64,000 bases of DNA, from positions 1 through 64,000 of the forward strand of contig JAUHYW010000008.1 of NCBI GenBank assembly GCA_030426085.1, in the 5' to 3' direction. The position numbers were made by a program, and so were the translations under genes. The notes under the pieces were generated by a model. The model worked only from the letters and a program-made list of their open reading frames with translations, was not told where the DNA came from and ran no database searches. Position 1 is the first letter of the stretch. Each line of letters begins with the position of its first letter. Positions 1 to 64,000 of this stretch are shown here, piece after piece. The DNA is from a bacterium (GTDB lineage: Bacteria; Myxococcota_A; Bradymonadia; UBA7976; UBA1532).

Positions 1-540
1 TATGAGCCTCACGGTGGTGTGGGTGGTGTGATGGCCGGCCGGCGGTCCCGGGGGGTCCCGGGCTCATCGGCTGCGCCGAGTGTCGCCCGGCATCCCCCGG
101 GGCCGGCCTCGTGGGCTTTGGTGGGGGTGGGCGTGGGTGTCATGGCGGTGGTGGGCATCGCGTCGGCGCGGCCGGCGGGGTCCCGGGGTGTTACGGGCTC
201 CTTCGTGGTGCCGAACGTGTCGCCCTCCACACCCCGGGCGCCGGCCGCGCGGCGCTTCGGTGGGGGATGGCTCCGGGCGGGGGGCGTGGCGGCCGTCGAC
301 CGGCGCTCGCCCGCCGCGCCTCGCGTATCTGGGGCGGGGCGCGAAGGATGGGCGATGGGGATGGGATGGGTGAGGGCGGGATGGCCGGGCGGGGCGCTCA
401 GAGCGTCGGTCGTTCGCCGGTCGACGTCCTGTGCCACGCGATCTGACTCGGGGGTGGAGCCGGTCGGGGTATGCCATCACGGGTGTCGGTTGTGAGCGGG
501 CGGTGGTTGGTCGAGCGTCGAGTCGGCGATCGTCGATCAT

Positions 541-649
541 CCAGGCGGTCGCTTTGCCCAGCCGATGCCCACCCAGACGGTCATCCTGCCGACCCGTAGC
601 CCACCCAGGCGGTCGCCTTGTCCACCCTATGCCCACCCAGACTGCCATC
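541..649. repeat. Direct repeat pair, 45 bp units
   Basis: Two 45-base units, at 541-585 and 605-649, are clearly similar; both begin CCAGGCGGTCGC and both contain ATGCCCACCCAGAC followed by CATC. They are spaced 64 bases apart start to start and differ at a handful of positions. No open frame gives the repeat a protein-level explanation. Confidence 0.65.
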
Positions 650-797
650 AACGGAGGTCGAGCGCGCAGCGCGAGACGCGAGCGACGCTGTCTCTGCAGA
701 TGCCATCGCTCATCCAGCGCGTGGGCCCAGCGCACAAGATCCCACCCAGAACGCGCGAGCACGCGAGCGGAGCGAGCCGCCGAGCGCAGCGAAGGCA

Positions 798-890
798 TCC
801 GGGCTTGCCCGGACAGGTCGGAGCGAGAGCGCAGTGCGAGCGAAGCGAGTGCGAGCACCGAGCGGAGATCCTGCCCCCGCGCAGCGGGGG
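798..890. repeat. Two short perfect hairpins
   Basis: The first is TCCGGGC (798-804), TT, GCCCGGA (807-813). The second is CCCCCGC (874-880), GCA, GCGGGGG (884-890). Both have perfect 7-bp stems and very short loops. Neither is followed by a T tract, so they are not obvious intrinsic terminators for either strand, although either could stop or pause transcription from the TIR-STAND gene, which ends nearby on the minus strand. Confidence 0.5.
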
Positions 891-967
891 TGCCGGAGTC
901 GAGCACGGCAACGAGACGCTGTTGGCGCGTTCCGAGCCGCCGAGAGCTGGCCCGCCTCGCCTGCCCT

Positions 968-1030
968 CAGCGTTGCCCACACCTCCGTCAAACCCACCCG
1001 CAGCGTTGCCCACCCCTCCGTCAAACCCAC
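968..1030. repeat. Tandem repeat pair, 30 bp units
   Basis: Two 30-base units, 968-997 and 1001-1030, differ at one position; each runs from CAGCGTTGCCCAC to CCGTCAAACCCAC. They are separated by only three bases. The unit is a multiple of three, but no recognisable protein uses it. Confidence 0.75.
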
Positions 1031-1219
1031 GTGAACCCAGCCCAAGCTGTCGCCGAGCCACCCCCGCCCCTACCACAGCCACCAAGCGACGACGACGGCC
1101 AGCGCCAGCCCCGCCCACAACCAACCGCGCCCGGACTCGGAATGCTCCGACGAGACTGGCGCCGGCCCCGATCGGTCGAGCGGCGGCAGTTCATCCACGG
1201 CATCGGCGTGCTCGGACGG

Positions 1220-4108
1220 TTACTCGTCGATCGGCAGCTCGACCATCACATCCGCCTCATGCAGCCACCCGGGCGCCGCCTCGCCCAGCGCGTGGGCCAG
1301 CTCGTCCAGCGCCCCATCCCGCCGGTGATACCGCACCTCACGCACGCCCTCCCGCGCCGACTCATAGGCCCGCCGCGCCGCCTCCGGCTCACCCCGGGCG
1401 AGCGCGAGCCGGGCGGCCTCGAGGTCGGCGTCGACGAGGTGCAGCCGCATGCCGCCCCGCGCGGCGATGGACCGGGCTTCCGCGAGGTCGACGGCGGCGA
1501 GGTCGAGGTCACCGCTCCGGCGATGCAAGGCGGCGCGGGCAAGCAGGCCAAACGGCGTCTGGTCTTGTCGGCCCGCGCGGCGCAGGCCGGCGACGGCGGC
1601 GTCGAGGTGGCGCCGGGCGCGGGCGGGGTCGGCGGGCTCGACGGTCAGGGCGGCGCGGCCGAGCAGGAGGTGGGCGAGGGCGATGTCTAGCGGACCGAGA
1701 TGCTTTTGGTGCAGTGGAAGCATCCACTCAGCCCTCTCCAACACCTCCCCGGGCCGCTCTGCCAGCAGCAGGTCGCCGTATTGATAGCCCTGCAACGCGT
1801 ACAGCCGCGGCAGCCCGGGCTGCATCTCGGCCTGCAACCGCTCGGTCTCGGCGAAGAGCGCCCGGGCCGCGGCCCGCCGCCCCCGCTGGTGCAGCGCGTC
1901 GGCCAGGGCGGTGCGCTGGAGCATCCGCTGGAAGGCATCCCATCTGCGGTCGGCGTGCGCCACCGCCTGCCGGGCGCGGGCGATCGCGCCGTCGGCGGCG
2001 CCCGGGGGGTCGAGCCGGCCCAGGGTCAGCAGCAGCTCGCTGAGGTTGCCGGCGGCGATGGCGGCGTTCTTCCAGTGCTGCTGCTCGGCCTCCAGCGCCA
2101 GTCCAGCCTCAATAGGCTCCACCGCCTCGCCCAGCCGCCCGAGGGCCCGCAGGGCGAAGCCGGCCTCGCCGAGCAGCCACGACCGCTTGTGCGCCGACAG
2201 CCCGGGGTGGGGCCGGGACCAGGGCCGCTCGAAGAGGTGGGCCACGGCGGCGAGGTTTGCGGCGAAGGCCCCGAGCTTGCGCGACGTGTAGTGCTCGCCA
2301 CCCCGCTTGATCCGCCACCCGTAGACATCCAGCGCCTCCCCCTGCCGCCCGCCCGCGCACCCGTGCATCACCGCCCGGTACAGCGGCTCCAGCCCGACCA
2401 GACCATCCGGCCTCTCCGCCCCCACCCCGCAGAAATACTCGAACAGCCGCCCATGCCCCGCCGCCCACGCCTCCGGCGCCTCCCCCCGCAGCATCTCCCC
2501 AAACGCCTCCCGCACCAGCGGATGGGCGTCCACCGCGCCCCCGTCCCCCGCCCACGCCCCGCCGCCCCGCTCACCCCCGACCGCCTCGCCATCCCCCCGC
2601 ACCACACCCGCCGCCTCACCCGCGCGCCGCGCCTCCTCGTCTCCAGCGCCCCCCGCCCGGATCAGCAGCCCCAGCCCGCGCAGGTGGGCCACCGCCTTCT
2701 TCCACCGCCGCCCCTGCACCCCGTCTTCCAGCCCGTCGGTCAGCCCCGCGATCACCGGCCGCCCCAGCAGCGCCCCCAGCGCGCCGGCATCCGCCGCCCG
2801 GTCGAACAGCCCCACGATCCGCAGCACCTGCCGGTCCGCCTCCGCCAGCCACCGATCGTAGGCCGCCATCACCCGCTTCGCGTGCCCGCCCCCGTCCTCG
2901 GCCTCGGTCAGCCGCTCGATCCGATCCCGCTGCCGCGCGTCGCCCGCATGGAACATCGCCAGATACGACCCCATCAGGTTGACCGCCAGCGCGTGCCCCT
3001 TCACCTCGACCACCGCCGCCCGCAGCTCCTCCTCGGCCCCGACCACGCCCCACCGCCGCAGCACCTCGGCCCCGACCGCCCCGCTCAACGCCGGCAGCCG
3101 AAGCACCCCGATCCCCGGCGTCCCCTCGGCAAAGTCCCGCAGCATCTGTCGGCTGCTCACCACGCACAGCCCGTTCATCCGCGCCGCCAACTCCCGAAGC
3201 AGCGTCGCCAGGGCCGGATCCTTGATCCGCCCCTCCGACTCCCCCGGCGGAAACTGCAAGGGCTCCAGCCCATCCAGCACCAGCAGCGTCGGCTGCTCCC
3301 GGATCAGCGCCGCCAGCCGCACCCCCTTGGCCCACGGATCGCCCTCGCTCGGCCGGGGATCCCCGAACCACGTCAGCGCCTGCTCGATGAACAGGTCGGC
3401 CGACACCTGCCGATCCTCGCCCGCGCCCTGACTGTAGAAGCTCCACCCGTACACCCGCGCCGCGCCCCGGTAATCCGCATCACCCATGCCCGCCAGCCAG
3501 CGATCGACCAGCGCGCTCTTGCCCTCGCCGCCGACGCCGATGACCGCCTGCACCCGGGTCCCCGGATCGGCCCACGCCGCGTCCAGCGCCGCCAGCTCGT
3601 CTTCGCGCCCGAGGAAGAACCGCCCCCCGCTCGGCAGCCGATACGTCTCGACATCCGGCTCGCCGACCCGATACGCGCCCGGCGAGTGCCCGGTCGTCTC
3701 GCCGTCCAGCACGGCCCGCAGCATCGCCGCCGTCGCGGCCCAATCCCGGGCGGCGTCCCGGATCGGCACGAACGGGGTCAGCCCGGTGGGCATCGCGGCG
3801 GTGCTCACCGCGCCGATGATCACCGGCACCACCCGCACCCCGGCCTTGGCCTGCTCCACCGCCCGGATGACCTCGTCGGTGGCGTACAGCCGGGGCGCGG
3901 CGCGCCAGTGCCCGCTGACCAGGACGACGATCAGCGACGCGGCCTCGAGCGCCTCGACGATGCGGGTGGGCCAGACGTCGCCCGGGCTCAGGGCCAGCGT
4001 GTCGACGAAGGCGTCGAGCCCGACAGCCGCGAGCGCCGCGCTCAGGGCCTCGGCGTGGCCCCGGTCGGGGCCGGCGTAGCCGATGAAGATGGTGCCACCG
4101 TCGCTCAC
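1220..4108 (-). CDS. TIR-domain STAND ATPase with TPR-like C-terminus (NLR-like immune sensor candidate)
   Basis: The protein is 962 residues from a GTG start at 4108. That start was chosen because the TIR fold begins immediately after it and residues further upstream are low-complexity. Residues about 6-125 form a TIR domain: a FIGYAGPD first strand, SPGDVW, VVLVSGHW, and a likely catalytic glutamate in TDEV near residue 79. A linker leads to FLGREDEL and a Walker A GVGGEGKS at 191-198, with a Walker B-like LLVLDGLE near 275-282, typical of STAND (NACHT/NB-ARC-like) ATPases. The remainder is helical and TPR-like. By family knowledge such proteins sense a trigger through the C-terminus, oligomerise, and use TIR to consume NAD+ or make a nucleotide signal; this is inference for this gene. 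It stands alone in orientation with no partner gene. Confidence 0.8.
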   Translation of the reverse strand: MSDGGTIFIGYAGPDRGHAEALSAALAAVGLDAFVDTLALSPGDVWPTRIVEALEAASLIVVLVSGHWRAAPRLYATDEVIRAVEQAKAGVRVVPVIIGAVSTAAMPTGLTPFVPIRDAARDWAATAAMLRAVLDGETTGHSPGAYRVGEPDVETYRLPSGGRFFLGREDELAALDAAWADPGTRVQAVIGVGGEGKSALVDRWLAGMGDADYRGAARVYGWSFYSQGAGEDRQVSADLFIEQALTWFGDPRPSEGDPWAKGVRLAALIREQPTLLVLDGLEPLQFPPGESEGRIKDPALATLLRELAARMNGLCVVSSRQMLRDFAEGTPGIGVLRLPALSGAVGAEVLRRWGVVGAEEELRAAVVEVKGHALAVNLMGSYLAMFHAGDARQRDRIERLTEAEDGGGHAKRVMAAYDRWLAEADRQVLRIVGLFDRAADAGALGALLGRPVIAGLTDGLEDGVQGRRWKKAVAHLRGLGLLIRAGGAGDEEARRAGEAAGVVRGDGEAVGGERGGGAWAGDGGAVDAHPLVREAFGEMLRGEAPEAWAAGHGRLFEYFCGVGAERPDGLVGLEPLYRAVMHGCAGGRQGEALDVYGWRIKRGGEHYTSRKLGAFAANLAAVAHLFERPWSRPHPGLSAHKRSWLLGEAGFALRALGRLGEAVEPIEAGLALEAEQQHWKNAAIAAGNLSELLLTLGRLDPPGAADGAIARARQAVAHADRRWDAFQRMLQRTALADALHQRGRRAAARALFAETERLQAEMQPGLPRLYALQGYQYGDLLLAERPGEVLERAEWMLPLHQKHLGPLDIALAHLLLGRAALTVEPADPARARRHLDAAVAGLRRAGRQDQTPFGLLARAALHRRSGDLDLAAVDLAEARSIAARGGMRLHLVDADLEAARLALARGEPEAARRAYESAREGVREVRYHRRDGALDELAHALGEAAPGWLHEADVMVELPIDE

Positions 4109-4366
4109 CCGTCGGTTGTCGCCTGCCAGGGGCGGTCGCGCAATGACCCGAGTCTTACAGACCAGCCCTCGCCGGTGTTTCCGCGGGGCGCGCGCGCCGC
4201 GGATCAGCCCTCGCCGGGGGTCTGGAGGCAGCGCAGCGGCCGCGGACCACCGGCGAGGGGCGGTCCGGACCCGCCGCGGCGGGCGCAGACCTGCCCCGGG
4301 GGGCGGTGGGGGATGGTCGGCGCTGAAAAAATCGGCCCCCTCGCCGGTGATCGGCGATGGTCCCAG

Positions 4367-4405
4367 ACCATCCCGGATCGCCCCTCGATGGCGATCCGGG
4401 ATGGT
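4367..4405. repeat. Perfect 16-bp-stem palindrome, copy 1
   Basis: ACCATCCCGGATCGCC (4367-4382) is the exact reverse complement of GGCGATCCGGGATGGT (4390-4405), with loop CCTCGAT (4383-4389). An equivalent structure lies exactly 340 bases downstream. There is no T tract on either side. It sits in the leader region upstream of the TIR-STAND gene when read on the minus strand. Confidence 0.85.
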
Positions 4406-4696
4406 CAGCGACCCCAGAAAGACCACCGCGTGCCGATCGGCGATGGTCGTCGCGGGCAGAGACCGTGTCGCGGGCCGCTCGCGGGCGGCGAGGGCCCGGA
4501 TCGACCGGCGCCGCGGGCAGTCTCCGGGCGACGGCGGCCTGCTCGGACGGCATCGAGGGCGACATGCGCCCGCTCGAAGCGGCCGAAGACGCCGTCGAGG
4601 GCAGTTCGAAAATGCTCAGCGCTGCCGAAGACCCCCTGGGCGGGCAGTTCGAAAATGGTCGAGGGGGCTGGCGATCGCCGCCGAGGGCTGATCGGG

Positions 4697-4755
4697 ATGG
4701 TCTCACACCATCCCGGATCACCCCTCGATGGCGATCCGGGATGGTGCGAGACCAT
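4697..4755. repeat. Extended palindrome, copy 2, with outer arms
   Basis: The inner stem is the same as copy 1 with one mismatch: arms 4707-4722 and 4730-4745 with the identical CCTCGAT loop. Here the pairing continues outward with ATGGTCTC (4697-4704) against GAGACCAT (4748-4755), giving a nested hairpin of about 59 bases. Retention of loop and arms in both copies points to a duplicated element rather than chance. Confidence 0.85.
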
Positions 4756-5067
4756 CGCCGAACGCCGTTGGATACGGTTTACCGGGGTGGAGACCATGCC
4801 CGATCGCCCCCGGGCGGGGGGTCGAAGATGGTCGGCGGCGCGAGAGATCGCCGGCGAGGGCGGGTCGGAGATGGTCAGCGCCGCGCGAGACCGCCGTCGA
4901 GGGCTGTTCCACGGCGCGGGCGACGGGCAGATGTGCCGCCGGGGACTTCGCCGACCCCGGGAGGGCGAGCAGACCAGCGCCATCCCGGCGACGTCGGCGG
5001 TCGGTGATCGCGCGGCGTCGGGTGGAGGTCGGGTCCGCCGGGGGGCGTCAGCGGCGGGCGGGGCCGC

Positions 5068-6747
5068 TCAGAGCTTCTGGTACGGGGTCTGCCCGGATCG
5101 CGGGCGGCGGGGGGCGCGGCGGCGCGGCGGCGCGGCGGCGGCGTCGGATGCCCCGCCCCCGTCGGCCCCGTCCGAAGCGGCCCCGTCCGAAGCGGCCCCG
5201 TCCGAAGCGGCCCCGTCGGTGGCGTCCGGCCCGGGCGCGGCGTCCACCGGCGCGGCGGGGGGCGCCGCGCCGGGCTCCACCAGGGCGTCGGGCTCGGGGA
5301 CGGCGTCGGCTTCGATCGCGGCGTCGGCCTCGACCGGCGCCTGCCGGCCGCGGCTGAGCAGCCACATGCCGAGGATGCCCAGCACGGCGATGATCCCGCC
5401 GACCACCAGCGCGATCTGGAGCGGCGAGCGGGGCGCCTTGGGCGGCGGGGGGCGGATGAGCGTGGACGACGCGTTGAACGCCTCGACCCCGGGCAGCGCG
5501 GCCGGCTCGTCGTCGACCAGCGTGGGGCGGTCGTCCCGCCGGGGCTCGGCGCTGGGGCTGCGGGCGGGCACGTCGGCCGCCGAGTTGTACAGCTCGTGGG
5601 CCGATCCGAGGGCGATGAGCGCCGCGGTCCGGTCGATGGGCGGGCCGCCCGCCGGGGGAGGGCTGGGGCCCCGAGGCGGGTCGCTGCCCCCCGCGCCCGG
5701 GTCGCGCAGGCCGGGGATCGGGTCGGGCACGGTCTCGGCGTGGGTCGCGAGCTGCTCGCCGGATTGCAGCTCTTCGTCGGCCTCGAGCCCGGGCAGCGGG
5801 GCGGTGATCTTGGGGCGCCGCCCGGCCGCCGCCGACGGGCCGACGGGGTAGCTGTCCACCGCCGGCCGCTGGCCCGAGGGGCGGTCGGTGCCGGTGAGTT
5901 GGCGCATGATGAGGTCGAGCGCGTCGAGCATGGCCCGGGCGTCGGGGAACCGGTCGGCGGGCTGCTTCTCCATGGCCCGCCGCAGGAAGGCGGCGACGGT
6001 CTTGGGCAGCCCCAGCTCGGCGGGCAGCGGGGGCATCGTATCGAACCGGTGGGCGTTGATGAGCGCCATCAGCGAGCTGCCGACGAAGGGCTTTCTGCCC
6101 GTGAGCATCTCGTAGAGGATGACCGCCACCGAGTACTGGTCCGCCGCCGGGCCGCAGGGCTCGCCCATGGCCTGCTCGGGCGAGAAGTAGGACGGTGAGC
6201 CGACGACGGTCCCCATCTGGGTCTGGAACCGCGCCCGGCGGTCGTCGAGCAGCTTGGCGATGCCGAAGTCCAGGATCTTGATGCGCTCTTCGCCGGCGGC
6301 GTCCTGCACGATCATGATGTTGGCCGGCTTGAGGTCGCGGTGGATCAGGTCGAGCCCGTGGGCTTCGACGAGCACGGTGACGACCTGCCGGATGTAGTCC
6401 AGCGCCCGGATCGGGTCGAGCGGGGCTTCGTCTTTGACGACCTGCTTGAGCTCGCGGCCGTCGACGTACTCCATGACCATGTACAGCGTGCCGGCGCTGT
6501 CGCCGTAGTCGTGCAGGGTGACGACGCCGGGGTGGTTCAGCCGGGCGATGGCCCGCGCTTCGCGGAAGAACCGGGCCCGCAGCGACTCGTCGGTGGCGGC
6601 GTGGGGTGAGATGACCTTGAGCGCGACGGTGCGCTCGACGGGGTGCTGGATCGCGCGATAGACGCTGCCGTACGCCCCGCGCCCGAGCGGGCCGATGATC
6701 TCGTACTTGTCGGCGATGCGCACACCGCTGTCGAATTCGGTGCTCAC
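5068..6747 (-). CDS. Membrane-anchored Ser/Thr protein kinase
   Basis: The product has 559 residues. The kinase domain runs from about residue 14 to 275, with a glycine loop LGRGAYGSV (21-29), the ATP-anchoring lysine in VALKV (44), catalytic HRDLKPAN (136-143), DFG (160-162) and an APE-equivalent SPEQA. It is of the Hanks/PknB type common in Myxococcota. A Pro-rich linker leads to one transmembrane helix at about 443-465 (LQIALVVGGIIAVLGILG), followed by an acidic tail with GAASD repeats that should lie outside the cytoplasm. No PASTA domain is present. The gene stands alone between the repeat array and the aminopeptidase gene, so its partner or substrate cannot be told. Confidence 0.9.
   Translation of the reverse strand: MSTEFDSGVRIADKYEIIGPLGRGAYGSVYRAIQHPVERTVALKVISPHAATDESLRARFFREARAIARLNHPGVVTLHDYGDSAGTLYMVMEYVDGRELKQVVKDEAPLDPIRALDYIRQVVTVLVEAHGLDLIHRDLKPANIMIVQDAAGEERIKILDFGIAKLLDDRRARFQTQMGTVVGSPSYFSPEQAMGEPCGPAADQYSVAVILYEMLTGRKPFVGSSLMALINAHRFDTMPPLPAELGLPKTVAAFLRRAMEKQPADRFPDARAMLDALDLIMRQLTGTDRPSGQRPAVDSYPVGPSAAAGRRPKITAPLPGLEADEELQSGEQLATHAETVPDPIPGLRDPGAGGSDPPRGPSPPPAGGPPIDRTAALIALGSAHELYNSAADVPARSPSAEPRRDDRPTLVDDEPAALPGVEAFNASSTLIRPPPPKAPRSPLQIALVVGGIIAVLGILGMWLLSRGRQAPVEADAAIEADAVPEPDALVEPGAAPPAAPVDAAPGPDATDGAASDGAASDGAASDGADGGGASDAAAAPPRRRAPRRPRSGQTPYQKL
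5171..5215. repeat. Three tandem 15-bp units inside the kinase tail
   Basis: TCCGAAGCGGCCCCG is repeated three times without change. On the coding strand it encodes the GAASD repeats near the kinase C-terminus. The unit is a multiple of three, so gain or loss would change tail length without a frameshift. Confidence 0.85.
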
Positions 6748-6861
6748 GGTTCGGCTCGGGCAGCGTCGGAGGGCCCGGCGGACGGCGCCGGGCCATCTGG
6801 GGAGGTATCAGACCGGGGCGTATCCGGCAAGGCGGGCGTCACCCGGGCCCCGGGGGGCGCC

Positions 6862-8307
6862 TCACAGCGCGTCGAGCAGCTCCACGAGCAGCGCCACCCC
6901 GTAGCCGGTGCCCCGCTCGCCGTTGCCCGAGGCCCCGGCGATGTCGAGGTGCAGCCAGGGCCTGGCGTAGTCTCCGAGGTGCTCGGCGATGAACTGCGCG
7001 GCGCACGACGACTGGGCGTTCATGCGGTCTTTGACCGAGTTCTTGAGGTCGGCGACCGGGCTCTTGAACTCCTTGCGGTAGAACTCGGGCACGTAGGGCA
7101 GCGGGTGCACCAGGTCGCCGCACCGCTTGCCGATGCGCACCGCGGCCGCCTCGAGGTCGTCGTCGTTGCACACCGAGGCCGCGTGGCGGTGGCCGGTGGC
7201 GACGAGCTGGGCCCCGGTGAGCGTGGCGAGGTCGATCAGGACGTCCGGCGCGTGGTGCCGCACGGCCCAGGCGACGCCGTCGCCGACGACCAGCCGGCCC
7301 TCGGCGTCGGTGTTGTTCACCTCGACGGTCTTGCCCGAGTAGAGCGTGATCACGTCGTCGTTGCGCAGCGCCCGGGGGCCGATGGCGTTCTCGGCGAGGC
7401 ACAGGATGGCGACCAGCCGGTGCTTCGTGCCGGCCCGCACCGCGGCGGAGAACGCGCCGAACACCGCCGCCGCGCCGCCCATGTCGCCCTTCATGCCGGG
7501 CATGCCGGTCTTGCCCTTCAGGCTGAGCCCGCCGGTGTCGTAGACGATGCCCTTGCCGACCCAGGCGATGGTCTTGTCGGCGTCGGCCGGGCCGTGGGTC
7601 AGCACGACGAGGGCCGGCGGGCGGCTGGCGGCCTTGCCCACCGCCCAGATGCCGCCCAGCCCGGCGTGGGCCAGCGCCTCGCCCTGCAACACCGAGATGT
7701 CGGCGTCCAGCTCGGCGGCGGTCTTGCGGGCCAGCTCGACGAAGGCGTCGGTGTGCAGCTCGTTGGTGGGGGTGTCGACCAGCCGGGCGGCCATGCGGGC
7801 GGCCTCGGCGATGATGCGCACCCGCTCGAGGTCGATGGCCTTGCCGTCGTCGGCGAGCAGCGCGATGCGCACCTGCCGCCGGCCGTCGTCGCCGGTCTTG
7901 CGGTCGTACAGCGGGAACGCCCGGGCCGCGGCGACCCCGGCGGCGACGGCGTGGGCCGCGTCTTCGATCGCGAGCACCAGGGCCACGTCGCCCTTGCCGG
8001 GGGCCTTGGCGGCGAGGTCGGCGATGCTGTGGGCCCGGGTGGGCGTATTGTGCCGGGAGCAGGCCTCGGGCAGCACCCCGGCCATCACCCGGCGGGGGCC
8101 GTCTCCGGCGATGAAGGTGCCGACGGTGGCCCCGGCGTCGCCCGGCTTGGTGGCCTCGATCATGGCGTCCCACACGGCGGCGGCGGCCGCGGGCAGGCGC
8201 CCGATGACGTCGTCTCCCAGCAGGCGGTCGCGGCGGCCGATGAAGACCGCGGCCTCGGCGTCGGCCAGGGCCGACTCGACTTCACTGAACAGGATTTCGG
8301 TGTGCAT
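6862..8307 (-). CDS. pepA: Leucyl aminopeptidase family M17
   Basis: The product is 481 residues from the ATG at 8307; an in-frame extension upstream is low-complexity. The C-terminal catalytic domain shows the dinuclear metal site of family M17: GKGIVYDTGG (K252, D257), the second aspartate in MKGDMGG (275), and the family signature NTDAEGRL (332-339) carrying Asp and Glu ligands. This cytoplasmic enzyme removes N-terminal residues from peptides and is usually a hexamer. The N-terminal 150 residues match the less conserved macrodomain-like part. It is divergent from the downstream murein endopeptidase gene, with a gap of 77 bases that must hold both promoters. Confidence 0.92.
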   Translation of the reverse strand: MHTEILFSEVESALADAEAAVFIGRRDRLLGDDVIGRLPAAAAAVWDAMIEATKPGDAGATVGTFIAGDGPRRVMAGVLPEACSRHNTPTRAHSIADLAAKAPGKGDVALVLAIEDAAHAVAAGVAAARAFPLYDRKTGDDGRRQVRIALLADDGKAIDLERVRIIAEAARMAARLVDTPTNELHTDAFVELARKTAAELDADISVLQGEALAHAGLGGIWAVGKAASRPPALVVLTHGPADADKTIAWVGKGIVYDTGGLSLKGKTGMPGMKGDMGGAAAVFGAFSAAVRAGTKHRLVAILCLAENAIGPRALRNDDVITLYSGKTVEVNNTDAEGRLVVGDGVAWAVRHHAPDVLIDLATLTGAQLVATGHRHAASVCNDDDLEAAAVRIGKRCGDLVHPLPYVPEFYRKEFKSPVADLKNSVKDRMNAQSSCAAQFIAEHLGDYARPWLHLDIAGASGNGERGTGYGVALLVELLDAL

Positions 8308-8384
8308 GGCGCGGACGGTAGCGTCGGGGGCCCGCGGGCGCAACTCGATCTCACCGGCGGCGGGCGGTGGGGTATGGTGGGGCC

Positions 8385-9260
8385 ATGTCGTCCGCCTGTC
8401 GCTCCGCCGTGTTCGTCCGCCCCGCCCTGCTGCTCGCCGCCCTGCTGCTCGCCGCCCCGGCCGCCGCCGAGAAGACGAGGCGCCCGAGCTGGGGCGGCTT
8501 CCGCTCGCCGACGGCCCAGGCCCCCGAGGCGCTGGGCAGCTACACCCGGGGCTGCCTGCTGGGCGGGGTGGCCCTGCCCGAGGCGGGGCCCGGCTTCGAG
8601 ACCATCCGCCGCCACCGCCGACGCTACTTCGGTCACCCGGCGCTGGCCCGCTTCGTGACCGGCTACGGGCGCACGCTGGACGCCCTCGGCCTGGGCCCGG
8701 TGCTGGTGGGTGATCTGTCGCAGCCCCGGGGCGGGCCGATGACGTCGGGGCACCGCAGCCACCAGATGGGGCTGGACGTGGACTTCTGGTTCACCCGGCC
8801 CGCGGGCAGCCGGAGGTCGGACGCGGCCTTCGCCTCGCTGGTCGACGAGCGGCGGGAGCGGATCGACCCCGAGGTCTACCGGGCCCACCACGCCGAGATG
8901 CTGCGCCGGGCGGCGCTCGATCCGGCGGTGGCCCGCATCTTCGTGGGCTGGGTGATCAAGCGCGAGCTGTGCCGCACGGTGAAGGGTGATCGGGGCTGGC
9001 TGCGCAAGATCCGGCCGTGGTGGGGGCACACCCGGCACTTTCATGTGCGGCTGGCGTGCCCCGAGGGCAGCCCGGAGTGTCTCGATCAGGCGGCCATCCC
9101 CGAGGGCGACGGCTGCGGCACCGAGAGCTGGTTTTCGAAGGCCGAGGTGGCCCGCCGCAAGCGGGAGGCGCGCATGGGCAGACCGAAGAAGGGGCCCCGC
9201 CCGAAGAAGCCGCCCCGCCCGCCGCTGCCGGCCCGCTGCCGGGCGCTGGTCGAGGGCTGA
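8385..9260 (+). CDS. mepA: Penicillin-insensitive murein endopeptidase, MepA-like (M74)
   Basis: The product is 291 residues from the ATG at 8385. A signal peptide with a long leucine/alanine core (LLLAALLLAAPAAA) ends near residue 29, so it acts in the periplasm. The LAS-type zinc site is clear: SGHRSHQMGLDVD (121-133, His and Asp ligands) and WWGHTRHFHVRL (212-223). By family knowledge the enzyme cleaves D-Ala-meso-DAP cross-links of peptidoglycan. The tail after residue 250 is lysine- and proline-rich (RPKKGPRPKKPPRP), which could bind the polyanionic wall; this is inference. It converges on the MopE-repeat lipoprotein gene, stops only 12 bases apart. Confidence 0.9.
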   Translation: MSSACRSAVFVRPALLLAALLLAAPAAAEKTRRPSWGGFRSPTAQAPEALGSYTRGCLLGGVALPEAGPGFETIRRHRRRYFGHPALARFVTGYGRTLDALGLGPVLVGDLSQPRGGPMTSGHRSHQMGLDVDFWFTRPAGSRRSDAAFASLVDERRERIDPEVYRAHHAEMLRRAALDPAVARIFVGWVIKRELCRTVKGDRGWLRKIRPWWGHTRHFHVRLACPEGSPECLDQAAIPEGDGCGTESWFSKAEVARRKREARMGRPKKGPRPKKPPRPPLPARCRALVEG

Positions 9261-9272
9261 GGGGCGGGGGGC

Positions 9273-11240
9273 TCAGTCGACCCGCAGGATCACGACCCGG
9301 GTCTCGCCCAGCCCGTCGCGGCGCAGGCTCACCGCCACCAGCCGGCTGCCGTCGGGGCCCTCGGCGCTGGCGGCCACCGACGGGGTGAAGACGGGGGCCA
9401 GCGGCTCGGGCGCGCCCATCAGGTCGAGGTCGACCACGGACGCCTCGCCGTTCACGTCCAGCCGCAGGAAGCGCAGCCCGTGGTCGCTCAGGATGAGGAG
9501 CAGCGGCGGGGCCTCGTCCCGGGCGGGCAGGATCGCCAGCGCCCGGCCGACGTCGTCGAGCGGCAGGCGCACGCTCTGGCCCAGGTCGGGCTCGGCGATG
9601 TCGACCCACGGCTGATCGGCGTCGAGCGCGGCGACGAGCGGGGTCCCGTCGGGCAGCATCGGCCCCATCACGAGGTGTTCGCCCACCCCGGGCGCGGGCC
9701 CGAAGAGGGTGTCGCTGCGCTCGGCGCCGCCGCCGAAGGTGTTGCCCAGGTAGAGCACCTGCCGGGCGTCCTCGGCGCCGGTGGTGGCGACGGTCGCCGG
9801 GCGCCCCTGCCCGTCCCGGGCCATGAACAGCGCCCGGGGGAATCCCACCGACTCGGGCAGCGTGAGGTCGTAGTCGTCGGCGATGGTGTCCCGCAGGCGG
9901 AAGTCGAAGTGGCGCACGACGCCGGCTCCGTCCATCGCGTCGGGGTCGCCCACCGCGAATGACGCCCGCCCGTGCACCGCGGCCACCGGGCCCCGGTAGC
10001 GGACCCCGTCGTGGCCGTTGTCGGTGTCGAGGCCGTTGCCCCCCGCGCGCAGCACCCGCACCTGGCCCAGCTCGTCGCGGGCGTCGACGAGGATGACCTC
10101 CCGCCGGTCGTCGTCGTCGATGTCGGCGGCGATCATCGCCCGCCCGTCGACCAGCAGGTCGTCCCGGCCCCACACCTCTTCGCCGTCGGCCCCCGAGAGG
10201 GCGAAGACGCCGCGGCGGGCGAGCACGGCGAAGTCGGCCACCCCGTCGCCGTTCACGTCGCCGAGCTCGGCCAGCGCCCGCCCCAGGGACTCGGCGAACG
10301 CGCCGTCGAGGTGGCCGAGTTCCTGCACGCACAGGGTCATCGGCGGGGCGCCGACGCAGGGCTCGACCCCCGCCGCGCAGATCGGGCGCGATTCGAGCGC
10401 GCAGATGCCGCACGGGCTGTCGCCCTCGTCGACCACGCCGTCGCAGTCGTCGTCCAGGTCGTTGCACTGCTCTTCGACCGGCTCGACGGCGCCGTCGCAG
10501 GGGGTCCAGTCGCCGTCGGCGCAGGTCTGGATGCCCTGGCTGCACTCGCCTTCGGGGATGCCGCAGGGGCGCTCGAGCTGCTCGTCGACCTCGCCGTCGC
10601 AGTCGTCGTCGACCCCGTTGCAGCTCTCGTCGGTGGGCCCGGCGCCGTCGCATCCGGTCCACGCGCCGTCCTGGCAGCGGTCGACCCCGCCGCAGTCGTT
10701 CGCGTCGCCGCAGCCCTGAGTCAGCCCCTCGTCGACCTCGCCGTCGCAGTCCTGGTCCTGCCCGTCGCACACCTCGTCGACCGGGCCCACCCCGTCGCAC
10801 GCGGTCCACGCCCCGCCCTCGCAGCGCGCCTGCCCCCGCACGCACAGGCCCTCGCCCATGCCGCAGGCCCGCTCCAGGCCCTCGTCGGTGGCGCCGTCGC
10901 AGTCGTTGTCCAGGCCGTCGCACGCCTCGCGGGCGTCGGCGCCGGGCAGGCAGTCGATGGGGAAGCCGCTGACGCAGCGGGCGGCGGCCGAGGTGGCCCG
11001 GCACTGGCCGATGCCGCACGCGTCGAGGCCCACGAAGTCCTCGTCGTAGCGCCCGTCGCAGTCGTCGTCGACGCCGTCGCAGGTCGGATCGGTGGTGGCG
11101 CAGTCGGGGCCCTGGTCGATCGGGTCGGGGTCGTCGGCGTCGGGCGGGGCCGCGTCGAAGCGGCGGTCGAGCGGCCGGGTCTGGAAGCAGCCCACCAGCG
11201 TCAAGGCGAGCAGCGTGGTGAATCCCCGCGCGACGAGCAT
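9273..11240 (-). CDS. MopE-repeat lipoprotein with FG-GAP/VCBS-like C-terminus
   Basis: The product is 655 residues. A short signal ends in the lipobox LTLVGC (Cys18). About residues 40-270 hold repeats of the form CDGxDxDCDGxxDEG, the putative metal-binding motif seen in MopE and many myxobacterial surface proteins, alternating with CxxGxxxCxxGxWxxC units. The remaining 380 residues include LGDVNGDGVADFAVLARRG and DIDDDDRREVILVD, resembling FG-GAP/VCBS beta-propeller blades. It should be a surface or periplasmic calcium-binding lipoprotein; the ligand or partner is unknown. The stop lies 12 bases from that of the murein endopeptidase on the other strand. Confidence 0.8.
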   Translation of the reverse strand: MLVARGFTTLLALTLVGCFQTRPLDRRFDAAPPDADDPDPIDQGPDCATTDPTCDGVDDDCDGRYDEDFVGLDACGIGQCRATSAAARCVSGFPIDCLPGADAREACDGLDNDCDGATDEGLERACGMGEGLCVRGQARCEGGAWTACDGVGPVDEVCDGQDQDCDGEVDEGLTQGCGDANDCGGVDRCQDGAWTGCDGAGPTDESCNGVDDDCDGEVDEQLERPCGIPEGECSQGIQTCADGDWTPCDGAVEPVEEQCNDLDDDCDGVVDEGDSPCGICALESRPICAAGVEPCVGAPPMTLCVQELGHLDGAFAESLGRALAELGDVNGDGVADFAVLARRGVFALSGADGEEVWGRDDLLVDGRAMIAADIDDDDRREVILVDARDELGQVRVLRAGGNGLDTDNGHDGVRYRGPVAAVHGRASFAVGDPDAMDGAGVVRHFDFRLRDTIADDYDLTLPESVGFPRALFMARDGQGRPATVATTGAEDARQVLYLGNTFGGGAERSDTLFGPAPGVGEHLVMGPMLPDGTPLVAALDADQPWVDIAEPDLGQSVRLPLDDVGRALAILPARDEAPPLLLILSDHGLRFLRLDVNGEASVVDLDLMGAPEPLAPVFTPSVAASAEGPDGSRLVAVSLRRDGLGETRVVILRVD

Positions 11241-11285
11241 CGGTGTCCCCCCGGATGGCAGAGGGTCAGGATTGCCCAGGACGGG

Positions 11286-12053
11286 TCAGAAACGCCAGAC
11301 GGCCCACACCGCCGAGGGCGAGATCCACAGCGCGGTGGGGGTCGGGTCGTCCCACACGATGGCCGCGATGCCCAGGCCCGCCGCCCCGGCCAGCCCGGCC
11401 AGCCCGATCATCGAGCGGACCATGGCCTCCGACTCGGCGTCCCGCACCAGCCCCGCCCAGCGGTCGGCCTCGGCCTCGGTCTCGGCGTCCCGGTAGCGGG
11501 CATGGGCCGCGTCGGCGTCTCCGTCGGCCTCGGCGGCGAGGAAGAGCGCCACCCCGCCGACGATCGCCGCGGCGGCGGCGCCCCCGGCCAGCCACCACCG
11601 GGTCGGATCGGTCGGCGGCGGGGCCACGACCTTCTCCACCACCGTCGGCGCGGTCGGCGGCGGGGGCGTGTTGCGGGCGGCGCAGCGCTCGACCAGGATC
11701 GCCCGCCCGGCCCGGGCCCGGGTCAGCGCCGACTCGCTGCGCCGCTCGTCGGCGTGGGTCAGGAAGGTCTCGAACCAGGCGGCCCCCTCGCACACCGGGG
11801 GGTCGGGCAGGCCCCGCTCGACCATCAGCTCGACGCAGCGGCCGAGGTTGTAGTGGATGGGCGCGAAGTGCACGTGCTCGGGGCCGATGCGGCGGCGCAC
11901 GGCGTCGAACCGCTCGAGCGCGGTCTTCAGGTCGCCGCTGCGGTAGGCCTCGGTGCCGGCGTAGTACAGGTCGTCGATCGTCTCGGCCCCGGCCGGCGGG
12001 ATCACGAGCCCGAGCGCCAGCAGCGGCCCGATGAGCGCCCGCCCGACCCTCAC
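11286..12053 (-). CDS. TPR-like exported membrane protein coupled to kinase gene
   Basis: The product is 255 residues if translation begins at the GTG at 12053, which overlaps the stop of the upstream kinase gene as GTGA. A signal sequence (IGPLLALGLVIPPAGA) is followed by a tetratricopeptide-like segment (YYAGTEAYRSGDLKTALERFDAV) and then two hydrophobic helices near the C-terminus (WWLAGGAAAAAIVGGVALFLA and MIGLAGLAGAAGLGIAAIVW). The four-base overlap implies translation coupled to the kinase. A role as a partner of the kinase is inference; no known family is recognised beyond the TPR-like part. Confidence 0.75.
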   Translation of the reverse strand: MRVGRALIGPLLALGLVIPPAGAETIDDLYYAGTEAYRSGDLKTALERFDAVRRRIGPEHVHFAPIHYNLGRCVELMVERGLPDPPVCEGAAWFETFLTHADERRSESALTRARAGRAILVERCAARNTPPPPTAPTVVEKVVAPPPTDPTRWWLAGGAAAAAIVGGVALFLAAEADGDADAAHARYRDAETEAEADRWAGLVRDAESEAMVRSMIGLAGLAGAAGLGIAAIVWDDPTPTALWISPSAVWAVWRF

Positions 12054-14185
12054 TTGACCTCGCCGTCGACGCATTGCTGGTCGACGAGGGGCAGCTTGCA
12101 CCGGGCGACCCGGCGGCCGAGGCGGCGGGCGCGGTCCTGGGGGAAGGCCCGGGGCAGCCCGTCGTGCAGCCGGCGGGCCTGGCTGCAGCGGCAGGTCGAC
12201 AGGGCCTCGAGGATGGGGTCTTCGTAGCGCTGGATCTGGCGCCAGCCCATAGCGGCCCGGTGGCGCACGGGGCGGGCGCCGTCGGTCGCCGGGGCCCCGT
12301 CGGCCGGATCGGCGTCGACGGCGGCCGGGGCCGCGTCGGGCAGGGCCACGTCGGGGGTGGGCACGAGCGGCGGCGGCTGGTCGCCCACCGACAGGCGGAT
12401 GGTCTCGACCGGGCCGGCGTCGCCCCCGTCCTCGCCGGTGACCCACGGCACCAGCGCCAGGGCCAGCATCGCCACCCCGGCCAGCGCGGCGGCCACGAGC
12501 CACCACGGGCGGCGGCCCTCGTCGGGCGGATCGACCAGCCCCAGCTCGCCCCGGGCGGCCTGGATGGTGCCGCTGGTCTCGCGCAGCGCGGTCGGGGCGT
12601 GGCTGACGTCGATGTCGCCCCAGGCGGGCGAGGCCTCGGTGGTCATCGGGCCGCCGGGGTCGAGGGTCGGCAGCGCGGCGAGGTCGGGGTCGATGACCAC
12701 GCTCTGCTCGGCGCCCATGATCGGGGGCGGCTCGAGCAGGGTCTCGCCCTCCTCATCCGGGGGCAGCTCCGGGGACGGGTCGCGGGCGGCGGCCGGCTCG
12801 ACCGGGGCTTCGGGGGCCGGGCGGACCTCGGACTCGACGGTCATCGAGCCCTCGCCGGGATCGTCCACCGAGGAGGCCGGCCCCAGCGCGGCGTCGAGCG
12901 CGGCGTCCAGGGAGTCGTCGGGCGCGGCGTCGGGCGCGGCGTCGGGCGCGTCGGCCGGCGGGGCGTCGACCGCGCCGTCGGGCAGGGTCGAGGCGGGGGC
13001 CGGCTCGTCGGTGCTCGCCGGCAGCGCGTCGGAGGCCTCGGTGGCCTCGGCCCCGTCGAGGTCGCCCGCGCCGGCCACGATCGCCCGGGCGGAGGCCGAG
13101 GGCCCCGAGAGGCCGTCCATGGAGCCGCTCGGCGCAGCGTCGCCCGGCGCAGCGTCGCCCGGCGGGCCCTCGATCGGGGTCGGCTCGGCGGTCTCGACCG
13201 CCGCCGAGCCGGGCAGCGCGGCGAGCAGGGCCTCCCGCATCTCGGCGGCGTCGGCGAAGCGGTCGGCGGGGTTCTTGAGCAGCACCCGCTCGATCCAGGC
13301 CCGCAGCGTGGGCGGGGCGAGCGCCTCGTCGAGCCGGGGCGCCGGCTGGTACAGGTGGGCCGCGGCGATCTCGGCCTGGGAGCCGTCGAACGGGGCCTGC
13401 CCGGCGAGCATCTCGTAGAACATGATGCCCACCGCGTAGCAGTCGGTGGCCGAGCCCACCTGCCCCCCCTGGCGGAGCTGCTCGGGCGCCATGTAGCGCA
13501 CCGTGCCCAGCACCAGCCCGGTCCCGGTCTTGGGGCCCTCGTCGTCGTCCTCGGCCTCGAGCACCTTGGCGATGCCGAAGTCGATGACCTTCACCGTGTC
13601 GTCCCGGTGCTCGACGACGAGGATGTTGGCCGGCTTGAGGTCGCGGTGCACCAGCCCCAGGGCGTGGGCGTGGGTCAGGGCTTCGAGGATCTGGGCGGTG
13701 ATGTGCACCGCCTGGCGGGGCGAGAGGCGCTTCTTGGACCGCAGGATGCGCTTGAGCGAGCGGCCGGGCACCAGCTCGAGGGCCATGAACAGCGCGTCGT
13801 CGGCCTCACCGTAGTGGTAGACCTGCACGATGTGCGGGTCGCGCAGCCGCTCGAGCAGCCGGGCCTCCTGGGTGAAGCGGGCCCGGGCGTCGGCGTTGTG
13901 CCGCTCGGCCCCGGGGCGGATGGTCTTGATGGCCACCTGCCGCCGGTCGTGGGCTCGATCGATCGCCCGGTAGACCGCGCCGAAGCCGCCGAGCCCGAGG
14001 ATGTCGAAGATGAGGTAGTTGTCGGCCAGCGAGCGCCCGAGCAGGGCGTCGCTGCCGAAGCGCTCGGCGGTGGCGGCCGGCACGAGGACCCGCTCGTCGT
14101 GCGGGCAGAGGTCGCCCGGTGCCCGATCGGAATACGCCCGACCGCAGCCCAAGCAACGCCACTCTCCCGGCTCGACCGTCGCCAT
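12050..14185 (-). CDS. Ser/Thr protein kinase with N-terminal zinc-ribbon-like motif
   Basis: The product is 711 residues. It opens with CLGC (11-14) and CPH (27-29), a probable zinc ribbon. The kinase domain starts near residue 57 with glycine loop LGLGGFGAV (63-71), lysine in VAIKT (about 87), HRDLKPAN (180-187), DFG (202-204) and MAPEQL. A long Ala/Pro/Asp-rich linker of about 230 residues follows, then one transmembrane helix (561-584) and a short extracytoplasmic tail ending in a cysteine-containing segment (CRCSQ). This is the membrane-anchored Hanks kinase type. The next gene downstream overlaps by GTGA and is likely co-expressed. Substrates are unknown. Confidence 0.9.
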   Translation of the reverse strand: MATVEPGEWRCLGCGRAYSDRAPGDLCPHDERVLVPAATAERFGSDALLGRSLADNYLIFDILGLGGFGAVYRAIDRAHDRRQVAIKTIRPGAERHNADARARFTQEARLLERLRDPHIVQVYHYGEADDALFMALELVPGRSLKRILRSKKRLSPRQAVHITAQILEALTHAHALGLVHRDLKPANILVVEHRDDTVKVIDFGIAKVLEAEDDDEGPKTGTGLVLGTVRYMAPEQLRQGGQVGSATDCYAVGIMFYEMLAGQAPFDGSQAEIAAAHLYQPAPRLDEALAPPTLRAWIERVLLKNPADRFADAAEMREALLAALPGSAAVETAEPTPIEGPPGDAAPGDAAPSGSMDGLSGPSASARAIVAGAGDLDGAEATEASDALPASTDEPAPASTLPDGAVDAPPADAPDAAPDAAPDDSLDAALDAALGPASSVDDPGEGSMTVESEVRPAPEAPVEPAAARDPSPELPPDEEGETLLEPPPIMGAEQSVVIDPDLAALPTLDPGGPMTTEASPAWGDIDVSHAPTALRETSGTIQAARGELGLVDPPDEGRRPWWLVAAALAGVAMLALALVPWVTGEDGGDAGPVETIRLSVGDQPPPLVPTPDVALPDAAPAAVDADPADGAPATDGARPVRHRAAMGWRQIQRYEDPILEALSTCRCSQARRLHDGLPRAFPQDRARRLGRRVARCKLPLVDQQCVDGEVK

Positions 14186-14318
14186 CTCCGCTCCGCCGTC
14201 GGCCCGCGACTGCGGACAGACGGGCGCGTCTTCGCCGGCGCAGTGTACGCCACCGGCCGCGAACAGAGAAACCGGGCGCCGAAAAAGCGCGCCCGGGGGT
14301 CCGCCGGCCGATGCTCGC

Positions 14319-14903
14319 TCAGCCGCCCTCGCCCAGCCCGGCCAGGGCGGCGGCGGCGTTCGTGCGCTCGATGCCCACCGGCCACGACAGCGCCTCGCCG
14401 GCCGGATCGAAGGTCCAGTGCACGGTGCGGGTGCCCCGATCGGCGACCTCGGGGGTCGCCCGGACGGCGGCGAGGTGGGCGTTGCTGCCCACGAAGGCGA
14501 TCATCGCCTCGGTGTCCCGCCACAGGGCCAGGGTGCGGTAGGCCCCGCACGTCGGCGAGCCGCCGAGGGCGACCCCGAGCAGGCCGTCGGTCTCGGCGAG
14601 GCTGGCCGAGATGTCGCCCATCAGCGCCTGGAATCGCTCGCCGGCGCCGGGGGCGTCGCGCAGGTAGAGCACGGTGCTCGTCGCGACCAGGGGCCCGTCG
14701 GTCGGGCCGGCGTAGGCCCCGTCGACGAAGCCCGGGCCGCGCAGGATGTCGCCTTGGAAGTCGGCCTCTTCGCAGTCGGCGCGGCTCGGGGTCTCGTCGG
14801 CCGTGGGCGGGTCGGGCACGTAGGGGGTGTCGGTGGAGTCGTCGTCGCAGGCGGTCAGGGCCAGGGCGAAGGCGAACAGGGTCGCGATGCGGGTCGGGGT
14901 CAT
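14319..14903 (-). CDS. Small lipoprotein with ABM-like (ferredoxin-like) fold
   Basis: The product is 194 residues from the ATG at 14903, preceded by GAGAGGAG eight bases upstream. A signal with lipobox ALTAC (Cys19) is followed by an acidic spacer. The C-terminal half (TVLYLRDAPGAGERFQAL through ALWRDTEAMIAFVGSNAH) recalls the antibiotic-biosynthesis monooxygenase/DUF3291 dimeric alpha-beta barrel group, in which a tryptophan follows the second long strand; this is a weak resemblance. It lies between the kinase gene and another small lipoprotein gene on the same strand, 77 bases from the latter, so the two may be co-transcribed. Confidence 0.7.
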   Translation of the reverse strand: MTPTRIATLFAFALALTACDDDSTDTPYVPDPPTADETPSRADCEEADFQGDILRGPGFVDGAYAGPTDGPLVATSTVLYLRDAPGAGERFQALMGDISASLAETDGLLGVALGGSPTCGAYRTLALWRDTEAMIAFVGSNAHLAAVRATPEVADRGTRTVHWTFDPAGEALSWPVGIERTNAAAALAGLGEGG

Positions 14904-14980
14904 CGGGTGCTCCTCTCGGGTCGTGCGCGGGGTCGCCGCGCGAGTGGTGGACGAGTCGAAGGGGTGTGCGGGCGGCGGGC

Positions 14981-15448
14981 TCAGCCCCCGGCCGCGGGGG
15001 ACAGGTCGACGAAGGCCAGCTCGGCGAAGGTCCGGTCGAGGCGCCGGGAGCGGAAGTCGGCCTTGCGGGCGAAGACCCGGGCCTCGACCCGCTGCCCGAC
15101 CGCCGGGCCGGGGCCCATGACCACCGCCCAGCCGCCGTCGGTCAGGCGGAAGTAGGTGTAGCCCCCGGTGGGCAGCACCTCGGCGACGACCCCGGCGAGC
15201 GCCTCGCCGTCGGCCCGCTGGATGCCGGCGAGGGGGTTGCCGGCGGGGGGGTCGCCGGAGAGGGGGTCGCCGGTGGCGGCCGTGGCCGGCGGGCGGCCCT
15301 CGGCGACGGCCGGCGGGCTGGCCTCGCACCCCGCGACGCCGGCCAGCGCGGCGAAGGCCAGGATGCTGGCGCAGGCGACGCTCAGCGGTGAGGTGAGGTC
15401 CAAGCGGGCGGGCAGGCGGGCAGACAGCGCGGCGATGAGGCGGGACAT
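14981..15448 (-). CDS. Small lipoprotein, NrfJ-like OB-fold
   Basis: The product is 155 residues from the ATG at 15448, which has GAGGAG at a good distance upstream. The hydrophobic segment ends in AGVAGC (Cys41), a lipobox set unusually far from the start. After a Pro/Gly-rich spacer, the segment GVVAEVLPTGGYTYFRL and GQRVEAR resembles the small OB-fold seen in NrfJ-type and similar periplasmic proteins. The function is not known. It is followed on the same strand by the ABM-like lipoprotein gene. Confidence 0.7.
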   Translation of the reverse strand: MSRLIAALSARLPARLDLTSPLSVACASILAFAALAGVAGCEASPPAVAEGRPPATAATGDPLSGDPPAGNPLAGIQRADGEALAGVVAEVLPTGGYTYFRLTDGGWAVVMGPGPAVGQRVEARVFARKADFRSRRLDRTFAELAFVDLSPAAGG

Positions 15449-15693
15449 GGCGGCTCCTCGATGGGGGACGGTCCTGCAAAACCGCGGCGGGTCGGGCGTG
15501 TCACCGCGGCCTCTCGATGGATGCAGGATGCCCCACCGGCCGCCCGCCTCGCCTGACCCCGCCCGCCATCGTCCTGGCACCGCGCGCTGGCCTCGCGCGC
15601 CACGGGACCCGATCGAGGCGCCACCCCGAGGCCCGTGATTGCCAGCCGACGGCGGGCTGCCGCATGCTGGGCCGCGAACCGGAGAGCCACGCC

Positions 15694-16695
15694 ATGCGCC
15701 GTCCGACCGAGCTGCCGAGCACCATGGGCACCGCCCTGCGCCACCTCGTGCGCTTCGCCGAGGGTCGGGGGGTCGACGTGCAGCGCCTCATCGACGACTC
15801 GCCGCTCGACCGGGCGATGCTCGACGACCCGCTCGTGCGGCTGCCGGCGGCGGCGGCCGACGCGCTGTTCGACCGCATCCTGCGGGCCGGCGGCGACCCG
15901 CTGCTGCACCTGCGCATGGCGCCCGAGGTGCCCATCGGCGCGTTCCAGGTCATCGACTTCGTCGCCAGCAGCGCCGATACGCTCGGCGAGGGCTACCGCT
16001 CGCTGGCCCGCTACTTCTGCATCGTGCACCAGGCGGTCGGCTTCTCGGTCGAGGAGGCCGAGGGCGAGCACCGCTTCGTCTACCGCCCCGGCGCGCTCGG
16101 CGGCGACGGCGCGTTCTCGATGGCGATGTCGGCCACCCGCTTCGTGGCCCTCGCCGGCCCCGCGGCCACCCCCCGGCGCGCCGAGCTGATCCGGGCGCCG
16201 ATCGACGACCCCGCGCTGGCCCGGCGCCTCTTCGGCGATCACGTCGTCTACGGCGCCCCCCGGGACATGCTGGTCTTCGACGATGCGCAGTGGGCCCTGC
16301 CCCAGCCGGGGCGCAACCCGATGCTGCAAGCGGTGTTGCAGCAGCACGCCCGCAGCCTGCACGCCGACCTCGCGGTGCCCGAGACCCTCGCCGATCGGGT
16401 CGCCGCCGAGCTGCGGCGCCTGCTCGGCCAGGGCCGGGCCGAGCTGCGCCACGCCGCCCGCCGCCTCGCGATGAGCCCCCGCACGCTCCAGCGCCGCCTG
16501 CGGGCCGACGGCACCTCGTTCCAGGCGCTGCTCGACGCCACCCGGCGCGACCTCGCCGCGCATTACCTCGCCGACGAGGCGCTGACCGTGCTCGACGTGG
16601 CGTTCATGCTGGGCTACGCCGACGAGAGCGCGTTCCACCGGGCCTTCCGCCGATGGCACGCCCGCAGCCCGGGGGAGTGGCGCCGCGATCGGTGA
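15694..16695 (+). CDS. AraC-family transcriptional regulator (OruR/ArgR-like)
   Basis: The product is 333 residues from the ATG at 15694, which has GGAGAG nine bases upstream; an in-frame ATG at 15664 lacks such a site. Residues about 20-195 match the ligand-binding domain found in the OruR/PF12625 group of AraC regulators, with the typical DPLLHLRMA and GAFQVIDFVASSADTLGE stretches. The C-terminus carries the two helix-turn-helix units (LAMSPRTLQRRLRADGTSF, then VLDVAFMLGYADESAFHRAF). It should be a cytoplasmic DNA-binding protein. It lies divergent to the NrfJ-like gene and just upstream of the Septu-like operon; control of either is inference. Confidence 0.88.
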   Translation: MRRPTELPSTMGTALRHLVRFAEGRGVDVQRLIDDSPLDRAMLDDPLVRLPAAAADALFDRILRAGGDPLLHLRMAPEVPIGAFQVIDFVASSADTLGEGYRSLARYFCIVHQAVGFSVEEAEGEHRFVYRPGALGGDGAFSMAMSATRFVALAGPAATPRRAELIRAPIDDPALARRLFGDHVVYGAPRDMLVFDDAQWALPQPGRNPMLQAVLQQHARSLHADLAVPETLADRVAAELRRLLGQGRAELRHAARRLAMSPRTLQRRLRADGTSFQALLDATRRDLAAHYLADEALTVLDVAFMLGYADESAFHRAFRRWHARSPGEWRRDR

Positions 16696-16819
16696 GTGGC
16701 GTACTCACCCGGCGTCGACGCCCATCCCAGCCGCCCGCACGGTCGAGGGTGGAGCGGCCGGCACAGCGGGTGTAAGCTCAGCCCCGCCCAGGGCTGGCTG
16801 CGGCCGAGATGGAGGCACG

Positions 16820-18181
16820 GTGTTCCGGATCGAGGAGCTCTACATCGAGAACTTCAGGGGTGTGCGTGAGGCGCGCGTACAGCTCCACCCCCAGGCCACC
16901 GTCTTCTTCGGGCCGAACGCGGGCGGGAAGTCGAGTCTGCTCGACGCCGTGGCGATCGCGCTCGGTCCGATCGTCGAGCGGGTACCGGGAGCCAAGAGCC
17001 GCCGGTTCGCGTCGTCGGGCGACATCCGCACACCCTGGCTCGACCGCGAAGACATCGACGAGTCGGCGGGGGTCGAGGCGAAGGGCGCGTGGCTGACCGT
17101 CCGCACGGTGGGCGGTGTCGAATGGGATACGGCGAAGTTCCGGAGCAGACAGGCTCGTGAAGGATCGAATCCCCGACGCCGGGAGGCCCTGCACCGCTGG
17201 CTCGATCCGCTGCTCACGGCGGTGCAGGAGGCCCGGAGGAAGCTGTCCGGGCCGGCGTTGCCGTTCGTCGCCGCCTTCGGCAACGAGCGCGCGGGGGTCG
17301 AGATCCCCAAGCGCAAGCGACAGTTCAGCGACGACACGTCGCGGTTCAAGGCGCTCGACGAGTCACTCAGCGCGACGACCCGGTTCAAGGCCGTCTTCGA
17401 GTGGTTCAACGTCAAGGAGATCGAAGAGCTTCGGGAGATGAGGCGCCGCGACGACCTGGGGTACCGGCTGCCGGCGCTCGAGTGGGTCCGGCGCGCGGTG
17501 GAGCGGTCGGGGCTGCGTTGCAGCAACCCTCGTATCGAGAACGCACCCATACGGATGATGGTCGACTACCGACACGAGGACGACTCCATCCAGACACTCG
17601 ATATCCGGCAACTCTCCGATGGCTACCGGACCCACTTCGCCCTGATCGTCGACCTCGCCCGGCGTATGGTCCAACTCAACCCCTGCGCGACCCTCGACGA
17701 TCCCGAGCGAGGGACCAACAGCGCCGGCGTCGTGATCATCGACGAGATCGATCTGCACCTCGATCCGGTCTGGCAGTCGCGAGTGGTGCAGGGGCTGGTG
17801 ACGGCGTTCCCCAACGTACAGTTCGTCTTGTCGACCCACTCGGAGCAGGTGATCGGCTCGGTGCGGGCGGAGCAGGTCCGGCGGCTGCGGTGGCACAGAG
17901 GTGAGATCGTTGTCGAGCGGGTGCCATTCGCCCAAGGGGCGACCGGTGAGCGGATCCTGGTCGAGTTGATGCACGCCTGGGAGCGGGTCCCGGGGCCGAT
18001 CAAAGAGAAGCTGGAACGCTATCTGGCGCAGGTGCAGGCGGGCGATGGGCAAGCCCCAGACGCGGTGGCGCTGCGGCGCGAACTGGAGGCCGCCCTCCCG
18101 AATGATCCGATGCTGGGGCGCGCGGACGGCCTGATGAAGCGGCAGGCCCTGTGGCGCCGCTTCCCCTCGCTCGAACAGTGA
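16820..18181 (+). CDS. ptuA: AAA ATPase, Septu PtuA-like
   Basis: The product is 453 residues from a GTG start with GGAGG at 16811-16815. It is a RecF/OLD-like ATPase: an N-terminal IENFRGV, Walker A GPNAGGKSS (31-39), ABC-like signature QLSDGYR (264-270), Walker B VVIIDEIDLHLDP (304-316) and an H-loop STHSEQVI (338-345). The middle is charged and helical. It overlaps the next gene, an HNH nuclease, by GTGA; this pairing is the hallmark of the Septu anti-phage system, also part of some retrons. Codon use here is slightly less GC-biased than the neighbours (more A/T at third positions), which hints at transfer. No transposase or integrase is present nearby. Confidence 0.75.
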   Translation: MFRIEELYIENFRGVREARVQLHPQATVFFGPNAGGKSSLLDAVAIALGPIVERVPGAKSRRFASSGDIRTPWLDREDIDESAGVEAKGAWLTVRTVGGVEWDTAKFRSRQAREGSNPRRREALHRWLDPLLTAVQEARRKLSGPALPFVAAFGNERAGVEIPKRKRQFSDDTSRFKALDESLSATTRFKAVFEWFNVKEIEELREMRRRDDLGYRLPALEWVRRAVERSGLRCSNPRIENAPIRMMVDYRHEDDSIQTLDIRQLSDGYRTHFALIVDLARRMVQLNPCATLDDPERGTNSAGVVIIDEIDLHLDPVWQSRVVQGLVTAFPNVQFVLSTHSEQVIGSVRAEQVRRLRWHRGEIVVERVPFAQGATGERILVELMHAWERVPGPIKEKLERYLAQVQAGDGQAPDAVALRRELEAALPNDPMLGRADGLMKRQALWRRFPSLEQ

Positions 18182-19035
18182 AGCGCGTCCCATCCCTCGC
18201 CGCCGAGCCGGCCGGTCTGGCCGCGTATCGAGCGGCTCACCCCGATGATGTGGCAGCGCCTCGCGCTCAGGCGGCACGGGTCTGGGAGCGCTTCAAGGAC
18301 GACCGCGCGGCCTACCACGGGCTGCGCGCCGCGTTGCTCGACAGGCAGCAGGGCCTCTGCGCGTATTGCGAGCAGCGCCTGCTTCACCCGCCGCAACATG
18401 CCCGGGCCGGCGATCTGGTCTTCGGCGACTATCAGATCGAGCATGTCGAGCCCAAGAGCACGGGACAGGGGGCCGTGCTCGACTGGCAGAATCTCGTCAT
18501 GTGCTGCGGCGGTGGAACATACACCCACACCGCGGACGCGACGCGCTACGATCGGCGCCTCGGTGGCGCGGGCGACAACGAGTCGTGCGGTCAGGCCAAG
18601 GGCGATCTGTCCCTGGCGCCCGGGTGCGACCCGCGGGCGTTCGACTGGCGGATGCCACCGGTCACGGTGAACCTCCTCGACGGGCGGGTCGTACCCGATG
18701 ACCCGGCGTGTCGGGCGGCCGGGATCGATCCGGATGCCTTGAAGAATACGATCGATGAGATCCTGCAGCTCAACTGCGAGCGGTTGCGGTACGCGCGCAC
18801 CGCGCTTCTAAAGACCCTCGAAGACACTCGAGACATCACCCAGGAGGTATTCGGGCTGTGGTCCGGACTCGACGCCGAGGAGCAGGCGCGCCTCCTCGGC
18901 GTCCTCTGCGGCAGCGAACTCCGACCGGATTCGCACGGCTGCCTGCCGGCTTTCTGGACGGCGCGAAGAGTCTACTTCGGTCCTCTCGCAGAGCGATGGA
19001 TCGCTGAGCACAGCGATGTCTTGAACTTCGCTTGA
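18178..19035 (+). CDS. ptuB: HNH endonuclease, Septu PtuB-like (TIGR02646-type)
   Basis: The product is 285 residues starting at the GTG at 18178, inside the upstream stop (GTGA). The nuclease motif is visible: CAYCEQRL (61-68), YQIEHVEPKS (85-94, catalytic His89), DWQNLVMCC (102-110) and a later CGQAKGD, which together resemble the zinc-bound HNH fold of the TIGR02646 family that includes PtuB. The family partner is the ATPase encoded immediately upstream. By family knowledge PtuA assembles with PtuB and the complex degrades nucleic acid when phage infection triggers it. At 285 residues it is somewhat longer than a minimal TIGR02646 protein, with an extra C-terminal helical part. Confidence 0.75.
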   Translation: MKRVPSLAAEPAGLAAYRAAHPDDVAAPRAQAARVWERFKDDRAAYHGLRAALLDRQQGLCAYCEQRLLHPPQHARAGDLVFGDYQIEHVEPKSTGQGAVLDWQNLVMCCGGGTYTHTADATRYDRRLGGAGDNESCGQAKGDLSLAPGCDPRAFDWRMPPVTVNLLDGRVVPDDPACRAAGIDPDALKNTIDEILQLNCERLRYARTALLKTLEDTRDITQEVFGLWSGLDAEEQARLLGVLCGSELRPDSHGCLPAFWTARRVYFGPLAERWIAEHSDVLNFA

Positions 19036-19102
19036 GCGCGCGGGTTGGTCGGCTTCGACGTGCCCGGTCCGGTGGCCCGCCGTACGCCGCGATCGGTGAG
19101 CC

Positions 19103-20593
19103 TCAGAACCACCCGTGGATCTGCACGAAGACGTCGGCCGCCTCCTCGCCCGGGCCGCCCTTCTCGGGGATGCCCACCCGCCCGTCGGCCGAGATCGTCA
19201 GCCCCGGCACGACATGCCAGTCGAGCCCCAGCCCCGGGCGGTAGACCACGTCGTCCCGCACCTCGCCGTCGGGGTCGAAGCTGTCGAAGCGCAGGCGGGC
19301 GACCACCCCGTTGACCGGGTGCCACGCGAGCTGGTGGTACCACGCCAGCCGGGAGGTCTCGCTGCCCGAGAACGGCCGCTGGTAGCGGCCCCAGACCACC
19401 TCGCCGAGATAGGTCAGCGCCAGCGCCTTCCACCGCCGCCACGGGTTGTAGCCCCAGTGCAGGGCCAGATCGAGGGTGTCGCCCCCGCCCGAGAGCGGCC
19501 GCCGGCGCATCATCGCCGAGCCGCCGAGCTGCCACGCGAGGTCGCGCCAGCCGCCGTCCAGCGCCGCGCCCCAGCCGTCGGCCATCGCGAACGGGTTCTG
19601 GCTGGCGCCGTCGGCCGGCTTGAAGGCCGAGGCGGTGAAGTGGGGGTAGTTGCCGGTGAAGCCCGCCTCGAGCCCCACCACCCGGTTGGCCGGATCCTCC
19701 ATGCTCATGCCGAACGGGCGCCGGGTGTAGGCGGTGTGGTCGGCCACCCGGGTGCCGAAGGCCGGCATGAAGCGCCCCGCCCGCAGGTGCATCAGCGCCG
19801 GCCACTCGTGGGTCATGGCGTACAGCTCGCGCACCCCGAAGCGGAGCTGCTCGGCGTCGGGCGCGCCGCGGGCGTCGAAGGTGAGGCTCTTGGTGCGACC
19901 CCGGGCGCCCACCGTGCCGGCGATGGTCAGGTGCTCCACCGGGTGCAGCGCCGCGTGCAGGTCGAGCTGCATCGGGAAGAACAGCGGGCCGGCGCTCCAG
20001 TATCCGAAGCGCACGTCGGCCCCGAGCTGCACGAGCGGGTCGGCGTTCAGGTCGCCATAGCGCCCGTCGAGCCACGCCATCTCGCTCGAGCCGTGCCCCA
20101 GCGGCCGGCCGAACGACAGCCAGCCGTCGTCCGCCGGCGGGGCGCCGGGGCCCCGGGGGTCTTCGTTGTGGGCCTCCATCGGCTTCACCGGCCCCGACGC
20201 GGGGAGCTCGGCGCCGACGGGCTGGGAGCTCGGCGCGATCCGGTCGGCGGGGTCGCCGGTGAACAGGTCCCACACGTCGCGGGGCTGGTCGTCGAGCGGC
20301 CGGGCGATGCTGCCGAACATGGGCAGGGTCGCCATGCCGAAGTAGCGCCCCGAGACCGTGCGCAGCCCGCCGCCGCTGGGGTCGACGTGGCACCCGGCGC
20401 AGCTCAGGGTGCACTTGCGCTCGGTGACCTCGGGCGGGTCGTACCAGGTGTTGGGCAGGCTGTGGCAGTTGTCGCAGGTGCGCCCCGAGCGGGCGCCGTA
20501 CATCGGCAGGGCGAGGGCGTCTGCGGCGACCAGCAGGGTCAGGGTGCCCAGGAGCCACGCCAAGTGCGTCTTGGGGTGGGTGGCGTCAATCAC
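19103..20593 (-). CDS. Diheme c-type cytochrome fused to outer-membrane beta-barrel
   Basis: The product is 496 residues from a GTG at 20593, which overlaps the end of the upstream cytochrome gene by eight bases. A signal peptide (LAWLLGTLTLLVAADALA) is followed by two haem-binding motifs, CDNCH (40-44) and CAGCH (65-69). After residue about 150 the sequence becomes a long series of alternating polar and aromatic strands ending in the terminal HGWF, typical of an outer-membrane barrel with C-terminal phenylalanine. The layout suggests a porin with a small haem domain at the periplasmic side, carrying electrons across or to the outer membrane. I do not recognise a named family. Confidence 0.75.
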   Translation of the reverse strand: MIDATHPKTHLAWLLGTLTLLVAADALALPMYGARSGRTCDNCHSLPNTWYDPPEVTERKCTLSCAGCHVDPSGGGLRTVSGRYFGMATLPMFGSIARPLDDQPRDVWDLFTGDPADRIAPSSQPVGAELPASGPVKPMEAHNEDPRGPGAPPADDGWLSFGRPLGHGSSEMAWLDGRYGDLNADPLVQLGADVRFGYWSAGPLFFPMQLDLHAALHPVEHLTIAGTVGARGRTKSLTFDARGAPDAEQLRFGVRELYAMTHEWPALMHLRAGRFMPAFGTRVADHTAYTRRPFGMSMEDPANRVVGLEAGFTGNYPHFTASAFKPADGASQNPFAMADGWGAALDGGWRDLAWQLGGSAMMRRRPLSGGGDTLDLALHWGYNPWRRWKALALTYLGEVVWGRYQRPFSGSETSRLAWYHQLAWHPVNGVVARLRFDSFDPDGEVRDDVVYRPGLGLDWHVVPGLTISADGRVGIPEKGGPGEEAADVFVQIHGWF

Positions 20594-20945
20594 AGCTCGA
20601 CCCCTGCTCGCGCCAGCGGATCAGCGTGAGCTCCTCCCACGGCTGCAAGCGCATGGCGCCGCCGGGTGGCATCTCGGCGGTGTCGAAGACGGTCTCGACG
20701 AGGCCGCCCCAGCCGCGCTTCGTGGCGTCGCAGGTGTCATAGGCGTAGCCCTCCTGAGCCCCGGCCTGTCCGCCCGGGTCGTGGCACGCCACGCAGTGCA
20801 CCTGCATGATCGCGCGGACGTGGGCGGTCCAGGTCGGCGCCGCGGGGGCCGCCTGGGGGTCGATCTCTTCGAGGGTCAGGTCGCCGGTGCCGCAGCCGAC
20901 GAGCGCGGCGAGGGCGAGGCAGGCGACGAGCGGTGACGGGCGCAT
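20586..20945 (-). CDS. Monoheme c-type cytochrome lipoprotein
   Basis: The product is 119 residues from the ATG at 20945, preceded by AAGGAGG. A short signal ends with lipobox ALVGC (Cys18). One haem motif CVACH occurs at 51-55 within AHVRAIMQVHCVACHDPGG, the usual start of small cytochrome-like (DUF1592/planctomycete-type or PQQ-linked) domains; the axial methionine may be in EMPPGGAM. The gene is coupled to the diheme barrel gene by overlap, so the lipoprotein probably passes electrons to or from it at the outer membrane. This is inference from context. Confidence 0.82.
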   Translation of the reverse strand: MRPSPLVACLALAALVGCGTGDLTLEEIDPQAAPAAPTWTAHVRAIMQVHCVACHDPGGQAGAQEGYAYDTCDATKRGWGGLVETVFDTAEMPPGGAMRLQPWEELTLIRWREQGSSCD

Positions 20946-21008
20946 GGGCGACCTCCTTGGGGTTGGGGCCTTGCAGCCACTCAACCCGCGAGGGCCCGTG
21001 AACGGGCA

Positions 21009-22777
<1,769 letters not shown>

Positions 22778-22781
<4 letters not shown>

Positions 22782-25096
22782 AGCTCACGCACGTAGAGGC
22801 TGGGCACGCTGCACCCGTTCGACGCCCACCAGTAGGTGTCGCCGTGGCTGTTCCACGGGTTGGGGTTGCCATAATCATAGTAATACATGTGATACCACGA
22901 GCTCCCGTTGTTGCAGCCGTCGTCCTGGGCCCCGCGGGTGCCCCAGAACCACGCCGCGCCGCCCATCGTGTAGCTGTTGCCGCCCTCCCAGGGGAAGCGA
23001 TCGCCGATGACATAGTCGTACTGCCCGGTGACCCGCCAGCCGCCGTTCCAGTTGGAGAACACCACCGGCAGGATGCTGTAGGTGTTGTAGGTCACCCCGA
23101 ACTCGAAGCGCTCGAAGGGGTAGTCGCCCCGGATGTTCCAGAAGTCGTTGAGGTTGCCCACCCGGCGCCAGGGGCGGGTCTGGCCGGCGTGGGTGTGCAG
23201 GGCGTCGGCGTTGCCCCCGCCGATGAGGGTCGCGAGCTGGGCCGCGCTGAGGGTCTGGTTGGCCCCGTTGCCCAGCTTGAGCGACCCGTTCGACAGCGCG
23301 GCGCTGCCCGCCTGCACCCGGCCCCCGGCGACGAGGTTGCCGTTGGACCGGACCTCGCCGTCGGCCCGGATGACCCCCTCGACGTTGATCGAGCCGGTGG
23401 GGATGGCGTTCATCCGGGCCGCCACGTCGGCGTGGTTGTGCTCGAGCACGATCTTGTCGAACGTCCACAGGCCGCTGTTGGGGCAGTCGCCCAGCCCGCC
23501 GCCGCCCGCCTCGCAGGTGTAGGTCACCCCGACGTCGTACAGCGTCGACCCCCCGAGGTACACGTTGCCCCCGATCCGCAGGTTGCCGTCGCCCCGCAGC
23601 TCGCCCCGGCTGCGCACCGATCCGCCGGTGACCGCGCCGTCGGCCCGCACCTCGCCGGCCACGCCCAGCGAGCCGCCGGGCAGGGCCGCCATCCGGGCCT
23701 CGACGTCGGCGTGGTCGTGCTCGAGCACGATCTTGTCGAAGGTCCACATGCCGCTGTTGGGGCAGTCGCCGAGCGCGCCGCCGCCGGCCTCGCAGGTGTA
23801 GGTCACCCCCCGGTCGTAGATGAAGCCGCCGCCGAGGTAGACCGCGCCGTCGACGTTCAGCGAGCCGTTCACGATGGGGTCGTTGTACAGGTAGGTCCGG
23901 CTGTCGGCCCGGTTGGGGTAGTTGATGTACATGTGGTGGTCGGGGCGGCCGTTGGTGTTGGTCAGCACCCGCAGCTCGGCGTAGAGATCCCACTCGGCCT
24001 GGTGCAGCCGGCCGTTGCCGTCGAAGACCTGCCGCCCGTTGATCGACAGCGCGCCCATCTGGATCTCGTCGGCGCTCAGCCGGCCCGAGATGTTGACGTT
24101 GACCTGCCCCCCCGGGCGGAAGATGAGCAGGTCGCCGTCGGTCCGGGCCTGGTCTCGCGAGGGGCTCGGCTCGTAGATGCGCAGCGCGCCGTTCTGGGTG
24201 TCGATGGCCCAGTCCTGCCCGTTGCCCGCGCCCCTGAACATGAGGTGGCCGCCCTCGAGGGCGTCGTCCTGGGGCTCGAGCCGCAGCAGCCGGTCGGCGT
24301 CGGCCCCGCCGGCGCCCACCGGCACGGTGACCACCGGGCGGTTGCCGGCGGTGACCGCCAGCCCCCCGGCGGCGCTCAACCGGCCGGCGGTGCCGGTGTC
24401 CCGGTCGGTGCGCATGAAGGCCCCCGGGCTCAGCCCATCGAGCCGGTCGGCGTCGAGCCCCGACCCCGGGCCGTCGACCTGCACCAGCTTCTCGAGCACC
24501 TGCTCCGGCGTATCGGGGCTGCCGTCGCCCCCGGCCACGCCCGCCGGCCCCCGCTCGCCCTGCGCCCCCCGGGGTCCGGCCGGCCCCGGCTCGCCCTGAG
24601 GGCCCTCGGGCCCCCGCAGGCCGGTGGGGTCGCCGACCCAGCGCCCGTCGCCGTCGATGACCAGCCGCCCGCCGACCGCGACGGTGCTGGGGGTGATGTC
24701 GCCGGTGGCGTTGCGCGCGATCTCGGCCACCATCGCCGCGGGCACCGGCATCAGCGGCGTGCGCGGGGTCAGCTCGGGGCCGTTGTCGATGCTGATCGAG
24801 AGCCACAGCCCGTCGGCCATGAACAGATCGGGCGGCAGGGCCTCTTCGACCCCGATCGGGAGGGCGTAGTAGCCCTGGAAGAACTCCACCGCCGGGTGGC
24901 GCTCGTCGAAGACCACCTCGCCCCCGGCCGCCCGGTCGTAGAGCCGGACCCGGATGGCGTGCACCCCGTCGATCGGGCGCTGCTCGCCGTCGAGGACGAG
25001 GCCCTCCTGCATGATGGTGTGGGGCAGCGCCAGGGCCGGGCCCCCGCCGCCGATCAGCCCCAGCAGGGCCATGAAGACGATCGTGCGCGGACGCAT
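22778..25096 (-). CDS. Collagen-like, tail-fibre-like exported protein
   Basis: The product is 772 residues with a signal peptide ([19 protein letters not shown]). Residues about 30-130 resemble a bacterial surface domain often found ahead of tail-fibre-type repeats. A collagen-like Gly-X-Y run ([19 protein letters not shown]) covers about 160-185. The centre has beta-helix-like repeats, including two 93-residue copies that share [27 protein letters not shown] and HADV. The C-terminal 120 residues are rich in Trp, Tyr, Asn and Gly ([15 protein letters not shown]), perhaps a receptor-binding head. It may form a trimeric fibre; this is inference. Its final codon overlaps the start of the TSP3 lipoprotein gene. 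Confidence 0.75.
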
Positions 25097-25379
25097 GCTC
25101 CCCCCTTCGCGCCAGATTCAATCCTGATTGTACGATTGCACAATGACCAAAACCACGCCGACCGCCGTCGGCGGGGCTCTACGGGGAAACCCGGAGGTCG
25201 AGGCGAGGGGGCGGAAGACATGAGTCATCTTCGCTCGAGTGGCATGCCCCGCGGGATGGCACGGTGCAATCCATTGCACTCTGCCGTTTCTTCGATCACG
25301 GCCGGGGGCCGCCTCACATGGCATCGGGCGGGCGGCGCGTGGATGGTCCGCGTCCGCCGTACCGTCGCGGAGTCATGCC
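25097..25379. promoter_or_regulatory. Divergent promoter region with ATTG/CAAT dyads
   Basis: The 283-base gap between divergent genes holds the most AT-rich patch nearby. It contains three short perfect dyads built on the same half-site: CAATC-CT-GATTG (25119-25130), ATTG-CA-CAAT (25135-25144) and TGCAAT-CC-ATTGCA (25265-25278). These look like operator half-sites for one regulator controlling both the fibre operon and the ASH lipoprotein gene. No clear sigma-70 boxes can be assigned with confidence. Confidence 0.35.
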
Positions 25380-27386
25380 ATGTCCGAAGTGTCACCTCGC
25401 CCTCCTGTTTTCTCGCGTGCCCCGCTGGGGGCCCTGCTCGCCCTGGCGGCGGTGGTCGTCGGCTGCCAGGACGACTTCGCCGAGCGCTTCCCCGCCGCTC
25501 GCCTCGACCCCGAGCAGTTCGCCTTCGGGCGGGTGGTTCAGGGGGTCGAGGCCGACCGGGCGGTGTCCCTGACCAACGTCGGCGGCGCGCCGCTGGTCAT
25601 CGAGCGGGTGGCCTTCGACCTGCCGCCCACCGCCGATGCGCTGGGGCTGCGCTGGAGCGACGACCCCGCCGACCTCGACGCCCGCCGGGGGCTCGACGCC
25701 GACGGTGACGCCTTCCCCTACCCGCTGCGGGTCGCCCCGGGCGAGAGCCTGTACTTCACCGCGCTGTGGACCCCCCGGGGCGACGCGCCCGCCGACGCCG
25801 CGGTGGTGCTCGACACCAACCTGCCCGACGGCCGGCTGCGCATCCCGCTGACGCTCGACGAGGGGGCCCCGGAGCTGATCGTCGATCGGGACCGGGTCGA
25901 CTTCGGCCGGGTCCCGGGCGGCGAGGCGGCCCTGGAGCAGGTGGTGGTGACCAACATCGGCCAGCAGCCGGCGACGGTGCAGCGGCCCCGGCTCGACGGC
26001 TCCCGGGACTTCCTGGCGGTGGCCCCCGGCTTCCCGGTGCAGCTCGACCCGGGGCAGGAGGTCGCGCTCCAGGTGCGCTACGCCCCCCGCCAGGAGGGGC
26101 CCGACCGGGGGCTGCTGGTGCTGCCGACCGATGACCCGGGCCGGCCCGAGCTGACGGTGCCGGTGGTGGGCAACGCGGGCATCCCGTGCCTGATCGCGGC
26201 GCCGAGCGCGGTGGAGTTCCGCTCGAGCCTCGTCGACCGCACCGACAGCCGGGAGGTGCTGCTCCAGTCCTGCGGGGGGCAGCCGGTGACGGTGGAGGAC
26301 GTGCGGCTGGAGGCCGGGAGCGACGGGGCCTTCGAACGGGTGCCGGTGGAGGCCCCGCTGGTCCTGCCCCCGGCTGACGGCGAGGGGCCGCTGCCCTCGC
26401 GGGCGGTGGCGGTGCGCTTCACCCCCCGGGCCGAGCGCCTGCACCGGGGCGCGCTGCTGGTGACGAGCGACGACCCCGAGAAGCCGGTGCGCCGCATCCC
26501 GCTGCTGGGGCGGGGGGTGGTCAACGGCTGCCCCCGGGCGCAGGCGGCGCAGGCCGACATCGTGGTGCCGCCGGGCGAGGCGGTGGTCCTCGACGGCGCG
26601 CCGTCGGTCGATCTCGACGGCGAGCTGGTGCGCTGGGAGTGGGTGCTCGTCGAGGGCGCCCCGGGCAGCGTGGCCCTGCCCTTCGAGCGGGCGTTCGACC
26701 CGGCCAACCCCTGCGCCGGGGGCCCGGCGGACGACCCGGGCACCCCGACCGCGCTGTTCTGCCCCCAGCTCCCGGGGCGCTACCGGCTGTCGCTGCGGGT
26801 GACCGACGCCCTGGGGCTGAGCTCGACGGTGTGCGAGACCGACCAGCCGGTGTCGGTGCGGGCGGTGCCCGACGAGGCGCTGCACGTCCAGATCACCTGG
26901 CGCGCGCCGGGTGATCCCGACCCCGACGACGACCAGGGGCCCGACGCCGACCTGCACCTGCTGCACCCGCTGGGCGAGTGGGGCGGGGTGCCCTACGACT
27001 GCCACTACGCCAACCCGACCCCCGACTGGGGGCAGCTCGACAACCCGGCCGACGACCCGCTGCTCGACACCGACGACATCGACGGCGGCGGCCCGGAGAA
27101 CGTGCGGCTGGCGACGCCCGAGCCGACCGATCCGCTGGGCGCGCCGTACGCGGTGGGGGTCGAGTACTACCGCTCCGACGACCGGATCGACCCGATCGAC
27201 TACGGGCCGATCTTCGTCACCGTGCGGGCCTACGTGCGCGGTGAGCGGGTGTGGACCTACGACGGCCCGCCCGAAGAGGGGGCCCTGCCTGGCGAGAAGC
27301 GGCTGGAGGCCGAGGGCGATCGCTGGCTGGCGTTCGAGCTGCGGTGGCCGTCGGGCGCGGTGATCACCGTGGACCGTATGCTCTGA
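25380..27386 (+). CDS. ASH-domain (choice-of-anchor D) lipoprotein
   Basis: The product is 668 residues from the ATG at 25380. The signal ends with lipobox VVVGC (Cys29). At least three immunoglobulin-like ASH/choice-of-anchor D domains follow, with the family pattern FAFGRVVQGVEADRAVSLTNVGGAPL, then VDFGRVPGGEAALEQVVVTNIG and a third copy. A PKD-like segment (VVLDGAPSVDLDGELVRWEW, YRLSLRVTDALG) and a C-terminal domain with DADLHLLHPLGEW follow; this last block recurs with ASH repeats in myxobacterial lipoproteins. It probably sits at the cell surface or periplasm. It is transcribed away from the fibre operon. Confidence 0.8.
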   Translation: MSEVSPRPPVFSRAPLGALLALAAVVVGCQDDFAERFPAARLDPEQFAFGRVVQGVEADRAVSLTNVGGAPLVIERVAFDLPPTADALGLRWSDDPADLDARRGLDADGDAFPYPLRVAPGESLYFTALWTPRGDAPADAAVVLDTNLPDGRLRIPLTLDEGAPELIVDRDRVDFGRVPGGEAALEQVVVTNIGQQPATVQRPRLDGSRDFLAVAPGFPVQLDPGQEVALQVRYAPRQEGPDRGLLVLPTDDPGRPELTVPVVGNAGIPCLIAAPSAVEFRSSLVDRTDSREVLLQSCGGQPVTVEDVRLEAGSDGAFERVPVEAPLVLPPADGEGPLPSRAVAVRFTPRAERLHRGALLVTSDDPEKPVRRIPLLGRGVVNGCPRAQAAQADIVVPPGEAVVLDGAPSVDLDGELVRWEWVLVEGAPGSVALPFERAFDPANPCAGGPADDPGTPTALFCPQLPGRYRLSLRVTDALGLSSTVCETDQPVSVRAVPDEALHVQITWRAPGDPDPDDDQGPDADLHLLHPLGEWGGVPYDCHYANPTPDWGQLDNPADDPLLDTDDIDGGGPENVRLATPEPTDPLGAPYAVGVEYYRSDDRIDPIDYGPIFVTVRAYVRGERVWTYDGPPEEGALPGEKRLEAEGDRWLAFELRWPSGAVITVDRML

Positions 27387-27533
27387 GGCCTACCGTTTCC
27401 GGGCCGATGCGCCGCCGTCGCGCTTGACCCCGGGGCGCGATCGAGGCGAGATCGACGGGTCGCTGAATGCGTCGGACCGCGCCCCGTCGGCGGGCGCCGT
27501 ATCGGGCATTTGCCCAAGCCCCGGAGGATCTCG

Positions 27534-28256
27534 ATGCCCCGCCGTCTGCTGCTCGCCCTGACCGCCCTCTTCTCCCTGGCCCTCGCCGGCCCCGCGCTGG
27601 CCGCCCCGCCCGACGCCGAGCTGACCGCCGTGGGGCTCTCCCCCGCCGCCGTCCGCTCGATGAGCGACCCGGTCGTCGTCGACCGGGCCGGCCTCCAGGT
27701 CCAGCTCGACGCCCTCACCAACGACCTCGCCACCTTCGAACGCATGCTCGACCTCGTGCGCGACCGCCGGGAGCGCAAGGCCCTCGGCGATCAGCTCGCC
27801 GCCATCGGCGACCGCCTCGCCGTGCTGCGCACCGAGCTGCGGGCGGGGGCCCCGGCCCGCTTCGACCGCCCCGACCGGCGCAGCGATCGCCGGGCCGACC
27901 GCCGCCGGGACCGCGACCGCCGCGATCGGCACGACCGCCGCCGCCACGACGACGAGATGCACGCCGCCACCGGGGCCCAGCTCGCCGCGCTGTCGGAGTC
28001 GCTGCGCCAGGCGAGCTTCCGCAAGGACAAGATGCGGGTCCTGCGGCTCGCCGTGCCCCAGCACTACTTCTCGACGGCCCAGGTCAAGCAGCTCGTGGAG
28101 CACTTCTCGTTCAGCTCGGACAAGGTCGAGGTGCTCGCCCTGCTGCACCCCCGGCTGACCGATCCCGAGAACACCCACACCCTCTTCGCGCTGCTGCCCC
28201 ACGCCAGCGACCGGCGCAAGCTGGAAGAGCGCATCACCGGCACCCCCGCCCCGTAA
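27534..28256 (+). CDS. DUF4476 exported protein
   Basis: The product is 240 residues from the ATG at 27534, with GGAGG six bases upstream. A signal peptide (LLLALTALFSLALAGPALA) ends near residue 24. The middle contains an Arg/Asp-rich repetitive stretch (DRRSDRRADRRRDRDRRD). The C-terminal 90 residues match DUF4476: a helical repeat with FRKDKMRVLRLA, FSTAQVKQLVEHFSFSSDKVEVL and ENTHTLFALL. The domain occurs in Bacteroidota and Myxococcota; its function is unknown. The gene stands alone and is followed by a likely terminator hairpin. Confidence 0.85.
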   Translation: MPRRLLLALTALFSLALAGPALAAPPDAELTAVGLSPAAVRSMSDPVVVDRAGLQVQLDALTNDLATFERMLDLVRDRRERKALGDQLAAIGDRLAVLRTELRAGAPARFDRPDRRSDRRADRRRDRDRRDRHDRRRHDDEMHAATGAQLAALSESLRQASFRKDKMRVLRLAVPQHYFSTAQVKQLVEHFSFSSDKVEVLALLHPRLTDPENTHTLFALLPHASDRRKLEERITGTPAP

Positions 28257-28269
28257 CCCTCCGCGCCGC

Positions 28270-28290
28270 GCCCGCCCCGGGCGGGCCTTT
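28270..28290 (+). terminator. Probable intrinsic terminator after the DUF4476 gene
   Basis: A perfect 7-bp stem, GCCCGCC (28270-28276) with GGCGGGC (28280-28286) and loop CCG, is followed by CTTT. It starts 13 bases after the stop codon. The T tract is short, as is usual in very GC-rich genomes. Confidence 0.55.
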
Positions 28291-28362
28291 CAATCTCCTC
28301 CGATCCCGCGCACTATCGCGCCGAGCCCCGCCGCCTGCGGGGCCGAGCGGAGGAGAACCCCC

Positions 28363-31197
28363 ATGCGACGTTGGCTCGGCGCCCTGCCCCTCACCCTCTT
28401 GTTCATCGGCTGCGTGCCCAGCGGCGGCGGCAGTGGCGGCGGCGGCAGCGGCGGCGACCAGCCCCCGGCGGACGGCGGCAGCGGCGACGCCTGCGTGCCG
28501 AGCTGCGCCGATCGGGCCTGCGGCGACGACGGCTGCGGGGGGAGCTGCGGCGACTGCGCCGAGGATCAGATCTGCTCGGGCACCGGGGTGTGCCTGGGCG
28601 TCCCGGCGTCGTGCGGCGACGAGGTCTGCTCGGCGGCCGACGGCGAGACCTGCGAGACGTGCCCCGCCGACTGCGGCGCCTGCTGCGGGGACGGGGTGTG
28701 CACCGCCGAGCACGGCGAGCACTGCGGCACCTGCCCCGCCGACTGCGGCTGCCCCGAGGGCGAGGCGTGCGACGCCGGGCGGGGCATCTGCGAGGCCGAG
28801 TGCGTGCCGGCCTGCGACGGGCGGGACTGCGGCGACGACGGCTGCGGCGGCGCGTGCGGCGACTGCGCCGAGGGCGAGGTCTGCGGCGGCGACGGGACCT
28901 GCGCCCCGCCCCCCGAGACCTGCGGCGACGACGCCTGCGACGACGGCGAGGACTGCGCCAACTGCGCGGCCGACTGCGGCTGCGAGGCGGGCGAGGACTG
29001 CGAGGCCGGGGCGTGCGTCGAGGCCGCCCGCTGCGGCGACGGGGCGTGTGATCCGGGCGAGGACTGCGGGTCGTGCGCGGCGGACTGCGCTTGCGAACAG
29101 GGGCTGGACTGCGTGCGCGGCGAGTGCGTCTGCGTGCCCGACTGCGCCGGCGCCGAGTGCGGCGACGACGGCTGCGGCGGGGTGTGCGGGGCGTGCCCCG
29201 ACGGCGCGGCCTGCGCCGGGGGGCAGTGCGTGGTCGGCTGCGACGACGACTGCGGCGCGCTGTGGGCCGGGAGCTGCACCGACGACGGCTTCGGGCTGCG
29301 GCTGTGCACCCCCGACCCCGAGCGGCCGGGCTGCACCACGCCCTCCCGCCGCATCCCGTGCGGCGAGGGCCGGGCGTGCGTGGGCGGGGCCTGCGGCGGG
29401 CAGTGCGTTCAGCCCGAGGTGCTGCTGCTCATCGACCGCTCGTCGAGCATGATCGGCGAGCGGTGGCAGTTCACCCGCCAGACGCTGCTCGACACGGTCG
29501 GCGACCGTCAGGGTCAGGCCCGCCTGGGGCTGCGCACCTTCCCCGGCACCGGCGACGGCTGCGCGGCGGGCAACATCACCGCCCCGGCCTTCGGCGCGCT
29601 GCGCACCTTCGAGCGCATGCCCGAGCCGGCCGAGGTGGCCCAGACCCCCATCGCCGCGGCGTTCGACGGGGTCGAGGTGGTCTTCGGCGACCCCGACGAG
29701 GGCGAGACGATCATCCTGCTCACCGACGGCGACGAGACCTGCGACGAGGAGCTGGCGGCGGTACAGCGGGTCGAGGCCCTGCGCCGACGCGGCATCCGCA
29801 CGTTCGCGGTGGGCATCAGCCGGCAGGCCAACGGTGAGCTGCTCGCGGCCATCGCCGAGGCCGGCGGCACCGCCCGGGCCGGGGGCCCGCCGTATTACGT
29901 CGTCGACGACGCGGCGCAGCTCGGGGCGGCGCTCGCCGACATCTTCGTGCGGCTCGAGGCCTGCGTCTGCGCCGAGGGCGAGACCCGCTGCGCGGCGGGC
30001 AACGCCCAGGTGTGCGCCCCCGACGGGCTGTCGTTCGAGGTGACCGAGCGCTGTGAGCTGGGGTGCAACGCGGAGGTCGGCGCGTGCTTCGGCGTGTGTG
30101 ATCCGGGCGAGGAGGGGCTGCTGTGCGACGGCGACTCGGCGACCGTCTGCGCGCCCGAGGGCGACGGCTACGTGGTGGTCGAGCGGTGCCGCTTCGGCTG
30201 CCAGGACGGCGTGGGCTGCAACCCGGTCTGCCGGCCGGGCAGCCGGCTGTGCCAGGGGGACGTGAGCACGCAGTGCGGGCCGGACGGCGGCGGCTTCGAG
30301 CCGGTGGAGAACTGCGGCGGGCCGTGCGACGCGGCCACCGGCCTGTGCGGGGGTGGGCTGTGTGCCCCGGGCACCGACTTCCGCTGCGGGGCCGAGGGGC
30401 TCGAGGTGTGCGATTTCCAAGGCGCCGACTTCGACCTGCTCGAGGTGTGCGACTGCGACCCGCAGGTGGCGCAATGTCGCGGGCAGGCGGTCGACGGCGC
30501 GCTGCGGCTCGTGGGTGACTCGGGCGATGCGGGGCGGCTCGAGGTCTACCACAACGGGCAGTGGGGCACGGTGTGCGACGACAGCTTCGGCGCGGCCGAC
30601 GAGCGGGTGGCCTGCCGCCAGCTCGGCTACCCCGATCGGTCCACGCAGTTCGACGCCAACGGCGCAGGCAACATCTGGATGGACGACGTCGCCTGCGTCG
30701 GGGGCGAGCGGCGGCTGGCCGACTGCCCCTTCCCCGGCTGGGGTGCTCACAACTGCGGCCACCCCGAGGACGTCGGCCTGAGCTGCCTCGTGCCCGCGCC
30801 GGGCGAGGCCTACTGCGTGGGGCCGGCCGAGAGCTGGCGCTACCTGCCCGGCGGCGTCGTGCGTCGGGCGCAGTGCGCCGGCGAGTGCCTGCCCGAGACC
30901 GGGCTGTGCGACGGCGAGATGCCCCCGGTGGAGGGGGTCGCCCTGCCGCCCGATGAGTGTTACGCCCACCACGGCGGCTGCGGGGATTGGAACGACTGCG
31001 GCGACGCCGAGGGCTGCGCCGAGCTGGCGTGCAGCGAGTTCGGCCTCGGGCCGGCGGTGGCCTGGCGCGAGACTGCGACCTGCGTGCTGGGCGGTCAGAC
31101 CTGCCGCCCGTACAGCCCCGATCGGAACGCGTTCGACGCGAACTTCGGGGGGTGCCAGCTCCCGGCCGCCTGCGAGGTGGTCTGCGCGCCGTTCTGA
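28363..31197 (+). CDS. Cys-rich vWA and SRCR domain lipoprotein
   Basis: The product is 944 residues. A signal ends with lipobox FIGC (Cys17), followed by a Gly/Ser linker. Residues about 44-345 are Cys-rich repeats (CGDDGCGGxCGDC, ETCxxCPADCG). A von Willebrand A domain follows with MIDAS LLIDRSSSM (D358, S360, S362), the conserved LLTDGDETC, and VGISRQANGELL. More Cys-rich repeats lead to a scavenger receptor Cys-rich (SRCR) domain at about 714-806 (RLEVYHNGQWGTVCDDSF, CRQLGYP, MDDVAC). SRCR domains are mainly animal but occur in some myxobacteria. It is probably a surface adhesin that needs metal and disulfides. Confidence 0.85.
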   Translation: MRRWLGALPLTLLFIGCVPSGGGSGGGGSGGDQPPADGGSGDACVPSCADRACGDDGCGGSCGDCAEDQICSGTGVCLGVPASCGDEVCSAADGETCETCPADCGACCGDGVCTAEHGEHCGTCPADCGCPEGEACDAGRGICEAECVPACDGRDCGDDGCGGACGDCAEGEVCGGDGTCAPPPETCGDDACDDGEDCANCAADCGCEAGEDCEAGACVEAARCGDGACDPGEDCGSCAADCACEQGLDCVRGECVCVPDCAGAECGDDGCGGVCGACPDGAACAGGQCVVGCDDDCGALWAGSCTDDGFGLRLCTPDPERPGCTTPSRRIPCGEGRACVGGACGGQCVQPEVLLLIDRSSSMIGERWQFTRQTLLDTVGDRQGQARLGLRTFPGTGDGCAAGNITAPAFGALRTFERMPEPAEVAQTPIAAAFDGVEVVFGDPDEGETIILLTDGDETCDEELAAVQRVEALRRRGIRTFAVGISRQANGELLAAIAEAGGTARAGGPPYYVVDDAAQLGAALADIFVRLEACVCAEGETRCAAGNAQVCAPDGLSFEVTERCELGCNAEVGACFGVCDPGEEGLLCDGDSATVCAPEGDGYVVVERCRFGCQDGVGCNPVCRPGSRLCQGDVSTQCGPDGGGFEPVENCGGPCDAATGLCGGGLCAPGTDFRCGAEGLEVCDFQGADFDLLEVCDCDPQVAQCRGQAVDGALRLVGDSGDAGRLEVYHNGQWGTVCDDSFGAADERVACRQLGYPDRSTQFDANGAGNIWMDDVACVGGERRLADCPFPGWGAHNCGHPEDVGLSCLVPAPGEAYCVGPAESWRYLPGGVVRRAQCAGECLPETGLCDGEMPPVEGVALPPDECYAHHGGCGDWNDCGDAEGCAELACSEFGLGPAVAWRETATCVLGGQTCRPYSPDRNAFDANFGGCQLPAACEVVCAPF

Positions 31198-31200
31198 TCG

Positions 31201-32364
31201 CTATCGGCTGCGCCCGGGGGCCCGCAGGCGCATCTCGAAGCAGGCCCCGGCCCCCTCGACCTCCACCAGCCGGGCCTCGCCGCCGTGCTGCTCGGCGACG
31301 GTGCGCACGATCGCCAGCCCCAGGCCGGTCTGCCCCGCCTCGGCCCGGTCGGTCACGAACCGCTCGAAGAGCTTGTCCCGCAGCGGCCCCGAGACGCCGG
31401 GCCCCGCGTCGCGCACGGTGAGCACCGCCCCGTCGCCGTCGTGGGCCAGCGCCACCCGCACCGCGCTGCCCGGCGGCCCGTAGCGCACCGCGTTCGACAG
31501 CAGGTTGTCCACCGCCCGCCGCAGCCAGCGGCGGTCGCCGAGCAGGCGCACCGGGGCCAGCTCGGCCTCGAAGACGAGCCCCTTGTCCTCGGCGAGCACC
31601 GCCCCGTCGTCGATGGCCTGCTGCACGACCCGGTCGAAGCGCAGCGGGCCGTGCTCGGGCTCGATGCCCCGGGCCTCGAGGCGGGCGAGGGCCAGCAGGT
31701 CGGCCACCAGCACCTCGAGCCGGTGGGTGGCCTCGTCGATGCGCCCCAGGAAGCGGTCCCGGGCGGCGGGGTCGTCGGCGGCGCCCTCTTGCAAGACCTC
31801 GGTGGCGGCGCGGATGGCCGAGACCGGGTTCTTCAGCTCGTGGCTGAGGTCGGCGACGAACGCCTCGATGTGGTGCCGGGCCTCGAGCGCCCGGCGCATG
31901 GACTCCATCGCCGCGGTCAGTCGGCGCACCTCGCGGCCCGAGGGCGGGGGCAGCACCGCGTGGCGCTCGCCCCGGGCGACGGCCTCGACCGCCCGGGTCA
32001 GCTTCTCGAGCGGGCCGGCGACCCCCCGGCCGAGGGCGTAGGCCGCCCCCGCCCCGGCGATGCCCAGCAGCGCCACCAGCAGCGCGATCTTGGGGCCCAG
32101 CTCGGCGATGAGGCCGACGACGACCTCCAGCGGCGGCCCGACCGCCAGCTCGTCGGCCCGGGCCCGCAGCCGGTCGATGACCCACAGGCCGATGACCCCG
32201 GTGGCCAGGGTCGAGGTGCCGACGATGGCGAAGAAGAGCTGGAGCCGGATCGAGATCCCGTGGCGCCGGGAGCGCAGGACGCGGCCGGCGACGAAGGCGA
32301 TCCCGACGAGCAGGGCGACCCCGCTGAGCAGCAGGACCGCCTCGCGGGTCAGCAATCCGGGCAT
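31201..32364 (-). CDS. Sensor histidine kinase (CreC-like)
   Basis: The product is 387 residues. Two N-terminal membrane helices lie near 10-28 and 41-63, and a third at about 92-112 leads into a HAMP segment (about 112-160). The H-box is FVADLSHELKNPVSAIRAA with phospho-acceptor His175, similar to CreC-type kinases. The ATPase domain shows the N-box AVDNLLSNAVRYG, DAGPGV (G1) and GLGLAIV (G2). There is no adjacent response regulator on either side, so it is an orphan kinase. It converges on the vWA-SRCR gene with only three bases between stops. Confidence 0.88.
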   Translation of the reverse strand: MPGLLTREAVLLLSGVALLVGIAFVAGRVLRSRRHGISIRLQLFFAIVGTSTLATGVIGLWVIDRLRARADELAVGPPLEVVVGLIAELGPKIALLVALLGIAGAGAAYALGRGVAGPLEKLTRAVEAVARGERHAVLPPPSGREVRRLTAAMESMRRALEARHHIEAFVADLSHELKNPVSAIRAATEVLQEGAADDPAARDRFLGRIDEATHRLEVLVADLLALARLEARGIEPEHGPLRFDRVVQQAIDDGAVLAEDKGLVFEAELAPVRLLGDRRWLRRAVDNLLSNAVRYGPPGSAVRVALAHDGDGAVLTVRDAGPGVSGPLRDKLFERFVTDRAEAGQTGLGLAIVRTVAEQHGGEARLVEVEGAGACFEMRLRAPGRSR

Positions 32365-32409
32365 GGGTCCATCGGGTGTGAGGGCGGGATCAGGGGCGGG
32401 ATGGCCGGC

Positions 32410-33909
32410 TCAGCGGGCGGGGCAGCGTGCGGTGCCGGCGGCGTAGGCGCAGCGGAAGCCGACCAGCGGCGAGCTGACGAGCTCGTAGCTGCGCCACGTC
32501 GGCAGCGCCTCGCAGGCCCGGTTGGCCTGATAGTGGCCCCCGCGCACGGTCTTGGTGCCCTCGAGCGGGTCGCTGGTCAGCGCGCTCGACCGGATGTGGG
32601 GCACCTCGGCGGCGTAGTCCGCCCGGGGCACGCACCACGGCACCGGCACGCAGTTGGCGCCGTCCTGGAATTGCAGGCAGACGGTCGAGACCCCGGGCAC
32701 CGTCGCCCGCACGATGCACTCGTCGGCCTCGGTCTGGCACGACCGCAGGCAGGCGCCGCCGTCGGTCGGGGCGTCGGGCGCGGTCGAGCGGCAGCTCTCC
32801 CACGCGGCGACGCAGCCCTCGTCGCAGCCGGGCGCGTCTTCGGCCCCGCCCACCAGCGCGTCGACCGTCGCGTCGGACAGCCCCTGCTCCTCGCCGCACA
32901 GGTAGCCCTGCCAGCGGGCCTTCTGGGCCACCTCGTCGGTGGTGTCGACGCTGTAGGCGTCGCCGCAGCGGTCGGCGCAGCCGTCGAAGTCGTCGAGGCA
33001 GGCGCCGCTCCAGCCGCTGCCCCGCAGCCCGTCGCCCCCGGGCACCAGCGCCGGGGCGTCGGGGTCGACAGGCGTCGCCACGAGGGCCTCGGCGACCCCG
33101 CCCAGCGGCCGTCGACCTTCGACCGCGTAGCGCTCTTCGAGCGACGCGCCGGGCTGGTCGCCGGCGCAGTAGGCGAAGAAGTCGAAGTCGTCGGCGACCC
33201 ACTCGGCGGCGTTGCCCGCCATGTCGTGCACCCCCTGGGCGGTCACGTCGGCCGGGGAGCCCGAGACCGGGGACACGCCGGTCGCGCAGGCGCCGAAGGC
33301 CACCGAGCCCCGGCGGTCGAGGTCGCTCTCGCAGCCGTCGGCCAGCAGCCGGTCGAGGCCGTCGTCGTCCCAGATCCGATCGCGCTGGCCGAGGCTGGTC
33401 GCCACGTACTCCCACTGGGCCTCGGTGGGCAGGAAGCCGCCCCGGAACGCGCAGTAGGCGGCGGCGTCTTCGTGGGCCACGCCCAGCACCGGGTAGTCGT
33501 CGAAGCCGGCGTCCTCGGCGTAGTAGGCCGCGATGAAGCCGTCCCCGCCCCGGTCGCCGGCGTTGGTCGACTGGGGCAGCGGGCAGTCGCCGCGGGCGTT
33601 GCAGTGGCGGTACTGCTCGTTGGTCACCTCGTGCACGTCGATGCAGAACGGCTCGACGCTGACCGCGTGGGTCGCCCGGGCCGACTCGATGCGGGGCTCG
33701 GTGCGCATGAGCTGCCCCCGCTCGCTGACCTCGAACAGCCCGCAGCCGTCGCCCTGCCCGATGCCCATGGTGAAGCTGCCGCCGGGGATCGCCACCACCG
33801 CCGTCGCCGCCGGGGGGTCCTTGCCTTCGGCGCAGCCGAGGGCCAGGGCGGCGCCCAGCGCGGGCCACAGCGCGGCGCGGATCGGACTCGTCGGGGGTCG
33901 GGTCGCCAT
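32410..33909 (-). CDS. Sulfatase-modifying-factor-like (FGE) lipoprotein with Cys-rich insert
   Basis: The product is 499 residues from the ATG at 33909, which overlaps the upstream stop (TGATG). The lipobox is ALALGC (Cys26). The FGE/SUMF1-type fold starts with PGGSFTMG, then PFCIDVHEVTNEQY, a PTEAQWEYVA motif and DMAGNAAEW. The usual RGG and GFR ends (TVRGGHYQ, PLVGFRCAY) come only after roughly 190 extra residues rich in cysteine. True formylglycine generation would need an active-site Cys pair; this is more likely one of the many non-catalytic surface versions of the fold. It is coupled to the PEGA gene. Confidence 0.8.
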   Translation of the reverse strand: MATRPPTSPIRAALWPALGAALALGCAEGKDPPAATAVVAIPGGSFTMGIGQGDGCGLFEVSERGQLMRTEPRIESARATHAVSVEPFCIDVHEVTNEQYRHCNARGDCPLPQSTNAGDRGGDGFIAAYYAEDAGFDDYPVLGVAHEDAAAYCAFRGGFLPTEAQWEYVATSLGQRDRIWDDDGLDRLLADGCESDLDRRGSVAFGACATGVSPVSGSPADVTAQGVHDMAGNAAEWVADDFDFFAYCAGDQPGASLEERYAVEGRRPLGGVAEALVATPVDPDAPALVPGGDGLRGSGWSGACLDDFDGCADRCGDAYSVDTTDEVAQKARWQGYLCGEEQGLSDATVDALVGGAEDAPGCDEGCVAAWESCRSTAPDAPTDGGACLRSCQTEADECIVRATVPGVSTVCLQFQDGANCVPVPWCVPRADYAAEVPHIRSSALTSDPLEGTKTVRGGHYQANRACEALPTWRSYELVSSPLVGFRCAYAAGTARCPAR

Positions 33910-35168
33910 CAGAACGTGCCTCCCAGGCCCAGGCCCCCGGGGCCGATCATCAGGCGGGTGGTCGGCGCCGCCGCGCCCGGGGTGGGGCGGCTGACCGGGC
34001 GGCCGTACTCCGGGTTCTCGTGGTCGGGGTCGATGACGTCCCGCGACAGATCCCACACGATGAGGCTGATGCCCACCGCCATCAGGCCGCCGCCGACGCC
34101 GTAGCCCAGGCGCTCGAGGCCGGCGAGGGTCTCGAAGTCTTCGGTGTCGTTGTACTCGTCGTTGGCGAAGACCATCGCGGTGACGCCGCCGCCGATGGCC
34201 AGCGCGCCGAGGATCGTCGAGGCGACGCCCAGGTTCGTGCGCCAGGTCGAGCCGGCGTCGGTCTGCACCATGTAGGCGTCGACCCGGGCGAGCTGGCCCC
34301 GCTCGACGATCGGGGTCCCGGTGAAGCGGGTGTAGCCCTCGCGCTCGACGATGATCTGGTGGGGCCCGGCGGAGAACTGCCGGGGCGGGCCGAACGGGGT
34401 CTTGCCCAGCGTCTGGCCGTCGACGAAGACGGTGGCCCCCTTGACGGTGGCGTCGACGTGCAGCCAGCCGAGGTCGCGCTCCTCCTTGAGGGTGACCGAG
34501 AGGTTGAACGGCTCCCGCTTCTGCACCTCGATGTCCTGCATGATCGACTCGTAGCCGTCCAGCTCGATCCAGATGCGGTGCTTGCCCGGGCGCAGGGTCA
34601 TCGTGACCGGGGTCTGGCCCTTGACCCCGGTGTTCTTGTTGTCGACGTAGACGTTGGCCCCGGCGGGCACGGTGACCACCGTCAGCGTCTGGTCCTGCTC
34701 GATGCGGGCCTCGCACAGATCGCGGATGTTGCGGGCCCGGTCGAGCGTCGGATCGGGCCCCGGCGGGGTCTTGGCGATGAAGTCCTCCATCACCGCCACG
34801 CAGTTCTCCCAGTCCCGGAGCTGCTGGTGGCTGACCGCCATGCTGTAGAGCAGGTCGGGGTCCTTGCTCAGCCCGTAGGCCTCCTTGAACCGGGCGATGG
34901 ACTGCTCGTACAGCCCGCTGGAGTACAGGCGGAAGGCCTCCCGGCGCAGCTCGTCGGCCTTGGCCTCGTCGGCGGCGAGCTTGTCGGCCTCGGCCTGGGG
35001 CGTCAGCACCACCTGGGGCGCGTCGGGCGGCGCGTCCTGGTCGTCGGGGGGCGGGGTGACCACCACGGTCTTCGGCTCGCCATCCGCCGGGGGCGGCTGA
35101 GCCGATGCGGGGGTCACGAGAAGCGCGCACGAGATGCACGCGACGGCGATGCGGGCCATCGGAGCCAT
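33909..35168 (-). CDS. PEGA-domain protein with TPR-like segment
   Basis: The product is 419 residues from the ATG at 35168, chosen for the GAGG upstream. A signal peptide (ARIAVACISCALLVTPASA) is followed by a Pro/Asp-rich spacer and a TPR-like region (FRLYSSGLYEQSIARFKEAYGL). Two or three PEGA units follow, as in VVTVPAGANVYVDNKNTG and HVDATVKGATVFVDGQTLGKTPFG. Two hydrophobic helices lie near the C-terminus. The protein probably sits in the inner membrane with PEGA in the periplasm, a pattern often seen with kinase-linked myxobacterial proteins. It overlaps the FGE-like gene by one base. Confidence 0.82.
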   Translation of the reverse strand: MAPMARIAVACISCALLVTPASAQPPPADGEPKTVVVTPPPDDQDAPPDAPQVVLTPQAEADKLAADEAKADELRREAFRLYSSGLYEQSIARFKEAYGLSKDPDLLYSMAVSHQQLRDWENCVAVMEDFIAKTPPGPDPTLDRARNIRDLCEARIEQDQTLTVVTVPAGANVYVDNKNTGVKGQTPVTMTLRPGKHRIWIELDGYESIMQDIEVQKREPFNLSVTLKEERDLGWLHVDATVKGATVFVDGQTLGKTPFGPPRQFSAGPHQIIVEREGYTRFTGTPIVERGQLARVDAYMVQTDAGSTWRTNLGVASTILGALAIGGGVTAMVFANDEYNDTEDFETLAGLERLGYGVGGGLMAVGISLIVWDLSRDVIDPDHENPEYGRPVSRPTPGAAAPTTRLMIGPGGLGLGGTF

Positions 35169-35371
35169 GGAACCTCGCGTCTCTCCACGAAGCGGGCCGG
35201 CGCGGAGCGGCCAGCCGAGGGGTTCGAAGATACGGGGCGCCCCGGGCGCTGTCAAAGCGGGCGCCGTCGCCGCGGCCCGCGCCGGCTTCGGTGTGGACAT
35301 CTGCCTACATTGCTGTACACTCCCCCACGTCCAACCCAACAGCCCGGTCGGAGGCGACCGGTGGAGGCAAG

Positions 35372-36022
35372 ATGGGCGCGTTCCGTGGCAGCCTGACTTT
35401 TCGCCAGTACTTCGTGCGCGATCCGCTCCCCGGGGACTGGAAGGACCGGTTCCAGATCGGCATCGAGCAGAACCTCTTCCAGCCGCTCGACCCGGCCGGC
35501 GAGGCCGAGCGCTCGGTGGGCTGGTGCAGCATCCACTTCCCGCTCGACCTCGAGCTGACCCCCGAGCAGTACGTCTACAACGAGTACATCGTGCTCGGCA
35601 TGCGCATCGACACGATGACCGTGCCCGGGGCGCTGCTGCGCATCTTCACCGAGAGCGAGTGCCGCAAGGTGATGTTCGAGCAGAAGCGGGCCAAGCTGAG
35701 CCGCTACGAGAAGGCCGAGATCAAGGATCGGGTCAAGCTCGAGCTCAAGAAGAAGCTGCTGCCCTCGATCAAGTCGATCGACGTGGCCTGGAACTGGCAG
35801 AAGGGCGTGCTGCGCTTCTTCGCGGGCAACGAGAAGGTCAACGTCGAGTTCATGGAGCTCTTCGAGCAGACGTTCGGCCTCCAGCTCACCCCCGACGGGC
35901 CCTACACCGCCTCGCTGCTCGACGCGACCGGGCTGACCGACGACGAGCGGCGGGCCCTCGACGCGGTCGAGCCGGTGCAGTTCGTCGACCTCGACACCGC
36001 CGTCGCGGCGATGAAGGAGTAG
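35372..36022 (+). CDS. RdgC-like protein, N-terminal half
   Basis: The product is 216 residues from the ATG at 35372 with GGAGG seven bases upstream. It resembles the first half of RdgC, the ring-shaped DNA-binding protein that limits RecA: an early VGW, RIFTESECRKVMFEQ, then a helix rich in Lys (SRYEKAEIKDRVKLELKK) leading to LLPSIKSI, a central tryptophan strand, and ELFEQTFGLQLTP. E. coli RdgC is 303 residues, so about 90 residues of the usual C-terminal part are missing here. The next gene, four bases downstream, seems to supply them. The assignment is by recall of the family, not by search. Confidence 0.65.
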   Translation: MGAFRGSLTFRQYFVRDPLPGDWKDRFQIGIEQNLFQPLDPAGEAERSVGWCSIHFPLDLELTPEQYVYNEYIVLGMRIDTMTVPGALLRIFTESECRKVMFEQKRAKLSRYEKAEIKDRVKLELKKKLLPSIKSIDVAWNWQKGVLRFFAGNEKVNVEFMELFEQTFGLQLTPDGPYTASLLDATGLTDDERRALDAVEPVQFVDLDTAVAAMKE

Positions 36023-36026
36023 GGCG

Positions 36027-37013
36027 ATGGATCTGCTCGACAAGATGCACCGGGTGGCCTTCCTCGGGCCCGAGTTCCTCACCTGGCTGTGGTTCCGCAG
36101 CGAGACCGGCAGCGGCGAGTTCGCCCTCGACCCCGAGTTCGGCGACTTCGAGGTGTGGTTCGAAGACAAGCTCGTCGTCGGCTCGGCGACGGTCAACGCC
36201 CAGGAGAACCTGTTCAAGGGCGGCCACCCGGCCGGCTCGCTTGAGGCCCGCACCGCGCTGCGGCTGGGCAAGTTCGCCACCGACGCCAAGCTGCGCATCG
36301 TGCGCGGGGCGCAGGAGTGGACCTTCGGGCTCAAGGCCAACGATCTGGTGCCGAGCGGCATCAAGCTGCCCGGCGTGCTCAGCAAGGAAGACGACGAGAT
36401 CTTCTACGAGCGCATGTTCCTGCTCGAGGCGCTCGATACGATGCTCAAGGGCCTCTTCGGGCTGTTCCTCAAGGTGCGGGTCTCGCCGCAGTGGGCCGCC
36501 GACGAGCTGCCCACCATCCAGCGGTGGATCGCGGGGGAGGACGTCGAGCCGACGGCCCTCGACCCGGTGGCCCTGGGGGTGAAGGCGCAGGAGGTCCAGG
36601 CCCCGCCCGATCCCGAGGCCCCGGAGAAGGCCTGGCCCCCGCTCGCGACCCTCGGCGGGCGGCTCGACGCCTCGGCCCCCGGCTTCGGGGCCCCGCTGGA
36701 CGAGGAGCGGGTGGTGCCGGTGGTCGACGACCGCCCGGGCGCGGTGGGCGATGTCGATCCGACGCCGGTGGACGTGGCGCTCGAGGCCCCGGCGGGGCAG
36801 GATCTCGACGCCCCGGCCGACCCCGGCGCCCACCCGGCGGACGCCGCCCCGAGCGCGGTGGGCGACGACCTGCCGCCGCTCGCCGAGGCGGTGGGCGACG
36901 AGGCGGCCGACGTCGGCCCCATGGACGTGCCCGACGCAACCGACGATGATGTGCCGCCCTGGGAGGCCGCCGTCGACGACGAGCGCCCCCCGTGGGAGGG
37001 CGGAGACGACTGA
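36027..37013 (+). CDS. RdgC C-terminal-half-like protein with acidic tail
   Basis: The product is 328 residues, starting four bases after the RdgC-like gene. Residues 1-165 contain FLTWLWFRSE, an EARTALRLGKFATDAKLRIV helix-strand, and FYERMFLLEALDTMLKGLFGLF, which I read as the counterpart of the RdgC C-terminal half (a tryptophan strand followed by an Ala/Gly-Lys helix and a closing helix). The last 150 residues are Pro/Ala/Asp-rich and strongly acidic, ending in DDERPPWEGGDD; such tails often dock with partner proteins. No other family is recognised. The tight spacing suggests the two products form one complex. Confidence 0.5.
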   Translation: MDLLDKMHRVAFLGPEFLTWLWFRSETGSGEFALDPEFGDFEVWFEDKLVVGSATVNAQENLFKGGHPAGSLEARTALRLGKFATDAKLRIVRGAQEWTFGLKANDLVPSGIKLPGVLSKEDDEIFYERMFLLEALDTMLKGLFGLFLKVRVSPQWAADELPTIQRWIAGEDVEPTALDPVALGVKAQEVQAPPDPEAPEKAWPPLATLGGRLDASAPGFGAPLDEERVVPVVDDRPGAVGDVDPTPVDVALEAPAGQDLDAPADPGAHPADAAPSAVGDDLPPLAEAVGDEAADVGPMDVPDATDDDVPPWEAAVDDERPPWEGGDD

Positions 37014-37043
37014 CGCTCCGCCGGCACGCAACCCGGAGCGCGC

Positions 37044-38135
37044 ATGTACGCCGTCATCATGGCCGGCGGGTCGGGGACCCGCTTCTGGCCCCTCAGCCGC
37101 CGCGAACGCCCCAAGCAGTTCCTGGCCATCGGCACCGACGACCCCCTGCTGCGGGAGACCGTCGACCGCCTCGATCCCCTCATCCCGCCGGACAAGGTGT
37201 ATGTCGTCGCCGGGCAGCGGCACGCGCAGGCCATCCGGGCCCTGCTGCCCGAGCTGCCGGCCGATCACCTGCTCGTCGAGCCCTGCCCCCGCAACACCGC
37301 GCCCTGCGTGGGGCTGGCCGCGGCGCACCTCGCCCGGCGCGACCCGAAGGCGGTGATGGCGGTGCTGCCCGCCGATCACCACATCGGCGACGGCCCGGCC
37401 TATCGGGCGGTGCTCGCCGCCGCCGCCGAGCGGGCCCGGGCGGGCGAGATCGTGACCCTCGGCATCCGCCCGACCCGCCCCGAGACGGGCTACGGCTACA
37501 TCCGCTACGACCGCACCGATCCGGTGGTCGCCGACAACGGCATCGAGGTGTGCCGGGTCGAGCGCTTCGTGGAGAAGCCGCCGCTGGAGGTGGCCCGCAA
37601 GTACCTGACCAGCAACCGCTACCTGTGGAACAGCGGCATGTTCTTCTTCACCGCCGAGCGCATCCTGGCCGACATCAAGCGCTTCATGCCCCACCTGCAC
37701 CGCACACTGACGGCGATCGGCTCCACCATCGGCCGCGACGACTACCCCGCGGTGCTCGCCGAGGGCTTCGCCGGACTGAAGTCGGTCAGCATCGACTACG
37801 GGGTGATGGAGCACGCCACCGCCGACGTCGATCTGCCGCCGATGCGGGTGGTGCCGGCCGACTTCGGCTGGAACGACGTGGGCCACTGGGCGGCCCTGGC
37901 CGACTTCGCCGAGGCCGACCGGGACGGCAACGTGGTCGCCGGGGACGCGGTGCTGGTCGACACCCGGGACTGCATCGTGCACGCCGCCCGGGGCACCGCG
38001 GCGGTGGTCGGCTGCGCGGGGCTGGTGGTGGTCGCCACCGACGACGCGGTGCTGGTCTGCCCCCGCGACCGGGCGCAGGACGTGCGGCGGGTGGTCGACC
38101 GGCTGAAGCGCGACGAACGGGAGGAGCTGCTGTGA
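37044..38135 (+). CDS. manC: Mannose-1-phosphate guanylyltransferase
   Basis: The product is 363 residues. It has the nucleotidyltransferase start MAGGSGTRFWPLSR, the pyrophosphate-binding PKQF, the GYGYI turn and the conserved FVEKP near 173. It makes GDP-mannose from GTP and mannose-1-phosphate in the cytoplasm, for use in polysaccharides. It lacks the C-terminal isomerase domain of bifunctional AlgA types, consistent with a length of 363. The stop codon overlaps the next start as GTGA, so phosphomannomutase, which supplies its substrate, is made from the same message. Confidence 0.93.
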   Translation: MYAVIMAGGSGTRFWPLSRRERPKQFLAIGTDDPLLRETVDRLDPLIPPDKVYVVAGQRHAQAIRALLPELPADHLLVEPCPRNTAPCVGLAAAHLARRDPKAVMAVLPADHHIGDGPAYRAVLAAAAERARAGEIVTLGIRPTRPETGYGYIRYDRTDPVVADNGIEVCRVERFVEKPPLEVARKYLTSNRYLWNSGMFFFTAERILADIKRFMPHLHRTLTAIGSTIGRDDYPAVLAEGFAGLKSVSIDYGVMEHATADVDLPPMRVVPADFGWNDVGHWAALADFAEADRDGNVVAGDAVLVDTRDCIVHAARGTAAVVGCAGLVVVATDDAVLVCPRDRAQDVRRVVDRLKRDEREELL

Positions 38136-39574
38136 CCGCCATCGCCAACCCGGGCATCTTCCGGGCCTACGACATCCGCGGCCGGGCCGGCGTCGAGCTG
38201 ACCCCGGCCTTCGCCGAGCTGCTCGGCGCGGCCTACGGCACCGTCATCGCCCGCAGCGTCGCCGCCCGCGACGCAGGGGACGCGCTGCCCGAGGGCGCCC
38301 GGCCCGCGGTCGCCGTCGGCCGCGACTGCCGGCCCCACGGCAAAGGGCTGGCCGAGGCGTTCGAGCGCGGCGTGCGCCGGGTGGGGGTCGACGTGCTGCG
38401 GCTGGGCATGGTGCCGACGCCGCTGGTCTACTTCGCGATCCACCACTTCGAGCTGGCGGGCGGGGTCGCGATCACCGGCAGCCACAACCCGCCGGCGTGG
38501 AACGGCTTCAAGCTGTGCGACGGCCCGGGGTCGATGCACGGCGAGGCGATCCAGGACCTGCGGCGCATCATCGAGGCCGACGCCTTCCGGGTCGTGGGCC
38601 ACAGCGACGCCGGCGTGGGATCCGATCTGGATCCGGGGCCGACCTACGTCGAGTGGCACGCCGCCCGGCTGGCGCCGCTGAGCCCGGCGCCGAAGGTGGT
38701 GCTCGACGCGGGCAACGGCGCCGGCGGCCCGGTGGGGCGGGCGCTGCTGGAGGCGATGGGGGCCGAGGTCGTGCCGCTGTACTGCGAGCCGGACGGCGCC
38801 TTCCCCAACCACCACCCCGATCCGACGGTCGAGGCCAACCTCGAGGACCTCAAGGCGGCGGTGGCGGCCCACGGCGCCGATCTGGGGCTGGCGCTCGACG
38901 GCGACGCCGACCGCCTGGGCGCGGTCGACCGCCAGGGCCGGGTGGTGTGGGGCGATCAGCTCCTGCTGTACTTCGCCCGGCGCATCCTGGCCGAGAAGCC
39001 CGGCGCGCGCATCGTGGGCGAGGTCAAGTGCAGCCGGGTGCTGTACGACGGGGTGAAGGCGGCCGGCGGGGTCGGCGAGATGTGGAAGGTGGGCCACTCG
39101 CTCATCAAGGCCCGCATGAAGGAGACCGGGGCCGTGCTCGCCGGCGAGATGAGCGGGCACCTGTTCTTCGCCGACCGCTACTTCGGCTTCGACGACGGGG
39201 TCTACGCCGCCGCCCGGCTGGTGGAGGCGGTCGGCTCGGGCGGGCCCCCCCTGGACGCGTTCGTCGACGGGCTGCCCGAGACCGTGACCACCCCCGAGCT
39301 GCGGGTGGCCTGCCCCGATCGGGCCAAGTTCGCCGTCGCCGAGCGGGCCGCGAAGCACTTCGCGGCCCGCTACCCGACCACCGACATCGACGGGGTGCGC
39401 ATCGACTTCCCCGCCGGCTGGGGGCTCCTGCGCCCGAGCAATACCCAGCCGGTGCTGGTGATGCGCTTCGAGGCGGCCGACGCCGAGCGCCTGATGGCCT
39501 ATCGGGCCGAGGTCGAGGGCTGGCTGCGGACCGAGGCGCCCGAGGTCGACCTCGAGGCCGACACCCACCACTGA
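38132..39574 (+). CDS. manB: Phosphomannomutase/phosphoglucomutase
   Basis: The product is 480 residues from the GTG at 38132, which overlaps the manC stop. It is an alpha-D-phosphohexomutase: the early FRAYDIRG, the phosphoserine loop ITGSHNPP (Ser117), the Mg2+ site DGDADR (about 257) and the sugar-binding GEMSGH, with a C-terminal SNTQPVLVMRFEA. It interconverts mannose-6-phosphate and mannose-1-phosphate, feeding the guanylyltransferase encoded just upstream. Some members also use glucose phosphates. The two genes make a compact GDP-mannose supply unit; the users of GDP-mannose are not in the window. Confidence 0.92.
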   Translation: MTAIANPGIFRAYDIRGRAGVELTPAFAELLGAAYGTVIARSVAARDAGDALPEGARPAVAVGRDCRPHGKGLAEAFERGVRRVGVDVLRLGMVPTPLVYFAIHHFELAGGVAITGSHNPPAWNGFKLCDGPGSMHGEAIQDLRRIIEADAFRVVGHSDAGVGSDLDPGPTYVEWHAARLAPLSPAPKVVLDAGNGAGGPVGRALLEAMGAEVVPLYCEPDGAFPNHHPDPTVEANLEDLKAAVAAHGADLGLALDGDADRLGAVDRQGRVVWGDQLLLYFARRILAEKPGARIVGEVKCSRVLYDGVKAAGGVGEMWKVGHSLIKARMKETGAVLAGEMSGHLFFADRYFGFDDGVYAAARLVEAVGSGGPPLDAFVDGLPETVTTPELRVACPDRAKFAVAERAAKHFAARYPTTDIDGVRIDFPAGWGLLRPSNTQPVLVMRFEAADAERLMAYRAEVEGWLRTEAPEVDLEADTHH

Positions 39575-39679
39575 CGGCGGGGGCTGGCGACCCGCGACGC
39601 CCGGATTGACCGGGCCCGGCCCGAGCCCGCATGATGCCCGGGCGCTCGCCGCGCCACCCCGAGGGGCCGGCGGGCATCC

Positions 39680-40546
39680 ATGATCCCGTGGAACATCCAC
39701 CGCCCGCGCCCGGTTGTCCCGCGACGCACCTCTGGAGTCCTCACCATCGTCACCCTCGACCGCCGCACCGTGCTCTCGGCCCTCGGCCTCGGCCTGCCCG
39801 CCCTGGGGCTGGCCCCGGGGCTCGGCGGGCCGGCCCGCGCCATGGGGATCGACGCCCGGGTGGGCCTGGGCCTGCTGCGCCACGGGGTCGGCTTCGACCA
39901 GCGGCCGGCCGCCGTCGAGCAGCTCATGTGGGAGGTCTCCAAGCGCACCAGCATCGACGTGCGCGAGACCCCCGGCGTCGTCGGGCCCGAGAGCGACGAG
40001 CTGTTCCGCTGGCCCCTGCTCGTCTGGATCGGGATCGGCCCCGCCGAGCCGCTCTCCGACGGCGCGATCGCCCGGCTGTCGCGCTTCCTGCGGGCGGGGG
40101 GCATGCTCTACATCAGCGACGCCTCGCCCCCCGGCGACGACCGCTTCGATCAGGCGGTGCGCCGGGAGATGCCCCGGCTGTGGCCCGACCGGGCCTTCGG
40201 GCGCATCCACAACGATCACACGCTCTACCGCACGTTCTTCCTGCTCGAGCGGCCCCAGGGGCGGCTCAACCGGCAGCCGTGGCTCGAGGGGGTCGACTTC
40301 GACGACCGCAGCCCGGTGATCTACGGCCGCAACGACCTCTTCGGCGCCTTCGGCCGCGACAGCCTCGGGAGCTGGAAGCTGCCGGTGGTGCCCGGGGGCC
40401 GCATCCAGCGGGAGATGGCCTTCCGCCTGGGCATCAACCTCGTGATGTACGCCACCTGCCTCAACTACAAGCGCGATCAGGTGCACACCACCGCCATCCT
40501 CCGCCGTCGGCGGTGGAAGGTCGAGACCCCCTACGACACCCGCTGA
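39680..40546 (+). CDS. DUF4159 exported protein
   Basis: The product is 288 residues. The N-terminus has LDRRTVLSALGLGLPALGL, resembling a Tat-type signal with twin arginines, but it sits about 28 residues in, so the start may be wrong; GGAG at 39734-39737 lies before an ATC rather than a usual start codon. The rest matches DUF4159: RVGLGLLRHGVGFD, LLVWIGIGPAEPLSDGAIARL, FLRAGGMLYISDA, and the late GRNDLFGAF. The domain is near vWA and MoxR-type genes in many bacteria. It is 12 bases upstream of the membrane vWA gene, so they are likely one operon. Confidence 0.8.
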   Translation: MIPWNIHRPRPVVPRRTSGVLTIVTLDRRTVLSALGLGLPALGLAPGLGGPARAMGIDARVGLGLLRHGVGFDQRPAAVEQLMWEVSKRTSIDVRETPGVVGPESDELFRWPLLVWIGIGPAEPLSDGAIARLSRFLRAGGMLYISDASPPGDDRFDQAVRREMPRLWPDRAFGRIHNDHTLYRTFFLLERPQGRLNRQPWLEGVDFDDRSPVIYGRNDLFGAFGRDSLGSWKLPVVPGGRIQREMAFRLGINLVMYATCLNYKRDQVHTTAILRRRRWKVETPYDTR

Positions 40547-40558
40547 CGGTCCCCCTCG

Positions 40559-42883
40559 ATGTTGCGTGATTGGTTCGACGCGGCGGGTGAGTTCAACGCC
40601 GCGCGCTGGGTGCTGCTGTCGAGCTGGTCGATCTGGCTGGTGCTGCTGGTGTTGCTGGTGGCGGCGGCGGTGGTCGGGCTGGCGTGGCACAACACCCGCC
40701 CGCTGACCCCCGCCCGGCGGCGGCTGCTGGTCGGCCTGCGGGTCGCGACGGTGCTGGTGCTGGGGGTGCTCTTCCTCCAGCCCGGGGTGCGGCTCGAGAA
40801 CGTGACCCGGGTCCGCAATCACGTCGCGCTGCTGATCGACGACTCCCGCTCGATGGGCCTGCCCGGCGCCGACCGCGACACCCGGCTGGCCGACGTGCAG
40901 GCGATGCTGGCCGATCAGGCCCCGGTGCTCGACCGCTGGCGGCAGGATCATCAGGTCGACCTGTACCGCTTCTCGGACCACGCCCGCCCGCTGTCCGACC
41001 CGGCCGAGCTGCGCGCCGCGGGCGACCAGAGCCGCATCCTGACCGCGCTGGACGACGTCGCCGCCCGCTTCCGGCCGGGTGATCTGGCGGCGGTGGTGGT
41101 GGTGAGCGACGGGGCCGACACCGGCGCGCTGGGGCTGGCCTCGGCCGAGACCGGCGCGGTGCCGCCCACCGCCCAGGCCGCCGCCGACCGGCTGGCGGTC
41201 CCGATCCACGGGCTGTTCACCGGGCCCGATGCCCCGCCGAAGGACATCGCGGTGGCCGACGTGGCCTACGACGACTTCGCCTTCGTGCGCAACGCGGTGA
41301 GCATCGAGGCCGAGCTGTCGGTCTCGGGCTACGAAGATCTCATCCTGCCGGTGACCCTGCGCCGGGACGACGTGGTGCTCGGCACCCGCATGCTGCAGAC
41401 CCGGGAGGGCGAGAGCCGCTACCGCTTCGAGTTCGAGTTCGTGCCCGACAAGACCGGCAAGGCGGTCTTCACCCTCGAGGTCGGCGAGGGGCCCGGCGAG
41501 CGCATCACGGTCAACAACCGGCGGCAGTTCGTCATCCGCATCATCCGGGACAAGATCCGGGTGCTCCAGGTGGTGGGGCGGCCGAGCTGGGACGAGCGGT
41601 TCCTGCGCAAGCTGCTCAAGAAGAACCCCAATGTCGACCTGATCTCGTTCTTCATCCTGCGCACCGGGGCCAGCATCGACGTGGCCCGGCGGGACGAGCT
41701 GTCGCTCATCCCCTTCCCCACCCGGGAGCTGTTCGAGGAGCAGCTCGGCAGCTTCGATCTGATCGTGTTCCAGAACTTCACCTACCGCGGCTACCAGATG
41801 CGGCAGTACCTGCCGCTCATCCGGGAGTACGTGCGCGACGGCGGCGGCTTCGTGATGGTCGGGGGCGACCTGAGCTTCGCGAGCGGGGGCTACGCCGGCA
41901 CTCCGATCGAGGACTTCCTGCCGGTGGAGCTGCCCCCCGATCGCATGGATCTGATCGACGTCGAGCGCTTCGCGCCGCAGCTCACCGAGGCCGGCACCCG
42001 GCACCCGATCACCCGCCTGAGCCTGATCCCGGAGGACAACCGCAAGGCGTGGGGCGAGTTGCCCGAGTTGTCGGGGGTCAACCGGGTGGCCGGCGTCCGG
42101 CCCGACGCGACGGTGCTGGCGACCCACCCCACGCTGCGGGTGGGCGGCCAGCCGGCGCCGGTGGTGGCGACGATGGGCTTCGGCGAGGGGCGGGTGCTCG
42201 CCGTGACCACCGACAGCACCTGGCACTGGGACTTCCTGGCGGCGGGGGCCGGCGGCGACAACCGGCACTACTACCGCTTCTGGGGCAACGCCATCCGGTG
42301 GTTGATCCGCGATCCGACGCTCGAGCCGGTGCGCATCGAGGCCGACCGCGACCGCTACCCGCTGGGCGGCGCGGCGACGCTGGTGACCCGGGTGGTCGGG
42401 GTGGACTATCAGCCGGCCGAGGGGGTCGAGGTGACGGTCCAGGTCGACCGGGGCGCGTTCGACGCGGCGGGCGCCCTGGTGCGCGAGCCGGTCGAGACGC
42501 TGACCGGGCGCACCGACGCCGCCGGGGAGTTCGTCGCCCGCTACGTGCCCCCGTCGGACGGCGCGTGGTACGTCACCGCCCGGGCCGAGGTCGGCGGCCG
42601 GGCTCTGGAGGACGGGGACGTCTTCGTGGTGGCGACCGATCCGGTCGAGCTGCGCCAGACGGCCGCCCGCCGGGCGCCCCTGGCGGCGGTGGTCGAGGCC
42701 GGCGGCGGCACCCTGCGCACGCTGGACGAGGGGCTCGACGGGCTGGCCCGGGTCGAGCCCCGGGTGCTCAAGGTCAACCGCCGGCGGGACGTGCCGGTCT
42801 GGTCGAGCGCCTGGTGGCTGCTGCTGGGGGTGCTGCTGCCCAGCGTCGAGTGGTTCCTGCGCCGGCGGTGGGGCCTGTTGTGA
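40559..42883 (+). CDS. Membrane vWA protein (BatA-like)
   Basis: The product is 774 residues. Two N-terminal transmembrane helices (about 20-42 and 57-75) precede a von Willebrand A segment with MIDAS LLIDDSRSMG (D94, S96, S98). Beyond it comes a domain with a glutamine-amidotransferase-like layout (VGGDLSFASGGYAGTPIEDFLP), then an Ig-like segment near 600-700, and a last helix (WWLLLGVLLPSVEWFL) at the C-terminus. It resembles the Bat/DUF4159-linked membrane proteins that go with MoxR ATPases, but no MoxR or DUF58 gene is present in the window. Function is unknown. Confidence 0.82.
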   Translation: MLRDWFDAAGEFNAARWVLLSSWSIWLVLLVLLVAAAVVGLAWHNTRPLTPARRRLLVGLRVATVLVLGVLFLQPGVRLENVTRVRNHVALLIDDSRSMGLPGADRDTRLADVQAMLADQAPVLDRWRQDHQVDLYRFSDHARPLSDPAELRAAGDQSRILTALDDVAARFRPGDLAAVVVVSDGADTGALGLASAETGAVPPTAQAAADRLAVPIHGLFTGPDAPPKDIAVADVAYDDFAFVRNAVSIEAELSVSGYEDLILPVTLRRDDVVLGTRMLQTREGESRYRFEFEFVPDKTGKAVFTLEVGEGPGERITVNNRRQFVIRIIRDKIRVLQVVGRPSWDERFLRKLLKKNPNVDLISFFILRTGASIDVARRDELSLIPFPTRELFEEQLGSFDLIVFQNFTYRGYQMRQYLPLIREYVRDGGGFVMVGGDLSFASGGYAGTPIEDFLPVELPPDRMDLIDVERFAPQLTEAGTRHPITRLSLIPEDNRKAWGELPELSGVNRVAGVRPDATVLATHPTLRVGGQPAPVVATMGFGEGRVLAVTTDSTWHWDFLAAGAGGDNRHYYRFWGNAIRWLIRDPTLEPVRIEADRDRYPLGGAATLVTRVVGVDYQPAEGVEVTVQVDRGAFDAAGALVREPVETLTGRTDAAGEFVARYVPPSDGAWYVTARAEVGGRALEDGDVFVVATDPVELRQTAARRAPLAAVVEAGGGTLRTLDEGLDGLARVEPRVLKVNRRRDVPVWSSAWWLLLGVLLPSVEWFLRRRWGLL

Positions 42884-42922
42884 GCCGGGCGGCCGGGGGC
42901 CGCCACACGAGGGAGGGGTCGA

Positions 42923-43834
42923 GTGGACGAAGAGCGGCTCGGAGCGCTGGTGGACGCGCTCCTCGAGAGCTACGACGCCGACGGTGAGCGCTTCGAGCGC
43001 CCCCGCCTGCCGGCCCGGGAGTCGATCGACGCGGCCCTGGCCCTGATCCGGCGGATCCTGTTCCCCGGCTTCTACGCCGACGAGGCCCTGCCCCGCACCA
43101 GCCGGCGCTATCGGGTGGGCACCTGGCTGTGCCGCCTCTTCACCGACTTCGCCCGCATGGTCTACCGGGCCCTGCACCACGCCCGCCCCGAGGCGCCGCC
43201 CGATGTGCTGCGCCGGGAGGCCCGGGCGATGACCGAGGCGTTCATCGCCGATCTGCCCGGCCTGCGCGGCGCGCTGCTGCTCGACGCCCGGGCGGCCTAC
43301 GAGGGCGACCCGGCGGCGCACAGCGTCGAGGAGGTCATCCTCACCTATCCCGGCTTCGCCGCCATCAGCGCCTACCGCATCGCCCACTGGCTCTACGCGG
43401 CCGACGTGCCCTACGTGGCCCGGGCGATGACCGAGGGCGCCAAGACCCAGACCGGCATCGACATCCACCCCGGCGCGCGCATCGGTCGGCGGTTCTTCAT
43501 CGACCACGGCACCGGGGTGGTCATCGGTGAAACCACCCAGATCGGGGACGACGTCAAGATCTACCAGGGGGTGACCCTCGGCGCCCTCTCGGTGCACCGG
43601 GCGCTGGCCGGGGCCAAGCGCCACCCGACCCTCGAGGACGGGGTCGTGATCTACGCCGGGGCGACGGTGCTCGGCGGGCGCACGGTCATCGGCCGGCGCT
43701 CGGTCATCGGGGGCAACGTGTGGCTGACCGAGTCGGTGCCGCCCGAGACGATGGTGCTCGGGGGCCCGGCGACGCTGGAGTATCGACCCCGGGATGCGGA
43801 CCCGGTGACCGACCCGCCGTCGGGCGGCGCTTGA
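42923..43834 (+). CDS. cysE: Serine O-acetyltransferase
   Basis: The product is 303 residues from a GTG at 42923 with GGGAGG upstream. The N-terminal 180 residues are helical, as in the EpsC/long SAT type. The C-terminal half is a left-handed beta-helix of hexapeptide repeats: [38 protein letters not shown] and [12 protein letters not shown]. The catalytic histidine lies in [10 protein letters not shown]. The enzyme makes O-acetylserine from serine and acetyl-CoA, the first step to cysteine. No cysteine synthase gene is adjacent. Confidence 0.92.
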
Positions 43835-43873
43835 CCCGACGTCACCGAAGCCGTCATCTGTGCGTCGACGCTG

Positions 43874-44758
43874 GTGGACGATTCGAAACGCATTGCGCGC
43901 GCCGCGCAGGAGAGCCCGCTCATCGAGGACGACTCACGACGGCTGCTGGGCTGGATCGAGCGGCTCTACGCCCTCACCGAACCCCGGCGCTTCGCCGAGT
44001 ACGCGCTGCTGCTGCTGCTCGACGTCGCCGAGGCGCAGGCGGGGTACGTGGTCTTCTCCACCGAGTCGGGTGCGGTGGGCGGCGCGGTCCGGGGGGGGCG
44101 GCCCCGCCTGATCACCCGGGGCCTCTCGGCGGCGGCCATGGCCCCGGCGGTGCGGGCTCGACTGGCCGAATCCGAGCCGGTGATCGTGCCCCACGAGGGC
44201 CCCACCGCGGCCCTGGCCGGCCCGGTGGGCGGCCTGCCGATCGTGAGCCTGCGCCTGTTCCACGTCGAGGCCGACTGCGCCTCGCTGTGGGTCCTCGCCC
44301 GCCAGCGCCCGTTCGGTGAGCTGGCCGCCCGCCGGCTGGGATCGATCGAGCGGGCGGTGACCTACGCCGGCGATCTGATGCTGCCCCGGCTGCCCGGCGG
44401 GCCGCGGGGCTTCTACACCCGGGTCCGGGTCGGCGTGGCATCGGACGGCGACCTGCGCCCGGCGCCCTCGCACCTCACCGAGCTGGAGGGGCTGGCCCCC
44501 ATCGCCGCCGACTGCGCCTGCCTCGCGGCCCGGGGCTACACCAACCGCGAGATCTCGGCCTACCTGCGCATCGGTCAGGGGGCCGTCGCCCGCTACCTGA
44601 GCCTGGTCTACCGCCACCTGCGCATCGACGGGCGGCACCAGCTCGACGTCGAGCAGCTCCTGGCGCAGCCCAAGCCCGCCCCCCGGCTGCACCGGGTACG
44701 GCGCAGCCGGCGGCCGGTCCCGCGGGCCACCGCGGTCGGCGACGAGGACGGGCGATGA
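43874..44758 (+). CDS. LuxR-type transcriptional regulator, GAF-like N-terminus
   Basis: The product is 294 residues from a GTG at 43874. The N-terminal 190 residues look like a GAF-type sensor (LLLLLDVAEAQAGYVVFS), ligand unknown. The C-terminus has a LuxR-like helix-turn-helix: CLAARGYTNREISAYLRIG, followed by AVARYLSLVYRHL, which matches the fold though the usual NixA motif is altered to NREIS. It overlaps the next regulator gene as ATGA. The pair may sense together and be translated together. Confidence 0.8.
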   Translation: MDDSKRIARAAQESPLIEDDSRRLLGWIERLYALTEPRRFAEYALLLLLDVAEAQAGYVVFSTESGAVGGAVRGGRPRLITRGLSAAAMAPAVRARLAESEPVIVPHEGPTAALAGPVGGLPIVSLRLFHVEADCASLWVLARQRPFGELAARRLGSIERAVTYAGDLMLPRLPGGPRGFYTRVRVGVASDGDLRPAPSHLTELEGLAPIAADCACLAARGYTNREISAYLRIGQGAVARYLSLVYRHLRIDGRHQLDVEQLLAQPKPAPRLHRVRRSRRPVPRATAVGDEDGR

Positions 44759-45525
44759 GCGACGCTGATCCGCTGCCGATCTACGCTCTGGCCGGGCGGC
44801 TGGCCGAGCTGTATCGACCCGAAGGCCTCGAGCCGTGGCGGGCGCGCATCGTGCACCTGACCCGGCGCTGGCTGGCCCGGGACGACGCCCGGCTGCACTG
44901 GGACGAGGGCACCGAGGGGGCCGACGATCACGCGGTGAAGCTGCCCCTGCCCGGGCGGGCCCGGCCCCCGCGCTGGCTGGGGCTCGACCGCCCGCTCGAC
45001 GGCACCGCCCGCCTGACCGGTCAGGCCCTGCTCAACGCGCTCAGCCAGGCGGTGGGCCAGATGGAGGCCCGCTTCGAAGAGCTCGACCGCACCGTGCCCC
45101 TGCGCTGGCAGCGGTCGCTGACCCCCCGCCAGACCCAGGTCGCCATGCTCGTCTCGTCGGGCCAGACCAACGACCAGATCGCCGAGCAGCTCGGCATCTC
45201 GCCGCGCACGGTGGTGCGGCTCATCCAGCAGATCTTCAAGCGCCTGGGCTACGGCCACCGGGGCGAGCTGGCCGCCGAGCGGGCCCTGGGCCGGCCGCCG
45301 ACGCCGGTGCACCAGCGGGTGCCGGACGATCTCTTCGACGCGCTGGAGGGGCTGGACGGCCTGGAGGCGCTGGACGGGCTGGATCCCGAGGAGGACGACG
45401 CGCCGGACACCGACCCCGACGGGCCGTTCGTCGAGCCGGACGCCGCGGCCTGGTCCACGGTCGAGCCGGACCCCGACACCGAGGCCGATGACGACCTCGA
45501 CGACGAGCGGGACACGGAGACCTGA
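44755..45525 (+). CDS. LuxR-type regulator with acidic tail
   Basis: The product is 256 residues. The helix-turn-helix is canonical: LTPRQTQVAMLVSSGQTNDQI followed by AEQLGISPRTVVRLIQQIF at about 122-165. The N-terminal 115 residues are not a known receiver or autoinducer domain. The last 75 residues are strongly acidic (LEALDGLDPEEDDAPDTD). Its start lies within the upstream regulator's stop (ATGA). Two different LuxR-type proteins from one overlapping operon is unusual and could form a heterodimer; this is inference. Confidence 0.8.
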   Translation: MSDADPLPIYALAGRLAELYRPEGLEPWRARIVHLTRRWLARDDARLHWDEGTEGADDHAVKLPLPGRARPPRWLGLDRPLDGTARLTGQALLNALSQAVGQMEARFEELDRTVPLRWQRSLTPRQTQVAMLVSSGQTNDQIAEQLGISPRTVVRLIQQIFKRLGYGHRGELAAERALGRPPTPVHQRVPDDLFDALEGLDGLEALDGLDPEEDDAPDTDPDGPFVEPDAAAWSTVEPDPDTEADDDLDDERDTET

Positions 45526-45534
45526 GCCCGGCCG

Positions 45535-46287
45535 TCAGGGCGCCGCGGGCGCCGCCTCATCGGGTGGGCTGCCCTCGGGCGCGACGGGCGCCGCCTCTTC
45601 GGGCGCATCGGCCACTTCGGGCGCAGCGGGGGCCACTTCGGGGGCGTCCGGGGCTTCTTCTGGGGGCTCTGTGGGGGCCTCTGCCGGGGCCTCGGCCGGC
45701 ACCTCCGGCGGCAGGTGCTCGTAGGCCTTCAGCAGCGCCCGCCAGCGGCCGTCGTGATACACGAAGCCGTTGAACCGCAGCCCCAGGCTCTGCCCCTCGG
45801 GGTGCAGCCGCACCGAGTACATCGCCAGTCCCCGGGGCACGAACGCGTCGAGCAGGCGCCGATCGCCGGGCGTCGTGTGCGCGGGGTACGCCGGGCCGAC
45901 CCGCTCGATCATCACCTCGGTGAAGCCGTCGCCCACCCGCTCGATGATGACCTCGGCCGCCTCCCGGCGCAGGCTGCCGGCCACCTCGTCGCTGTAGCCC
46001 GGCCACACCGCCCGGCCCACCTCGGGGCCGAAGAGCGCCACCAGCTCCTCCCGGGTCAGCAGGAACTTCTCCAGCCCGGCGACCACCGCCTCGCCGTCGG
46101 ACCGCTTCGCCGCCTCGACGATCGCGTCGAACGCCCGCACGAGGTGTCGGGGGTCGTCCGGCCCGCGCAGGGCCGTCGGATCGGGCGGGGGCGCCTGGAG
46201 CGCGTCGCAGCCGAGCGCCCCGCCCAGCGCCAGGAGCAGCAACAGCGGCAGGCGGAGGGCCCGGCGGGCCGGGATCGGCGACCTCAC
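45535..46287 (-). CDS. Lipoprotein with acidic Pro/Ala/Glu-rich tail
   Basis: The product is 250 residues from the GTG at 46287, inside the upstream stop (GTGA). The signal ends with GALGC (Cys27). The body of about 160 residues contains LTREELVALFGPEVGRAVWPGY and a YHDGRWRAL strand, with no family I can name. The last 55 residues repeat PEEAPxAPEVA-type units. The overlap makes it a likely partner of the large TSP3 protein encoded upstream. Confidence 0.75.
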   Translation of the reverse strand: MRSPIPARRALRLPLLLLLALGGALGCDALQAPPPDPTALRGPDDPRHLVRAFDAIVEAAKRSDGEAVVAGLEKFLLTREELVALFGPEVGRAVWPGYSDEVAGSLRREAAEVIIERVGDGFTEVMIERVGPAYPAHTTPGDRRLLDAFVPRGLAMYSVRLHPEGQSLGLRFNGFVYHDGRWRALLKAYEHLPPEVPAEAPAEAPTEPPEEAPDAPEVAPAAPEVADAPEEAAPVAPEGSPPDEAAPAAP

Positions 46288-49200
46288 CGGCGGCGACGCC
46301 CGAGGCCGAGGCCGATCAGGCCGAGCAGCAGCAGCCCGCCGAGCGGCGCGCTCTGGCCCCCGATGCCCACCGTGCAGCCGTCGATGATGTTGCTGCCGCT
46401 GACCTCGCGCACGCCCCCGTCGGCGGCGACCCCGCCGTCGGGGGGCAGCGCCATGTCCGGCTGCACCCCGTCGTCATTCGGATCGAGGGGGTCGGTGCCG
46501 TCGTCCAGCTCGGTGCCGTCGTCCACCCCGCCGCCGTCGGTGTCGGCCACCCGGGGGTCGGTCTCCCCGTCGTCGGGGCCCCAGTCGCCGTCCCGGTCGA
46601 CGTCCTCTTCGCCGTCGGTCAGCGTATCGCCGTCGGTGTCGGCGTTGTTGGGGTCGGTCTCGCCGTCGTCGAAGCTGCCGTTCTGGTCGACGTCCTCGAT
46701 GCCGTCGCGCAGCCCGTCGCCGTCGGTGTCGGGGTTGAGCGGATCGGTCTCGGGGCTGCCGTCCCAGGTGCCGTTGCGGTTGCTGTCCTCGACCCCGTCG
46801 AGCAACCCGTCGTCGTCGCTGTCGTCGTCGAGCGGGTCGGTCTCGCCGTCGTCCCGCATGCCATTGCGGTTGCCGTCCTCGATCCCGTCGTCCAGGCCAT
46901 CGCCGTCGGTGTCGGCCCGGGTCGGATCGGTCTCGCCGTCGCCCCGCATGCCGTCCTGATCAGCGTCTTCGAGGCCGTCGGGCAGCCCGTCGCCGTCGGT
47001 GTCGGGGTTGGTCGGATCGGTCTCGCCCTCGTCCCGCTCGCCGTCCCGGTCCAGATCCTCGTTGCCGTCGCGCAGCCCGTCGCCGTCGGTGTCGGCGTTG
47101 TTCGGATCGGACTCGCCGTCGTCCAGATCACCGTTGCCGTTGACGTCCTCGGCGCCGTCGAGCAGCCCGTCGTCGTCCGAGTCGGGGTCCAGCGGGTCGG
47201 TCGGGTTGCTGCCGTTCACCTCGGGCCCGTCGAGCACGCCGTCGTCGTCGGTGTCGGGGTCGTCGGGGTCGGTCTCGCCGGGGTCGACCACGCCGTTGCC
47301 GTTGACGTCCTCCTCGAAGTCGCGCAGGCCGTCCATGTCGGTGTCGGCCAGGTCGTCCTCCGGGGTGCGGATGGGCTCCCGGCCGCCCTCGACCTCGAGC
47401 CCGTCCGGCTCGCCGCCGTCGTCGGTGTCCCAATCGCGGGGGTCGGTCTCGTCGTCGCCGGGGCCCCAGTCGCCGTCCCGATCGGCGTCCTCCTCGCCGT
47501 CGGTGAGCCCGTCGCCGTCGGTGTCGGGGTTCAGCGGGTCGGTCTCGCCGTCCTCGCCGCCCTGATACTCGCCGTCGCGGTTGACGTCCTCGAGCCCGTC
47601 GGGCAGGCCGTCGCCGTCGGTGTCCGGGTCGCGGGGGTCGGTCTCCCCGGGGTCCACCTGACCGTCGTGGTCGTCGTCCTCGACCCCGTCGGGCAGGCCG
47701 TCGCCGTCGGTGTCCGGGTCGCGGGGGTCGGTCTCGACGCCCTCGTCGAAGACGCCGTCGGCGTTCAGATCCTCGTCGCCGTCCTCGATCTGATCCCCGT
47801 CGGTGTCGTGGTTGTTGGGGTCGGTCTCGATGCCCTCCTGGTACGCGCCGTCCTGGTTGGCGTCCTCGACCCCGTCCTCGATGCCATCGAAGTCCGAGTC
47901 CGGGTTGCGGGGGCTGGTCGGGTTGGCGCCGTTCACCTCGGTGCCGTCGCTCAGGCCGTCCTCGTCGGTGTCGGGGTCCGACGGATCGGTCTCGTCGGCG
48001 TCCAGCCGGCCGTCGCCGTCGGCGTCCTCGTCGCCGTCGAGCAGCCCGTCGCCGTCGGTGTCGGGCACCAGCGGGTCGGTCTCGATCTCGCCGTTGACCT
48101 CGACCCCGTCGTTGCGCCCGTCGGCGTCGGTGTCCGGGTCGCGGGGGTCGGTCTCGCCGGCGTCCACCTGCCCGTTCCGGTTGGCGTCCTCGGTGCCGTC
48201 GCCCAGCCCGTCGCCGTCGGTGTCGGCCCGGCGGGGGTCGGTCTCGCCCTCGTCGAACTGCCCGTCGCGGTCGGCGTCCTCGACGCCGTCGAGGATGCCG
48301 TCGCCGTCGGTGTCGGGGTTGTTGGGGTCGGTCTCGTTCGGGCCGACGATGCCGTCCCCGTTGGGATCCTCCACCTCGTCGGTCAGCCCGTCGCCGTCCG
48401 AGTCGAGCCCGGGGTCGTCGGGCCCGCCGACCACGATCTCGTCGATCGGCTCATCGCAGGTCAGGCACGAGCCGGTGTCGACCACGTCGACGTCGCCGAT
48501 GACCCAGGTGTCCATGACCAGCGGCACGTCCTGGTTGCGCTGGGTCTCGGGATCGAAGCGCTGCCCCTGGCGCCAGTAGCGCCGCTGCCACGCGCCGCCG
48601 TCGGCCGGGATGGCCGAGCCGTCGGGCAGGCTGGTGTAGGTGTCGTCGGGGGCCTCGTCGATGAGCACCCGGTCGTTCTGGATGAGCCGGTCGTCCCAGA
48701 ACATGCGCCGGGCCCCGGGCTCACCGTCGGGCGCGTCGAGCTCGTAGACCACGAAGCCGTCGGCGTTCTCCTCGATGTCGCTCATCGGGAAGTGGGTCTC
48801 CGACGCGATCAGCCGGATCTCGAACTCGTAGGCCCCGTCGGGCACGACGTCGCCGTTCGGGTCGCGGCCGTCCCAGCCGACCGAGTTCTCGCCGACCTCG
48901 GCCGCGCCGCGCAGCACCAGATCGGCGTCCCGCTCGAGCACCCCGTTGTCGTTGGTGTCGACGATCACCTCGTAGGTGCCGCTGATGTTCGACTCGAAGG
49001 TGAACGCGCCCTGATCCTGCTCGCCGTCGCCGTCGGGGGTGATCGAGTTCGAGCCGACCTCGTCGTTGAACTGCACGTTCGAGATCTCGGGGGCCACCGC
49101 CGGATCGGGCGCCGGATCGGGGAAGTTGAGGTAGATGTCGTACTCGGGGATGGGGAAGGTGCCCCGCAGCCCGGTGTCGTTGGGGCACAGGCCGCCCGCG

Positions 49201-50102
49201 ATCTCGCCCAGGTAGCAGTTCGACAAGCCCGGCGTATCGGTCAGCCCGACCCGGTTGGCCACGAGCACGTAGTTGAACCCGCGCATGTTCTCGAAGTCGA
49301 TCACGAAGATGCGGGCCCCCTCCTCGGCCTCGAGGTCGACCGAGGCGACGACGTAGAAGTCCGTGTAGGTGCCGTACAAGAACGAGTGGGCGTTGATGGT
49401 CCACGAGTCGGTGTGCACCCGCCCGGCGGGCGCCGGGGCGCCGGTGTTGCTGTCGACGACGTCGACCTCGAAGAACCGGGTCGAGCGGCCGCTGCCGGTC
49501 AGCGTCTCGGGCTCACCGACGAAGTTGATCGACCACGCGCCCTCGACGTCGACCTCGACCTCGCGCCACGCGCGATCGGCGAAGTCCTGCTGGGCGTTGC
49601 AGTAGCCCCCGGCGACGTTGACCGTCAGCGGCACCCCGCACCGGGGGCGCAGCGGGCGGTCGCCCACCGGCTCGCCGGTTCTCAGCTCGAGGCACGCCTG
49701 GCCGAGGTTGCACTCGGCGTCGGCCTCGCAGCGCACCGGGTTGGGGGGGAAGACCACGATCTCGCGGCCGACGCGCCCGGCGGGGAACTCCCCGCCCACG
49801 CCCACGCAGTTGGCGTCGGGGTCGCGCCCGCAGTGGGGCTCGCCGCCGTCGCCCCGGTCGAGGGCGTAGGTCTCGAGGTCGCCGTCCCCGTCGGTGTCCT
49901 CCTCGACCGCCGGCTCGGTGAGGCCGTCGTCGCTCGAGCACACCCGGATCGTCTCGCCCGGGCGGGCGAAGACCGAGATCGTCGAGTTGCCCAGAAGCCC
50001 CTGGTTCAAGCCCAGATCACGGGTCCCTTCGGGCGCGGCCATGGCCAGCGGTGACAGGATCACGAGCCCTGTGACGAGACCCCACCTCGACGACGATCCC
50101 AC
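46284..50102 (-). CDS. Giant TSP3-like repeat surface protein with C-terminal sorting tail
   Basis: The product is 1272 residues from a GTG at 50102, preceded by AAAGGAG. A signal peptide (WGLVTGLVILSPLAMA) leads into about 500 residues of beta-rich sequence with a QDQGAFTFESN segment of the kind seen ahead of CHU_C/FlgD-like domains (SGTYEVIVDTNDNGVLE). Residues from about 555 on are some 21 calcium-binding repeats of the form ETDPxxPDTDGDGLPDGxED. The end has a single Cys, a hydrophobic run (LGGLLLLGLIGLGLG) and RRRR, like MYXO-CTERM or related sorting signals. It is expected at the cell surface. A lipoprotein gene overlaps its stop. Confidence 0.85.
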   Translation of the reverse strand: MGSSSRWGLVTGLVILSPLAMAAPEGTRDLGLNQGLLGNSTISVFARPGETIRVCSSDDGLTEPAVEEDTDGDGDLETYALDRGDGGEPHCGRDPDANCVGVGGEFPAGRVGREIVVFPPNPVRCEADAECNLGQACLELRTGEPVGDRPLRPRCGVPLTVNVAGGYCNAQQDFADRAWREVEVDVEGAWSINFVGEPETLTGSGRSTRFFEVDVVDSNTGAPAPAGRVHTDSWTINAHSFLYGTYTDFYVVASVDLEAEEGARIFVIDFENMRGFNYVLVANRVGLTDTPGLSNCYLGEIAGGLCPNDTGLRGTFPIPEYDIYLNFPDPAPDPAVAPEISNVQFNDEVGSNSITPDGDGEQDQGAFTFESNISGTYEVIVDTNDNGVLERDADLVLRGAAEVGENSVGWDGRDPNGDVVPDGAYEFEIRLIASETHFPMSDIEENADGFVVYELDAPDGEPGARRMFWDDRLIQNDRVLIDEAPDDTYTSLPDGSAIPADGGAWQRRYWRQGQRFDPETQRNQDVPLVMDTWVIGDVDVVDTGSCLTCDEPIDEIVVGGPDDPGLDSDGDGLTDEVEDPNGDGIVGPNETDPNNPDTDGDGILDGVEDADRDGQFDEGETDPRRADTDGDGLGDGTEDANRNGQVDAGETDPRDPDTDADGRNDGVEVNGEIETDPLVPDTDGDGLLDGDEDADGDGRLDADETDPSDPDTDEDGLSDGTEVNGANPTSPRNPDSDFDGIEDGVEDANQDGAYQEGIETDPNNHDTDGDQIEDGDEDLNADGVFDEGVETDPRDPDTDGDGLPDGVEDDDHDGQVDPGETDPRDPDTDGDGLPDGLEDVNRDGEYQGGEDGETDPLNPDTDGDGLTDGEEDADRDGDWGPGDDETDPRDWDTDDGGEPDGLEVEGGREPIRTPEDDLADTDMDGLRDFEEDVNGNGVVDPGETDPDDPDTDDDGVLDGPEVNGSNPTDPLDPDSDDDGLLDGAEDVNGNGDLDDGESDPNNADTDGDGLRDGNEDLDRDGERDEGETDPTNPDTDGDGLPDGLEDADQDGMRGDGETDPTRADTDGDGLDDGIEDGNRNGMRDDGETDPLDDDSDDDGLLDGVEDSNRNGTWDGSPETDPLNPDTDGDGLRDGIEDVDQNGSFDDGETDPNNADTDGDTLTDGEEDVDRDGDWGPDDGETDPRVADTDGGGVDDGTELDDGTDPLDPNDDGVQPDMALPPDGGVAADGGVREVSGSNIIDGCTVGIGGQSAPLGGLLLLGLIGLGLGRRRR

Positions 50103-50125
50103 GGCAAACTCCTTTGGTGCGGGTG

Positions 50126-50168
50126 TGCGAGCGCTCGCATTGTCGACCACCGCTCCCGGGCATTGCAA
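50126..50168 (-). promoter_or_regulatory. Candidate promoter and operator for the giant TSP3 gene
   Basis: Read on the minus strand, TTGCAA (50168-50163) and GACAAT (50144-50139) are separated by 18 bases and each matches the sigma-70 consensus at four of six positions. Directly downstream is a perfect 14-bp palindrome, TGCGAGCGCTCGCA (50126-50139), 23 bases before the GTG start. Its position over the expected transcription start suits a repressor site. GC-rich background makes the promoter match weak evidence. Confidence 0.35.
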
Positions 50169-50312
50169 ACATTCCGCACGACACGGATCGACCCATTGTG
50201 AGAGGTTTGCGACAATCGGCGAGCAGCCCGGCCACGGCCTGCCAGAACCGTCACCGACCGGCGCGTCGCCCGGGTGCCGGGGCCGGGGCGGGCCGCGGGC
50301 TCGACCCCGAGG

Positions 50313-50924
50313 TCAATCCAGCCCGATGCGCTTCTCGGCGCCGAGCAGCCCCCGCACGGTGGGCGCGGTCTCGACCCGCAGCAGGGCGTCGCGGGCCTCG
50401 TGAGCCGCCGGCCCCAGACCGCGCAGCCCGCGGGCGCAGGCCTCGCGCAGCGGCACGTCGTCGGGGGCGTTGAGCAGGGCCTGGGTCAGCCGCTCCAGGG
50501 CGCCGGCCCCCTCGCGCTCGGCGAGCACCAGGGCCGCCTTGCGCCGCAGCAGGCTGGGGGCGTCGGGCGACTCGAGCAGCGCGGCCAGGGTCGAGAGGCT
50601 GGCCGGGTCGTCGAGGTGCACCATCGCCGAGAGGGCCCGGGCCCGGACGACCGGGTGCTCGGCCGCGTCACCGGCCAGCGCGATCAGGGCCGGGGCGGCG
50701 GCGGGCCCCAGACGGGCGAAGTGCTCGGCCCGGGGCACGAACTCGAAGCCGTCGAACCAGCGGCGGATGGTCTGCCGGGCCTGATCGGCGGTCGGGGCGG
50801 GGATCGCGGCGCCGCCGCCGGGCATCGTCGCGCCGCCGCCGGGGGCCACGGTCTGAGCCCCGGCGGGCAGGGCGAAGAGAGCGAGCAGGGCCAGCGCGCG
50901 ACCCATCATCGTGGAGCGGTTCAT
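50313..50924 (-). CDS. Exported HEAT-repeat-like protein
   Basis: The product is 203 residues from the ATG at 50924, preceded by GAGGA. A signal ([15 protein letters not shown]) is followed by Gly/Pro-rich linker and then HEAT/PBS-like helices with the pattern [19 protein letters not shown] and [16 protein letters not shown]. The role is not known; such repeats usually bind protein. It starts 10 bases after the stop of the metalloprotease gene, so the two are likely one operon. Confidence 0.75.
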
Positions 50925-50934
50925 CGGGTCCTCC

Positions 50935-53148
50935 TCAGCGGATCGCGGGGTTGCGCAGCAGGATGAACTGCTGATCGTTGGAGACCTTCTCCGCCGCGTC
51001 ACCGGCGGCCCAGAACATCAGGTTGTCGGCCCCGGCCGAGGCACACTCGCTGTTGTCGACCAGCCCGTCGGCGTTGCGGTCGCGGCTGTTGTCGCACTCG
51101 GCGGTGTCGGGCAGCGGGTCGAAGGCGGTGCCCTCGGCCTCGGTGGTGTGGAACAGCCCCAGGTAGTGCCCGCCCTCGTGGGCCATCGTCTGGGCGAGCT
51201 GCACCGGGTTGCGGCGGAAGCCGGCCATGGTCACCGCGACCCCCGAGTGGCTGGTGCCGTTGATGGTCGCCGGCCCGGGGATGCCCCCGGCGATGCCGAG
51301 GATGATGAACCCGGCCCGCCCGCCGACGATCTCGTCGACGAGGAAGAAGTTGATCGCGCCGTCGGCCTGACAGCCGATGCCCCCGAGGTTGCTCGAGCTG
51401 GCGAACATCCGGCTCAGCTCGGACGAGGCGCCCTCGACGCTGTCGATCACCGCGAACCGGGCGGCGTCGTTGCCCGACATGTCGCAGTAGTTGATCGCGC
51501 CGACCTCGATGCCCCGCCCGCCGAGCAGGCTGCGCATCTCGCTCACCGCCGCCTGGAAGTCGCCGTCGGACTGCGCCGAGGCGGCGTCGATGCCGCTGAT
51601 GTCGGCGAAGACGAAGTTGACGTCGAGCGACCCGTTCTGGGGCTCGCCCTCGGCGGTCTTGACCAGCGCGGTGACCCGGATGTCGCTGGTGGAGCCCTCC
51701 TTGATCAGCCGGAAGGTGTAGGCCCCGGCCACCGGCGTCGCCCGGGGGCTCGACGGCACGAACTGGGTGATCTGGTCGGCGCTGGGGAAGAAGCGGAACT
51801 CGCTGCCGAAGGGGTCCTGGAAGTCGTAGACCGTGCGCCCCCGGGGGTCGGTCATGTCGCCGATGACCATCAGGTCGTCCCCCGCCCCTTCGGCGAGGAT
51901 GGCGAAGCCGATCGCGTCGCTCGGCACGTCGAGCACGAGCGGGTCGCTCAGCTCGCCGCCGACCCGGATGCGCTCGGTCAGCACCCGCTCTTCGACCTCG
52001 CCGGCGCCCTGGCCGGGCACCACGCAGCGCCCCGAGGACGCCGAGCAGCTCAGCCCGTCGGCGCAGTCCCCGTCGCCCTGACACGGGGCCCGGCAGCCGC
52101 CGTCGTCGCAGATGTAGCCCGGCCGGCAGTCCAGGTCGCCCTCGCACAGCGCGAGGCAGCCGCGCCGCGCGCCGGGCAGATCGGCGCACAGGCCGCCGTC
52201 GCACGCGCCGTCCCCGCCGCAGTCCGAAGTGCAGTATCCGTTGACCCAGCCCTCGCCGGCGAAGCAGTCGCTGCTCTGGCAGTCGGTGTCGCCGGCGCAG
52301 AAGGCGCCGAGCGGGTTGGGGTCGCCCGCGCCGTCCTTGCAGACGCCCTCGACGCTGTCGCAGTGCTTGCCGTCGCCGCAGGCCGCGTCGCTCTGGCACT
52401 TGGGCACGCAGGCCCGGATCGCCTTCACGTCGCCGTTGCTGTCGGCCCGCTCGGCGATCTGGCGGCAGATGTAGCCCTCGTCGGTGCGGCAGTCGCCGCT
52501 GCCCTCGCAGATCGACAGGCAGACGGCGGCCCCGTCGACGGTGGCGCACTCGCTGCCCGGCTCGCACTCGCCGAACTGGCTCGAGCACTGGGCCGAGCAG
52601 TAGCCCCCGCGGAACTCGGTGCTCTTGATGCACAGCCCGCCGTTGCACGAGCCGTTGGTGGTGCAGGCGTCCCCGGTGGCCCGCTCGCCGCGGGGTACGC
52701 AGTCGCCGGAGGCGGTGTCGCACCGCCGGCCGGCCTCGCAGTCGGCGTCCTGCTCGCACTTGGGCACGCAGACGCCGACCTCGCGGCCGTCGGAGTTGAT
52801 GACGGTCGGGCGGGCCGAGCAGCGGTAGTCGTCGCGGCAGTCGCCGCTGCCGTTGTCGGTCAGGCAGCCGTCGAGGCAGAAGTACGCCTGGTCGCCCAGC
52901 TCTTCGCAGATGGACTGGTCATCGCAGTCGAACAGCCCGCCGAGGCAGTCGACGGTGCAGTACCCGCCGGGCATCTTGAGGCAGGTGGCCTCGTCGCCCT
53001 CCTCGACGACGACCTCGGGGCAGTCGTCGGCCGCCTCGCAGGCGGCGCCGATGGCGCCGGCCTTGGCCTGACCTTCTTCGATGTTCTTGCAGCCCGCGAG
53101 CGCGATCACGGCGAGGGCCGCGGCGACTCCGGCGTGTGCTCTGCGCAT
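50935..53148 (-). CDS. Metzincin-type metalloprotease lipoprotein, Cys-rich
   Basis: The product is 737 residues from the ATG at 53148, with AGGAGG upstream. The lipobox is ALAGC (Cys20). Residues about 30-375 carry many Cys-rich repeats (CKSDxxCGDGKHC-type, CDGGLCADLPG), which are probably disulfide-bonded. The C-terminal domain contains the zinc motif HEGGHYLGLFH (657-667, HExxHxxGxxH) and a downstream LMFW that could serve as the Met-turn, placing it among metzincins, nearest pappalysin-like forms. It should be an exported protease anchored by lipid; substrates are unknown. Confidence 0.85.
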   Translation of the reverse strand: MRRAHAGVAAALAVIALAGCKNIEEGQAKAGAIGAACEAADDCPEVVVEEGDEATCLKMPGGYCTVDCLGGLFDCDDQSICEELGDQAYFCLDGCLTDNGSGDCRDDYRCSARPTVINSDGREVGVCVPKCEQDADCEAGRRCDTASGDCVPRGERATGDACTTNGSCNGGLCIKSTEFRGGYCSAQCSSQFGECEPGSECATVDGAAVCLSICEGSGDCRTDEGYICRQIAERADSNGDVKAIRACVPKCQSDAACGDGKHCDSVEGVCKDGAGDPNPLGAFCAGDTDCQSSDCFAGEGWVNGYCTSDCGGDGACDGGLCADLPGARRGCLALCEGDLDCRPGYICDDGGCRAPCQGDGDCADGLSCSASSGRCVVPGQGAGEVEERVLTERIRVGGELSDPLVLDVPSDAIGFAILAEGAGDDLMVIGDMTDPRGRTVYDFQDPFGSEFRFFPSADQITQFVPSSPRATPVAGAYTFRLIKEGSTSDIRVTALVKTAEGEPQNGSLDVNFVFADISGIDAASAQSDGDFQAAVSEMRSLLGGRGIEVGAINYCDMSGNDAARFAVIDSVEGASSELSRMFASSSNLGGIGCQADGAINFFLVDEIVGGRAGFIILGIAGGIPGPATINGTSHSGVAVTMAGFRRNPVQLAQTMAHEGGHYLGLFHTTEAEGTAFDPLPDTAECDNSRDRNADGLVDNSECASAGADNLMFWAAGDAAEKVSNDQQFILLRNPAIR

Positions 53149-53287
53149 CGCAAAGCCTCCTGTATTCGATGGGGCGTTGTCGGGCGACACGATACCGCAA
53201 TCGGGCCGCGGCTTCCGTTACGTGTGGTATCGGAGGCGTATTCGAGGCGTCGGGCAGGCGCACGCGATGAAGTGCGCCGGGGCGGGC

Positions 53288-54136
53288 TCAGAAGTCGACG
53301 CCGACGTTGATGTGCACGTCGAACAGCGCCTGGGCCACCGCGATCTCGGGGGTGAGGTTGAACGCGCCGAGGATGAACCGGCTGCCGAGCACGAAGCGGT
53401 GGATGACCTGGGTCTCGGAGGCGAAGACGAAGCTGGCCTCGGGGTCCTCGCCGTCGCCGGGGGTCGCGTCGACCACCCCGCTGCCGGCGATGACCCACGC
53501 CGGGCTGTACGAGATGTAGGGCGCGATGTTGGCCACCCCGCCGGCCCCGAAGGACTTGCCCACGATCAGATCGAACCCGGCGGTGGTCAGCTCGAGCGTC
53601 GGCGAGCCGACCACCCGGTTGACGCTGCCCCGCACCGCGATGTCGACCGGGAAGGCGTCGATCGCCTCGTTGAGCGCCCACTTGAGCGCGCCGCCGAACG
53701 ACCACAGCTCGCTCTCGAGCAGATAGGCCCCGTTCATGCCGATCTCGAAGCTGTAGGGCAGCCCCTTGCGCACGTCGAAGCGCATGGTCGTCAGCACCGA
53801 GCCGGGGTCGCCGTCCTCGACGCCGCGGACCCAGTAGTCCTCGTCGGCGTTGATCGTGTGGATCCCGATCTGGAGGTTGAGCTGGAATCCGTTGATGCCC
53901 ATCGTCTCGGCGGGGGCGAGCACCATCGGCGCGAACATCATGCCGTATTCCCGGCTGAGGTCGCGGAAGGCGGCCTGATCGGGCAGGGGCGCCTTGCCGC
54001 ACGGGGTGGCGCTGCCGGCTTCGTCGACGACGCAGAGCCGGTCGAGCGCGGGGTCGTTGTCGAGCGCCCACGCGTCGGCGCCGACCGTCGTGGTCAGCAA
54101 CGCTGCCAGAGCGGCAGTCCCAATCGAGGCCCTCAT
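53288..54136 (-). CDS. Outer-membrane beta-barrel protein
   Basis: The product is 282 residues from the ATG at 54136, preceded by GGGAGG. A signal peptide (IGTAALAALLTTTVGADAWA) is followed by alternating polar/hydrophobic strands (FQLNLQIGIHTI, YSFEIGMNGAYLL, FDVHINVGVDF) and a terminal phenylalanine, all typical of a small barrel. It may be in the same surface-protein region as its neighbours, but is 139 bases from the metalloprotease gene and probably has its own promoter. No named family is recognised. Confidence 0.7.
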   Translation of the reverse strand: MRASIGTAALAALLTTTVGADAWALDNDPALDRLCVVDEAGSATPCGKAPLPDQAAFRDLSREYGMMFAPMVLAPAETMGINGFQLNLQIGIHTINADEDYWVRGVEDGDPGSVLTTMRFDVRKGLPYSFEIGMNGAYLLESELWSFGGALKWALNEAIDAFPVDIAVRGSVNRVVGSPTLELTTAGFDLIVGKSFGAGGVANIAPYISYSPAWVIAGSGVVDATPGDGEDPEASFVFASETQVIHRFVLGSRFILGAFNLTPEIAVAQALFDVHINVGVDF

Positions 54137-54308
54137 TCGCCCTCCCGGGTCGACGACGGGGTGATGCGATCGCCGCACCGGGCGACGCTCGCCGAGGGTA
54201 GGTCGGCCCCCGGGGGGTGTCAAGATGGAGGCGCCACCGGCCCCCGGCGGGGGGGTCGGCGGGCCGAAACGGTCGATCATGGCGGTGACCTGTACTACGA
54301 TCGCGACC

Positions 54309-55196
54309 ATGCCGTCTTCCCCGCCCCCGGAGCCGCCCTCCAGACGCCGCCGTCGCCGCCGCCGGTTCGACCTGCGCAAGGCGATGTTCATCCTGCCGAA
54401 CCTGTTCACGGTCAGCTCCATCTTCTGCGGCTTCTACGGCGCGGTCACCGCGGCGGCGGCCACCGGGCCCTCCGACCTGTATCGGGCGTGCATCGCGATC
54501 CTGTTCGCCATGGTCTTCGACTCGGTCGACGGCCGGGTGGCCCGGCTGACCCGGACCCAGTCCGACTTCGGGGTGCAGATGGACTCCCTGGCCGACGTGA
54601 TCTCGTTCGGCGCGGCCCCGGCGCTGGTGGCCTGGCACTGGGGGCTGGCCGACTTCGGCACGGTGGGCCTGCTGGCGTGCTTCGTCTACACCGCCTGCGG
54701 CGCGATCCGGCTGGCCCGGTTCAACGTGATGGCCGCCGACGCGAGCGGGCCGTCGAGCTACTTCCTGGGGCTGCCCATCCCGGCGGCGGCGGGGCTGCTG
54801 GTGGCCACGATCATCGCCTCGCTGCAAGCGGGCCGCAGCCTGGACGGCAGCCAGGCCTGGGCCCCGGTGCTCATGCTGGGCCTGGGGCTGCTGATGGTCA
54901 GCAACATCCGCTTCCCCACCTTCAAGGCCACCAAGATGACGAAGCGCGCGTTCGCCGCGCTGATGCTGGTCTTCGGCACGATGGTGGTGCTCGCCATCCA
55001 GGTCCGGCCGTCGTTCGCCATCGTCACCCTGATGGGCAGCTATCTGGTGCTGGGGCTGGCCGGCGAGGCGGCCCGGATGGTGCGCCGGATGCAGGGTGGG
55101 GACGCCGCGGTCGAGGAGGACGACGACCCCCTCGACGACCCTTTGCAGCAGCTCGACCTCGGCCTCGAGGACGAGGACGAAGAGCTGCTCGACTGA
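54309..55196 (+). CDS. pssA: CDP-diacylglycerol-serine O-phosphatidyltransferase
   Basis: The product is 295 residues if started at the ATG at 54309; an ATG at 54279 is also in frame, and neither has a strong ribosome site. It has the CDP-alcohol phosphotransferase motif DG(x)2AR(x)8G(x)3D(x)3D, seen as DGRVARLTRTQSDFGVQMD followed by SLAD, and several membrane helices. It makes phosphatidylserine from CDP-diacylglycerol and serine at the inner membrane. An Arg-rich N-terminus ([12 protein letters not shown]) and an acidic C-terminal tail (EEDDDPLDD) flank it. The HD-domain gene follows after seven bases. Confidence 0.9.
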   Translation: MPSSPPPEPPSRRRRRRRRFDLRKAMFILPNLFTVSSIFCGFYGAVTAAAATGPSDLYRACIAILFAMVFDSVDGRVARLTRTQSDFGVQMDSLADVISFGAAPALVAWHWGLADFGTVGLLACFVYTACGAIRLARFNVMAADASGPSSYFLGLPIPAAAGLLVATIIASLQAGRSLDGSQAWAPVLMLGLGLLMVSNIRFPTFKATKMTKRAFAALMLVFGTMVVLAIQVRPSFAIVTLMGSYLVLGLAGEAARMVRRMQGGDAAVEEDDDPLDDPLQQLDLGLEDEDEELLD

Positions 55197-55203
55197 TCGG
55201 CCG

Positions 55204-55917
55204 ATGGCAGCCCCCGACCCCACCGACGCGGCGGCGTTCGTCGCCGAGAGCCTGTCCCTGCTGCGCATGATCTTCGAGCGCCCGGCCGAGCCGACGGTGC
55301 GCCTGCTCGGTCGCCCCCTGGCCGAGCGGGTCGCCCGGTGGGCCCGGGCGGCCCCGCTCATGGCGCTGGCCGCCGCCCCGCCCGCCGAGGCCGATCCGGT
55401 GCACGGGCTGCGGGTCGGGCTGCTGGCCGCCGCGCTGGGGGCCCGCTGGGGGCTGGGGCCGGCCTCGTGCGCCGCGCTGGCCTACGGGGCGCTGATGCAC
55501 GACCTGGGCAAGACGCTGATCGCGGACGACATCCGCAAGCGGGCGCCGGTGCTCGAGGCCGGCGAGCGGGAGCTGTACCTCCAGCACCCGGAGTTCGCGG
55601 TGGGGCTGCTCATCGCCCACGGCTCGATCGACGCGCTGGCCCGGGACGCGGTGGTGGCCCACCACGAGCGGCTGGACGGGCGGGGGTCGCCTTATGGCCT
55701 GATGGGGGACGCGGTGCCGCTCGGCGGCCGGCTGGTGGCGGTGGCCGACGCCTACGACGCCTGGATGCGCCGCCCGGGCCACCGGGCGCCACGCTCGGCG
55801 CTGGCCGCGCTCGACGCCCTGAGCCCGGGCCTCGACCCGGCGGTGGTGGCGCTGCTGGAGCAGCTCGTCGACGAGGGGCTGGATGGGGCGGCCCGGCGGC
55901 CGGCAGCCGGCATGTAG
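55204..55917 (+). CDS. HD-GYP-like phosphohydrolase
   Basis: The product is 237 residues, starting seven bases after pssA. It shows the HD pair in LMHDLGKTLIADDI (99-103) and HHERLDGRGSPYGL (about 151-164), where the HD-GYP consensus HHExxDGxGYP has Ser in place of Tyr. Other helices match the HD fold. HD-GYP proteins hydrolyse cyclic-di-GMP, but many degenerate members lack activity, so the substrate is uncertain. Co-location with phosphatidylserine synthase is of unknown meaning. Confidence 0.82.
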   Translation: MAAPDPTDAAAFVAESLSLLRMIFERPAEPTVRLLGRPLAERVARWARAAPLMALAAAPPAEADPVHGLRVGLLAAALGARWGLGPASCAALAYGALMHDLGKTLIADDIRKRAPVLEAGERELYLQHPEFAVGLLIAHGSIDALARDAVVAHHERLDGRGSPYGLMGDAVPLGGRLVAVADAYDAWMRRPGHRAPRSALAALDALSPGLDPAVVALLEQLVDEGLDGAARRPAAGM

Positions 55918-55939
55918 CGAGCGCCGGCCGCGCTCGGGC

Positions 55940-58627
55940 TCAGCGGCGGCGGGGGCGCACCACGGCGAGCAGCGGCAGCAGCAGCAGGGTCCACGGCGAG
56001 GGCTGGCCCCCGTCCACGTCGCAGTTGCAGCCGACCTCTTCGGGGGTCTCGCCGATCCCGGCGTCGGCCTCGCCCGGCGGCGGGGGGGGGGTGCCGTCGA
56101 AGTTGTCCGGCGGGGGGTCGCCGCCCATGTCCCGATCACCCATGCCGGTGTCGGGGTCGCCCACGCCCATGTCGGGGCGCACCGGCGGGTCGGTCGGATC
56201 CTCGGGCCGGTCGACGTACACGCACTGCGGCGCGCCGCCCACCAGCGCGCACTCCTGGCCCGGCGGGCAGGTGATGTTGCCGCACTCGTCGAAGACGCAG
56301 AACCCGCCCTCGCAGATCTGGCCGTCGCGGCACTCGACCCCGGCGCAGGGGTCGCCCTGGCAGGCCCCGTCGACGCACGCCTGACCGGCGGGGCAGTCGA
56401 TGCCGCCGCACGGATCCTCGACGCAGGCCCCGTCGATGCATCGGCTGAACAGCGGGCAGCTCACGTCGGCGCAGACGGGCACGCACTGGCCGCCGCGGCA
56501 GAACTCGCCGTCGGCGCAGTCGGCGGCGGCGCAGGGGTCGGGCAGGCACTCGACGCCGTTGCAGATCGAGCCGTCGGGGCAGCCGGTGGTGATGCAGTCG
56601 TCGGGCGCGCACTCGCCGTACCAGCAGCGCTCGCCGGCGGGGCAGTCGACGCCGACGCAGGGGTCGATGCACTGCCCGGTCTCCTCATCGCAGCTCTGGC
56701 CCTCGGGGCAGTCGGCGACGTCGCACAGCTCGAGGCACAGCCCCGACTCGGGGTCGCACAAGAGCCCCGGCGACTGGTTGCACTCGTTGCCCTGGCACGG
56801 CTCGCGGCACTCGCCCTCGTGGCAGCTCTCGCCGTCGGGGCAGGGCGCCTGCTCGTCGACCCGGCCGTCGCAGTCCTCGTCGACCCCGTCGCAGACCTCG
56901 TCGCCGAGATCGCCGCACTGCCCGCAGGCGTTGCGCAGCCCCTCGTCGACCATGCCGTCGCAGTCGTTGTCGAGCGCGTCGCACACCTCGTCGGTGGGCA
57001 CCACCTCGCCGACGCAGACCACCTCGCCGTTGAGGCACTGCCGCTCGCCCCGGGCGCAGATGCCCGGATCACCGGTGGCGCAGGTGCCCGGGGCCACCGG
57101 CTCGCCGCCGTCGGGGCCCTCGTCGATGACGCCGTCGCAGTCGTTGTCCTGGCCGTCGCACAGGTCGGGCAGCCCGTCCTCGTTGCACACGATGTCGTCG
57201 CAGGCGTCGCCGATGCCGTCCCGATCCTCATCGGTCTGGTCGGGGTTCTCGACGTCGGGGCAGTTGTCGCAGATGTCGCCCCGCCCGTCGCCGTCCTGGT
57301 CGGCGTTGCTGGGATCGGGGTCGTTGGGGCAGGTGTCGTCGAGGTCGCAGATCCCGTCGCCGTCGCTGTCGATGCAGCCGCCGCCCACCGAGCGCTCGAG
57401 CACCAGCAGGGCGTAGGCCTGACCGGTGAAGTTGTTCCACACCCCCTGGTTGCCGGGGGGGATGAAGCGCCCGGCGCCGTCCTGGGCGCTCATGAGCTGA
57501 TAGGCGTAGTCGAAGTACCACCGGGGCACCTCGCGGGGGTCGGCGTAGTAGCCGGCGCCCTCGGCGCCGAAGCGGCCGACCCGGGGCGCGGTCTCGGGGT
57601 CGGTGTGGAGCTGGCGATAGGCCACCGCCGGCGCGTCGCCGGGGGGCAGGGTCCCCAGGTCGTCGGGGTGCACGTTGCCCGGCGCGGGGTCGATGCCGCC
57701 GTCCTCGAGGAAGGTGTACGCCTTGGCCGACGACCACAGATAGTAGTGATACGAGGCGGGCCAGCTGTTCCGGTGGGGCTGGATGCTCTGGAAGTTGTAC
57801 CGGTAGTGCAGCCAGCGGAGGTAGCTCTGCACCCCGGGGTCGTTGATGTCGGCCCCGGCGATGATCTGGCACCACATGCCCGACGCGGTCTGCTGATAGC
57901 TGGGCGGGTAGCTGTTGTTGGCCCCCTGATAGCCGTGCCCCCGGTCGCCGCCGAGGCCGCCGTCCATGCCGTTGGCCGCGTAGGCGTTGCGGGTGTTGGT
58001 CAGCATCGTCTCGAGGCGGGCGAGGCGGTTGGCGTCGCCGTCGGGGCCATTGTAGATCGCCTTGGCGGCGGCGAGGCCGGCCATCACGAGCTGGGTGGTC
58101 GACGAGTCGCGGCACGAGCCGTCGGTGTAGCACCAGTAGCCGTGACCGCCCTGGTTGGCCGAGGTCTGGTCGAAGATGGCGTCCAGGGCCGCCCGGGCCC
58201 CGGCCTGGTCCGGCCCGCCGGTGCGCAGGTAGACCGACAGGGCCATCATCGAGGCCCCCTCGCGGTAGGCGTAGAAGCGGGCGCTGTTGCCCCCGTTGTA
58301 GGGCTGCCCCGCCTGCCCGATGATATGGGCCATGATCCGGTCGGCGCGCTGCTGATCCTCGGGCGTCGAGTTCTCGTAGCCGAGGACCTGGGCCCGGAAG
58401 TCGGCGCTCTCCCGCTTCTCGAGCAGGGCCAGGGCGCACAGGCCGGCGCCCCGCCCGCTCGGCCCGCAGGGGCTGGGGTTGGCGAACGCGCCCTGGCTGT
58501 CGAGCCAGGCCAGCCCGTCGTCGATCGATCGGGCCACGTCGGTGCTGAAGTTGGTCACCTGAGCGACCGCCGATCCGGCGGTCAGGGTGAAGAGCGCCGC
58601 GACGAAGGCGGTGGAGATGCGTCGCAC
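55940..58627 (-). CDS. MYXO-CTERM surface protein: toroid-like, TSP3, MopE and Cys-rich repeats
   Basis: The product is 895 residues from a GTG at 58627, preceded by GAGGAGG. A signal peptide is followed by an about 400-residue alpha-helical part with SIDDGLAWLDSQGAF, GRGAGLCALALLEKR and TTQLVMAGLAAAKA, resembling squalene-cyclase/prenyltransferase repeats of an alpha/alpha toroid. Then come two TSP3 modules (CIDSDGDGICDLDDTCP), MopE-type repeats (CDGQDNDCDGVIDEG), and a series of EGF-like Cys-rich units. It ends with GCNC, a hydrophobic segment and RPRRR, a typical MYXO-CTERM signal. This directs processing and anchoring at the cell surface. The toroid ligand or enzyme role is unknown. Confidence 0.85.
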   Translation of the reverse strand: MRRISTAFVAALFTLTAGSAVAQVTNFSTDVARSIDDGLAWLDSQGAFANPSPCGPSGRGAGLCALALLEKRESADFRAQVLGYENSTPEDQQRADRIMAHIIGQAGQPYNGGNSARFYAYREGASMMALSVYLRTGGPDQAGARAALDAIFDQTSANQGGHGYWCYTDGSCRDSSTTQLVMAGLAAAKAIYNGPDGDANRLARLETMLTNTRNAYAANGMDGGLGGDRGHGYQGANNSYPPSYQQTASGMWCQIIAGADINDPGVQSYLRWLHYRYNFQSIQPHRNSWPASYHYYLWSSAKAYTFLEDGGIDPAPGNVHPDDLGTLPPGDAPAVAYRQLHTDPETAPRVGRFGAEGAGYYADPREVPRWYFDYAYQLMSAQDGAGRFIPPGNQGVWNNFTGQAYALLVLERSVGGGCIDSDGDGICDLDDTCPNDPDPSNADQDGDGRGDICDNCPDVENPDQTDEDRDGIGDACDDIVCNEDGLPDLCDGQDNDCDGVIDEGPDGGEPVAPGTCATGDPGICARGERQCLNGEVVCVGEVVPTDEVCDALDNDCDGMVDEGLRNACGQCGDLGDEVCDGVDEDCDGRVDEQAPCPDGESCHEGECREPCQGNECNQSPGLLCDPESGLCLELCDVADCPEGQSCDEETGQCIDPCVGVDCPAGERCWYGECAPDDCITTGCPDGSICNGVECLPDPCAAADCADGEFCRGGQCVPVCADVSCPLFSRCIDGACVEDPCGGIDCPAGQACVDGACQGDPCAGVECRDGQICEGGFCVFDECGNITCPPGQECALVGGAPQCVYVDRPEDPTDPPVRPDMGVGDPDTGMGDRDMGGDPPPDNFDGTPPPPPGEADAGIGETPEEVGCNCDVDGGQPSPWTLLLLPLLAVVRPRRR

Positions 58628-58819
58628 GGGTGGCCTCCTCGGGCGTCGACGACGCCCCGAAGCGATGGTTTTGGAAGCGCGTCGGGATGTTCGCTCGCCA
58701 TCATAGGGGCAAGAAGCACGCCGGATCATCTACCCATTGCGGGCGCCGCCCGTTCTGCGTACTGGCCCGGGGGTGGGGACGACCGACCCCGGCCCGCTGG
58801 GGACCACAGACCCCGGCGA

Positions 58820-60214
58820 TCAGCCCACCCGGCGCTCGAGCAGACGCCACAGCGCGCCGGCCTCGGCGTGCGCCGGGTCGATGGCCAGCACCGCGCCGAC
58901 GTGGATCCGGGCCCGGGCGTTCCACCCCCGCCGGTTGCAGAAGTCCACCATCATCAGCAGGTTGCGGATGCGGGTCGCCGCGTCGAGCTTGTCGGACTGC
59001 ATGCCGAGCGAGGTCGCCTCGAAGAGCGCGGTGTAGGCCGCCTCGTCCTCCCCATGGGCCTCGAGCAGCTCGCCGAGCAGCCGATGCCCCAGCCCCCAGC
59101 CGGGCGAGCGGGCGACGACCCGCCGAAACAGGCGGATGCCCCCGGCCCGAACCTCCCGATCGGCCTTCTCGTACAGCCCGGCCAGCTCGACATGAGCCTC
59201 CCGGTCGTGCGGATCGCGGGCGATGTGACCAGTGTAGTGGGTGATCGCCTCGGCGACCCGCCCCCGCCGGGCCGCCGCCCGGGCCGCCTCGAGGGCCGCC
59301 CCGTCGCCCGCCGGCCCCTCGAGGACCGGGTGCCCCGGCGCCAGGGCCGCCAGCCGCGCCCGCTGGTGATCGGCCCGCTCGGCCCAGCCCCGGCGCTCGC
59401 AGAACTGGATCAGATCGACCCGCAGCTCGCACTTGCGGCGCAGATCGAGGGTCGGGCTGCTGTCGCTGAGGTCGGCCCCCCGGTCGAAGGCGGCGTACGC
59501 CTGCGCGTCGTCGCCGGCGGCGACGTGGAGCTGGGCCAGCAGGTTGTGCCCCAGGCCCCAGCTGGGCCGGGCGTGCAGCCAGCCCTCGAACCAGCCGACG
59601 CCCTCGGCGAGCGCGTCGGGCGGCATCTGCTTGAGGGTCCGGGCGAGGAAGATATAGGCATTGGTGCAACGCTCGTCGATCGCGATGGCCTGCCGGTACA
59701 GATCGCGGGCGGCGGCCCAGTCCCGGGCCCGGAAGCGATCGCGGGCCGCGTGCACATGACGCTGGGCCTCCTGGCGCCGGTCGAGGTGGCGGGAGAGCGT
59801 AGGCATCGCCCGGCTGGCGTCGGCCCCCCGCAAGTGCTCGACCAGCGGGTGACGGGGGGCCAGCCGGGCCACCGCGTCGAGGTGCTGCTCGGCCCGATCC
59901 TGCCAGCCGCGAGCGTGGCAGAACTCGACCACCTTGACCGCCAGATCGGTCTTGAGCTGCCGGCTCATGCGCCGGCTGGCCAGCGCGATCTCCATGCCTT
60001 TGCGGAACGCCTCGTAGGCCGCCTCGTCGTCGCCCGCCGCCTCCCGCAGACGGCCGAGCAGATCCCAGGCCAGCCCCCAGCGCGGGTTCTCCTCGACGAC
60101 GCGTTCGAAGGCGCGCCGGCCCTCCTCGATCGTCCCCCGATTCACCGACTCGTCGTAGCGCGCGCGCAGCGTCTGCCCGGTCAGGCGAGCCGCGAGCGGG
60201 CGGTCGGGCTTCAT
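58820..60214 (-). CDS. TPR-repeat protein
   Basis: The product is 464 residues, taken from the ATG at 60214 (a GTG four codons upstream is also possible). It is made of tetratricopeptide-like helices in what look like three homologous blocks, each opening with a PxWGLxxxLLGxL pattern (NPRWGLAWDLLGRL, PSWGLGHNLLAQL, PGWGLGHRLLGEL). There is no signal sequence or membrane helix. It is probably a cytoplasmic scaffold; partners are unknown. It is divergent from the carboxypeptidase gene. Confidence 0.8.
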   Translation of the reverse strand: MKPDRPLAARLTGQTLRARYDESVNRGTIEEGRRAFERVVEENPRWGLAWDLLGRLREAAGDDEAAYEAFRKGMEIALASRRMSRQLKTDLAVKVVEFCHARGWQDRAEQHLDAVARLAPRHPLVEHLRGADASRAMPTLSRHLDRRQEAQRHVHAARDRFRARDWAAARDLYRQAIAIDERCTNAYIFLARTLKQMPPDALAEGVGWFEGWLHARPSWGLGHNLLAQLHVAAGDDAQAYAAFDRGADLSDSSPTLDLRRKCELRVDLIQFCERRGWAERADHQRARLAALAPGHPVLEGPAGDGAALEAARAAARRGRVAEAITHYTGHIARDPHDREAHVELAGLYEKADREVRAGGIRLFRRVVARSPGWGLGHRLLGELLEAHGEDEAAYTALFEATSLGMQSDKLDAATRIRNLLMMVDFCNRRGWNARARIHVGAVLAIDPAHAEAGALWRLLERRVG

Positions 60215-60359
60215 CAGCGCCCCCACATTGTTTTGATCACGCGCGGGTGATACCGCATGGCAGTTTAGACGACCGCCGGTGACCGACGTAACAAATCCGC
60301 GGTGGTCGCGCCACCGGCGGGCGGGTAGGGTGTCGATCGACACCGGCTCTGGAGCGCAA

Positions 60360-61844
60360 ATGAGCTACCCCGACCTCGAGACACACTGCGGGCGCATTCA
60401 GCGTCTCGAAGACGCCATCGGCATGCTGCACTGGGACATGGCGGCGATGATGCCCGAGGGCGGCGCCGCGGCGCGCACCGAGCAGATGGCGGCGCTGTCG
60501 GTCATCCAGCACGAGCTGGCCACCGACCCCCGCATCGGCGGATGGCTCGCGGCGAGCGCCGACAGCGAGCTGGACGGGTGGCAGGCGGCCAACCGGCGGA
60601 CCATCGAGCGGCGCTACCTGCACGCCACCGCCGTGCCGGCGAAGCTCGTCGAGGCGCTCACCCGGGCCACCGCCGCCTGCGAGCAGACCTGGCGCCGGGC
60701 CCGGGCCGACGACGACTTCGCCGGCCTGCGCCCGAAGCTCGAGGCGGTCGTCGAGCTGGTGCGGGAGGCGGCCGCCGCCAAGGGCGAGGCGCTGGGGGTC
60801 TCGCCGTATCAGGCGCTGCTCGACCAGTACGACCCGGGCACCACCGTCGAGCGCATCGACGCCCTCTTCGACGAGCTCGCCGGCTGGCTGCCCGAGATGA
60901 TCGAGCGGGTCATCGACCGCCAGGCGAAGGGCCCGGCGCTCGTGCGCCCCGAAGGCCCGTTCGCCATCGCCGATCAGGAGGCCCTGGGGCAGACGCTGAT
61001 GGCCGCCCTCGGCTTCGACTTCGCCCACGGCCGGCTCGACGTCAGCCACCACCCGTTCTGCGGGGGCGCGCCGGACGACGTGCGCATCACCACCCGCTAC
61101 GACGAAGCCGACTTCATGCAGGCGCTGATGGGCGTGGTGCACGAGACCGGGCACGCGCTCTACGAGCGGGGGCTGCCCGCCGAGTGGCGCTACCAGCCGG
61201 TGGGCCGGGCGGCGGGCATGACGGTGCACGAGAGCCAGTCGCTGCTGATGGAGATGCAGGCCTGCCGCACCCGGGCCTTCATCGAGTACGCCGCCCCGCT
61301 GCTGCGGGACCGCTTCGCGCCCGGGGGCGGCCCGGCGTGGACCGTGGACAACCTGCACCGGCTCTACACCCGGGTCGAGCGGGGCCTCATCCGGGTCGAC
61401 GCCGACGAGGTCACCTACCCGGCCCACGTCATCCTGCGCTATCGGCTCGAGCGGCAGCTCGTCGACGGCACCCTGGCGGTCGCCGATCTGCCCGACGCGT
61501 GGCGGGCGGCGATGAAGGCGCTGGTGGGCATCGAGCCGCCCGACGACCGCGACGGCTGCATGCAGGACATCCACTGGATCGAAGGCATCTTCGGCTACTT
61601 CCCGACCTACACCCTGGGGGCCATGGCCGCCGCCCAGCTCTTCGCCGCGGCCCGCGAGGCCCTGCCGATCGACGCCCAGCTCGCCCGGGGCGAGTTCGGG
61701 CCCCTGGTGGGCTGGCTGCGGGAGAACGTGCACCGCTGGGGCGCGCGGTACACCACCGACGGGCTGCTGGAGAAGGCCACCGGCGCCCCGCTGTCGGCCG
61801 ACGCGTTCCGCCGGCACCTGACCCGACGCTATCTGGAGGAGTGA
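60360..61844 (+). CDS. Carboxypeptidase family M32
   Basis: The product is 494 residues from the ATG at 60360 with GGAG seven bases before. The zinc site is HETGH in VVHETGHALYERG, and the third ligand is in HESQSLLMEMQ. An upstream SHHPFCGG and a later YPAHVILRYRLE are also family features. M32 enzymes such as Taq carboxypeptidase trim C-terminal residues from peptides in the cytoplasm. Length fits the family (about 500). It is two bases upstream of the Gly-Glu lipoprotein gene, which may be read from the same message. Confidence 0.93.
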   Translation: MSYPDLETHCGRIQRLEDAIGMLHWDMAAMMPEGGAAARTEQMAALSVIQHELATDPRIGGWLAASADSELDGWQAANRRTIERRYLHATAVPAKLVEALTRATAACEQTWRRARADDDFAGLRPKLEAVVELVREAAAAKGEALGVSPYQALLDQYDPGTTVERIDALFDELAGWLPEMIERVIDRQAKGPALVRPEGPFAIADQEALGQTLMAALGFDFAHGRLDVSHHPFCGGAPDDVRITTRYDEADFMQALMGVVHETGHALYERGLPAEWRYQPVGRAAGMTVHESQSLLMEMQACRTRAFIEYAAPLLRDRFAPGGGPAWTVDNLHRLYTRVERGLIRVDADEVTYPAHVILRYRLERQLVDGTLAVADLPDAWRAAMKALVGIEPPDDRDGCMQDIHWIEGIFGYFPTYTLGAMAAAQLFAAAREALPIDAQLARGEFGPLVGWLRENVHRWGARYTTDGLLEKATGAPLSADAFRRHLTRRYLEE

Positions 61845-61846
61845 GC

Positions 61847-62854
61847 ATGTCGCGCATCACGAGCACCGGGGCGCTGTACGCCCTGCTGGCCCTGGCGGTC
61901 GCCGCAATGCCCGGCTGCGAAGGCGAGACCGAGCCCGGCGACCCCGACGCCGCCGTCGGCGGCGAGGGCGAGGGCGAAGGCGAGGGTGAGGGTGAAGGCG
62001 AGGGCGAGGGCGAGGGCGAGGGTGAAGGCGAGGGTGAGGGTGAAGGCGAGGGCGAGGGTGAAGGCGAGGGCGAGGGCGAGATGTGCATGCCCGGCACCCT
62101 CTACGCCGACCCCGACGCCGACGGCTTCGGCGCCGACGACGCGCAGACCACCCAGGGCTGCGCGGCCGACAACCCCGGCTTCGCCGCCTCGTCCGGCGAC
62201 TGCGGGCCGACCGACCCCTGGCGCAACCCCGCCGCGCAGGAGATCTGCGGGGACTACGTCGACGACGACTGCGACGGCGCCGACAGCCCGTGCCCCGAGA
62301 CCGCGCCCGCCGGGCTCGACATCCCCGAGTGGGACTGCACCGGCGACCCCCCGGCCAACGTCTACGCCTGGGCCCGCTTCGACAACGGCGGGGGCTATTT
62401 CGAGAACGGGGCCTGCTTCGTCTTCTTCGAAGCCCTGCCCGCCGAGTTCTACGTGCAGCGGGTCAACGTCGTGCGCACCGGCGACCCCGCCGCCTGCGCC
62501 ACCCGCAACGGCTGCACCTGCCCCAGCCTGAACGACTGGCCGTCCTATGACCGCCGGCTCTACGCCTTCACCCGGGCCGAGGCCGACCCCTGCGCCGAGA
62601 TCACGATCATCGACCACGGCGGCGAGGACCAGCCGGTGTCGAACGACTGCCGCAAGTACCTGTATCAGCTTCACTTCTATGACATCGACCAGTCGTTCTT
62701 CGCCGCGGGTATGGAGGCGCTCCAGCGGCGGCTGTCGCTCTTCCCCATCGTCGAGATCGCCTGCGCCGAGGACGCCCCGCACGCCAACCTGCCGTTCCAG
62801 TCGCTGCTCACCGCCCGGATCGAGACCAACCCCGGGTTCACCCCCAAGGAGTAG
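61847..62854 (+). CDS. Lipoprotein with long Gly-Glu repeat
   Basis: The product is 335 residues from the ATG at 61847, which has GGAGGAGTG upstream. The lipobox is AMPGC (Cys24). Residues 39-78 are an uninterrupted run of 20 Gly-Glu pairs, followed by a short MopE/DxDxDG-like segment (YADPDADGFG, CGDYVDDDCDGADSPC) and a 200-residue domain with about eight cysteines that I do not recognise. The acidic stalk probably holds the domain away from the membrane. It is followed six bases on by the transporter gene. Confidence 0.8.
   Translation: MSRITSTGALYALLALAVAAMPGCEGETEPGDPDAAVGGEGEGEGEGEGEGEGEGEGEGEGEGEGEGEGEGEGEGEGEMCMPGTLYADPDADGFGADDAQTTQGCAADNPGFAASSGDCGPTDPWRNPAAQEICGDYVDDDCDGADSPCPETAPAGLDIPEWDCTGDPPANVYAWARFDNGGGYFENGACFVFFEALPAEFYVQRVNVVRTGDPAACATRNGCTCPSLNDWPSYDRRLYAFTRAEADPCAEITIIDHGGEDQPVSNDCRKYLYQLHFYDIDQSFFAAGMEALQRRLSLFPIVEIACAEDAPHANLPFQSLLTARIETNPGFTPKE
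61961..62080 (+). repeat. Hexanucleotide repeat coding for (Gly-Glu)20
   Basis: Twenty in-frame hexamers of GGCGAG, GGTGAG, GGCGAA or GGTGAA occupy exactly 120 bases. The variants are arranged in repeated order, showing that larger blocks were duplicated. Slippage would change length in multiples of two residues without breaking the frame. Confidence 0.92.
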
Positions 62855-62860
62855 CCCCCG

Positions 62861-63739
62861 ATGCTGACCCAGGTCGTCCTGCCGCTCGCCCTGGCGGTCA
62901 TCATGTTCGCCATGGGCCTCGGGCTCGTGCCCGCCGACTTCGCCCGGGTGTTCAAGAAGCCCTCCGGCTTCACCATCGGGGCGTTGATGCAGGTCGTGGC
63001 GCTGCCCTGGATCGGCTACGTCTTCGCCTCGCAGTGGACCGACGTGCCCTACCTCGCGGTGGGCATCATGCTGCTCGCCGCCTGCCCGGGCGGCATGACC
63101 TCGAACCTGCTGACCCACATCGGCCGGGGCGATGTCGCGCTGTCGATCACCCTCACCGCGGTGATCAGCCTCGCCGGCATGCTGACCGTGCCGCTCATCC
63201 TGGGCTTCGCGCTCGACACCTACATGGGGGCCCAGGCGCCGCCGCTGCCGCTGGGTCGCTCGATCCTGGGCGTCTTCGTGCTGACGACGGTGCCGGTGAT
63301 CCTGGGCATGCTGGTCAAGGCCAAGGCCCCGAAGTTCGCCGCCTCGGTCGAGAAGCGCTCCCGCACGCTGTCGGCGGTCATCTTCGCGATCGTGATGGCG
63401 GGGGCGGTCATCAGCGAGAAGGACCGCCTGCTGGCCCACCTCGACGGCCTGCTGGTGACCATGATCGCGTTCAACGTGGTCATGATGCTGCTCGCCGCCG
63501 CCGTCGCCCGCCTGGGCAAGCTGCCGAGCAAGCAGCAGATCGCGATCACCCTCGAGTGCGGGCTGCAGAACGGCACCCTGGCGGTGGTGGTGGCCGGCTC
63601 GATGCTCGAGCGGCTCGACTTCGCCATCCCGGCCGCGCTGTACAGCATCTGGATGTTCGTCAGCGCCGTGGGCTACATCCTCGTCGTCAACAAGACCCGC
63701 ACCGACGACCCCGACGCCCCCGACCCGCAGCCCGCATGA
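62861..63739 (+). CDS. Bile acid:sodium symporter family (BASS/SBF) transporter
   Basis: The product is 292 residues with about nine or ten hydrophobic helices. The two signature crossing-over motifs are seen: ACPGGMTSNLLTHIGRGDVALS and ECGLQNGTLAVVVAGSM. The family takes up organic anions such as bile acids, sulfated steroids or pyruvate using sodium; the substrate here cannot be told. It is six bases downstream of the Gly-Glu lipoprotein and overlaps the cytochrome P450 gene by ATGA. The three may be one operon, perhaps for import and modification of a hydrophobic compound (inference). Confidence 0.88.
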   Translation: MLTQVVLPLALAVIMFAMGLGLVPADFARVFKKPSGFTIGALMQVVALPWIGYVFASQWTDVPYLAVGIMLLAACPGGMTSNLLTHIGRGDVALSITLTAVISLAGMLTVPLILGFALDTYMGAQAPPLPLGRSILGVFVLTTVPVILGMLVKAKAPKFAASVEKRSRTLSAVIFAIVMAGAVISEKDRLLAHLDGLLVTMIAFNVVMMLLAAAVARLGKLPSKQQIAITLECGLQNGTLAVVVAGSMLERLDFAIPAALYSIWMFVSAVGYILVVNKTRTDDPDAPDPQPA

Positions 63740-64000
63740 CCACCGAATCGACCGCCGCGCCCCGCCCGTATCACGACGTGCCCGGCCCCCGGGGCCTGCC
63801 GCTGATCGGCGTGGCCCGCGATCTGCTGCGCGACCCGTTCACCCTCTTCGAAGAGATCACCGCCGCGCACGGAGGCCTGGTGCGCCTGCCCATCCCCGGG
63901 CAGAAGACCTTCCTGCTCAGCGACCCCGAGCTGATCAAGTTCGCGCTGCTGGACAACACCGGCGTGGTGACCAAGCCGGTGCCGCTGCTCGAGCGGGTGG
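63736..64000 (+). CDS. Cytochrome P450, 5' part only (cut by window end)
   Basis: 88 codons are visible. The start overlaps the upstream stop (ATGA). After a short leader, HDVPGPRGLPLIGVARDLL matches the proline-rich hinge of P450s, followed by RDPFTLFEEITAAHGGLVRLPIP and FLLSDPELIKFALLDNT, the typical first beta-sheet. The haem-binding cysteine lies beyond the window, so activity cannot be confirmed. The soluble-type leader suggests a cytoplasmic bacterial form. Confidence 0.85.
   Translation, partial: MTTESTAAPRPYHDVPGPRGLPLIGVARDLLRDPFTLFEEITAAHGGLVRLPIPGQKTFLLSDPELIKFALLDNTGVVTKPVPLLERV

What the first reader, a model, noticed from the sequence alone, without database searches (positions are those of the whole stretch)
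16820..19035. Candidate Septu (PtuA-PtuB) anti-phage operon
A RecF/OLD-like ATPase (Walker A, LSDGYR signature, Walker B, H-loop) overlaps by GTGA with an HNH nuclease of the TIGR02646/PtuB kind (CAYCEQ, IEHVEPKS). This pairing is established for Septu. Here the nuclease is longer than the minimal form, and third positions are less GC-biased than in neighbours. No mobility genes flank it, which leaves its route of entry open.
Basis: partly seen in the sequence, partly recalled or inferred. Interest (0 to 1): 0.62.

Follow-up and report, generated by a model that had tools for sequence, protein, structure and literature searches.

The report
Ordinary standalone Septu anti-phage operon
A myxobacterium-group chromosome carries an intact two-gene Septu defence operon, an ATPase that holds and controls an HNH nuclease against phages; the system is already known, and the only unusual point is that short direct repeats frame it, as if the two genes had been inserted alone, without a mobility gene.

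Summary
ORF 16820-18181 (453 aa) is a full-length PtuA and ORF 18178-19035 (285 aa) a full-length PtuB, joined by a 4-base GTGA overlap. Profile searches (PADLOC PtuA 1.6e-91, PtuB 2.4e-44; TIGR02646 above its cut-off) and predicted structures (PtuB: E. coli Septu 8eea, Z 21.0; PtuA: solved PtuAs, Z 26-38, next family 19) agree. Core motifs are present. No reverse transcriptase or known structured RNA lies nearby, and PtuA lacks the roughly 60-residue N-terminal extension of retron PtuA: it is standalone Septu, not a retron I-A effector. It is accessory: absent from the sister genome, whose colinear neighbourhood lacks 4.3 kb here; this PtuB family occurs in 15 of 377 genomes of the phylum. 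GC3 is 0.80-0.87 against 0.91-0.98 next door. What I add: the operon lies between two copies of a perfect 16-bp direct repeat with no other exact copy in the 10.1-Mb genome, and the nearest homologous operon in the family (G006) lies between copies of a different 21-bp repeat. This hints at insertion of the bare two-gene unit with target duplication; for the window alone it is suggestive, not proven. Target and trigger are untested.

The parts
16820..18181 (+). ptuA, 453 aa, GTG start: SMC/RecF-like ABC ATPase of Septu (PtuA)
   Evidence: PADLOC PtuA 1.6e-91 over residues 3-443; PDB 8ee4 8e-35; predicted fold matches all solved PtuAs, Z 26-38
18178..19035 (+). ptuB, 285 aa, GTG start: HNH nuclease of Septu (PtuB), long form
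   Evidence: PADLOC PtuB 2.4e-44 over residues 1-277; TIGR02646 55.2 bits against cut-off 52.15; predicted fold Z 21.0 to 8eea PtuB
18178..18181 (+). GTGA overlap of ptuA stop and ptuB start
   Evidence: sequence; same 4-base overlap in the three nearest relatives
16681..16696 (+). left copy of 16-bp direct repeat CGCCGCGATCGGTGAG, covers the stop codon of the AraC gene
   Evidence: only two exact copies in the 10.1-Mb genome
19085..19100 (+). right copy of the same 16-bp direct repeat, ends 2 bases before the stop codon of the convergent 496-aa gene
16697..16819 (+). 123-bp upstream region expected to hold the promoter; no sigma-70 consensus match found

Best explanation
An intact, standalone type I Septu operon. 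Shown: both genes, their families, their motifs, their predicted folds and their accessory distribution. Inferred from studied Septu: PtuA binds ATP and assembles into an oligomer that recruits PtuB (6:2 in E. coli); on phage infection PtuB's HNH site is released or activated and cuts nucleic acid, stopping phage production. The substrate is more likely DNA than tRNA-Tyr (about 65:35), because by sequence and by fold the nearest solved PtuBs are those of the DNA-degrading E. coli Septu and the ssDNA-degrading retron Ec83, not the tRNA-cleaving retron-Eco7. The operon probably entered the genome fairly recently as a bare two-gene unit, since GC3 is low, the pair is missing in the sister genome and direct repeats frame it. 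The confidence given is for the Septu identity; the substrate and the entry route are less certain.
For: Full-length profile hits to PtuA and PtuB; TIGR02646 over cut-off; 8ee4 PtuA 8e-35; Ec83 PtuB 3.6e-6 and 8ee7 PtuB 0.0018, no Ec78 PtuB up to E = 1. AlphaFold models with pLDDT 82.9 and 80.1; PtuB fold best to 8eea (Z 21.0, rmsd 2.8, 229 residues), then Ec83 (17.8), then Ec78 (16.6); PtuA fold to solved PtuAs only above Z 26, SMC heads next at 19. No RT on contig C20 and no Rfam match in the window. Conserved pair order in 15 loci. Sister genome lacks it. Mechanism literature: PMC12948488 (6:2 complex, phage genome degradation; Ec83 ssDNA), PMC11555353 (Septu of ATCC 25922 targets nicked DNA; Eco7 targets tRNA-Tyr), PMC13096335 (another Septu cuts tRNA-Tyr; Walker and H-N-H mutants lose immunity).
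Against: No experiment in this organism. Substrate cannot be read from the fold; a studied standalone Septu (Ec B88) cuts tRNA-Tyr. Scores are below NCBI's strict cut-offs for the Ec78 PtuA and PtuB equivalogs, as expected for a non-retron member. Identity to any studied member is low, about 25%.
Confidence: 0.93

Rival explanations
1. It is the effector pair of a type I-A retron whose RT and msr-msd lie elsewhere or were lost.
For: TIGR02646 is named for retron HNH endonucleases and the retron I-A profiles also match (PtuA 209 bits, PtuB 81.7 bits).
Against: Standalone PtuA and PtuB profiles score far higher (305.6 and 150.2 bits); PtuA aligns from its residue 1 to residue 60-63 of retron PtuA, so the N-terminal extension is missing; no RT on contig C20, no Rfam match.
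Confidence: 0.03
2. A Septu whose nuclease cuts a tRNA (as Septu Ec B88 and retron-Eco7 do), stopping translation rather than destroying phage DNA. This is a rival to the substrate part of the best explanation, not to the Septu identity.
For: A standalone E. coli Septu cuts tRNA-Tyr (PMC13096335).
Against: Nearest solved PtuBs by sequence and fold are Septu ATCC 25922 and Ec83, reported to act on DNA; Ec78/Eco7 ranks lower. This is similarity only, not a test.
Confidence: 0.33
3. An ABC ATPase plus HNH pair with a housekeeping DNA repair role rather than defence.
For: PtuA is a RecF/SMC-like ATPase; the genome holds about a dozen related ATPases.
Against: Patchy presence, absence in the sister genome; full-length Septu profile matches in both genes.
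Confidence: 0.03

Closest known systems
Septu of E. coli ATCC 25922 (PtuA-PtuB; PDB 8ee4, 8ee7, 8eea taken to be this system)
   Same: Two genes, full-length matches in sequence and fold, same motifs, no retron.
   Different: About 25% identity; PtuB is 285 aa against 243; different phylum.
Retron Ec83 and Ec78 (retron-Eco7) effectors PtuA-PtuB, type I-A retrons
   Same: Same ATPase and HNH families, same fold.
   Different: Those have an RT, msDNA and an N-terminal extension on PtuA; none here.
Septu Ec B88 (PMC13096335)
   Same: Standalone ptuA-ptuB.
   Different: It cuts tRNA-Tyr; the substrate here is unknown. Its sequence was not compared.

Membership tests
Septu (type I, PtuA-PtuB) | PtuA ATPase matching the Septu profile over its full length | tested here: met
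   1.6e-91, residues 3-443 of 453; fold
Septu (type I, PtuA-PtuB) | PtuB HNH nuclease matching the Septu profile | tested here: met
   2.4e-44, residues 1-277 of 285; fold Z 21.0 to 8eea
Septu (type I, PtuA-PtuB) | The two genes adjacent, same strand, ptuA first | tested here: met
   4-base overlap; same order in 15 loci
Septu (type I, PtuA-PtuB) | Walker A/B, signature and HNH/zinc cysteine residues intact | tested here: met
   Invariant columns incl. K37, D308, E309, H340 in PtuA; C61, C64, E88, H89, C110, C137 in PtuB
Septu (type I, PtuA-PtuB) | PtuA-PtuB complex and anti-phage activity | not testable with these tools
   needs bench work
Type I-A retron | Reverse transcriptase and msr-msd next to ptuAB | tested here: not met
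   No RVT_1 match on contig C20; no Rfam match in the window
Type I-A retron | About 60-residue N-terminal extension on PtuA | tested here: not met
   Model residue 1 aligns to residue 60-63 of Ec78 and Ec83 PtuA but residue 2 to residue 1 of standalone PtuA

The most novel reading that the evidence does not exclude
Septu can move as a bare two-gene cassette, without its own recombinase, into short intergenic gaps, leaving a 16-26 bp duplication of the target. Two unrelated repeats frame two diverged Septu operons of one family (window: CGCCGCGATCGGTGAG; G006: GGGTGCGCGACGCGCGGAGGC), and removing one repeat copy plus the operon leaves a compact, sensible junction in both. The insertion machinery is unknown; Ku was found in G006 but not in the window's genome.
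Probability: 0.2. Interest if true: 0.45.

Novelty: new member of a known kind. Interest (0 to 1): 0.22.

Why it matters
It adds a diverged, long-PtuB branch of Septu from Myxococcota, with nearest matches in a few other myxobacterial and proteobacterial genomes. If the flanking repeats prove to be target duplications, they would give a direct way to ask how small defence operons spread without mobility genes, an open point in the field of defence-gene turnover.

Tried and rejected
Retron effector: rejected on profile ranking, missing RT and missing N-terminal extension. Defence island: PADLOC hits at 5071-6747 and 12053-14185 (PD-T4-6) are ordinary Ser/Thr kinases, so not taken as defence. 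Transposon with terminal inverted repeats: no inverted repeat of 7 bases or more in the 48 bases inside each end of the unit in the window. tRNA-gene integration: no tRNA in the window. Capture by end joining: no Ku in the window's genome or its sister, two in G006, so it is unlikely to be the common cause. The repeat as a dispersed element: only two exact copies in the genome. Repeats as a general Septu trait: 17 other PtuAB loci show none clearly above chance. Scans of genome contigs and viral contigs with PtuB alone found nothing; phages none, plasmids only weak Acinetobacter hits. Looking in the window-G001 alignment for another large insertion as a control gave none. The Foldseek job for PtuA was not collected; VIA-align on the same model was.

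Full report
Check of the observation. ptuA runs from a GTG at 16820 to the stop ending at 18181 (453 aa); ptuB from a GTG at 18178 to 19035 (285 aa), with a GTGA overlap. The mechanical ORF list starts the second frame at 18151, but homologues start at the position of the 18178 GTG and the three nearest share the 4-base overlap. All cited motifs are present. GC3 is 0.87 and 0.80, against 0.91-0.98 for the neighbours. PtuB is indeed long: 285 aa, against 213-238 for short forms and 259-264 for its nearest relatives.

Identity. PADLOC gives PtuA at 1.6e-91 and PtuB at 2.4e-44, both over nearly the whole protein. NCBIfam places the nuclease in TIGR02646 above its cut-off. By sequence the PDB gives E. 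coli PtuA 8ee4 at 8e-35, and Ec83 PtuB at 3.6e-6 with E. coli PtuB at 0.0018. Predicted structures, made from alignments of 16 and 15 sequences, match E. coli Septu PtuB at Z 21.0 (rmsd 2.8 over 229 residues) and solved PtuAs at Z 26-38, with SMC heads next at 19.

Standalone or retron. The standalone profiles beat the retron I-A profiles by about 97 bits for PtuA and 69 bits for PtuB. The model's first residue aligns to residue 60-63 of Ec78 and Ec83 retron PtuA but to the first residues of standalone PtuA. The genome has RT genes, none on contig C20, and Rfam finds nothing in the window. It is a standalone Septu.

Distribution. PtuB has no match in the other genome of the genus; in the same family only G006 has a clear homologous pair, at about 35% identity. 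With the best PADLOC PtuB model, 15 of 377 genomes of the phylum match. The sister genome G001 is colinear on both sides; 4,327 bases of the window (16685-21011) correspond to 77 bases there. That gap also holds the 496-aa gene (19103-20593) and the small cytochrome c-like gene (20586-20984), whose homologues lie together in three other family members, so G001 may have lost that pair separately. The window's genome carries a second PtuAB pair at C70:70070-71886.

Flanking repeats. A perfect 16-bp direct repeat frames the operon: 16681-16696, over the AraC stop codon, and 19085-19100, 2 bases before the stop codon of the convergent gene. It has no other exact copy in the genome. In the window, random stretches of the same length have such a repeat in 300-bp flanks about 2 times in 300, and one other 16-bp pair at this spacing exists in the window, so by itself, with 19 loci tested, this is suggestive only. 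In G006 the homologous operon is framed by a different 21-bp perfect repeat, 26 bp with one mismatch, also with no other exact copy in that genome. Removing one repeat and the operon gives AraC and the 496-aa gene converging with 3 bases between their stop codons in the window, and in G006 two tandem genes about 45 bases apart with a GGAGG ahead of the second gene's ATG (reading of the sequence). Seventeen other PtuAB loci show no comparable repeat. My reading is insertion of a bare unit with target duplication in these two cases; no empty site was found, and no mechanism is shown.

How it works. From the literature held here: Septu forms a 6:2 PtuA-PtuB complex that degrades phage DNA (PMC12948488, PMC12198126); the E. 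coli ATCC 25922 system targets nicked DNA while retron-Eco7 PtuAB depletes tRNA-Tyr (PMC11555353); another Septu cuts tRNA-Tyr and needs both active sites (PMC13096335). Substrate therefore varies in the family. Ours is nearer to the DNA-acting members, so I favour DNA, without a test.

Verdict. The finding is real and correctly named; it is a new member of a known kind. The repeats are the only part worth a further look.

Noticed in passing
16681-16696 and 19085-19100; L031 8862-8882 and 11076-11096 (G006): Different perfect direct repeats (16 and 21 bp) frame two Septu operons of the same family.
   Followed up: partly
19103-20984: A 496-aa protein with no Pfam match and a small cytochrome c-like protein are missing at this locus in the sister genome but occur together in three other family members.
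   Followed up: partly
21009-22781: Protein with 12 thrombospondin type 3 repeats; similar repeat proteins also lie near the 496-aa gene in G003 and G010.
   Followed up: no
G000:C70:70070-71886 (L032 8071-9887): A second, diverged PtuAB pair in the same genome; an RT-like gene lies about 24 kb away.
   Followed up: no
5071-6747 and 12053-14185: Two Ser/Thr protein kinases that PADLOC labels PD-T4-6; probably ordinary signalling kinases, a likely false positive for defence annotation.
   Followed up: no
61465 and 63570: Another exact 16-bp direct repeat pair (ACGGCACCCTGGCGGT) about 2.1 kb apart; not examined.
   Followed up: no
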